Source: Cryomorphaceae bacterium BACL29 MAG-121220-bin8
Lineage (GTDB): Bacteria; Bacteroidota; Bacteroidia; Flavobacteriales; Flavobacteriaceae
Reading direction: 5' to 3'
DNA length: 36,501 bases
Assembly: GCA_905182765.1 (NCBI GenBank)
Contig: CAJJCV010000028.1
Location: 1 to 36,501, forward strand
Shown in pieces: positions 1 to 36,501 of this stretch. The position numbers were made by a program, and so were the translations under genes. The number at the start of each line of letters is the position of its first letter. Position 1 is the stretch's first letter. The notes under the pieces are model-generated. The model was given only the letters and a program-made list of their open reading frames with translations, made no database searches and was not told the origin of the DNA.

Positions 1-3000
1 CATTTTTTAAATCTTCAATAATTATATTTTCTGATTCTTCATAAAATGTCTTTTCTATAAATTCGTCCGAGGATTCGATAACAATTTTGTAAGGTAAATC
101 CCCACCTTTAATGGCACCTATTTTTAATTTGCCATCATTTGCTCCAAAGCATGAAATATCAGTTTTTATTACATTTTTAATTTCGAATTCATCGTAAGTC
201 TCAATGGTAAAAGGTTCAGAAATAATTTCACATTTATTACTGTCAATAAACTTTAGCGAATAAGTTCCAGGAGATAAACCATCTAAGTAAGATTCCCATC
301 CTTCTGTGTTTTGACCTATTAAATCTCCGCCTTCCAGTCCAGTATCCGTATAATTATCATTACTATCAATTAAATATAAATTATATGGAGCAGTACCATC
401 TTTTATTAAAAAATCAACTTTACCTTTTTGATTATTAACCTGTGGATCATAACAAGCATTAGTGACTTTTTTAATTTTGGTATTCAATATCGAAGGTTGT
501 GTAATTTCAAAGATATCTTCACTCGTACAATTATTTGCTTCAGTTATTGTGAGTTTGTAAGTTCCAGATTCTAAATTTATGAAGTCTAAATTTGAATCTT
601 TTATAACATTTCCAGTACTTAAGTCGCCATTAAAATCTAATACATATTTGTAATATTCTTGATTATTTTCATTAATAAAAGATTTGCCTCCGTTAACTTT
701 AAAATATGTTTTATTCCCATCATTTGCAGGTACATTGTTTAGATCAACACAAGTTATGTTGTTGGTATCTGATCCCGACCATTCTACATTAGATGAAATA
801 TATATTTCTTTTTTTGTAACACATCCGTTAGAATTAGAATCGTTAGTAGAAGTATGATCTCTTTCGGTAATATTTAAAGTATAAAGTCCATCATCTAAGT
901 TTTTAAAAGAATATTGAATATTTTCTTCCAAATTTAAATTTTCATTTTTATTAGGACCTGAAATATTTACTTTGTAAATTTCTTTTAAACCATCTAAAAA
1001 GAAATCCCCTCCGTTAAGAGTAACCTTTATCTCATTTTTAACATCAGAATCACAGGCAACAATATTTTCAGTTTCAACACTAATAGCTTTAGATGATCCT
1101 AAAACTTCCGCGCTTAGATCAATTGATGCGCAGTTGTTAGAATCTGTTACAGTAATATTATAAGTGCCTGCACCTTTTTTACTAAATGAAACGGTAGAAG
1201 ATTTTTCTCCAACTGATCCATATGTGTACCCACCAATAGTCCAAGGTGCAGTTCCCCCGCTAATTTTAACTTGATATGATCCATCAGGACCACATTGAGA
1301 GTGCACTATGCTAGAGACTGAAGCTGTTAATTCTTTAGGTTCAATTAGTTCAAAACTTTTTGTTATTAGACAATTGTTTTGAGATATCTTAACACTGTAA
1401 GTTCCAGAATTAGAAAGATTTGCTATATCCTTAGAATTAGAAGTATATCCATTTGGGCCTGACCATAGGTATGTAAAGTTTCCTGACGAATCTCCTCCAG
1501 CAACAATTAAGTCAATACTTCCATCAGTTCCGTTAACGCACGAAATATTTGTGACTGCAATCCCTTCGTTTAAAACTTCAATTGGATAATCTCCGTCAAT
1601 TTTAACTATAACTGGGCTAGTAACACATCCATTAGCATCAATAGCATAAAAAGTGTACTCATTTTTACTAAGATTTTCAAGAGTATATTCATCAGTGTTT
1701 GACGAGTCTCCTCTGTTTGAAGCTATTAATTCATCATCAAAATAATAATTATATGGAGCCGTCCCTCCGCCTACATTTACAGTAAACTGACCATCTAAAG
1801 AACCTGGGCATGTTTCAGAAATTATATTAGAAGTGGAATTAATTAAAAACTCATTTACTGAACTCACCAAAATTTCATTATCATATTGATACGAAACATT
1901 TTCAGAATCTATAACTTCAACTTTATAAGCCCCCGAAGATATATTTTCAAGAGAATTATCTTTTGGAGTTTGATCATCAATTGAAACAAATTCAGAATTA
2001 ACTTTTTTAGTCCATTTGACTTCAAATGGAGCACCGTAGCCACCCCTATAGCTAAAGTTAATTTTTCCATTGTTTCCCTCATAGCAAGTTGGGGAACTTG
2101 TAATAAATGAATTAAAAATAAATGCATTAGGAGATTTGATTTCGAAATTATTTTCAATAAAGCATTCATTTGCATCTGTTACTTTTAAATTATAAACACC
2201 TGGCTTTAGTTTAGAAATATTTTTTAATGAAGAAATGAAATTATCTGGTCCAGTCCAGCTGTAACTATAAGTTTCCTGATCGTTTATGGTACCACCATTT
2301 ACTTCAATCTCAATAGAACCATCATTCAAATTAAATTTTGAAACATTTTTTATTTCAGAATCTGAAATAGAAAGTTCGAACTCAGGTTCTGATATTATTG
2401 TTTGTACAGTTGATGAACAACCGTTAGTATCAATAATTTCAACTTTATAAACTCCACTGATTAGATTATCCTGAACTACTATTTTTTCGTCTATTCCATC
2501 AACGCTAATATTAGATTGAATCAATTCACTATTTAGTAGATATTTATAAGGTGCTTTTCCTCCAGAAATATTTATTTTAAATTTTCCAATATCGTCCCCT
2601 TTGCAATTTAAACTTATTACATCAGAAATTAAAAGTTGTATAGGTTCTTTAGGCTCTACAATAGTAATTTCTTTTACAGGAAATTCTTCATTATTAGAAT
2701 CAGTAATTTTCAATTTATATAAGCCACTTTTTAAATTAATTATTTCTTTTTGGCTTGAAATGAGTTCGTCAGATTCATTATACCATGAAAAGTTAAACGG
2801 CTCACCGTTTCCACCAGAGGGAATTGAGGTGATTTTTCCTGTTTCTGAGCCAGTACACAAAACATTAACAACAGATAAGCCATAATTGAAATTGCTATCT
2901 TGTTCTACTAAAAATTCATTAAAAAAGTCACATCCATTTCCATCAGTAACTTTTAAACTATAATTTCCAGGAATTAAGTTTATTAAATTTTGGTCCTGTG

Positions 3001-5533
3001 AAGTGTATTCATTAGATCCAGTCCACTGGTAAGAGTATTCTTCATTTCCTCCTTCAATTTCAATTGTAATACTTCCGTCGTTATTTTTTGTGTTTTTGAT
3101 TGCAAAGCTTTTTAAATTTAATTTATATTGAGGTTGTGTGATTTCAAAATTAGTTTGTTCAGATAAGCAACCGTTCGCATCAATTAATTGTAATGTGAAA
3201 CTACCAACAGTCAAATCATTAATTGCATATATCTCATTTACTTTAAGTCCATTAGTAACAACTTTATCATTTAATAATAAAGTATAAGGGAAAACACCGC
3301 CTGATGGATTTATTTCTACTTTTCCATTATTATCCCCAAAGCAGTTTAAATTTATATTGGAAAAAGTGGTTTCTATTTTTAGCTTTTCTTTTGGACCGTT
3401 CGCAATAACTACAGGAGATACGTAAGAGTTTGAATCTTTATCACTAACACTAACCCTGTAATTTCCAGGAAATATTTTAGATAATAATTTTGGATTATTA
3501 TCTAAATCTTCAAACTCAACCCATTGATTGTTTTTATTTAACTTTTCCCACAAAACACTGTATGGTGCGCCTGCTCCTCCAATTGGATCGATAGATATTT
3601 CAGTTGTTTCACCAAAGCATTTAGTTGTAGGTGGATTAACCATATTTAACTCAAAAGAAGGGTCTAGTATTGCAAAGTTTGCCGCATTTATTGAATAGAA
3701 TATATTATCTGACGCTTTAACTCTTATTCTTGCATTAGATGACTTATTAAAGTCAGGAACAATTAATTTTTCTGATCCATCATTAGCAGAATTTTTTACA
3801 AGGTTATATGTAAATGTGTTACCTCCATCGTATGAAATATCAATATCTATAAATTCTGTGTTTGGAGCAGCTTGGTGATTCCATCTAATTTCAATTTCTT
3901 TATTTTGGTTTACTGACAATCCATTAGTGTTCTGACTTAAAACTCTAAAAGGCCCAAATTGTGATCTCACAAAATTTATAACAAAATCTTCTTGCATTAC
4001 AGCACCTCCACCAGTTTTATTGTCTCTAGCTGTAAATGTAAAATTCATATTTCTAGACAAACGCGGTATAACTTCTAGCTCATTTTGGGTGGAGCCTGCC
4101 AATACAGTCTCAATATTTGGCAAATATCTTTCTTGATTTGTAACTGGAAATTTAGAAACAAAAGCCGGTCCAACTAAGCTTGTATTTATAGGTGGAGAAA
4201 CTGTTTTTTCTCCATCAATCTGATCCCAGTTAAACAGCATCTGATTAGATTCTTCGTTGTCAGTAATCTCAAAATCATCACCTAATACAAGAGGAGTGCC
4301 TGTTGGCACTGTATAGGTTAAGCCAGTTGGGGCGGTTACATAATACGGAACAGTGTTTGAGTATCCTTCAAAATCTTCTCCACAGTTTCGCAAAGCCATT
4401 GTACTAGTTATTTCTTTAATTGATTTTGCGTGATAATATAAATTCTCAGTTGCTCTTGGTCCATAACCCATAATAGTTACTCCAGCTCCAGTTTCTACTC
4501 TGTTTGTTCCAACTCCAACATTTGCATTAAAAGTGTGTGGTGCTCCAAGTTGATGACCAACTTCGTGAGCTAGAACGAAATGAAATGTAGTTCCATTAAC
4601 ACCTCCAGTTTGACCTCCACCTTTTAAAGAACCACATAACGCTCCAAGATATGCCACTCCTCCACCTCCCACATCCACAACGTGCCCAATATCAAAAGAA
4701 TTATACCCAACTGTATTGTTTAATTTAGTCATGTTTTCCCCTAGTTGAGTAAATTTTTCTCCAGCAGTAAACCCATCAAGATTAGTGTCAAAAACGATAA
4801 GTTTATCATTATCAGGAATTAATTCAAATAAAATAGAAAGATCTCTTCCAGAAATTGTATTCAGTGCTGAAACAGCAATATTTAATTCAGAAGTTATAAG
4901 TGCTTTTTTATTATCAATTCCTAAATCTTGAGCATCATATAAATTAATGTAATAGTTAGACCACTCCGCGGTTGGAGAAATAGCCATTCTAAACTTTACT
5001 AATTGGGGAGTTTTGCCAACAGGATCTAAATCACTAGTTGTTGTTGTTTTTTTTTTTAATGAATTTTCTGAATGATTTATAATATCATTTTCTAAATTTA
5101 TTTTATCTAATTCATTTGTGGTATCAATTTCTTTAAAAATAAACTCGTTTTTATTTTTTGCATTTGAAAGGTGCAGCCTTTTATTTTCTTGAATTATTGT
5201 GATTGTTATAATTTCTCCAATGACATTTATAAAAACTTTGTCTTTAAGATTTTTAGAAGTTCCTCGATATAATTGAATATTAATTTTATTTTCATTTATG
5301 AATTTAAACTCTCTATTTAAATTAAATTCTTCAAAATTAAAATCATTAATTGGTAATTTGATTAGGGAGTTTATATCGTTTATTGTACTATTTAATTTTT
5401 TACTTATAGCATCTAAATTAGTTTTAAATATAATTTTATCATCCTCTGAACTCAAGCTTTCCCAAGATATTTCTTGAGAATATGCAGAGATTGTAATAAA
5501 AAATATAAAGAAAAATTTAAATATTTTTTTCAT
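1..5533 (-). CDS. Giant secreted metzincin metalloprotease with SprB-like repeats (5'-complete, runs off left edge)
   Basis: The frame opens at an ATG at 5533 and stays open for about 1844 codons to the left edge, so the C-terminus is missing. Residues 1-20 are a signal peptide ending SAYSQ. Residues about 20-170 look like a propeptide. The catalytic domain carries the metzincin zinc site HEVGHQLGAPH (H323, E324, H327, H333) and a Met-turn TIMGYG (M355), as in reprolysin-like M12 peptidases. A region to about 630 includes a fibronectin/BACON-like stretch. From about residue 632 onward come roughly thirteen SprB-type repeats of 75-100 residues, often starting with a Cys followed by G..DG and GG..PY..W. 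Cys landmarks are at 639, 731, 893, 977, 1150, 1242, 1332, 1414, 1494, 1595, 1694 and 1795. A T9SS sorting domain is expected past the edge but is not visible. It is probably a cell-surface or secreted protease/adhesin. The protease call is strong; the role is inferred. Confidence 0.9.
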   Translation of the reverse strand, partial: MKKIFKFFFIFFITISAYSQEISWESLSSEDDKIIFKTNLDAISKKLNSTINDINSLIKLPINDFNFEEFNLNREFKFINENKINIQLYRGTSKNLKDKVFINVIGEIITITIIQENKRLHLSNAKNKNEFIFKEIDTTNELDKINLENDIINHSENSLKKKTTTTSDLDPVGKTPQLVKFRMAISPTAEWSNYYINLYDAQDLGIDNKKALITSELNIAVSALNTISGRDLSILFELIPDNDKLIVFDTNLDGFTAGEKFTQLGENMTKLNNTVGYNSFDIGHVVDVGGGGVAYLGALCGSLKGGGQTGGVNGTTFHFVLAHEVGHQLGAPHTFNANVGVGTNRVETGAGVTIMGYGPRATENLYYHAKSIKEITSTMALRNCGEDFEGYSNTVPYYVTAPTGLTYTVPTGTPLVLGDDFEITDNEESNQMLFNWDQIDGEKTVSPPINTSLVGPAFVSKFPVTNQERYLPNIETVLAGSTQNELEVIPRLSRNMNFTFTARDNKTGGGAVMQEDFVINFVRSQFGPFRVLSQNTNGLSVNQNKEIEIRWNHQAAPNTEFIDIDISYDGGNTFTYNLVKNSANDGSEKLIVPDFNKSSNARIRVKASDNIFYSINAANFAILDPSFELNMVNPPTTKCFGETTEISIDPIGGAGAPYSVLWEKLNKNNQWVEFEDLDNNPKLLSKIFPGNYRVSVSDKDSNSYVSPVVIANGPKEKLKIETTFSNINLNCFGDNNGKVEINPSGGVFPYTLLLNDKVVTNGLKVNEIYAINDLTVGSFTLQLIDANGCLSEQTNFEITQPQYKLNLKSFAIKNTKNNDGSITIEIEGGNEEYSYQWTGSNEYTSQDQNLINLIPGNYSLKVTDGNGCDFFNEFLVEQDSNFNYGLSVVNVLCTGSETGKITSIPSGGNGEPFNFSWYNESDELISSQKEIINLKSGLYKLKITDSNNEEFPVKEITIVEPKEPIQLLISDVISLNCKGDDIGKFKINISGGKAPYKYLLNSELIQSNISVDGIDEKIVVQDNLISGVYKVEIIDTNGCSSTVQTIISEPEFELSISDSEIKNVSKFNLNDGSIEIEVNGGTINDQETYSYSWTGPDNFISSLKNISKLKPGVYNLKVTDANECFIENNFEIKSPNAFIFNSFITSSPTCYEGNNGKINFSYRGGYGAPFEVKWTKKVNSEFVSIDDQTPKDNSLENISSGAYKVEVIDSENVSYQYDNEILVSSVNEFLINSTSNIISETCPGSLDGQFTVNVGGGTAPYNYYFDDELIASNRGDSSNTDEYTLENLSKNEYTFYAIDANGCVTSPVIVKIDGDYPIEVLNEGIAVTNISCVNGTDGSIDLIVAGGDSSGNFTYLWSGPNGYTSNSKDIANLSNSGTYSVKISQNNCLITKSFELIEPKELTASVSSIVHSQCGPDGSYQVKISGGTAPWTIGGYTYGSVGEKSSTVSFSKKGAGTYNITVTDSNNCASIDLSAEVLGSSKAISVETENIVACDSDVKNEIKVTLNGGDFFLDGLKEIYKVNISGPNKNENLNLEENIQYSFKNLDDGLYTLNITERDHTSTNDSNSNGCVTKKEIYISSNVEWSGSDTNNITCVDLNNVPANDGNKTYFKVNGGKSFINENNQEYYKYVLDFNGDLSTGNVIKDSNLDFINLESGTYKLTITEANNCTSEDIFEITQPSILNTKIKKVTNACYDPQVNNQKGKVDFLIKDGTAPYNLYLIDSNDNYTDTGLEGGDLIGQNTEGWESYLDGLSPGTYSLKFIDSNKCEIISEPFTIETYDEFEIKNVIKTDISCFGANDGKLKIGAIKGGDLPYKIVIESSDEFIEKTFYEESENIIIEDLKN

Positions 5534-5631
5534 TCTTATACCAATTTACGTAAAAATAAAGTTCAATGTAATATTTATAAAATTAAATAGTTTGCATATT
5601 TTTTAAAATTCAGTTATTTAAAATGTCTTGT

Positions 5632-5639
5632 TATATTTG
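5632..5639 (+). promoter_or_regulatory. Candidate -7 promoter element for SnoaL-like lipoprotein gene
   Basis: TATATTTG fits the Bacteroidota -7 consensus TAnnTTTG and ends 24 nt before the ATG at 5664. No TTG lies at the expected -33 distance, so only the -7 half is supported. Confidence 0.4.
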
Positions 5640-5663
5640 TTTAAATAACCAAAATTTATACAA

Positions 5664-6167
5664 ATGAAAAAATTATTATTTTTAACTACATTTCTTTTAA
5701 TTGTAAGTTGTGCTCAACAACCAAGTGAGGAATGTCAAACTTTAGAAACAGCAAATACACAAATTCAAAAAGACATTAAAATGTACAAATCTGTATGGAA
5801 TCAGGTGTTTCTAGATAGAGATATTAATCTTATTAATACTGATAGTTTTGATGAGCAGGCAACTGTTGTTACTGCAACAGGAGATATTACTGGAATAGAT
5901 TCTTTTAGAGATTATTATAATAACTATCTGACAGGATTTTCAGATGCTCAGTTTACATTTATTGATGTTTTTGGACAAGGAGATAACATTGTAAAGCACT
6001 GGAATTTTAAAGGAACTCACGATGGTGAAATGTTTGGTATTCCTGCTACTGGAAATAAAGTTGATATCAGTGGTGCTACAATTGTAAAAATGAAAGACGG
6101 AAAAATATTACAAGAACAAGATTTTTTCGACAATCATTCGTTTTTATCTCAGTTAGGTCTGTTGTAA
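5664..6167 (+). CDS. SnoaL-like / NTF2-fold lipoprotein
   Basis: A 167-residue protein with a lipoprotein signal (MKKLLFLTTFLLIVSC, lipobox Cys at 16). The rest resembles SnoaL-like polyketide cyclase/ester cyclase domains of the NTF2 fold. It has a helical start (KMYKSVWNQVF), a central ..FRDYYNNYLTGFSDAQFTF.. segment, and a terminal strand pattern ..VKHWNFKGTHDGEMFGIPATGNKVDISG... typical of this family. SnoaL-like proteins bind small hydrophobic ligands or catalyse cyclisation/isomerisation, but many bacterial members have no known substrate, so I name only the fold. No Asp-rich surface-export signal follows the Cys, so it probably faces the periplasm. It lies 49 nt upstream of the TauE/SafE permease on the same strand and the two may be co-transcribed. 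Confidence 0.75.
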   Translation: MKKLLFLTTFLLIVSCAQQPSEECQTLETANTQIQKDIKMYKSVWNQVFLDRDINLINTDSFDEQATVVTATGDITGIDSFRDYYNNYLTGFSDAQFTFIDVFGQGDNIVKHWNFKGTHDGEMFGIPATGNKVDISGATIVKMKDGKILQEQDFFDNHSFLSQLGLL

Positions 6168-6216
6168 TATAAAGATAATTTTTCTTTTATCTTAAATAAA
6201 GCTAGAGAACAGAGTT

Positions 6217-7011
6217 ATGGAATTACTTGGTTACATAATGGCGTTATTTATAGGAATCTCTTTAGGTTTATTTGGAGGTGGCGGATCTATTTTGGCAGTA
6301 CCTGTTCTGGCATATCTGTTTTCACTTGATGAAAAAGTTGCTACTGCTTATTCACTGTTTATTGTTGGTTTTGCAGCTTTATTTGGAGGAATAAAACAAA
6401 ATAGAAATAATAATGTTGATTGGAGAACCGCCATAGTTTTTGGTATTCCAGCACTAATTGGTGTTTGGATAGTTAGACATTTTATAATTCCCGAACTTCC
6501 TGATGTTCTTTTTTATATTGGTGATTTTTCTGTTTCCAGAAGGATGGGGATGTTTGGAGTATTTATAGCCTTGATGGTTGCTGCAGCATTTTCTATGCTT
6601 AGAAATAACAAAAGAAAAGGAGGTTCAGGTAATATATCATATAATTATCCTTTAATATTTATAGAAGGTCTTGTAGTTGGAGCAGTAACAGGTTTAGTTG
6701 GAGCAGGAGGAGGATTTCTTATAATACCAGCTTTAGTCGTGTTAACCAATTTAGGAATAAAAAAGGCTATAGGAACTTCACTTATTATTATTGCTTTAAA
6801 ATCAATTTTAGGATTTTTTTTAGCAGATGCTTTGATAATGTCAATTGATTGGAATTTTTTAATTGCATTTACAAGTTTAACAATTGCAGGAATGTTTTTA
6901 GGAATTTATATTGGAAAACTAATCGATGGTAACAAATTAAAAAAAGGGTTTGCTTACTTTATTTTAGTAATGGCAATTTTCATGTTTGTTATGGAATTTT
7001 TCATTAATTAA
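6217..7011 (+). CDS. TauE/SafE (TSUP) family permease
   Basis: A 264-residue integral membrane protein with about eight hydrophobic helices in two homologous halves. Each half opens with the glycine-rich TSUP signature (LGLFGGGGSILAVPVL near residue 20 and LVGAGGGFLIIPAL near residue 160). The family exports sulfite, sulfoacetate or other organosulfur anions; the substrate cannot be read from sequence. Length is normal. A weak 7-bp inverted repeat (6172-6178/6187-6193) sits in the short gap after the SnoaL gene and could partly attenuate read-through. The gene ends just before a strong hairpin terminator shared with the opposing lipoprotein gene. Confidence 0.88.
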   Translation: MELLGYIMALFIGISLGLFGGGGSILAVPVLAYLFSLDEKVATAYSLFIVGFAALFGGIKQNRNNNVDWRTAIVFGIPALIGVWIVRHFIIPELPDVLFYIGDFSVSRRMGMFGVFIALMVAAAFSMLRNNKRKGGSGNISYNYPLIFIEGLVVGAVTGLVGAGGGFLIIPALVVLTNLGIKKAIGTSLIIIALKSILGFFLADALIMSIDWNFLIAFTSLTIAGMFLGIYIGKLIDGNKLKKGFAYFILVMAIFMFVMEFFIN

Positions 7012-7016
7012 TAAAA

Positions 7017-7048
7017 AGAAAAACCCCTATTTTATAAGGGGTTTTTCT
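7017..7048. terminator. Bidirectional intrinsic terminator
   Basis: A 12-bp perfect stem (AGAAAAACCCCT at 7017-7028 with its complement at 7037-7048) around an 8-nt AT loop, with A-run and T-run flanks. It lies between the stops of two convergent genes (7011 and 7067), so it can serve both. Confidence 0.85.
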
Positions 7049-7066
7049 TAATTAGTATAGTAATAA

Positions 7067-7615
7067 TTAAATTCTAGATAATGTAGAAGTTGCTGTAAAA
7101 ACATCTCCATCAGGTCCGCTTACAGTGTACTTATACATAATTTTATCTGCGTCTTCTGGTGTTAAACTAATTTCCCAAGAAGTAACATAGGTATCTTTCT
7201 CAAGAGTCAATCCACTCATTTCAGAATCAGTTGCAAAACTTAAAACACCTTCATTGCTTCCAGTTAATTTTGAAATCGGCTTATTCTGAAGCCCGCAATA
7301 ATGAGTTAATAATAGCTCATCGTTTTGAAAATTAAATATCGATAGCATTTCAGTTCCCCCAGTGTCACTTTCTTCAACTAAAGCGCTTCCATTTGAAGTT
7401 ACTGTATAATCTAAAGTTAATTCATCGGAACTTCCATCTGTTCTTTCAAGAGTTCCTGCCCATTTGCCTTCAAGTTTTTTTAATTCCTCAAAATCATTTG
7501 GGTCAGTTGTAGTATTAGTTTCTAATTGTGTGCTTTCAGCAACTTCAACAGCTGTAGAATTGTTGTTACAACTAATAGCTGTTATTGAAATCAATAGTAA
7601 TAGTAATTTTTTCAT
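7067..7615 (-). CDS. Hypothetical lipoprotein (lipocalin/DUF1579-like)
   Basis: A 182-residue protein with a lipoprotein signal (MKKLLLLLISITAISC, Cys16), a Ser/Thr/Glu-rich linker to about residue 43, then a compact beta-rich domain. The domain opens with LEGKWAGTLERTDGSS, a GxW motif like lipocalin-type or DUF1579-like small-molecule binding barrels, and continues with alternating short strands to the end. I do not recognise a specific family with certainty. It shares a terminator with the TauE gene and lies downstream of a polytopic membrane protein on the same strand (52-nt gap), which may be its operon partner. No surface-export signal is seen after the Cys. Confidence 0.7.
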   Translation of the reverse strand: MKKLLLLLISITAISCNNNSTAVEVAESTQLETNTTTDPNDFEELKKLEGKWAGTLERTDGSSDELTLDYTVTSNGSALVEESDTGGTEMLSIFNFQNDELLLTHYCGLQNKPISKLTGSNEGVLSFATDSEMSGLTLEKDTYVTSWEISLTPEDADKIMYKYTVSGPDGDVFTATSTLSRI

Positions 7616-7667
7616 ATAATAATGTTTAGGGTTTTAATAAATATATTAAAATAAACTAATACTTAAA

Positions 7668-8546
7668 TCAAGTAAGTTTTTTTTCTTTTTCTATTGCGTT
7701 GTAAATTAAGAGTATAAGTAGACCAAATACAATTCCTGATATTATTAAAAGAATACTTGTTAATCCAGAAACTGAAAATGAGAGTCTAAGTAAAATGGTT
7801 GATATAATGAATCCAGTATTTCTAATTAGCTGACTATACCTTTCTGTATATTGGAATGAAAGTAAAAGTATAAAGACATCTGCTAAAATTAATATTGTAA
7901 AGAATTCGTTAAAGAAAAGGTTGTTTAAGTTTTCATTAAAAGATTCTTCTATAAAAACACCATTGTACCAATTAACAAAGCTTACAATGCATATAGAAAA
8001 TAGAATTGGCAGAAGAACTATACTTACCAATTTTTTTGAAGCAATAAATCGATCTAGTTTTTCTGAAACAGGTTTTATTGGTAATCTCTCTTTAGTTACT
8101 TTGAATAAATAAATCAAAAAGAATATTATTAAAACTCCAAGAAGATCAAAAATCAGCTGTTGATTATTTGCGTTTTCTATCCAGTTTGCATTTAAATCAA
8201 CTAATGGGATGTCTTTAAATATTTTTCTTATTACAATCAAAGACATTATTTGATATTGCTTTCCAACTGCAGTAGTGAAAGATCTTGGAATGTAATAAAT
8301 AAGCAAAAAAGCTTCATAAACTAGAATAAAAGAGAAAGGAGTGTATAATGCCGAAATTGGATTTGAAAATAAATCAGGTCCAACAATAGAAAGCTCAATA
8401 ATGTTATAATTATTTAATAGAATTATAATTAAGTGAATTACAAACCCAATTGAAGCTAAGTATAAAATGTACTTTTCAAATTTTTTAATCGCTTTTTCAG
8501 AAAAAATTTTTAAAAATAAATCTTCTATTTTTTTTTGAATATTCAT
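7668..8546 (-). CDS. Polytopic membrane protein, function unknown
   Basis: A 292-residue protein with a short basic N-terminal helix (MNIQKKIEDLFLKIFSEKAIKKFEKY) and then about seven hydrophobic segments near residues 27-45, 70-90, 132-150, 172-192, 213-228, 245-257 and 260-283. There are no catalytic motifs I can name. The ATG at 8544-8546 is the natural start. It faces the alcohol-dehydrogenase operon across a 146-nt divergent region with an AT-only inverted repeat. Confidence 0.7.
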   Translation of the reverse strand: MNIQKKIEDLFLKIFSEKAIKKFEKYILYLASIGFVIHLIIILLNNYNIIELSIVGPDLFSNPISALYTPFSFILVYEAFLLIYYIPRSFTTAVGKQYQIMSLIVIRKIFKDIPLVDLNANWIENANNQQLIFDLLGVLIIFFLIYLFKVTKERLPIKPVSEKLDRFIASKKLVSIVLLPILFSICIVSFVNWYNGVFIEESFNENLNNLFFNEFFTILILADVFILLLSFQYTERYSQLIRNTGFIISTILLRLSFSVSGLTSILLIISGIVFGLLILLIYNAIEKEKKLT

Positions 8547-8561
8547 AACTATTTGACTATT

Positions 8562-8597
8562 AATTAATTAAAATTAACTCTTTTATTTTAATTAATT
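8562..8597. repeat. 13-bp inverted repeat in divergent promoter region
   Basis: AATTAATTAAAAT at 8562-8574 is repeated as its exact complement at 8585-8597 with a 10-nt spacer. It could be an operator or hairpin between the two divergent genes, but it is made only of A and T in an AT-rich region, so chance is possible. Confidence 0.35.
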
Positions 8598-8660
8598 TTT
8601 TGTTTTTTAATACTAAATTTTTGTAGGGTTGAATTTATTTCTTTATTGTTTGTTTTATCT

Positions 8661-8668
8661 TAGATTTG
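8661..8668 (+). promoter_or_regulatory. Candidate -7 element upstream of alcohol dehydrogenase operon
   Basis: TAGATTTG matches TAnnTTTG and ends 24 nt before the ATG at 8693. It overlaps a possible TTG start at 8666, which argues that translation begins at 8693. TTG triplets upstream are not at the ideal -33 spacing. Confidence 0.45.
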
Positions 8669-8692
8669 ATAAAAATCAAAAAACATTTAAAT

Positions 8693-9697
8693 ATGATAAT
8701 TAAAGGATATGCTGCAAAAGGCCCAAATCAAAAATTAGAAGAATTTACTTATAAACCTGAAATTTTAGGACCTGAAGATATTGACATAAAAGTTTCTTAT
8801 TGTGGTATATGCCATTCAGACTTATGTATGATAAATAATGAATGGGGGATGACTCAGTACCCCATTATACCTGGACATGAAATAATAGGTGAAATAGTTG
8901 CGGTTGGTGACATGGTTAAGACTCTTAAGATTGGTGATAAAGTTGGTTTAGGCTGGTTATCTGCTTCATGCATGACTTGTTCAGAATGCATGAGTGGTGA
9001 CCATAACTTATGTACAAACAGTGAAGCTACAATTGTTGGAAGACACGGTGGTTTTGCAGAATATGTTAGAGGGCATTGGTCATGGGCAATTCCAATTCCA
9101 GAAGGAATGGACTTGAGTAAAGCAGGCCCTTTGCTTTGCGGAGGAATAACAGTCTTTAGTCCAATGTTTCTTTCAAATATTAAACCCACAGATACAGTTG
9201 GAGTTATTGGAATAGGAGGACTTGGTCATTTGGCTTTAAAATTTTTAAAACATTGGGGATGCGAAGTCATAGCATTTAGCTCTAATCCTTCTAAAAAAGA
9301 AGAAATTTTAGCAATGGGTGCAAATAAAGTCATTAATTCAACAGATCCTAAGGAATTAGCATCTGTTGCAGGAAAATTAAAATTTATATTAAACACAACA
9401 AATGTAAGTTTGGATTGGAACTCTTATTTAACTGCTTTATCTCCAAAGGGAAAATTACATACTGTTGGTGCAGTTTTAGAACCAATGGAAATCCCTGCTT
9501 TTAGCCTAATTGGAGGTGACAAAAGCGTAGGAGGAAGTCCAATAGGAAGTCCAGAACTTACTAAGCTTATGCTTGAATTTTGTTTAAGACATAACATTTA
9601 TCCAAATGTTGAAGAATTCCCAATTGAAAATGTAAATGATGCATTAGAACATTTAAAAGAAGGAAAGGCTAGATATAGAATTGTTTTAAAATTATAA
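8693..9697 (+). CDS. Zinc-dependent NAD(P) alcohol dehydrogenase (cinnamyl-alcohol/YahK type)
   Basis: A 334-residue medium-chain dehydrogenase/reductase that interconverts aldehydes and alcohols, usually with NADPH. The catalytic zinc site is CGICHSD near residue 37 with GHEIIGEIVAVG near residue 60. The structural zinc site has the expected Cys cluster CMTCSECMSGDHNLC near residues 91-105. The nucleotide-binding motif GIGGLGHLALKF is near residue 173. I chose the ATG at 8693 over an upstream in-frame TTG (8666) because the protein starts normally there (MIIKGYAAKG) and the TTG lies in the likely promoter. It is the first gene of a tight run with a sugar transporter (3-nt gap) and a GH16 enzyme. 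Its in vivo substrate is unknown; sugar-derived aldehydes are a guess. Confidence 0.9.
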   Translation: MIIKGYAAKGPNQKLEEFTYKPEILGPEDIDIKVSYCGICHSDLCMINNEWGMTQYPIIPGHEIIGEIVAVGDMVKTLKIGDKVGLGWLSASCMTCSECMSGDHNLCTNSEATIVGRHGGFAEYVRGHWSWAIPIPEGMDLSKAGPLLCGGITVFSPMFLSNIKPTDTVGVIGIGGLGHLALKFLKHWGCEVIAFSSNPSKKEEILAMGANKVINSTDPKELASVAGKLKFILNTTNVSLDWNSYLTALSPKGKLHTVGAVLEPMEIPAFSLIGGDKSVGGSPIGSPELTKLMLEFCLRHNIYPNVEEFPIENVNDALEHLKEGKARYRIVLKL

Positions 9698-9700
9698 CTC

Positions 9701-11236
9701 ATGTCCAAAAAATCATTATTTATTGCTTTCGTGGTTTCGTTAGGCGGCTTTTTATTTGGATTCGATGCTGGAATAATTTCAGGGGTAATGTCTTATGTAG
9801 GACCAGAATTTAATTTAAATGATACTCAAACAGGTTGGGTCGTTAGCTCTCCTTCCTTTGCCGCAATGATAGCAATGTTGATCTCTGGAAAATTAAGCGA
9901 TCAAATAGGCAGAAAAAAGATATTAATGTTTGTAGCATTTTTATATGCTTTTTCATCTATAGCTTCTGCTAATTCGTACAGTTATGAAACTCTATATCTT
10001 GCTAGAATGATTGGAGGTCTTGCTTTTGGAGCCGCCTTGATTTTAGCTCCAACGTATATTGCAGAAATTTCAAGCTCAGAGAACAGAGGAAAACTTGTTT
10101 CAATACAGCAGCTTAATATTGTTTTAGGATTTTTCGCTGCATTTTTAAGCAACTATTATTTTAACGAAATAAACTCATCAACTGATTTTTTTAATGATGA
10201 AAATGTTTGGAGATGGATGCTAGGTGTAGAATTTATTCCAGCAATAATTTATTTTATTTTAATGTTTTTTGTTCCAATAAGTCCAAGATGGCTGTTTAAT
10301 AATAACAAACCAGAATTAGCTAAAGAGGTGTTAGTTAGTATTCACGGTACAGAAATAGCTGAGATAGAGATTAAAGCAATTGTTAAAAACATGGAATCAT
10401 CATCTAATGCTAATGTAAAAACCAAATTTAGTGATTTGTTTAGTCCAGCACTTAGGTATATAATGGGAGTTGGATTACTACTTGGTGTATTGCAACAAGT
10501 CACAGGGATTAATGCAATATACTTTTATGCAACATCAATTTTTAAACAGACTGGAATTGGAACAGATGCTGCTTTTTCATCTGGAGTTTTACTAAGTTTT
10601 ACAACAGTTGTTTTTACATTAATAGCCATCTACCTGGTGGATAGAATGGGAAGAAGGCCGCTATTATTAATTGGAATGACAGGAATTGCTATAAGTCTAT
10701 TAACTTGTGCTTATGGATTTAATCAAGCTAAATACAAATTAACCAAGGAAGACATTACTAATTTAACAGAAATTGATTCTAGTAAACTTTTAATATTTGA
10801 AGACGTTGAATATAATAGCGATGTAAAATTTAAAAATGATATTAAATCTGCTATTGGTAATCAAGTTTATGCCAAAAATGAAGGTTCAATTTTAGAGTCT
10901 GCTATAGAAATGAATTCAACTTTGGTTCTGTTTGGCATTTTTGGTTTTATTGCATGTTTTGCATTTTCACTAGGTCCAATTATGTGGGTAATGCTTTCAG
11001 AATTATTTCCAAATAAGTTTAGAGGATTAGCTATAGGAGTTATTGGCTTTGTAAACTCTTTTTCAAGTTGGACCATACAGCAAATTTTTCCTTGGGAATT
11101 GTCAAATCTTGGCAGTGCATTAACCTTTTTAATATATGGTTTAATAGCACTTCTAGGGGTATTACTATTCTTGAAAATATTACCTGAAACAAAAGGCAAA
11201 TCGTTGGAGGAAATTGAATACGAATTTGTAAAATAA
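9701..11236 (+). CDS. Sugar-porter family MFS transporter
   Basis: A 511-residue, 12-helix major facilitator of the sugar porter family, probably a sugar:H+ symporter in the inner membrane. Family marks are present in order: GFLFGFDAGIISG in helix 1, SGKLSDQIGRKK in loop 2-3, PISPRWLF after helix 6, GVLQQVTGINAIYFYA in helix 7, VDRMGRRPLLLIG in loop 8-9, and PETKGKSLEEIE at the end. Between helices 9 and 10 there is an extra polar segment of about 60 residues (about 345-403), predicted outside the membrane on the periplasmic side and absent from compact family members such as XylE. It sits between the dehydrogenase and the GH16 gene with gaps of 3 and 5 nt, so the transported sugar is probably a product of that glycanase (inference). 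Confidence 0.92.
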   Translation: MSKKSLFIAFVVSLGGFLFGFDAGIISGVMSYVGPEFNLNDTQTGWVVSSPSFAAMIAMLISGKLSDQIGRKKILMFVAFLYAFSSIASANSYSYETLYLARMIGGLAFGAALILAPTYIAEISSSENRGKLVSIQQLNIVLGFFAAFLSNYYFNEINSSTDFFNDENVWRWMLGVEFIPAIIYFILMFFVPISPRWLFNNNKPELAKEVLVSIHGTEIAEIEIKAIVKNMESSSNANVKTKFSDLFSPALRYIMGVGLLLGVLQQVTGINAIYFYATSIFKQTGIGTDAAFSSGVLLSFTTVVFTLIAIYLVDRMGRRPLLLIGMTGIAISLLTCAYGFNQAKYKLTKEDITNLTEIDSSKLLIFEDVEYNSDVKFKNDIKSAIGNQVYAKNEGSILESAIEMNSTLVLFGIFGFIACFAFSLGPIMWVMLSELFPNKFRGLAIGVIGFVNSFSSWTIQQIFPWELSNLGSALTFLIYGLIALLGVLLFLKILPETKGKSLEEIEYEFVK

Positions 11237-11241
11237 TAAAA

Positions 11242-12099
11242 ATGAAAAAAAAGATTTTAATATTCTGCTTAATGATTATTGGAGGATATGTATTAATTGT
11301 TTTTGGATCAAAAAGCTCAATAGACAATATTTCTAATAATGATTGGCAAGTTGATTTTGTAGATAATTTTGAATTTTTTGATGTATCAAACTGGCAGGAT
11401 CAGAGAATTTGGGTTAATAATGAAAATCAATGTTATGTTCCAGATGGAAAGTACAATACTAGAGAAGTAAGTAACGGAACTTTAAAAATTAAAGTTATTA
11501 ATATTGAAAACAAGATTGTTTGTGACAATCTAGATAAGTTTGGTAAACAGCACCCCGATACAGAATATGTTGCAGGCAGAATAGCCTCTAAAAACAGGAA
11601 GGAATTTATTAAAGGAAAATGGAGCGCTAGATTGAGAATTGTTGGAGAAAGCCAACTTAGCATGTTTCCTGCTTGGTGGATTTTAGGGGCTCAAAATAAT
11701 GAAGCGCCTGTTCAAGAAGAAAACGAGAATATATGCTGGCCTACGACAGGCTCAGGTGAAATAGATATCTTTGAGCATCATGGAGATTATGAAAAAGATC
11801 ATTACACAACAGGGGCAATTAAAAATTTGGGAGATTGTGATAAAGGGGATTGGTGGAGTTTAAGATCAGGCATAACAACATCTTTGAGTGATTTTCATGA
11901 CTATTCAGTTGAATGGGAAAAGAATGATTTAGTATACAGACTTGACGGTAAAGAAGTGTACAGGAATATTGGCGAAGGAGATAAATATCCAGAAGCTATG
12001 TTTGCAATTTTAAACTTTGCTAAAATAACTGATTCTCCTATGAAAGGTGAATGGATTATGGAAGTTGACTGGGTAAAACATGAATTTAAAAACGATTAG
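11242..12099 (+). CDS. GH16 family glycoside hydrolase, membrane-anchored or secreted (beta-glucanase/laminarinase type)
   Basis: A 285-residue protein. An N-terminal hydrophobic segment (about 4-22) acts as signal or anchor; no lipobox Cys follows. The catalytic motif EIDIFEHHG gives nucleophile E173, D175 and acid/base E178, the GH16 arrangement. Supporting GH16 features are GKWSARLRI, MFPAWWILG just before the active site, and FHDYSVEWEKNDLVYRLDG then FAILNFAKI after it. GH16 enzymes cut beta-1,3/1,4-glucans, agar, carrageenan or porphyran; the exact substrate cannot be read here, though laminarin-type beta-glucan fits a marine setting. The dehydrogenase and sugar transporter upstream suggest a small uptake and use operon. 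No carbohydrate-binding module or T9SS sorting tail is present. Confidence 0.88.
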   Translation: MKKKILIFCLMIIGGYVLIVFGSKSSIDNISNNDWQVDFVDNFEFFDVSNWQDQRIWVNNENQCYVPDGKYNTREVSNGTLKIKVINIENKIVCDNLDKFGKQHPDTEYVAGRIASKNRKEFIKGKWSARLRIVGESQLSMFPAWWILGAQNNEAPVQEENENICWPTTGSGEIDIFEHHGDYEKDHYTTGAIKNLGDCDKGDWWSLRSGITTSLSDFHDYSVEWEKNDLVYRLDGKEVYRNIGEGDKYPEAMFAILNFAKITDSPMKGEWIMEVDWVKHEFKND

Positions 12100-12103
12100 A
12101 ATT

Positions 12104-13030
12104 ATGTCTAAAAACTATACTAAGTTCAAATCTAGATTTATTCCAATTGTTTTATTTGTTATAGTTTTTGTTATATTTTTTCAGATTGAAAAATTTCAAG
12201 ACTTCTTGGTTGTAAATCTTATTTCCCAACTTTTAATTTTTTTATTTGCTGCCTGTATCCCTGCTTATCTTACTAAAAGAATGTCATATGTAGATATAGC
12301 ATGGCCTTTTGGATTGATATCAATTGGAATAATTGTAATCTTTTTTGGAGAAGGATACTTACCTAGAAAAATTATTATTTCATCGCTATATCTTATTGCG
12401 GGACTTAGAATGGGGTTAGGAGCATTAGTACTATTTAAAAAGGGGTATTTAGACAAGGAATTACCCAGATATCAATTTCAAAGAATAAGATGGAATAAAA
12501 AAGGTTTCACTAACAACAGTTTCTCTATTCAATACGAGATTCTTTTACAATGTTTTGCCAACATAACTTTTCTTGTGATACCAGCTATTATGATTTCAAA
12601 TAATTCTAATGAACATTTTTCGATTTTTGAAATTATTGGATTCGTTTTATGGATAGCATTTTTTTTAATGGAGCATGTGGCTGATTTGCAAAAGCAAGCT
12701 TTTTTAATTAGTGCAAAAAAGAATAAATTGAAAAATCAAGTTTGTAATGTAGGATTATGGAAATATACAAGACATCCAAATTATTTTTCAGAATGGATGA
12801 TTTGGAACTCTCTAATTTTCGCCAGTTTTTCTTCATTAATTTTTTACTTAGATGAAACCTTGATTTTTATTGGACTTTTGATTTCTCTTCTTTATATTTC
12901 TTTCTTAATGTACCAAACATTAGTTTTTTTAACCGGAGCTATTCCCTCAGAGTATTACTCATTAAGTAAAAGACCAGATTATAAAAAATATAAAGAGAAT
13001 ACTAATATGTTTTTTCCAAAACTATTTTAA
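12104..13030 (+). CDS. DUF1295 / steroid 5-alpha-reductase-like membrane protein
   Basis: A 308-residue polytopic membrane protein from the ATG at 12104 (MSKNYTKFKS). An upstream in-frame ATG at 12080 would overlap the GH16 gene by 20 nt. It carries the DUF1295 marks YVDIAWPFGL near residue 61 and, near the C-terminus, LWKYTRHPNYFSEWMIW, the RHPNY motif shared with isoprenylcysteine methyltransferases and steroid 5-alpha reductases that forms the cofactor pocket in those families. Eight or so hydrophobic segments are seen. The substrate is unknown. It is fourth in the operon and its stop overlaps the next start (TAATG). Confidence 0.85.
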   Translation: MSKNYTKFKSRFIPIVLFVIVFVIFFQIEKFQDFLVVNLISQLLIFLFAACIPAYLTKRMSYVDIAWPFGLISIGIIVIFFGEGYLPRKIIISSLYLIAGLRMGLGALVLFKKGYLDKELPRYQFQRIRWNKKGFTNNSFSIQYEILLQCFANITFLVIPAIMISNNSNEHFSIFEIIGFVLWIAFFLMEHVADLQKQAFLISAKKNKLKNQVCNVGLWKYTRHPNYFSEWMIWNSLIFASFSSLIFYLDETLIFIGLLISLLYISFLMYQTLVFLTGAIPSEYYSLSKRPDYKKYKENTNMFFPKLF

Positions 13031-13287
13031 TGACCAGTAAGACAATTTTATTAATCGTATTATTTATTTGGGGTATACCAAGTTCTTTTATTAGAAGTAA
13101 GTTTAGAAAAATAGTATATCAAACAAATCATTGGACTATTAATATAAAACCATTATTTATTAAAGAAATAATTGCTCTTTTTTCAAATATGTTTCCTGAA
13201 AACTCTGATTATATTAAAACAAGAAATTACTATAGAATTTACTTATTAATCTATTTAGTCATATTTATAATTTATTATAATTCATGA
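13030..13287 (+). CDS. Small membrane protein, unknown
   Basis: An 85-residue protein whose ATG overlaps the DUF1295 stop by one base (TAATG), suggesting coupled translation. It has one hydrophobic segment at the N-terminus (ILLIVLFIWGIPSSFI) and one at the C-terminus (YLLIYLVIFIIYY), with a basic, aromatic middle. I do not recognise the family. Its stop overlaps the next gene's start by 4 nt (ATGA), so it is clearly translated as part of this operon. Confidence 0.6.
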   Translation: MTSKTILLIVLFIWGIPSSFIRSKFRKIVYQTNHWTINIKPLFIKEIIALFSNMFPENSDYIKTRNYYRIYLLIYLVIFIIYYNS

Positions 13288-13544
13288 ATTTCAAGAAACT
13301 AAAAAACATAAATTATTTACTGATTTTAATTATATCTCTGTTCTATTCTACTTTTTACTTGAAGTTGGATTATACAATAGTTGGCGTTATTAAAGAGTTG
13401 GTTTTATTGCCTAGTATTTTAGGTCAACTAGGAATTTCAATTTATTTATTGGTTAAAATATTTAAGAGGCAAATTGAAATCAGTTTTCAATTAATATTAA
13501 TTTGGCTTTTTTCAGTATTATTAATTTTTTCTTTTATTGGTTAA
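13284..13544 (+). CDS. Small three-helix membrane protein, unknown
   Basis: An 86-residue protein starting inside the previous gene's stop (ATGA overlap). Three hydrophobic helices are visible at about 12-27, 33-57 and 66-85, with a short basic loop KIFKRQ between the second and third. The family is not recognised. It is the last gene of the operon that starts with the alcohol dehydrogenase; the stop is 4 nt from the opposing DinB stop with no terminator hairpin. Confidence 0.6.
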   Translation: MNFKKLKNINYLLILIISLFYSTFYLKLDYTIVGVIKELVLLPSILGQLGISIYLLVKIFKRQIEISFQLILIWLFSVLLIFSFIG

Positions 13545-13548
13545 ATAA

Positions 13549-14061
13549 TTATAAACCGTAATACTTTTTGCAGATATTTATATGGTGAAGGGAATGGCCA
13601 ATAATTATAAACCCTAATGCATTTACAGAAATTTTTTTATCACCAGCTTTACCGATCAATTTGTTTTCTTTGTCGTTAAAGGAACTGTATAAATAGTTTG
13701 TAGATTTTCTCAAGTAAATATATTCTTGAATCATAGATTTAGGATCTCTATCGATTGCATTACCATTTTTAGCATATTCGTTTTCATCGAAACTACTTAA
13801 CGGATTTAATTCTTTCCTTGCAATCGATAAAGCTCTAAAAGCAAGAATTCTTTCAGTATCTATAACATGTTGAAATAATTGTTTAATAGTCCATTTGCCA
13901 TCTGCATAAGAAAACCCCCATTTTTCTCTTGAAATGTTAGTCCAAAAATCACAAAGAATTTCATCATGATTTTTAATTAACTCGTTATAATCGTTTCCTT
14001 TTGTTAGACTGATGTAATTACTAAAAAACGAAGTATATTCTGATTGTACGGGTCTTGGCAT
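13549..14061 (-). CDS. DinB superfamily protein
   Basis: A 170-residue protein of the DinB/YfiT-like four-helix bundle. The metal triad is visible: H65 (QLFQHVIDTERILAFRAL) and the HSLHH motif near the end (H156, H160). GKWTIKQLFQHVIDTE is the typical opening of the first motif helix. Members are metal-binding and some are thiol-dependent transferases; E. coli DinB polymerase is unrelated despite the name. It is third in an operon behind the photolyase-like gene and a small lipoprotein. Its role is unknown; stress or thiol chemistry is a guess from family and context. Confidence 0.85.
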   Translation of the reverse strand: MPRPVQSEYTSFFSNYISLTKGNDYNELIKNHDEILCDFWTNISREKWGFSYADGKWTIKQLFQHVIDTERILAFRALSIARKELNPLSSFDENEYAKNGNAIDRDPKSMIQEYIYLRKSTNYLYSSFNDKENKLIGKAGDKKISVNALGFIIIGHSLHHINICKKYYGL

Positions 14062-14080
14062 TTCAATTATTGATATACAA

Positions 14081-14419
14081 TTAATTAGATTTGGTGCACC
14101 AGTCTTTATAAGAAACTGTTGTGTAATTATCAGATGGATTTATTTTATACCTAATTTCATTTGCATCTTGGTTTTGCTGTATTTCATGAGCCTTGATTAT
14201 TTCACGAGAACATAAATCGTTACAGAAACAAAACAGAGCTTGTGCTTCAGTAACTCCGGAGCTTAAATATGCTTTTTGAGAGCCTCCTCCTGTATTTTCG
14301 TTTGTTAAAGTTATGTAGGTTATGTTTTTAAATTCACTTCCTTCAGCACTTTCAAATTCATCGTCCGACGAGCTACACGAAATAATAATTAATGATAATA
14401 GTAATATTAATTTTTTCAT
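14081..14419 (-). CDS. Small lipoprotein with surface-export-like signal
   Basis: A 112-residue lipoprotein (MKKLILLLSLIIISC, Cys15). Right after the Cys comes SSSDDEFES, which resembles the acidic lipoprotein export signal described in Flavobacteriia (SDDFE-like in F. johnsoniae), so it is probably displayed on the cell surface. The mature part contains a Cys cluster FCFCNDLC near residues 63-70 and a further Cys near the C-terminus (KDWCTKSN), possibly disulfides or a metal site. Its ATG overlaps the photolyase-like stop (ATGA). Function unknown; I know no named family for it. Confidence 0.7.
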   Translation of the reverse strand: MKKLILLLSLIIISCSSSDDEFESAEGSEFKNITYITLTNENTGGGSQKAYLSSGVTEAQALFCFCNDLCSREIIKAHEIQQNQDANEIRYKINPSDNYTTVSYKDWCTKSN

Positions 14420-15513
14420 TTTATAATGTTTTTAATTTTTAATTCTTTTTTACATTTTTTCCAATAACTGAAAAATGATTTTACACTTTCTTTACTTTCA
14501 AAAATCCAATCTCTAGAATCTTCTGTTCCTTCGTAATTATTTAGCGGATGTTCTTTATAAAAAGTATTTTTAATATCATACTCCTTAACTAAATCAAAAA
14601 ATGAGCCAACATAAATTTGAATACCATTAATATTTTTAGATAATTCAATCGTAAAGTCAATACACTTTTTGGAAACAGGGTAGTTTTCAAAAGTCTTTGG
14701 CTCTAAAAGCAAAACTCTATTATAATTTTTTTCTTGCCTCCACACAGGGTCTAGATTATAATAATTGTAAATTAAAGTAGGTAGGTTTTTGTCAATTTGT
14801 AAACTTTTCTTTTCTGGGAGTTTAGTTGATAATTTTAAATCAATTGTTTCTTTTAGATCTTTTGGAATTTGTAGTGATTCAAACTCAGAGTAATCTATAT
14901 CTAAAAAAGTATTTTTTTGATTGGTATAACAATATTTATTAATGTTTTCTTGATTAGCATAATATTTTTTATTGCTATTACTTCCACAAACCCATTGCCA
15001 ACTTAAAGCATTGCTTCCCCAGTCACCATCAAATAAGTTATAGTACATCCATCTTGCTGGATTTAGCCAGTGACTTTTGGCAACATTGCAAGCTATTGAT
15101 GCTAAATACATTCTATTATGATTGTGCATATAGCCAGTATCGTAAAGTTCGTTTATACTATTATCAATAGCTTTAATTCCACAATTACCATCAACAAGAG
15201 TTTTTGATAGTGAATGATTGCTTACATCATCTTGAATTCTTTTCAAATCAGCATCAATTAGATTATTTTTTTGTTTCCAAATCAATTGCCAATAATCTCT
15301 CCAACATAATTCTTGTACAAATTTTTCTACTTTCCAAAATGGAATATTTCTTTCAAGAATTTTTTCAAAAACATATTTTGTTGAAATCAGTCCTCTTGAA
15401 ATGTATGGGGATAATTTAGTAACTGAACCGTCAATGAAGTTTCTGTTTTTTGAATAATCTAATGGATTAATCAGTTCAATCTTATTTATAATTTCTGAAT
15501 ATTTTGTTTCCAT
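14416..15513 (-). CDS. Photolyase/cryptochrome-like flavoprotein with N-terminal FAD domain and C-terminal alpha/beta-like region
   Basis: A 365-residue protein from the ATG at 15513; an upstream TTG (15585) lies inside the katG promoter and is unlikely. The FAD-binding helical domain of photolyases starts at once: SPYISRG (35-41), LCWRDYWQ (69-76), YMHNHNRMYLASI (128-140), then NALSWQWVCGS (168-178) and YANQENINKYC (185-195). The antenna/alpha-beta domain that precedes this in ordinary photolyases is absent. Instead residues about 246-361 (LIYNYYNLDPVWR, NRVLLLEPKTFENYPVS, IQIYVGSFFDLV, SRDWIF) look like the strand/helix pattern of that alpha/beta domain placed after the FAD domain. Probable DNA repair enzyme or light sensor. 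First gene of an operon, divergent from katG. Confidence 0.8.
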   Translation of the reverse strand: METKYSEIINKIELINPLDYSKNRNFIDGSVTKLSPYISRGLISTKYVFEKILERNIPFWKVEKFVQELCWRDYWQLIWKQKNNLIDADLKRIQDDVSNHSLSKTLVDGNCGIKAIDNSINELYDTGYMHNHNRMYLASIACNVAKSHWLNPARWMYYNLFDGDWGSNALSWQWVCGSNSNKKYYANQENINKYCYTNQKNTFLDIDYSEFESLQIPKDLKETIDLKLSTKLPEKKSLQIDKNLPTLIYNYYNLDPVWRQEKNYNRVLLLEPKTFENYPVSKKCIDFTIELSKNINGIQIYVGSFFDLVKEYDIKNTFYKEHPLNNYEGTEDSRDWIFESKESVKSFFSYWKKCKKELKIKNIIK

Positions 15514-15543
15514 TAATTTTTTAAAATAATTGTGAATTTTTTC

Positions 15544-17762
<2,219 letters not shown>

Positions 17763-17765
17763 AAA

Positions 17766-18524
17766 TTATTTTCTGGAATTTAACTTAGAAAGTAATCTTA
17801 GTATTTCAAGATAAAGCCAGACAAGGGTGACTAAAAGGCCAAATGCTCCGAACCATTCCATGTATTTTGGAACTCCTTTTTCAGCCCCTTTCTCTATAAA
17901 GTCAAAATCCATCACAAGGTTAAGAGATGCAATTATTACTATAAACAAACTCGCTCCTATGCTCATTAAAGACCCATTATTAGGATCTAAAAATGAAATA
18001 TTAATTCCAAAAAAACCTCCAAAAATACTAAACAAATAAACTAAAGCTATTCCTCCGGTTGCAGCAGCAACTCCAAGTTTGAAATTTTCTGTCACCTTAA
18101 TGTAGCCTGATTTGTAAACTAATAAAAGTGACACCAATATAGATACTGTCAAAATTATTGCGTTTAGAACAATTCCCTCATACATTTGACCGTACATATA
18201 AGAAATAGAGCCTAGTAAAAGTCCTTCAAGTATTGCATATAAAGGAACTGTAATTGGAGCCCAAGTTTTTTTAAATATTGTTATTATAGCGACAATGAAA
18301 CCTCCTAGTCCTCCGATTATCATGAACATAAATCCATCAGGAACGTATGCAAAATATCCTGCAAATATTAATAATGCCAAAGATATACCAGTTTTGTCTA
18401 CAGTACCTTGAATAGTCATTACATCATCACGAAGTAAATGACCGCCAGAGGGTCTTTTTAGATTTTGAAATGTTCTAGAATTTAAAGAAGGATTTCCAGA
18501 CCTGTAAGACATTTGACCTCTCAT
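17766..18524 (-). CDS. Bax inhibitor-1/YccA family membrane protein
   Basis: A 252-residue protein with a 40-residue polar N-terminus followed by seven hydrophobic helices. Family features include the polar start SGNPSLNSRTFQ, the helix TWAPITVPLYAILEGLLLGSIS, and the C-terminal half ending with LNLVMDFDFIEKGAEKGVPKYMEWFGAFGLLVTLVWLYLEILRLL, which contains the conserved acidic residues (two Asp) of the pH-sensing/Ca2+-leak site in BsYetJ. Members are pH-gated calcium leak channels or regulators of membrane proteolysis. The start ATG (18522-18524) follows a TAAATTTG -7 element. Confidence 0.93.
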   Translation of the reverse strand: MRGQMSYRSGNPSLNSRTFQNLKRPSGGHLLRDDVMTIQGTVDKTGISLALLIFAGYFAYVPDGFMFMIIGGLGGFIVAIITIFKKTWAPITVPLYAILEGLLLGSISYMYGQMYEGIVLNAIILTVSILVSLLLVYKSGYIKVTENFKLGVAAATGGIALVYLFSIFGGFFGINISFLDPNNGSLMSIGASLFIVIIASLNLVMDFDFIEKGAEKGVPKYMEWFGAFGLLVTLVWLYLEILRLLSKLNSRK

Positions 18525-18539
18525 AGTTTATATTTTTTT

Positions 18540-18547
18540 CAAATTTA
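18540..18547 (-). promoter_or_regulatory. Candidate -7 element for Bax inhibitor-1 gene
   Basis: On the minus strand TAAATTTG matches TAnnTTTG, 15 nt upstream of the ATG. A -33 TTG at proper spacing is not visible. Confidence 0.4.
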
Positions 18548-18607
18548 AAAAATGTTTTTGATTTTATAATTTTAACTTTAAAAAGAATTTTTTTAAAATC
18601 ATTAATT

Positions 18608-18976
18608 ATGAATTATTACCCAACAAATATTAATAATAAGTTTGAATTATTCAGTGAACAATGGCAGCCTAAAGTAATTGCCACAATGAATGATTATGAG
18701 TTTAAAATTGCAAAAATAGAAGGTGAATTTATTTGGCATAGTCACAAAGAAACTGATGAAACTTTTATTGTTATTAAAGGAGAAATTGAAATTGAATTTA
18801 GAGACGGTATTGTTAAGGTAAAAGAGGGGGAAATTTTTGTAGTTCCAGCTGGTGTTGAACATAAACCAATGTCTAAAAAAGAATCTCAGATAATGTTAAT
18901 TGAGCCAAAAGGAGTTATTAATACTGGCAACATAGATTCAAATAATTTAACAGCTAAAAATGACGTTTGGATTTAG
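18608..18976 (+). CDS. Cupin-domain protein
   Basis: A 122-residue single-cupin protein. Motif 1 is WHSHKETDETFIVIKGEIEIEF (His44, His46, Glu near 51) and motif 2 is VPAGVEHKPM, giving the usual two His, one Glu and one His metal ligands. Small single cupins of this sort bind metal and often act as isomerases, dioxygenases or binding proteins; no substrate can be named. Divergent from the Bax inhibitor gene. Its TAG stop overlaps the opposing MATE-transporter stop by 4 nt (18973-18976). Confidence 0.85.
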   Translation: MNYYPTNINNKFELFSEQWQPKVIATMNDYEFKIAKIEGEFIWHSHKETDETFIVIKGEIEIEFRDGIVKVKEGEIFVVPAGVEHKPMSKKESQIMLIEPKGVINTGNIDSNNLTAKNDVWI

Positions 18977-20346
18977 TTATTATTAGTAATTAATTTTTTT
19001 GTCAAGTAGTTAAATCTCAAATAAAGTAAAATTGATGCCGAAAATAATCCTACAAATAAACCAATCCAAATTCCGGTACTCTCAAAAGAAGTGTAAAGTC
19101 CTAAATAATATGAAATTGGAAAACCAATAATCCAATATGAAATAAATGTAATTAATGCAGGAATTTTAACATCTTGTAAGCCTCTCAAAGCTCCTAAAAT
19201 AACGACTTGTAATCCATCAAATATTTGAAAAAATGCAGCTACTAGCAGTAGTTTGGAAGCTATTAGAATAACTTCAGAATTATCGCTTAAGTTCAGTAAC
19301 TCATTATTATTCAAATACAAGGTTGGTAGCCAGTCCCTAAATATTAAAAAGAACGATGCAAATACAATTTCAATTAAAAAGGTTAAAAATAAAATTGAAT
19401 AAGCAATTCTTCTAAGTGATACAAAATCTGATAATCCTTTTTGATTTCCAACTCTAACCATAGCAGCGACCGAAAGTCCAATTCCAACCATAAATGTCAT
19501 GCTAGATAGATTTAAGGCTATCTGATTTGCAGCTTGTGGATTTTTGCCTAAAACTCCACTAATCCATATAGCAGCAGTAAAAATACCCACTTCAAAAAAC
19601 ATCTGAAGTGCTGATGGAAATCCTAAATCAAAAAGTTTATTAGTTATCTTTTTTTCAATTTTTTTAAAATTAAATCCAGTTATATAAGGTTTAAATTTAT
19701 CTTTCTTTTTGAAAATCATCCATAAAAAGTAAACCATAATAATTCTAGAAAAAAGAGTTCCTATGGCTGCCCCAGTTATTCCTAATTTAGGAAATCCAAA
19801 TGTTCCAAAAATCAGTAAATAATTTAAAATAATATTTATCACATTAGCTAAAATTGTAGCGTACATTGGGTATTTTGTACTTGAAAGCCCATCTGAAAAT
19901 TGTTTCAAAGCCTGAAATACGATTAAAGGAATTAATGAAAGAGCGACGAGATTTAGGTACGGAATAGCTAACTCTACGACCTCTTTAGGCTGATCCATGT
20001 AATACATTACAGGTTTGAGCAAGAGAATTATCAAAAAAAGTAAAACACTTAAAATAGTACAAAGAATCAAGCCATGTTTAAAGGCGTTTTTACCATCTGA
20101 AATATTGTTCGAGGCATCAGCTTCAGCTACTAGAGGAGTAATAGCGGTTGAAAACCCTATTCCCAAAGACATTGCTATAAAAACAAAACTATTACCAAGT
20201 GAAACAGCAGCAAGTTCTGCTGTTCCTAGTTGACCAACCATAACATTATCAGCAAAGGCAACAAATGTATGTCCCAACATTCCAAGCATTACAGGAAAGG
20301 ACAACTTTAAATTATAACGAAATTCTTTAGTATAATTAGCAATCAA
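18973..20346 (-). CDS. MATE family efflux transporter
   Basis: A 457-residue multidrug and toxin extrusion protein with 12 helices in two halves, probably Na+- or H+-coupled export of cationic compounds. The opening YTKEFRYNLKLSFPVMLGMLGHTFVAFADNVMVGQLGTAELAAVSLGNS.. is typical of the Bacteroidota NorM-like branch, and the ALKQFSDGLSST motif after helix 4 is conserved there. The only start that keeps helix 1 is a TTG at 20344-20346. A TAAATTTG-like -7 sequence (TACATTTG) lies just upstream. Overlaps the cupin stop by 4 nt. Confidence 0.93.
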   Translation of the reverse strand: MIANYTKEFRYNLKLSFPVMLGMLGHTFVAFADNVMVGQLGTAELAAVSLGNSFVFIAMSLGIGFSTAITPLVAEADASNNISDGKNAFKHGLILCTILSVLLFLIILLLKPVMYYMDQPKEVVELAIPYLNLVALSLIPLIVFQALKQFSDGLSSTKYPMYATILANVINIILNYLLIFGTFGFPKLGITGAAIGTLFSRIIMVYFLWMIFKKKDKFKPYITGFNFKKIEKKITNKLFDLGFPSALQMFFEVGIFTAAIWISGVLGKNPQAANQIALNLSSMTFMVGIGLSVAAMVRVGNQKGLSDFVSLRRIAYSILFLTFLIEIVFASFFLIFRDWLPTLYLNNNELLNLSDNSEVILIASKLLLVAAFFQIFDGLQVVILGALRGLQDVKIPALITFISYWIIGFPISYYLGLYTSFESTGIWIGLFVGLFSASILLYLRFNYLTKKLITNNN

Positions 20347-20361
20347 TTTTTTAAATTTTCA

Positions 20362-20369
20362 CAAATGTA
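20362..20369 (-). promoter_or_regulatory. Candidate -7 element for MATE transporter
   Basis: TACATTTG on the minus strand matches TAnnTTTG, 15 nt upstream of the TTG start; this supports the short leader and the TTG start. No -33 TTG at the right distance. Confidence 0.4.
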
Positions 20370-20408
20370 AGTCAGTTTTAATTAGTATTTTAATAAAAAT
20401 AAGTTCAA

Positions 20409-21278
20409 ATGAAATCTAATTTTTCTAGAATAATACAGGGTTGTATGAATTGGGGTAAATGGGGAAGTTCACTTTCTACTAACGAAATGGAAAAGTTAAT
20501 TCATTTCAATATAGAAATTGGAATAACTTCTTTTGATCATGCTGACATATATGGTGATTACACTACTGAAAAGGAGTTTGGTGAAGCTTTTAAAAACTCA
20601 AGTATTAAAAGAGAGGAATTGCAGTTGATATCAAAATGCGGAATTCAATACGTTGGTGAAACCCGATCAAATAAAGTTAAACATTATCAATATGATTCAG
20701 ACTATATAATATTCAGTGCTGAAAAATCGATTAAGGATTTAAAGGCAGAATATTTAGATATATTTTTGTTGCATAGACCAAGCCCACTTATGCATCCTGA
20801 TGAAATTTCTAAAGCTGTTGATCTTTTAATATCACAAGGAAAAATAAAATCATTTGGCCTTTCCAATTTTACAAATTATCAAACTGATTTAATCTCTGCT
20901 AATTCTAAAGTTAGCGCCAATCAAATACAGTTCTCCTTATCTTATAACAAACCTATTTTTGATTCCTCTTTAGATTACATGCTGGTTAATAATATAACTC
21001 CTATGAGCTGGAGTCCGTTAGGAACGATATTTAAAGATGAAAATGAGAATAATAAAAGAATTCATGTATTGTTAGATGAACTTTCAGTTAAATACAATGT
21101 TTCAAAGGATCAATTATTATTGTGTTGGATTTTAAAACATCCATCAAAAATCCATCCAGTAATTGGAACGGTTAAAGCTGAAAGAATTATTGCTGCAAAA
21201 GATTCTTTGAGTATTAGACTAAGTGAAATAGATTGGTTTCGAATGTTAGAAACCTACTTAGGGCACAAACTTCCTTAA
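20409..21278 (+). CDS. Aldo/keto reductase (YdhF-like)
   Basis: A 289-residue TIM-barrel NADPH-dependent reductase. The catalytic pocket is visible: D43 and Y48 in SFDHADIYGDY, Lys in LISKCG near residue 78 and His in LLHRP near residue 120. The cofactor-binding end PVIGTVKAERI is near residue 255. The opening RIIQGCMNWGKWG and LGHKLP at the end are typical of the YdhF branch. Substrate unknown; a broad carbonyl reductase is likely. It is divergent from the MATE gene (62 nt apart), and a repeat-rich non-coding stretch follows it. Confidence 0.92.
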   Translation: MKSNFSRIIQGCMNWGKWGSSLSTNEMEKLIHFNIEIGITSFDHADIYGDYTTEKEFGEAFKNSSIKREELQLISKCGIQYVGETRSNKVKHYQYDSDYIIFSAEKSIKDLKAEYLDIFLLHRPSPLMHPDEISKAVDLLISQGKIKSFGLSNFTNYQTDLISANSKVSANQIQFSLSYNKPIFDSSLDYMLVNNITPMSWSPLGTIFKDENENNKRIHVLLDELSVKYNVSKDQLLLCWILKHPSKIHPVIGTVKAERIIAAKDSLSIRLSEIDWFRMLETYLGHKLP

Positions 21279-21300
21279 GAATAAGTTTTTAAATAAGCTT

Positions 21301-21537
21301 TTTTGACTATTTTTTATCAATTTTAGCTGTTTTTTCATCAATTTTGGCTTTTTTTGATCATTTTAATCAAATTTTTACTCTTTTTTATAAAAAAAATTAT
21401 CTTAAATAAAGACTTCTTTAAAGTCTTTATTTAAATAAACGATTTTTGTGTATTTTTGATCAATTTTGTCAATTTTTTGATCATTTTTAGCTTTTTTTGA
21501 TCATTTTAATGAATTTTCACTCTTTTTTGTAAAAAAC
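21301..21537. repeat. Paired direct repeat of GATCA-phased T-rich units flanking a hairpin
   Basis: Two copies of a roughly 93-nt T-rich sequence lie at about 21301-21393 and 21444-21536; the first 60 nt align without gaps at offset 143 and match at about 50 of 60 positions. Within each copy ATCA recurs every 20-21 nt (21316, 21337, 21357 and 21459, 21480, 21500), mostly inside (G)ATCA(A)TTTT(A/G)GC(T). A 14-bp inverted repeat separates the copies. The distal end of the second copy includes the last codons of the AlkA-type gene (KKE and stop). No ORF of note lies inside. Function unknown. Confidence 0.75.
21402..21434. terminator. 14-bp inverted repeat, possible bidirectional terminator
   Basis: TTAAATAAAGACTT (21402-21415) pairs perfectly with 21421-21434 across a 5-nt loop. 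It sits midway between the two T-rich repeat copies and between convergent genes, so it may end both transcripts, but the stem is AT-rich and lacks a clean T-run on the plus side. Confidence 0.5.
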
Positions 21538-22125
21538 TTTTTCTTCAATAGATTTCCAAAGCAAAAGCGAAGCGATTGTATTGTATGGACTCCATTTTTT
21601 AATAAAACTATCTAGTTTATGTTCTGAAAGTTCGTCAATGCTATAGTTAATTCTTATGCTATTAATTAATGCTAGATCACCTTTTGAAAATATATTTTTC
21701 TTAAAAAGTATAAATATTAAAAACATTTCTGACGTCCATTTTCCAACTCCTTTTATTTTAGTCAGTTCTTTTATTACTTCATTTTTATTTATTTTATGAA
21801 AATCAGTTTTATTGTTTAAAAAAAATAAATAGGTATTTTTGATATAGTCTACTTTCCTGTATGATATTCCAATAGATTGCATTATATCATTATCGATTTC
21901 AACAATCTGAGGAGGAGCCTTGTCACTTATAAGTTCTAGAAACCTCTTCTTAATTGTAATAGCAGCCTTAAAACTTACTTGTTGTTCGATAATTAATAAT
22001 GCAATAGCTTTAGAGAAATCTGATTCATATCTGTCCTCAAGTGTTATATCATTTTTGAATTTGTCAATCAAAAACGACATTATTTTATCATTTTTCAAAT
22101 GATTAAATGCATTTGTAAAATCCAT
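21517..22125 (-). CDS. DNA-3-methyladenine glycosylase 2-like (AlkA/HhH-GPD)
   Basis: A 202-residue base-excision repair glycosylase that removes alkylated bases. The helix-hairpin-helix motif is TKIKGVGKWTSEMFLIF near residues 127-143, followed by the catalytic Asp in SKGDLALINS near residue 154, the standard AlkA-type order. The IIEQQVSFKAAITIKKRF segment near residue 45 is the conserved HhH-GPD entry helix. It is shorter than E. coli AlkA because the N-terminal beta domain is missing, as in many bacterial MagIII/AlkA-like enzymes. Last gene of a three-gene operon; its ATG overlaps the DUF2834 stop (TAATG). Its last codons lie inside a T-rich repeat copy. Confidence 0.88.
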   Translation of the reverse strand: MDFTNAFNHLKNDKIMSFLIDKFKNDITLEDRYESDFSKAIALLIIEQQVSFKAAITIKKRFLELISDKAPPQIVEIDNDIMQSIGISYRKVDYIKNTYLFFLNNKTDFHKINKNEVIKELTKIKGVGKWTSEMFLIFILFKKNIFSKGDLALINSIRINYSIDELSEHKLDSFIKKWSPYNTIASLLLWKSIEEKVFYKKE

Positions 22126-22427
22126 TATTTATCGTGAGTATCGTATAGGTACAATGGAAAAGCTAAAGAAAATCCTACTAAAAAAAGACAGATTACATAT
22201 TTTGTGATTTTAATTTTTTTTCTTTTGGATTGATAAATTAAAAAAATTAAAAAAGCAGATGCCGCTACAGTTAGATCCATTGTTATCATGGATACTGAAT
22301 GAGGTCCAAAAAAAATATCATTCCAAAACCCGTCCATTGACCATTGATTGTTCTGTAAAAAATTAATTAAATGATAATAAGGAAGAACAACACCTAGTAC
22401 ACATAGGATTAAATATATTTTTTTCAT
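22125..22427 (-). CDS. DUF2834 small membrane protein
   Basis: A 100-residue protein with three hydrophobic helices: the N-terminus (YLILCVLGVVLPYYHLINFL), MITMDLTVAASAFLIFLIY near residue 48, and YVICLFLVGFSLAFPLYLY near the end. The layout, with FF.. then ..MDL.V.A..FLIF.., fits DUF2834. No function is known for the family. Its ATG overlaps the stop of an upstream 59-aa basic protein (ATGA) and its stop overlaps the glycosylase ATG, so the three are translationally coupled. Confidence 0.8.
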   Translation of the reverse strand: MKKIYLILCVLGVVLPYYHLINFLQNNQWSMDGFWNDIFFGPHSVSMITMDLTVAASAFLIFLIYQSKRKKIKITKYVICLFLVGFSLAFPLYLYDTHDK

Positions 22428-22603
22428 TTCTTTTTCTTTTTTGAAATAATCTCTTGAATATGTTTTTTTATTTTATTAATTCGCATTTTTCTAAACTCAA
22501 CTTTTTCTAATTTCCCACTAATCTTAGTTCTTAATATTCTTTTTTTTAGTTGATTGATTTTATGGCCTAATTTAGTTAGGTCATCTTTATTTGATTTTCC
22601 CAT
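22424..22603 (-). CDS. 59-aa Lys/Arg-rich small protein
   Basis: An ATG at 22601-22603 opens a 59-codon frame (MGKSNKDDLTKLGHKINQL then KKRILRTKISGKLEKVEF and a KKKKK tail before TGA). The stop overlaps the DUF2834 start by 4 nt (ATGA), the classic coupled arrangement, which is good evidence that it is real. The product is very basic and predicted to be a single charged helix; it could bind nucleic acid or a partner. No family recognised. Confidence 0.65.
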   Translation of the reverse strand: MGKSNKDDLTKLGHKINQLKKRILRTKISGKLEKVEFRKMRINKIKKHIQEIISKKKKK

Positions 22604-22623
22604 TTTTTCAAAAATTAAGTGTT

Positions 22624-22643
22624 ATTTACTAAAGTTAGTAAAT
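22624..22643. promoter_or_regulatory. Palindromic operator candidate between divergent operons
   Basis: ATTTACTAA-AG-TTAGTAAAT is a perfect 9-bp inverted repeat with a 2-nt centre in the 85-nt gap between the AlkA-type operon and the dioxygenase gene. A TATATTTA -7-like element (22669-22676) lies downstream for the plus gene, placing the palindrome just upstream of the expected -33 position. Confidence 0.5.
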
Positions 22644-22688
22644 CAATTACATACATAACAAGAATTACTATATTTAAAAAAAAATATT

Positions 22689-24113
22689 ATGGCTTTTATA
22701 AAAAAAGAATATTCTGACGGATTTTTTAATGTGGGGAAAAATAATGGTTTTTTACCTAAAAGTATTCCTTTAGAAAAACTTCCTCAGCCTTATTCTATTC
22801 TTCAAGATATTCTAGATAAAATGCCAGTTAAAATTAATAATGAATCAGGTTATTTAGATCAACCTGGAGCCATTCATATTGTAGTTAAATCTTTGCCAAA
22901 TTATTTTGAACAAGTTTCTAACGAAACAGATATTATGTTGATTCAAGCTTTATATAGAGGATACTGTTTTTTAGCTTCAGCATATACTTTAGAACCTTCA
23001 TTTCAACATTACAGGAAAACTGGCGATTATGGTAAAGCTCAAAATATTCTTCCGATTCAAATCGCTCAACCTTTTGTAGAAGTATCAAAAAAACTTGATG
23101 TTTATCCATGGCTTGATTATCATTATGCATATTCTTTAGGGAATTATAAAAAAATTGATAAATCAGGTGACCATAAATGGTCAAACTTAGATATGTGTGT
23201 TCGTTTTTCTGGTCAGCCTGATGAAGTAGGTTTCATAATGTTACACGTCGATATTAATCAACATTCTCCAAGTTTAGTAGGATCAGTGATTAATGTTTTA
23301 CATGCTTTAAAGGATAAAAATTCAACTAATTCTATTAAATTTTTAAAGGAAAATTTCCAAACAATGAAATTAATGAATAGTAGAAGAAGAGAAATGTGGA
23401 AAGCATCAAGGTGGAATCACTACAATGATTTTCGTGTATTTATTATGGGGGTAAAAGGAAATGAAGAATTGTTTGGGGACGGAGTATTATACGAAGGTGT
23501 TTGGAACGAACCTAAACAATTTAGGGGTCAAACAGGAGCTCAAGATGACATAATTCCCATGGAAGATATTTTTAGTGGTGTTATAAAACATTATCCTAAA
23601 AATGAGTTGACAAAATACTTGATAGATCTTAGAAGTTACAGACCTAAATGTATTCAGAATTTTTTTAAGGATTTAGAGGACACCGTTAATGAGTTAAGCG
23701 AAGAAGGAATTTCATATATTTTATCAAAACAAAATAATTATGAAGGCTTATGTTATCTACTAGGCGTTTTGGAAGAAATATATCATTTTAGAAATGGACA
23801 TTGGCAGTTTGTACAAAAGTATATTATGGCTAATACTAAGTATGCAAAAGCAACTGGCGGAACTCCAATCATAAGTTGGTTGCCAAATCAAATGAAAGCA
23901 GTATTGAAAGAAATGAATAATGTTATTGATTTAATTGAAATTAAAGATTTGAACTCTGAAGTATGTGATTTATTTAATGGGATTAAAAATGAAATTGACA
24001 AAAAAGTAGAACTCTTAGATCACCAACTTGAGTTAATTAATAAAAAATCTTTTTCAGCAGATAAAGTGTTTGAACTTAATAAAAAATATAATCTTTCTGA
24101 TAAAAAAGATTAA
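22689..24113 (+). CDS. Indoleamine 2,3-dioxygenase family heme protein
   Basis: A 474-residue protein of the IDO superfamily, which opens the indole ring of tryptophan to N-formylkynurenine using heme and oxygen. Matching landmarks in order: QALYRGYCFLASAYTL (helices of the N-terminal part), ILPIQIAQPFVEVSKKLDVYPWLDYHYAYSLGNY, FSGQPDEVGFIMLHV, FRGQTGAQDDIIPMEDI, the LRSYRP stretch and YHFRNGHWQFVQKYI with H371 in the place of the proximal heme ligand, then KATGGTPIISWLPNQ, the GTGGT motif in altered form. It lacks a signal peptide, so cytoplasmic. No kynurenine-pathway gene (kynB, kynU) is beside it, so true substrate (tryptophan or another indole) is open. The stop overlaps the opposing asparaginase-like gene by 4 nt. 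Confidence 0.85.
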   Translation: MAFIKKEYSDGFFNVGKNNGFLPKSIPLEKLPQPYSILQDILDKMPVKINNESGYLDQPGAIHIVVKSLPNYFEQVSNETDIMLIQALYRGYCFLASAYTLEPSFQHYRKTGDYGKAQNILPIQIAQPFVEVSKKLDVYPWLDYHYAYSLGNYKKIDKSGDHKWSNLDMCVRFSGQPDEVGFIMLHVDINQHSPSLVGSVINVLHALKDKNSTNSIKFLKENFQTMKLMNSRRREMWKASRWNHYNDFRVFIMGVKGNEELFGDGVLYEGVWNEPKQFRGQTGAQDDIIPMEDIFSGVIKHYPKNELTKYLIDLRSYRPKCIQNFFKDLEDTVNELSEEGISYILSKQNNYEGLCYLLGVLEEIYHFRNGHWQFVQKYIMANTKYAKATGGTPIISWLPNQMKAVLKEMNNVIDLIEIKDLNSEVCDLFNGIKNEIDKKVELLDHQLELINKKSFSADKVFELNKKYNLSDKKD

Positions 24114-24610
24114 TTAATTTTTTCGAAAATACCTTTTTCTTTATTTTTTTTAACATTATTTGGAAGAAAATATTGCCCTTGCATAGTTATATAAACCCCG
24201 CTTGAAAGTGATTGAACGAATGATAGCGCACAACCTAAATTAAAAAATCCATCTGAAGAGCTTCCAAATGCATATGGAATCATTGCACCCGTAAGAATTA
24301 TAGTTTTTTCATTAAGATTTGCTTTTTCAAGTTCTTTTGCAGTCTGAACAATTCTATCTGTTCCGTGAGTTATTATAATTTTCTTTGAATGTGAAGTTTT
24401 ACATTTTGAAATTATTTTTTTAGTATGAGATTGATTCATTTCCAAACTGTCGATCATCATTAATGTTTCAAAATCTACATTCAATTTACATCTACTTCTT
24501 TTCAACATTTCAGGCAGGTGTGTTTTTTCAAAATATAGTTCACCATCTTTATAATTATAACTCTTGTCAAAAGTTCCACCTGTAATAAAAATCTGTATTG
24601 AATTATCCAT
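24110..24610 (-). CDS. Single-domain asparaginase-like protein
   Basis: A 166-residue protein matching the N-terminal domain of type I/II L-asparaginases only. The two threonine motifs are present: ITGGTFDK near residue 9 (first Thr) and IITHGTDR near residue 78 (second Thr with Asp), followed by KTIILTGAMIPYAFGSSSDGFFNLGCAL. The C-terminal domain of full asparaginases (about 150 residues) is absent, and the ends look natural, as in a known family of short proteins. Amidohydrolase activity is possible but unproven. It starts 1 nt after the stop of the EEP nuclease gene (TAA-A-ATG), so they are coupled. Confidence 0.82.
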   Translation of the reverse strand: MDNSIQIFITGGTFDKSYNYKDGELYFEKTHLPEMLKRSRCKLNVDFETLMMIDSLEMNQSHTKKIISKCKTSHSKKIIITHGTDRIVQTAKELEKANLNEKTIILTGAMIPYAFGSSSDGFFNLGCALSFVQSLSSGVYITMQGQYFLPNNVKKNKEKGIFEKIN

Positions 24611-24611
24611 T

Positions 24612-25649
24612 TTATAGTTCTTTTGCTAAAAGCATATATATTGGAAAATGATCGCTAAACCCATCTAAAAATTTTCCTCCTGCAAAACTTTTAAAAGGAT
24701 ATCCCTCATATTTACCTTCTTGATTTATTAGATATTTTTTGTTAAAAACTCCTGCTTTTAAAAAAAAATGTCCTGAATTTTTTAAAAGTTCACTGGAAAT
24801 CATAAATTGATCTAACATATCCCATTTTCCTCTGTAATTATAACTCCCAAACCCTTTTTTATATAATTTTTCGGTTGGGTTAAAAAGCTCATCTCTATTG
24901 ATTTTTGATTTGTTTGCAACAGTTTTTAAAATAGGCTTGATGCTCTTGTCTGTTGGGTTATCATTAAAGTCACCCATATTTATAATTTTAGCCTTAGAAT
25001 CTGTAGCTAAAATAGAATCTATTATTTTTTTGTTCAATTGACTAGCTAGAATTCTTCCTTTTTCACTTCGCATTCTACCTCCAGATCTAGAAGGCCAATG
25101 GTTAACAATAAAATGAATTAATTCTTTATCTAAATATCCAGAAACTAAGAGATGATCTCTTGTAAAATCAGTTTCTCCATTCTCTCTTTTTAAGTAAAGC
25201 GAGTATGCTTTTGTAAAAATAGGCGTAAACCTATTTGTATTAAAAAGCAAACCTACGTCAATTCCTCTTTCATCAGGGGAGTCAAAATGAACAATACCAT
25301 ACCCTTGATTTTTTAATTCTTCGTTATTAATTAAATCTATAAGAACCTTCTTGTTTTCAACTTCACAAAGACCAATTATTGAAGGAGAAGTGCCTACTAT
25401 ATCTTTTCCAATTTCTGAAATCACTCGTGCTATATTTTTTGACTTTTTAAGATAAATATTTTCTGTCCACTTATCCCTTCCATTAGGTGTTCTGTCATCA
25501 TCAAAAGTTTTGGGGTCGTCTAATGTGTCAAAGAGATTTTCAACATTATAGAATGCTATTGTATTTACACTATATTTTTTTGACGGATTTAACTGAGCCC
25601 AACACAGAATAGGGATTAAGGTAATTAAGACTGAAAATGATCTAAACAT
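24612..25649 (-). CDS. Secreted endonuclease/exonuclease/phosphatase family protein
   Basis: A 345-residue secreted protein with a signal peptide (MFRSFSVLITLIPILCWAQ). The EEP fold marks appear in order: AFYNVENLFDT, GLCEVENK (catalytic Glu), VNHWPSRSGG (His), NMGDFNDNPT (Asp and Asn) and FSDHFPIYM (terminal Asp-His pair). This branch with the FYNVENLFD opening is frequent in Bacteroidota and probably hydrolyses extracellular or periplasmic nucleic acid or phosphodiesters to supply phosphate or nucleosides. No T9SS tail is seen. Operon with the short asparaginase-like gene. Confidence 0.88.
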   Translation of the reverse strand: MFRSFSVLITLIPILCWAQLNPSKKYSVNTIAFYNVENLFDTLDDPKTFDDDRTPNGRDKWTENIYLKKSKNIARVISEIGKDIVGTSPSIIGLCEVENKKVLIDLINNEELKNQGYGIVHFDSPDERGIDVGLLFNTNRFTPIFTKAYSLYLKRENGETDFTRDHLLVSGYLDKELIHFIVNHWPSRSGGRMRSEKGRILASQLNKKIIDSILATDSKAKIINMGDFNDNPTDKSIKPILKTVANKSKINRDELFNPTEKLYKKGFGSYNYRGKWDMLDQFMISSELLKNSGHFFLKAGVFNKKYLINQEGKYEGYPFKSFAGGKFLDGFSDHFPIYMLLAKEL

Positions 25650-25845
25650 GTATTTTATTTATATTTAAAATTACAAACATTTTAATTGATAAATTTTATG
25701 TTTTTAAAATAAACTAACTATAATTTTCAATGTAATAGGATTAATAAAGCGTTTCTTCACATCTGGATGATGCAAATGAAAAATTATTTGTATTAATTTT
25801 TTCATTTTGTACTTTATAAGTAGTTTCGTGTAAAAATTTAAATAA

Positions 25846-26070
25846 ATGAAAAATACGATTATTAAAATTGTAAGAATTGGATTAAGAATACATTCTTTAT
25901 TTCATTTATTAGAATTTATTTCTGCTTTGTATGAAGAGGCATATATTACGGCAACAATTGCATTTATTGCTATGTTCTTAGAACTTTTAGCAAGTTTTTT
26001 AATCCCTAAAGAACACATACATATTAAGCCATTAATTTCCGATGTTCATGAATCTTGCGATGAGAAATAA
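25846..26070 (+). CDS. Small membrane protein, unknown
   Basis: A 74-residue protein with two hydrophobic helices (residues about 16-32 and 34-52) and a polar, His/Glu/Asp-rich tail (PKEHIHIKPLISDVHESCDEK) that might bind metal. ATG start is natural. No family recognised. It lies alone between a divergent EEP nuclease gene and a secreted protein gene on the same strand. Confidence 0.55.
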   Translation: MKNTIIKIVRIGLRIHSLFHLLEFISALYEEAYITATIAFIAMFLELLASFLIPKEHIHIKPLISDVHESCDEK

Positions 26071-26101
26071 ACATGCGATAAGGTATGTTTGTTTTTTTTA
26101 T

Positions 26102-26109
26102 TAAATTTG
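26102..26109 (+). promoter_or_regulatory. Candidate -7 element
   Basis: TAAATTTG is an exact match to TAnnTTTG, 31 nt before the ATG at 26141. The nearest TTG upstream is too close for a -33 element, so only partial support. Confidence 0.4.
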
Positions 26110-26140
26110 AAGTAATAATTAAAACTTTAAAAATATTTTT

Positions 26141-26911
26141 ATGAAAAAAATTAATTTATTAATAACACTTTTATTTACTGTAATTACGTACTCACAGATG
26201 ATAACATACACATCTGTAAGATTAGATGATGGGCAAAATGATGCATATGTTGATGTAGAAAAATTTTGGTCAAAAATTCATGAGCAAGCTATTAATGACG
26301 ATTTAGAAACAGGCTGGATGATTTGGAAAGTTATACCTGTAGAAGGAGATGAGAATGCTGCAAATCAACCTGATTTTTTAATTATGAATTTTTATAAGGA
26401 TTCAGTTCAAATGAATAATAATGTTGATTTTTATAAATTAGGAAGAAGCGTGTACAATAAATTATCAAAGAAAAAATTTGATAAAATATGGGAAGAAGGT
26501 CCCTACGGAACAAGAAATTTTTATCAACTTGAAAGGTTAGATAATACAACTTGGCTTTTTGGAGATCTTGAAATTGGCACAATGCTTAGTTTAAATGCAT
26601 TTAAACAAACTAATGAAACTTACGAGCAATACGAGATGGAATTTTATAAGAAATGGCATAACAAAGGTATTTTAAACGGTTCTAGAAAGTGGTGGGAATT
26701 TAATAGAGTATTGTCTAGTAGTGAGAATGGAAATAAAGAAATTACCCATGTTACACTTGATATGATGGGTAAAGAAATTCCTGAAGAGGAAGCAGAAAAG
26801 GCTTGGGGCACACCTACTTTTAGTGATAGAATGATGTGGAATAATGGATCAAAAACTAGAGAAATGATTAACCAGGTTAATCTTGAATTAGTAATGTATA
26901 GATTTAAATAA
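26141..26911 (+). CDS. Secreted protein with apparent duplicated domain, unknown
   Basis: A 256-residue protein with a signal peptide (MKKINLLITLLFTVITYSQ). The rest looks like two related halves: residues 25-100 (VEKFWSKIHEQ.., GWMIWKVIPVEG.., DFLIMNFY) and 145-215 (YEMEFYKKWHNKG.., RKWWEFNRVLSS.., ITHVTLDMM). Both show a helix with W/KxH, a W-rich strand, then a strand ending in a hydrophobic run. That resembles two ferredoxin-like (dimeric alpha-beta barrel) units in tandem, but this is my visual reading. No catalytic site recognised. A strong terminator follows. Confidence 0.6.
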   Translation: MKKINLLITLLFTVITYSQMITYTSVRLDDGQNDAYVDVEKFWSKIHEQAINDDLETGWMIWKVIPVEGDENAANQPDFLIMNFYKDSVQMNNNVDFYKLGRSVYNKLSKKKFDKIWEEGPYGTRNFYQLERLDNTTWLFGDLEIGTMLSLNAFKQTNETYEQYEMEFYKKWHNKGILNGSRKWWEFNRVLSSSENGNKEITHVTLDMMGKEIPEEEAEKAWGTPTFSDRMMWNNGSKTREMINQVNLELVMYRFK

Positions 26912-26939
26912 ACTATAGAACTTAAATTTTTAAATACAA

Positions 26940-26972
26940 AAAAAGCCTGCTTGTCATACAAGCAGGCTTTTT
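26940..26972. terminator. Bidirectional intrinsic terminator
   Basis: A 15-bp stem: AAAAAGCCTGCTTGT (26940-26954) pairs with 26958-26972 around a CAT loop, GC-rich in the core with A- and T-runs at the ends. It lies between two convergent genes (26911 and 26996) and fits both. Confidence 0.92.
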
Positions 26973-26995
26973 AATTTTTGGTTAATAATCTATGA

Positions 26996-27190
26996 TTATT
27001 TTCCTTTTACAAATGGTAATCCAGTTTTTGGACTTTCAACAACTTGCTTTCCAGCAGGTAAGTCACATGATTCTGCTCTTTCATCTTTTGAAAAATAATA
27101 AATAGTTTGGTTTCTACCACCTTTTAATTCTACATCTTTAGAATTTAAAAAGTAACTTTTTCCTTTAGTGTTTGTGTGTTTGTATCCCAT
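26996..27190 (-). CDS. Small conserved-looking basic protein, unknown
   Basis: A 64-residue protein (GYKHTNTKGKSYFLNSKDVELKGG.. then YYFSKDERAESCDLPAG.. and VVESPKTGLPFVKGK). The order K-Y-F-L-x-S-K-x-V-x-L-x-G-G-x-x-Q-x-I-Y-x-F then PAGxxVVExxxTGLP looks like a compact conserved beta-rich fold seen in small proteins of other bacteria, but I cannot name the family. It shares the strong terminator with the gene opposite. Confidence 0.65.
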   Translation of the reverse strand: MGYKHTNTKGKSYFLNSKDVELKGGRNQTIYYFSKDERAESCDLPAGKQVVESPKTGLPFVKGK

Positions 27191-27480
27191 TGTATTGTTT
27201 TTAGTTAAACATTAATTTATACTAATCTATAAAAAAATATTCTTATCTGGAATAAATTTTTCTACTCTGGGGAATAAATTTGTTAATTACTTTTTTTTAC
27301 TTATTTATTTTGTTTTTTTCTTTTCTAAAAATTTAATGAATAATCCACAATAACAATTTTATGTAAAAACCTGTTAATCAGTATTTTATAATTCAATCTA
27401 TTATTTATTATTAAATATTAATTTTTTATTATTTATAGAGGAGTTTTAGGAAAGAAAAATAATTACTTTTTTAAAAACTG
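27191..27480. other. AT-rich intergenic region without recognised gene
   Basis: Between the start of the 64-aa protein gene (27190) and the next promoter. It is very AT-rich with long T and A runs and no open frame of meaningful length. It probably holds the promoter of the 64-aa gene and leader sequences; I see no clear consensus promoter or hairpin for it. Confidence 0.5.
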
Positions 27481-27513
27481 TTGACAACTATTAGTTTTAA
27501 TTATATATTTTTG
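27481..27513 (+). promoter_or_regulatory. Promoter for secreted PNPOx-like gene
   Basis: TTG at 27481-27483 and TATTTTTG at 27506-27513 are 22 nt apart, fitting TTG-N19..22-TAnnTTTG at its long end. The leader to the ATG at 27556 would be about 36 nt. Confidence 0.55.
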
Positions 27514-27555
27514 AGGATAATCAGGTAATAACCAGTCTATTTAATCTAAAATCTT

Positions 27556-28077
27556 ATGTTTTTCAATTCTTACACATCTCATCTTATTGCAATATTATTT
27601 ATGGTTATTTCAATAAGTTCTTTTTCTCAAGAGTATTCTGAAAAGAATATAATAGATGTTGCTAATTCTATTGTTAATGACTCTAATTCGTGTGTTTTTA
27701 TCACTCTAGATTCTAATAATAATCCAACATCTAGGCTAATGGATCCTTATATATATAACAATAATTTTGAAATTTATTTAGTTACAAACCCTAATTCTAG
27801 AAAGGTATCTCATATAAGAGATGATAACCGAATTACTTTAAACTTCACCTCTAAAGATGGAGGAAGTTATGTCTCAATTAACGGAACAGCTAAGCTTATA
27901 AATGATTTAAACCTTAAAAAAAAGTTTTGGAAAAGTACCTGGACTCCATACTATAATAACTTAGATAAAGATTGCATTCTTATAAAAATCACACCTAAAT
28001 CATTGGAATTAGTTAGCTCATCAAATATTGTTTTAAGTGATCCATTTACATGGAAGCCTGCAACAATAATTTTTTAG
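27556..28077 (+). CDS. Secreted pyridoxamine 5'-phosphate oxidase-like flavoprotein
   Basis: A 173-residue protein of the PNPOx-like split-barrel, close to general stress protein 26 type (FMN- or F420-binding). The core runs SCVFITLDSNNNPTSRLMDPY, FEIYLVTNPNSRKVSHIRDDNRITLNF and YVSINGTAKLIND, followed by FWKSTWTPYYNN and ILIKITPKSLELV. A hydrophobic N-terminus ending ISSFSQ looks like a signal peptide, unusual for this normally cytoplasmic family, so it may act in the periplasm. Ligand unknown. Its stop is 2 nt from the opposing fucosidase stop. Confidence 0.85.
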   Translation: MFFNSYTSHLIAILFMVISISSFSQEYSEKNIIDVANSIVNDSNSCVFITLDSNNNPTSRLMDPYIYNNNFEIYLVTNPNSRKVSHIRDDNRITLNFTSKDGGSYVSINGTAKLINDLNLKKKFWKSTWTPYYNNLDKDCILIKITPKSLELVSSSNIVLSDPFTWKPATIIF

Positions 28078-28079
28078 CC

Positions 28080-29405
28080 TTAATCTTTTAATGTTATTTC
28101 AATAATAGTATCTATATCATTCATTTGATCCCTATCCAAATTAATAGTTAAAACAGATTTTTTAAATTTAAAATCAACTTTTAAATTACTGTTGTAATAT
28201 GCAACTTTTTTTATTTTTTCGTTTAAATCGTTAATTATTAATTGATTTTTTTTAAAATCTAATATGTGAAGAAAAATTTTATTTCCTTTTCTAGTTGATA
28301 CAAGTTTTTCTGTTGGGTTTATTGGGCCTTTTCTAGTGCCATAAATAGTTTCCCCATTTTCACTAACCCATTCTCCAATTTTTTTTAATGATTTAATATG
28401 TTCTTCTTGAATCTCTCCATTAGGCATTGGACCAACATTTAAAAGAAGATTACTTCCATATCCTGCAGCTTTAATTAAATATTGAATTAATTCTTTTTTA
28501 GATTTATGTTTTCGATCTTTCAAATTAAAACCCCAAGAACCATTAATTGTTTCACATACTTCTAAAGGAAGAGATCCTATATCTTTTTTTGAAGTTGCAA
28601 AATCTTTTGTTCCTTTTCCTGGTAGATCTTTTTCAAACATCTGGAAATCTTCCCCCTCGTTTGGAGCTAAATGATGGTTGCTTCCAATTAGTGCTCTAGG
28701 TTGAAGCTCATGAATTAAATCGTAGACTTCTTTTAATTTGAAATCAACTTTTATTTTACCAAACCTTTTTCCATCCCATTCATGTTGGTCCCATTGACCA
28801 TCAAACCAAATTCCTCCAATCTCACCATAATTAGTCAATAGTTCCGTAAGCTGAGCTTTCATAAAAGCTATATAATCTTCCCATTTTCCTTCTTTTCTTC
28901 CTTCAATTCCATTTCCTGTTCTTCCTCTTGGAAAATAATCATCCCTGTTCCAGTCAAGTTGAGAATAGTAAAAGAATAGCTTAATGTTATGTTTTCTACA
29001 TGCTTCAGCTAACATCTTTAAAACATCTTTTCCATAGGGAGTCTTTTTTACAATATTATAATCAGAAGCCTTTGAATCAAACATTGAAAATCCATCGTGA
29101 TGTCTACTGGTTATGGTAATATATTTCATACCAGCATTTTTTGCCATTAACACCCATTTTTCTGCATTATATTTTGTAGGATTAAAAAACTTAGGTAGTT
29201 TTTCATATTCGTTTATCGAAATATTCTGATTATTCATCACCCACTCTCCATCACCAAGTACACTATAAACTCCCCAATGAATAAAAAGTCCAAATTTTGC
29301 ATCTTGGAACCATTTTCTAGCTTCTAAATTTTCTTTTGAGGGTTTGTACTGGGCATTACTTAACATCCCTGTAAAAACTATAATAATTAATAAATATTTT
29401 TTCAT
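28080..29405 (-). CDS. Alpha-L-fucosidase GH29, secreted
   Basis: A 441-residue secreted enzyme (signal MKKYLLIIIVFTGMLSNAQ) that releases alpha-L-fucose from glycans by a retaining mechanism. GH29 marks: KFGLFIHWGVYSVLGDGEWV near residue 37, KYITITSRHHDGFSMFDSK near 94, LFFYYSQLDWNRDDYF near 143 and GGIWFDGQWDQ with nucleophile D202. SNLLLNVGPMPNGEI near 318 is also typical. The acid/base residue cannot be placed with confidence. It is relevant to fucose-rich algal polysaccharides in a marine bacterium. A 57-aa divergent gene starts 33 nt upstream. Confidence 0.95.
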   Translation of the reverse strand: MKKYLLIIIVFTGMLSNAQYKPSKENLEARKWFQDAKFGLFIHWGVYSVLGDGEWVMNNQNISINEYEKLPKFFNPTKYNAEKWVLMAKNAGMKYITITSRHHDGFSMFDSKASDYNIVKKTPYGKDVLKMLAEACRKHNIKLFFYYSQLDWNRDDYFPRGRTGNGIEGRKEGKWEDYIAFMKAQLTELLTNYGEIGGIWFDGQWDQHEWDGKRFGKIKVDFKLKEVYDLIHELQPRALIGSNHHLAPNEGEDFQMFEKDLPGKGTKDFATSKKDIGSLPLEVCETINGSWGFNLKDRKHKSKKELIQYLIKAAGYGSNLLLNVGPMPNGEIQEEHIKSLKKIGEWVSENGETIYGTRKGPINPTEKLVSTRKGNKIFLHILDFKKNQLIINDLNEKIKKVAYYNSNLKVDFKFKKSVLTINLDRDQMNDIDTIIEITLKD

Positions 29406-29437
29406 GATAGAACAGTTAATTGTATATTTAATTTAAT

Positions 29438-29611
29438 ATGAAAATACTAAAATGGTTTTTATTTGTAATCTTTTCAATACTCTCACTTATAAGTATAGTT
29501 GTAGTTTATTTAATGTATAATAATTTATCTTTTATAGATTATCCTTATGTCGTATCAGCAATTGTTTTTGCTTTTTTAGCATTAATCGCTTACAGGTATA
29601 AATTAAAATAA
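29438..29611 (+). CDS. 57-aa two-helix membrane protein
   Basis: An ATG at 29438 opens a 57-codon frame ending TAA at 29611. The product has a basic start (MKILKW), one long hydrophobic helix (FLFVIFSILSLISIVVVYLMY) broken here at the 20-residue limit into about 7-26, and a second (YVVSAIVFAFLALIAY, about 37-52), then a basic tail YKLK, giving a clean two-helix hairpin. The stop is 2 nt from the opposing ChbG-type gene and the start is 33 nt from the fucosidase ATG, so it exactly fills the gap. Unknown function. Confidence 0.6.
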   Translation: MKILKWFLFVIFSILSLISIVVVYLMYNNLSFIDYPYVVSAIVFAFLALIAYRYKLK

Positions 29612-29613
29612 TT

Positions 29614-30633
29614 TTAGTAAATAACCTTTTGTATTTCTTTCCAGGTAACTAACTTGATATTATTCTTTTTAATTGCCTGTTTGAAGTTTTCACTTGAAAC
29701 TACATTCATATCTAAGTTTCTCCATTTTGATCCATAATTAGGATGCTCAACGGTGATTTGTTGCATCTCCTCATTGTCATAACCTAGATGAACTATTATT
29801 TCATTAAGTCCTGGTTTTAAATTTTCAATTACGTTCAAGTAATAATTACTCCAGTCATTGAATTCTAAATTTGGAAGAGCCATATACATATTTTCAACTA
29901 TCACTACGTTTTCAGGTTTTGGAAAACTTTTGTCAAAGTGCACAGCAACCTCCTTAGGAATAAAAACTGGAAGTTGATTTTCTTCTCCAATATCTAAATA
30001 AGTCTTGAAAATTTCTTGATCAAAAAACAGAGCACCCTCATGGCTATCAATATGAGTTGGGTTAATGCCAATTGAATATGCTAAATCAATTTGAGCTTGT
30101 AGTTCTTTTTTTACATCCTCAGGGTTAGCGTTCAAGGTAAATTTTCTTTTATTTTCATGAAGATTACCTCTTTTATCTAACATTGAAGTAATTAGATTTG
30201 ACTTTGTCACTCCATCCCATTTGTAATCTCTCCACTCGCTTGTTACTGTTAAATGGAGCCCTAAATCAATATTTGGATTATTAATAGCAAAGTCTCCAAC
30301 ATCATCAATAAAATCACATGTCATCATAACGCTACCAGAATTAACTAACCCTTGCTTAAGAGCTTTAAAACTTGCTTGATTTACAGAATTAGAAAGTCCA
30401 ATATCGTCAGCATGTAGAATTAGTAATTTATCTGTTTTTAAGTAACCCAGTTTTTCAGCTAAATTTTCATATTGCTTATAATTAGTCTTACCTAATATAA
30501 ATTTATAGGCAACTTTTGGATTATAAATTGGAATCTCGTTTAATTCAAAATATATAAAAACTGTAAGAGAAAATCCTAGTACAGCAAACATGCCCCATTT
30601 AATAACTTTTAGTATATAATTTAATAATTTCAA
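29614..30633 (-). CDS. ChbG/HpnK (YdjC) family carbohydrate deacetylase, membrane-anchored
   Basis: A 339-residue protein counted from a TTG at 30633. An upstream TTG frame overlaps the amidohydrolase gene, and a downstream ATG (30591) would cut the basic N-terminus before the membrane helix. The region after that helix carries the metal site of the YdjC fold: HADDIGLS near residues 74-81, LGLHLTVTSEW near 120 and PTHIDSHEGALFF near 190. Members remove acetyl groups from chito-oligosaccharides or related amino sugars. The anchor suggests it works in the periplasm, facing sugars made there. Only 5 nt separate it from the amidohydrolase stop upstream. Confidence 0.85.
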   Translation of the reverse strand: MKLLNYILKVIKWGMFAVLGFSLTVFIYFELNEIPIYNPKVAYKFILGKTNYKQYENLAEKLGYLKTDKLLILHADDIGLSNSVNQASFKALKQGLVNSGSVMMTCDFIDDVGDFAINNPNIDLGLHLTVTSEWRDYKWDGVTKSNLITSMLDKRGNLHENKRKFTLNANPEDVKKELQAQIDLAYSIGINPTHIDSHEGALFFDQEIFKTYLDIGEENQLPVFIPKEVAVHFDKSFPKPENVVIVENMYMALPNLEFNDWSNYYLNVIENLKPGLNEIIVHLGYDNEEMQQITVEHPNYGSKWRNLDMNVVSSENFKQAIKKNNIKLVTWKEIQKVIY

Positions 30634-30638
30634 AATAC

Positions 30639-33600
30639 TTAATCTTTTGTTCCAGGTAAGTTCATAGGAGTGATTTGTTTCCAATTAAATTCAGCTTTTA
30701 TTTGTTTTGGATATATTTCATCCAAATTATTTGCATCGTATAACCTTCCATCTTTCATGACCATATTAATTGAATTACTATGTCTTATATTTTCTAAAGG
30801 ATTTTTATCGAGGATAACTAAATCTGCTAATTTCCCTTTTTCAATACTTCCTAAGTCATTTTCAAGTCCTATAGCCTCGGCGCCAATAATTGTAGCAACT
30901 CTAAGTGCATCGTGTAAATCAAGACCACCTGCTTGCATGCTCCAAAGTTCCCAATGATAACCAAGACCTTGAAGTTGTCCGTGAGATCCAACACCAACTA
31001 TTCCACCCCTTTCAACTAAATCCTTTATGAATTTTCCCTGTTCTTCAAAAACATACTCGTCCTTGTGAAACCATCCATCATTTCTTCTTCTTGATTTTGC
31101 ATCTAAATGTGCTTTTGGAGTGAAGTAGTTTAATTTAGCGTCTCCTTGAACGTCTTCTGTAGCATAATAGTAATTCTCAGCCCAAGGGCCACCATAAGAA
31201 ACTAATAAAGTTGGTGTGTAGGCCATTTTAGATTTTGCCATCACTTCAACTAAATCATCATATACAGGATAAATAGGAATGTTATGTTCTTGACCAGGGT
31301 AACCATCTAGCATTTGATTAATATTTAATTTAATATGTAATGCTCCCTCTGTAGTTGGCATAAGTTTTTGCTCTTTAGAAGCCATTAAAATCCATTGTCT
31401 ATGCTTTCGATTCCCTGTTCGATACATTTTAATTGTCTTTGTATTGTAGTACTTTGAGTACTGTTTAAGGATATCTTTTGTCTGATCTAAACTTTTTAAA
31501 TTATATCCCCAAAAACCCACTCCAGGTCCAGTTGAATAAATTCTAGGACCATGCATAAGGCCAGCATCGACCATGTCTCCATATGATAATATGTCGGTAG
31601 TACCAGTTTGTGGATCTCTGACCGTAGTCACTCCGTATGCTAAATTAGCTGCAAATGACCACGTCTCAGCTTTATGAACGCTTCTAGAAACTCTTACATG
31701 AGCATGAGTATCAACAAAACCAGGAACTATTGTTTTTCCACTTAAATCGATAGTTTTAACATTAACCCATTCAGATTCTTCCATCTGAATCTTATCAGCT
31801 TCTCCAACTTCAATAATTCTATTATCTTTTATTAAAACTTCGCCATTTTCAATAACTTCCTTTCCCTTCATTGTTATTATTCTGGCATTTTTTAAAAGAA
31901 CTAAACCTTCAACTTTATTTTTAGTTATATAAGTCTTAATTTCAATTTCAGCAGCTTGATAAGGCTCTACTTTATCTTTTTTGTCTGTTTTTGATTCTTT
32001 TTTATCACTGTCTTTTTTATCTTTTAATATTTTTTGCTCATCAGCTTTTGCAATAGGAATGTTATAATTAAAAAGTGATTTTCCAAGAGAAAAATATACA
32101 TTATCTCCATTAGCCCCCCAAGAAGCAAATTCACCTCCAAACTTGGTTAACTTTCTAGCTGGAAAACTTGATTTTTTTGGATTAGAAACATTAATGGATA
32201 AATCTTTTAATCCAGAATAAGGAATTGTAACAACATATACATCATTATTAATTACAGCTAATGCTTCATCTTTTTTAGGTGATTTTATTACATATGTTGC
32301 GGCCGATGCTGGAGATTTTCTTCCTGGAGTTCCGTAAACTGAAATTCCAGTAACTTTTAAAATCTTTTTTTCATCTGTTCCGTCCCATCTTATTGAAGAT
32401 AAACCGTTGCCTCTGCTAGACAAAAATATTCTTTCAGAACTTTTTATAAAATGAGGGTTTGATCTCCCTTTAGTTTTATCAATAAAATTATTTACCCCTC
32501 CTTTTGAAGAAATCCACATCAATTTTGAATCCACTCCTAATGAACCATAATTATCAAATTCATTTTCAGAAGCCTTTACAAAAACTATTCTATCTCCAAT
32601 ATTATTCCAAATTGGAAAAGAATAAACACCATTTTCAATTGTAAGTTTTTGAACTTTATTTTTACTATTTAAAGATGCTTTATAAATCGCTCCCCCATCT
32701 TTTTCATCCCACGTAACGAATGCAATTTCATCTCCTTTAGGACTCCAAACCGGCATACCTTCTCCTGAACTTAAAGCAGTTAACCTTTTAGGCTCACCAT
32801 GTGGAAGATTTTTTATATAAATCTTGCTAAACGAAGTATAAGCTAATTTTGATCCATCAGGCGAAACTTTTGGATCTCTAATTTGATTAGAAAGTATTTT
32901 ATCAGTATCTACTATCGGATAATTAAATTTTAACTGCGGACCTAAATCAATTTCTTCATTAACTTCAAAAGGAATATTTATTGCATTTCCACCCTCTATT
33001 GGAAGTTTATTTATTTTTCCACCATAAGATGCAATTAAAAACTTACTGTCAGGTGTGAAGCTCATTACAGGAATTGATCCTAAGGTGTTTTGAGATTCAA
33101 TATCATCTTTTTGTATTGGATAAGCTAACCATTTTTCATCTCCAGAATTTAAATCTCGAGCTACTAAACCAGTTTTATCATTCCACCTAGACCCATATAC
33201 CAGCCATTTTCCATCGTTGGATAAGGTTGGTGAAAATGCAGAACCGTATCGACTAACAATATTTTCTATTGTACCAGTGTCCCTATCGTATCTAGCAACA
33301 GACATCTGAGGAAATTTAGCATTATATTGCCATGCTCCAGATTTTCTGGCAAACCATATGTATCTGTCATTTCTTCCAACTGCCACATCACTTACTTTTA
33401 AATTAGCCGGTTTTTTTATTAATTCAACTCCTTTACCACCAGACTTATGATTTAAATATAATTTAGAATTTCTACCACCTTTTGCACTTATAATATATTC
33501 ACCATCATTAGTCCACTCTGCAGTTTCCATAAACAAATCATCTCCTTTAGTAACTTGAATTGAGTCCCCAGTTTCTAAATCTAGTATCCAGGCGTTAGGC

Positions 33601-33968
33601 CCTCCAGATCTATCAGAGACTATTAAAAGATTTTTTCCATCAGGCGAAAATTTTGGATGAGCATCAAACGCTAACCCTCTTGTAATTCTTTTTGCTTTAC
33701 CACCCTGAATAGGAAGAGTATAAATATCTCCCAATAAATCAAAGGCTATAGTATTTCCGTCAGGGCTTACATCAAGAGACATCCACGTTCCTTCATCTGT
33801 ATTTATAGTAATTTTTCTTTCTGGTTTTAATGGAAGTAAAGCTTTTTTCTTTTCAGATTTTATAGTGTCTTTTTCTTCAATGTTAACTTTATTATCAGGA
33901 TTTTGAGAAATTAAAGTGTGATTAGAAAAAAAAGCAAATATTAGTATTATAATAATATGTTTTTTCAT
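30639..33968 (-). CDS. Secreted beta-propeller + amidohydrolase fusion protein
   Basis: A 1109-residue secreted protein (signal MKKHIIIILIFAFFSNHTLIS). Residues about 55-640 hold repeated TolB/PD40-type propeller blades (for example SLDVSPDGNTIAFDLLGDIYTLP, HPKFSPDGKNLLIVSDRSGG, DPKVSPDGSKLAYTSF, MPVWSPKGDEIAFVTWD). A Lys/Asp-rich linker (about 645-670) leads to an amidohydrolase domain with metal motif VDTHAHVR (H755, H757), then HGPRIYSTGPGVGFWG, GVGSHGQLQG and the closing DLGSIEKGKLADLVILDKNPLENI. This fused architecture is a recognised Bacteroidota type; the substrate is unknown (cyclic amides or peptides are possible). It is the first gene of the pair with the ChbG-type deacetylase. Confidence 0.92.
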   Translation of the reverse strand: MKKHIIIILIFAFFSNHTLISQNPDNKVNIEEKDTIKSEKKKALLPLKPERKITINTDEGTWMSLDVSPDGNTIAFDLLGDIYTLPIQGGKAKRITRGLAFDAHPKFSPDGKNLLIVSDRSGGPNAWILDLETGDSIQVTKGDDLFMETAEWTNDGEYIISAKGGRNSKLYLNHKSGGKGVELIKKPANLKVSDVAVGRNDRYIWFARKSGAWQYNAKFPQMSVARYDRDTGTIENIVSRYGSAFSPTLSNDGKWLVYGSRWNDKTGLVARDLNSGDEKWLAYPIQKDDIESQNTLGSIPVMSFTPDSKFLIASYGGKINKLPIEGGNAINIPFEVNEEIDLGPQLKFNYPIVDTDKILSNQIRDPKVSPDGSKLAYTSFSKIYIKNLPHGEPKRLTALSSGEGMPVWSPKGDEIAFVTWDEKDGGAIYKASLNSKNKVQKLTIENGVYSFPIWNNIGDRIVFVKASENEFDNYGSLGVDSKLMWISSKGGVNNFIDKTKGRSNPHFIKSSERIFLSSRGNGLSSIRWDGTDEKKILKVTGISVYGTPGRKSPASAATYVIKSPKKDEALAVINNDVYVVTIPYSGLKDLSINVSNPKKSSFPARKLTKFGGEFASWGANGDNVYFSLGKSLFNYNIPIAKADEQKILKDKKDSDKKESKTDKKDKVEPYQAAEIEIKTYITKNKVEGLVLLKNARIITMKGKEVIENGEVLIKDNRIIEVGEADKIQMEESEWVNVKTIDLSGKTIVPGFVDTHAHVRVSRSVHKAETWSFAANLAYGVTTVRDPQTGTTDILSYGDMVDAGLMHGPRIYSTGPGVGFWGYNLKSLDQTKDILKQYSKYYNTKTIKMYRTGNRKHRQWILMASKEQKLMPTTEGALHIKLNINQMLDGYPGQEHNIPIYPVYDDLVEVMAKSKMAYTPTLLVSYGGPWAENYYYATEDVQGDAKLNYFTPKAHLDAKSRRRNDGWFHKDEYVFEEQGKFIKDLVERGGIVGVGSHGQLQGLGYHWELWSMQAGGLDLHDALRVATIIGAEAIGLENDLGSIEKGKLADLVILDKNPLENIRHSNSINMVMKDGRLYDANNLDEIYPKQIKAEFNWKQITPMNLPGTKD

Positions 33969-34036
33969 TTTAATGGAAGTTTAGGTAAACCTGAAGATAT
34001 AAAAATAAATCCATAACTGATATCCTATTGTTTTAG

Positions 34037-34068
34037 TTGAAATCTGGCATTAATATTGTTTATATTTA
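34037..34068 (+). promoter_or_regulatory. Candidate promoter for PorP/SprF gene
   Basis: TTG at 34037-34039, 21-nt spacer, then TATATTTA (TAnnTTTG with the last G changed) at 34061-34068. The leader to the ATG at 34092 is about 17 nt. Confidence 0.4.
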
Positions 34069-34091
34069 CAAAAAAAAATCGCTAAGGTTTA

Positions 34092-35117
34092 ATGAAGATT
34101 TATTTTAAAAATTTAATTTTTTTATTTTCTTTTTTTCTTTCCAGTTCTATTCAAAGTCAGGAGGGACTTCCTATATATACAGATTATCTAACCGAAAACT
34201 ACTATCTATTACACCCTTCAATGGCTGGGGTTAATTTAGAGGGTATTAAAATTAGAATGACCTCAAGAAAACATTGGTTAGATCAACCTAATGCTCCAAA
34301 TCTTCAAACCTTTTCTGCAGATGCTAGATTAAATGATAGAAGTGGAGTTGGAATGATTTTATTTAAAGATGAAAACGGTTACCATGCTCAAACAGGTCTT
34401 TCTTTAACCTATGCTCATCATATCAATTTTAACGAAGATAGAGCCAGAATGAACGAACCAAATTTATTTAATTATGGTTCTATAAATCAATTGTCATTTG
34501 GAATAAGTATTGGTGGAGTTCAAAATTCTCTAGACCAATCCTCTTTTGTTCCTTTTAAAGGAGAGTATGACAAGCTTATAACTGGCATAATGGAAAGTTC
34601 AGGTTATTTTAATATGGATGTAGGAGCTTCTTATGTGAACTTTAATTATTTTGCCCATTTAACTCTGAAAAATGTTTTGTTTTCACCTTCTAATATTTAT
34701 GGGGAGGAAGTTTATGATTTTTCAAAAAACTATACTAGCTTTATTAAATACGTAGCTTCTTTTGGTTATTTATTTTTTACTGAAACACCATTTTCTTTTG
34801 AGCCTTCTCTTTTATTTCATGGATCAAAACTTACTAGTGAAAAAGCAATAGATTTAAACTTCAAGTCTTATTACAACCTCGATTACGGCTACATGTGGCT
34901 CGGACTTTCCTACAGACAAAGTTTTGATGGCGTTCAGTATAGAAATGAAGGTAAAACAGAAAAGCAAACCTATCAACTTGTTACTCCAATTTTTGGTATC
35001 TCTTATAAAGATTTCGTCTTTTCCTACAACTATTCATATCAAAAAGGGAATATAGTTCTTGGAAATGGAGGGTTTCACCAATTGACTTTAGGATATAATA
35101 TTAATCTGTTTAATTAA
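34092..35117 (+). CDS. PorP/SprF family type IX secretion membrane protein
   Basis: A 341-residue outer-membrane beta-barrel protein with a signal peptide ending IQSQEG. Family marks: GLPIYTDYLTENYYLLHPSMAGV at the mature N-terminus, then RMTSRKHWLDQPNAPNLQTFSADARL, GVGMILFKDENGYHAQTGLSLTYAHHI and a C-terminal QLTLGYNINLF barrel end. Such proteins partner large T9SS-secreted adhesins such as SprB and are usually encoded just downstream on the same strand. Here the gene instead converges on a T9SS type B cargo gene, stops overlapping in TTAA. Confidence 0.93.
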   Translation: MKIYFKNLIFLFSFFLSSSIQSQEGLPIYTDYLTENYYLLHPSMAGVNLEGIKIRMTSRKHWLDQPNAPNLQTFSADARLNDRSGVGMILFKDENGYHAQTGLSLTYAHHINFNEDRARMNEPNLFNYGSINQLSFGISIGGVQNSLDQSSFVPFKGEYDKLITGIMESSGYFNMDVGASYVNFNYFAHLTLKNVLFSPSNIYGEEVYDFSKNYTSFIKYVASFGYLFFTETPFSFEPSLLFHGSKLTSEKAIDLNFKSYYNLDYGYMWLGLSYRQSFDGVQYRNEGKTEKQTYQLVTPIFGISYKDFVFSYNYSYQKGNIVLGNGGFHQLTLGYNINLFN

Positions 35118-36501
35118 TTTCCTCTTATAAGGCTAAAGTTACCTTTGAATTCTCGTCCGTCTTCCGATAAGTAAACCCTAAACCAATAATCTGTCGCAGG
35201 CATTGGTTTACCTAAATAAGTTCCGTCCCAACCTTCACTTAAAGGATCGAGTTGTTTTAATAACTTTCCGTACCTATCAAATATATATACTTTACTGTCT
35301 GCATTAAAATCTGAACGGATCCCAAGAATTTTCCAGGTCTCATTAACTCCATCATTATTTGGTGTGAAGTATTTTTTATAACCGATTACAGATACTGTAA
35401 TTTCAAGTATTCCACAGCCATAATCGTAGTAGTAGTAACTATTCTTGTCTCTTATATAAAGGCTGTAAGTTCCAGGTTCAAGATTTGTAAAATCAGAATT
35501 AGAATTGGGATCTGATGTATAATTAAAATTATCTAAACTAAATTCATAATCACCTATACCTAGTTCTGGTATATTATTGATTTTAATAGTATTTGTATTA
35601 TCGTTTGTTAAATCAATTACTTCAATGAAATTATTGTATTCACTGTCTAAAACATCTCCATCCTTATCTAAATCAATACTAGCCATTTCTGATTCAGTGA
35701 CCGTTATACTTTTTTCTCTTATACAAAAAGTTACAGGATCTTCAACAACAACAGTATAAACACCACCTTTGTCAATTTTAATAGTTCCTGTAGCTTCATT
35801 AAAGCTAGCATCAGCAACCCCATTTAAATCTTTTCTGGTCCATGAATAACTATAAATAGAAGGGTCATTTGCACCTAACCAATTGTATGTTCCAATCTCA
35901 ATTGGATTGTCAGGTAGAGGATTTAAACAGACAACAGTTTGGTCTTCTATATCAAAACTTGGAAGAGGATTTACTATAAAATCAATTCTAACAGAATTCT
36001 CACAAGCAATTCCATAACCAGCACTAATTGGATTAGTTAAATCTACAATAATATAATCTCCTGTTTCTGCAGTAATAGTTGGCGGAAGCTCGTCAGCTGG
36101 TAATCCCGTTGAAATTACAGTGTCGGTCTTATCATACAGTGTAAATACGTATTCAAAATTATTAAAATCTTGTTGAGCTAAACTTCCTGTAATAGCAGGA
36201 TCTTTAAATAAATTATTTTTAAAATCGTCAAGATTTATTGTGAACACTGTTTTTAGATCATAGTCTGTTCCAGACAATACATCATCACAATCTTCTAAAA
36301 CAATCCCTGAAAAAGGAGTAGGAGACTCAAAGACCATAAATGTAGCGGAACTTGAACTTATAAACGGGGCTGTTACACCAACGGTATTTGTTAAGGTTAC
36401 ACTAATTGGTTGATTGGTCAGATTAATTGTAGCAGGTAAAATACTAGTTACAACAGGATTTCCACTATCATCATCATAACTATATTCAATATCAAATGTT
36501 G
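35114..36501 (-). CDS. Large T9SS type B (gliding-motility C-terminal) cargo protein, C-terminal part
   Basis: The frame is open to the right edge; 461 codons before the stop are visible and an internal ATG at 36337 is not the start. It ends in the CHU_C/gliding_CTERM sorting domain: YFTPNNDGVNETWKI near the start, then KVYIFDRYGKLLKQL and GWDGTYLGKPMPATDYWFRV, closing FKGNFSLIRG. Before that are Ig-like and Cys-containing segments (FDIEDQTVVCLNP, VDPVTFCIREK-like) found in adhesins with repeated beta-domains. It is exported by the type IX system and attached or released at the cell surface. The N-terminus and true function are outside the window. Confidence 0.93.
   Translation of the reverse strand, partial: TFDIEYSYDDDSGNPVVTSILPATINLTNQPISVTLTNTVGVTAPFISSSSATFMVFESPTPFSGIVLEDCDDVLSGTDYDLKTVFTINLDDFKNNLFKDPAITGSLAQQDFNNFEYVFTLYDKTDTVISTGLPADELPPTITAETGDYIIVDLTNPISAGYGIACENSVRIDFIVNPLPSFDIEDQTVVCLNPLPDNPIEIGTYNWLGANDPSIYSYSWTRKDLNGVADASFNEATGTIKIDKGGVYTVVVEDPVTFCIREKSITVTESEMASIDLDKDGDVLDSEYNNFIEVIDLTNDNTNTIKINNIPELGIGDYEFSLDNFNYTSDPNSNSDFTNLEPGTYSLYIRDKNSYYYYDYGCGILEITVSVIGYKKYFTPNNDGVNETWKILGIRSDFNADSKVYIFDRYGKLLKQLDPLSEGWDGTYLGKPMPATDYWFRVYLSEDGREFKGNFSLIRGN

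Follow-up and report, generated by a model that had tools for sequence, protein, structure and literature searches.

The gene studied here encodes a 365 amino acid protein which, as a whole, is best explained as a member of the NewPHL/SPL class of CPD photolyases (probability about 0.85), with the catalytic FAD domain placed first and a short alpha/beta domain placed last. It lies in a window of 36,501 nucleotides, the whole stretch of DNA that was analysed (contig CAJJCV010000028.1, positions 1 to 36,501), from Cryomorphaceae bacterium BACL29 MAG-121220-bin8. The domain order, the predicted fold, the active-site conservation, the position in the tree and the gene neighbourhood of the relatives were computed in this work. 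As the inverted layout has already been published for NewPHL/SPL, the protein is of a known kind.

The reading frame is intact from the ATG at 15513 to the stop codon at 14416-14418. An in-frame TTG is found upstream at 15585, and relatives start near the ATG in the 94 full-length sequences (361-373 aa) that share this layout. FAD_binding_7 (PF03441, E 6e-20) is the sole Pfam match of the protein. The N-terminal alpha/beta antenna domain of canonical class I photolyases was found neither by Pfam nor in the upstream frames, and no Pfam match to the DPRP N-terminal domain (PF04244) of FeS-BCP was detected. The original prediction, that the N-terminal antenna or Rossmann domain is missing and that the protein starts close to SPYISRG, holds on both counts: Pfam finds nothing upstream of FAD_binding_7, and SPYISRG is at residues 35-41. 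The AlphaFold2 (AF2) model of the whole protein, built from 81 sequences, reached a pLDDT of 95.2 and a pTM of 0.92. The N-terminal domain superposes on complete canonical FAD domains to close to the chain end, with an rmsd of 2.5-2.7 (7ykn, Z 16.4; 1iqr residues 175-414, Z 15.9; 1dnp residues 200-461, Z 15.7).

Table 1. Features of the putative photolyase gene and its divergent neighbour, in window coordinates.
Feature	Residues	Coordinates	Strand	Basis or remark
Whole gene, probable NewPHL/SPL-type photolyase, 365 aa		14416..15513	-	ORF, Pfam, relatives, AF2 model
Catalytic FAD domain, N-terminal	1-222	14848..15513	-	Superposition Z 15.7-16.4; PF03441 at 65-187
SPYISRG, FAD-site motif	35-41	15391..15411	-	Sequence and active-site alignment
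DGDWGSNALSWQW	162-174	14992..15030	-	FAD contacts D162, D164, N168; W172 proximal Trp; W174 CPD contact
Linker, within the least conserved stretch	223-240	14794..14847	-	Conservation and AF2 model
C-terminal alpha/beta domain, probable shortened canonical homologue	241-365	14419..14793	-	AF2, superposition, hhalign
KEHPLNNYEGTEDSRDW, conserved loop after fourth strand	320-336	14506..14556	-	Aligns with canonical 'YEP...RD'
SFFSYWKKCKK	346-356	14446..14478	-	Aligns with canonical 'VFTPF.K.W' ending the alpha/beta domain
katG, catalase-peroxidase		15600-17762	+	Starts 87 bp from photolyase ATG

The motifs LDPVWR, VLLLEP..F and I.IYVG, from which the tail had been proposed to resemble the missing alpha/beta domain, are present as described at residues 254-303. 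In the AF2 model strands and helices alternate over residues 246-332 and are followed by a helix at 347-360, and the tail modelled alone (residues 241-365) is again a compact alpha/beta domain with a pLDDT of 90. The mean share of the majority residue over the 94 sequences is 0.66 in the tail and 0.73 in the FAD domain; being nearly as conserved as the catalytic part, the tail is not a product of chance. Its best structural matches by VIA-align are N-terminal domains of photolyases and cryptochromes (8ijy residues 2-125, Z 7.2, rmsd 2.4 over 92; CRY2, Z 6.6; 1owl, Z 6.5), with residues 6-122 of the tail model placed on residues 2-165 of many photolyases in the same order of strands and helices. 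Universal stress proteins have the broader HUP-type fold in common with the photolyase alpha/beta domain and follow closely with a Z of 6.2, so that structure alone is suggestive but not proof. Foldseek gave no significant match for the tail alone, the best rows being phosphopantetheine adenylyltransferases (PPAT, E 0.05), and the Pfam/HMM search of the tail alone returned no match. The close Z of the universal stress proteins, the Foldseek rows and the lack of a Pfam match would suit a protein which is rightly assigned to its class and whose tail is an unrelated HUP/Rossmann-like domain, for instance of the universal stress type, fused independently.

We consider such an independent fusion unlikely in view of the profile comparison. 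When a profile of 81 tail sequences was compared by hhalign with 70 canonical alpha/beta domains, 87-89 columns were aligned in the same order with scores of 29.8-30.8 (probability 51-54%), whereas universal stress proteins, PPAT and response regulators scored 13-17, and column-shuffled controls had a mean of 12 and a maximum of 22 (60 shuffles; maximum 18.7 in a further 100). The alignment remains in register from the second strand to the helix with the canonical end motif FTPF.k.w, which is SFFSYWKK in the window protein; the tail lacks the final helix and strand of the canonical domain and so represents a shortened version. We regard the evidence for homology between the tail and the canonical alpha/beta domain as moderate, and the proposal that the domain order is swapped relative to classic photolyases as supported. 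The C-terminal half would be a minimal, relocated version of the alpha/beta domain of photolyases; it is most likely packed against the FAD domain and could, but need not, carry an antenna pigment.

Further evidence against an unrelated tail comes from FAD-first relatives on Deinococcus plasmids, in which the Pfam family DNA_photolyase (PF00875) is found at the same place, the C-terminus. The E values were 1e-3 and 7e-4 with whole proteins and 8.7e-5 with a single tail, none of which reaches the curated cut-off. By hhalign the match to the canonical alpha/beta domain has a probability of 97.5% over 136 columns. In Deinococcus sp. QL22 the FAD and alpha/beta domains are encoded by separate genes overlapping by ATGA, and several genomes belonging to the class of G479 have a small gene matching the alpha/beta domain behind a FAD-only gene (clear match in L329-L332, weak in L333, and in L170 in an overlapping downstream frame). 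This split form (L329-L333, L170, L152) resembles the picocyanobacterial Phr4/Phr5. For the FAD-only protein L197 no adjoining alpha/beta gene was found within the available stretch. The apparently split copy in L018 was rejected as a natural fission, the split being a run of N. The Z-type domain of the Roseobacter-type members matches Deinococcus tails at 42-59% in profile comparison and canonical domains weakly (score 18.7, shuffles up to 16.4); the window-type tail compared with NewPHL Z-domains gives 71 columns in register with a score of 14, which is within the range of the shuffles.

The split-gene forms make an origin of the inverted order by gene fusion or fission plausible. The term circular permutant, used in the original prediction, describes the domain order correctly; the order itself may have arisen by true permutation or by fusion of separate genes. 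We give even chances to the wider proposal that the tail of the Bacteroidota proteins and, via the Deinococcus and split forms, the tail throughout the NewPHL/SPL class is a relocated homologue of the canonical alpha/beta domain. The class would then be a branch produced by domain shuffling rather than a relic lacking the domain from the start, with the two-gene forms marking the route of the shuffle.

The active site was checked in an alignment of 81 sequences with the photolyase of S. elongatus (Anacystis nidulans), whose FAD-contact, CPD-contact and Trp-chain residues we take to have the roles known from its structures. Y228, R232, S244, E283, W286, R287, N349, R352, M353, W367, D380, D382, N386, W390 and W392 of S. 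elongatus are all kept in the window protein, and every one of them is present in 79-81 of the 81 sequences; within DGDWGSNALSWQW the residues D162, D164, N168, W172 and W174 correspond to D380, D382, N386, W390 and W392. The distal Trp (W314) is replaced by V or I in the family of the window protein and T240 by V. With W172 and W149 invariant and no third Trp, the family has a Trp dyad instead of the usual triad. Conserved FAD and CPD contacts together with the change of W314 to V/I fit a CPD photolyase with a Trp dyad. The NewPHL of Dinoroseobacter has likewise been described with a mere Trp dyad (PMC8948257), and a conserved Asn has been reported for NewPHL (PMC12083526). The four Fe-S cysteines that mark reverse-order Fe-S photolyases are lacking: the C..C...C motif after the FAD core is absent, as is the Cys of the 'TG..CID' motif of L146, L170 and L197; where these three carry Fe-S Cys motifs the window protein reads CGIKAID and NKYCYTNQKNTFL.

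From these residues we infer FAD binding and repair activity. The N-terminal half would be a complete photolyase catalytic domain binding FAD, a flipped-out cyclobutane pyrimidine dimer would be held between W71 and W174 and split by light-driven electron transfer from FADH-, and photoreduction of FAD would pass through W172 and W149, two Trp and not three. By analogy with studied NewPHLs, the substrate is probably the CPD in single-stranded DNA, with a preference for the single strand. The absence of the distal Trp, and the one or two other photolyase genes beside many family members, which may render repair redundant, could also point to a bacterial cryptochrome acting as light sensor, or to a DNA-binding protein, in place of a repair enzyme. 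Every CPD-contact residue checked is conserved, however, which makes either alternative quite improbable.

In 63 of about 92 relatives the gene that follows on the same strand encodes another photolyase or a flavin reductase. In many of them a same-strand cluster is formed by DUF2805 (TIGR03643), the inverted photolyase, a photolyase homologue, a flavin reductase and FeS-BCP; it is conserved in L042-L113, e.g. L056 and L054. To our knowledge no function of DUF2805 has been described. In the photolyase homologue beside the gene in many Bacteroidota (L109:4079-5560, L070:4044-5528 and relatives) DYEPGIHYPQFQM is found in place of the canonical DGD..N...WQW, so that F and M appear to stand in for the proximal Trp and for one Trp of the CPD contacts; this neighbour is possibly an unusual cryptochrome. 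In the clade of the window protein the gene is divergent to katG instead of being part of the same-strand cluster. The intergenic region is short (15514-15599), and katG is directly upstream on the other strand in 7 close relatives as well. Downstream, on the minus strand, an ORF of 112 aa (14081-14419) is lipoprotein-like, with a Cys after a signal-like start; its ATG shares a few bases with the stop codon of the photolyase gene, it is kept in 5 close relatives and it has no Pfam match. On another contig of the source genome a photolyase of usual domain order (432 aa) adjoins an FeS-BCP-like gene (489 aa).

In the FAD-domain tree, which includes Roseobacter-type NewPHL homologues, a branch with 100/99 support separates all FAD-first and FAD-only proteins from the canonical photolyases. 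The same separation was obtained in a second tree with FeS-BCP and other groups added; the branches of FeS-BCP and SPL-alpha are long, leaving the deep branching unsure. The window protein groups with NewPHL homologues, homologues from the same bacterial groups standing in for the characterised NewPHLs. Full-length relatives of the window type are mostly from Bacteroidota, with a few on contigs assigned to Acidobacteria, Pyrinomonadaceae, Balneolaceae, Opitutaceae and Rhodobacteraceae; binning errors may account for part of these. Relatives were not found in viral contigs and phage matches were limited to the FAD domain, and a viral origin was rejected. The matches in G086, G118, G620 and G623 have one stop codon inside the aligned stretch, which may mark either the ordinary end of the gene or a real interruption. 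That the gene is a canonical photolyase truncated or frameshifted as a pseudogene or by assembly error, as its short length and absent N-terminal alpha/beta domain might suggest, is refuted by the same layout in 94 full-length sequences, by full-length matches in 15 of 22 genomes of its genus and by the constraint on its tail, and a frameshift hiding the N-terminal domain is ruled out because no upstream frame reads as such a domain or holds a coding remnant and the start of katG, on the opposite strand, is 87 bp away.

NewPHL/SPL were described in 2020-2022 as CPD photolyases of inverted topology which act on single-stranded DNA (PMC13274461, PMC9426592); the founding descriptions (Emmerich 2020, Xu 2021) are known to us through citing papers, in one of which Xu 2021 is cited for SPLs without the N-terminal domain (PMC9649867). 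Phr7 of Prochlorococcus has a FAD domain followed by a Z-domain; Phr6, of reverse order, and the split Phr4/Phr5 are Fe-S photolyases (PMC9426592, 2022). The window protein is like NewPHL/SPL and Phr7 in its N-terminal FAD domain, its short C-terminal domain (in NewPHL the Z-domain), the lack of an N-terminal alpha/beta domain, the Trp dyad, the CPD-site residues and the absence of Fe-S cysteines. Its Bacteroidota subfamily differs in size (361-373 aa versus roughly 380-450 aa for NewPHL homologues), in a tail whose profile matches the canonical alpha/beta domain better than the NewPHL Z-domain, and in a conserved KEHPLN..Y.G...RDW loop. Phr6, split Phr4/Phr5, the Deinococcus proteins L146, L151 and L153 and split L152 have the same order and fall on the same side of the tree, but carry CxxC...C Fe-S cysteines, which the window family does not. 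Class I CPD photolyases and DASH proteins have in common the fold of the FAD domain and the FAD and CPD contacts, and differ in the opposite domain order, a three-Trp chain and a full-size alpha/beta domain. FeS-BCP, the prokaryotic (6-4) photolyases (PF04244), belong to the same superfamily, are cluster neighbours in many relatives and include 8ijy, whose alpha/beta domain is the structure that the tail matches best; they differ in their own DPRP N-terminal domain, an Fe-S cluster in most and another active site.

New in this work is a compact, mostly Bacteroidota subfamily, usually encoded in a photolyase gene cluster, together with sequence evidence which would tie its tail to the canonical alpha/beta domain and apparent split-gene forms outside cyanobacteria. 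Neither the Bacteroidota branch, nor the gene cluster, nor the sequence-level link of the tail was found in the accessible literature, with Emmerich 2020 and Xu 2021 covered through papers that cite them.

The absence of the usual N-terminal antenna domain has led to the proposal that short FAD-first photolyases may be ancestral to the photolyase/cryptochrome family. This argument weakens if that same domain, relocated, forms their C-terminal part, and a small protein would then allow the question of the antenna to be tested. With the window protein the class gains a compact, broadly distributed and mostly Bacteroidota branch, many members of which are clustered with photolyases and a flavin reductase.
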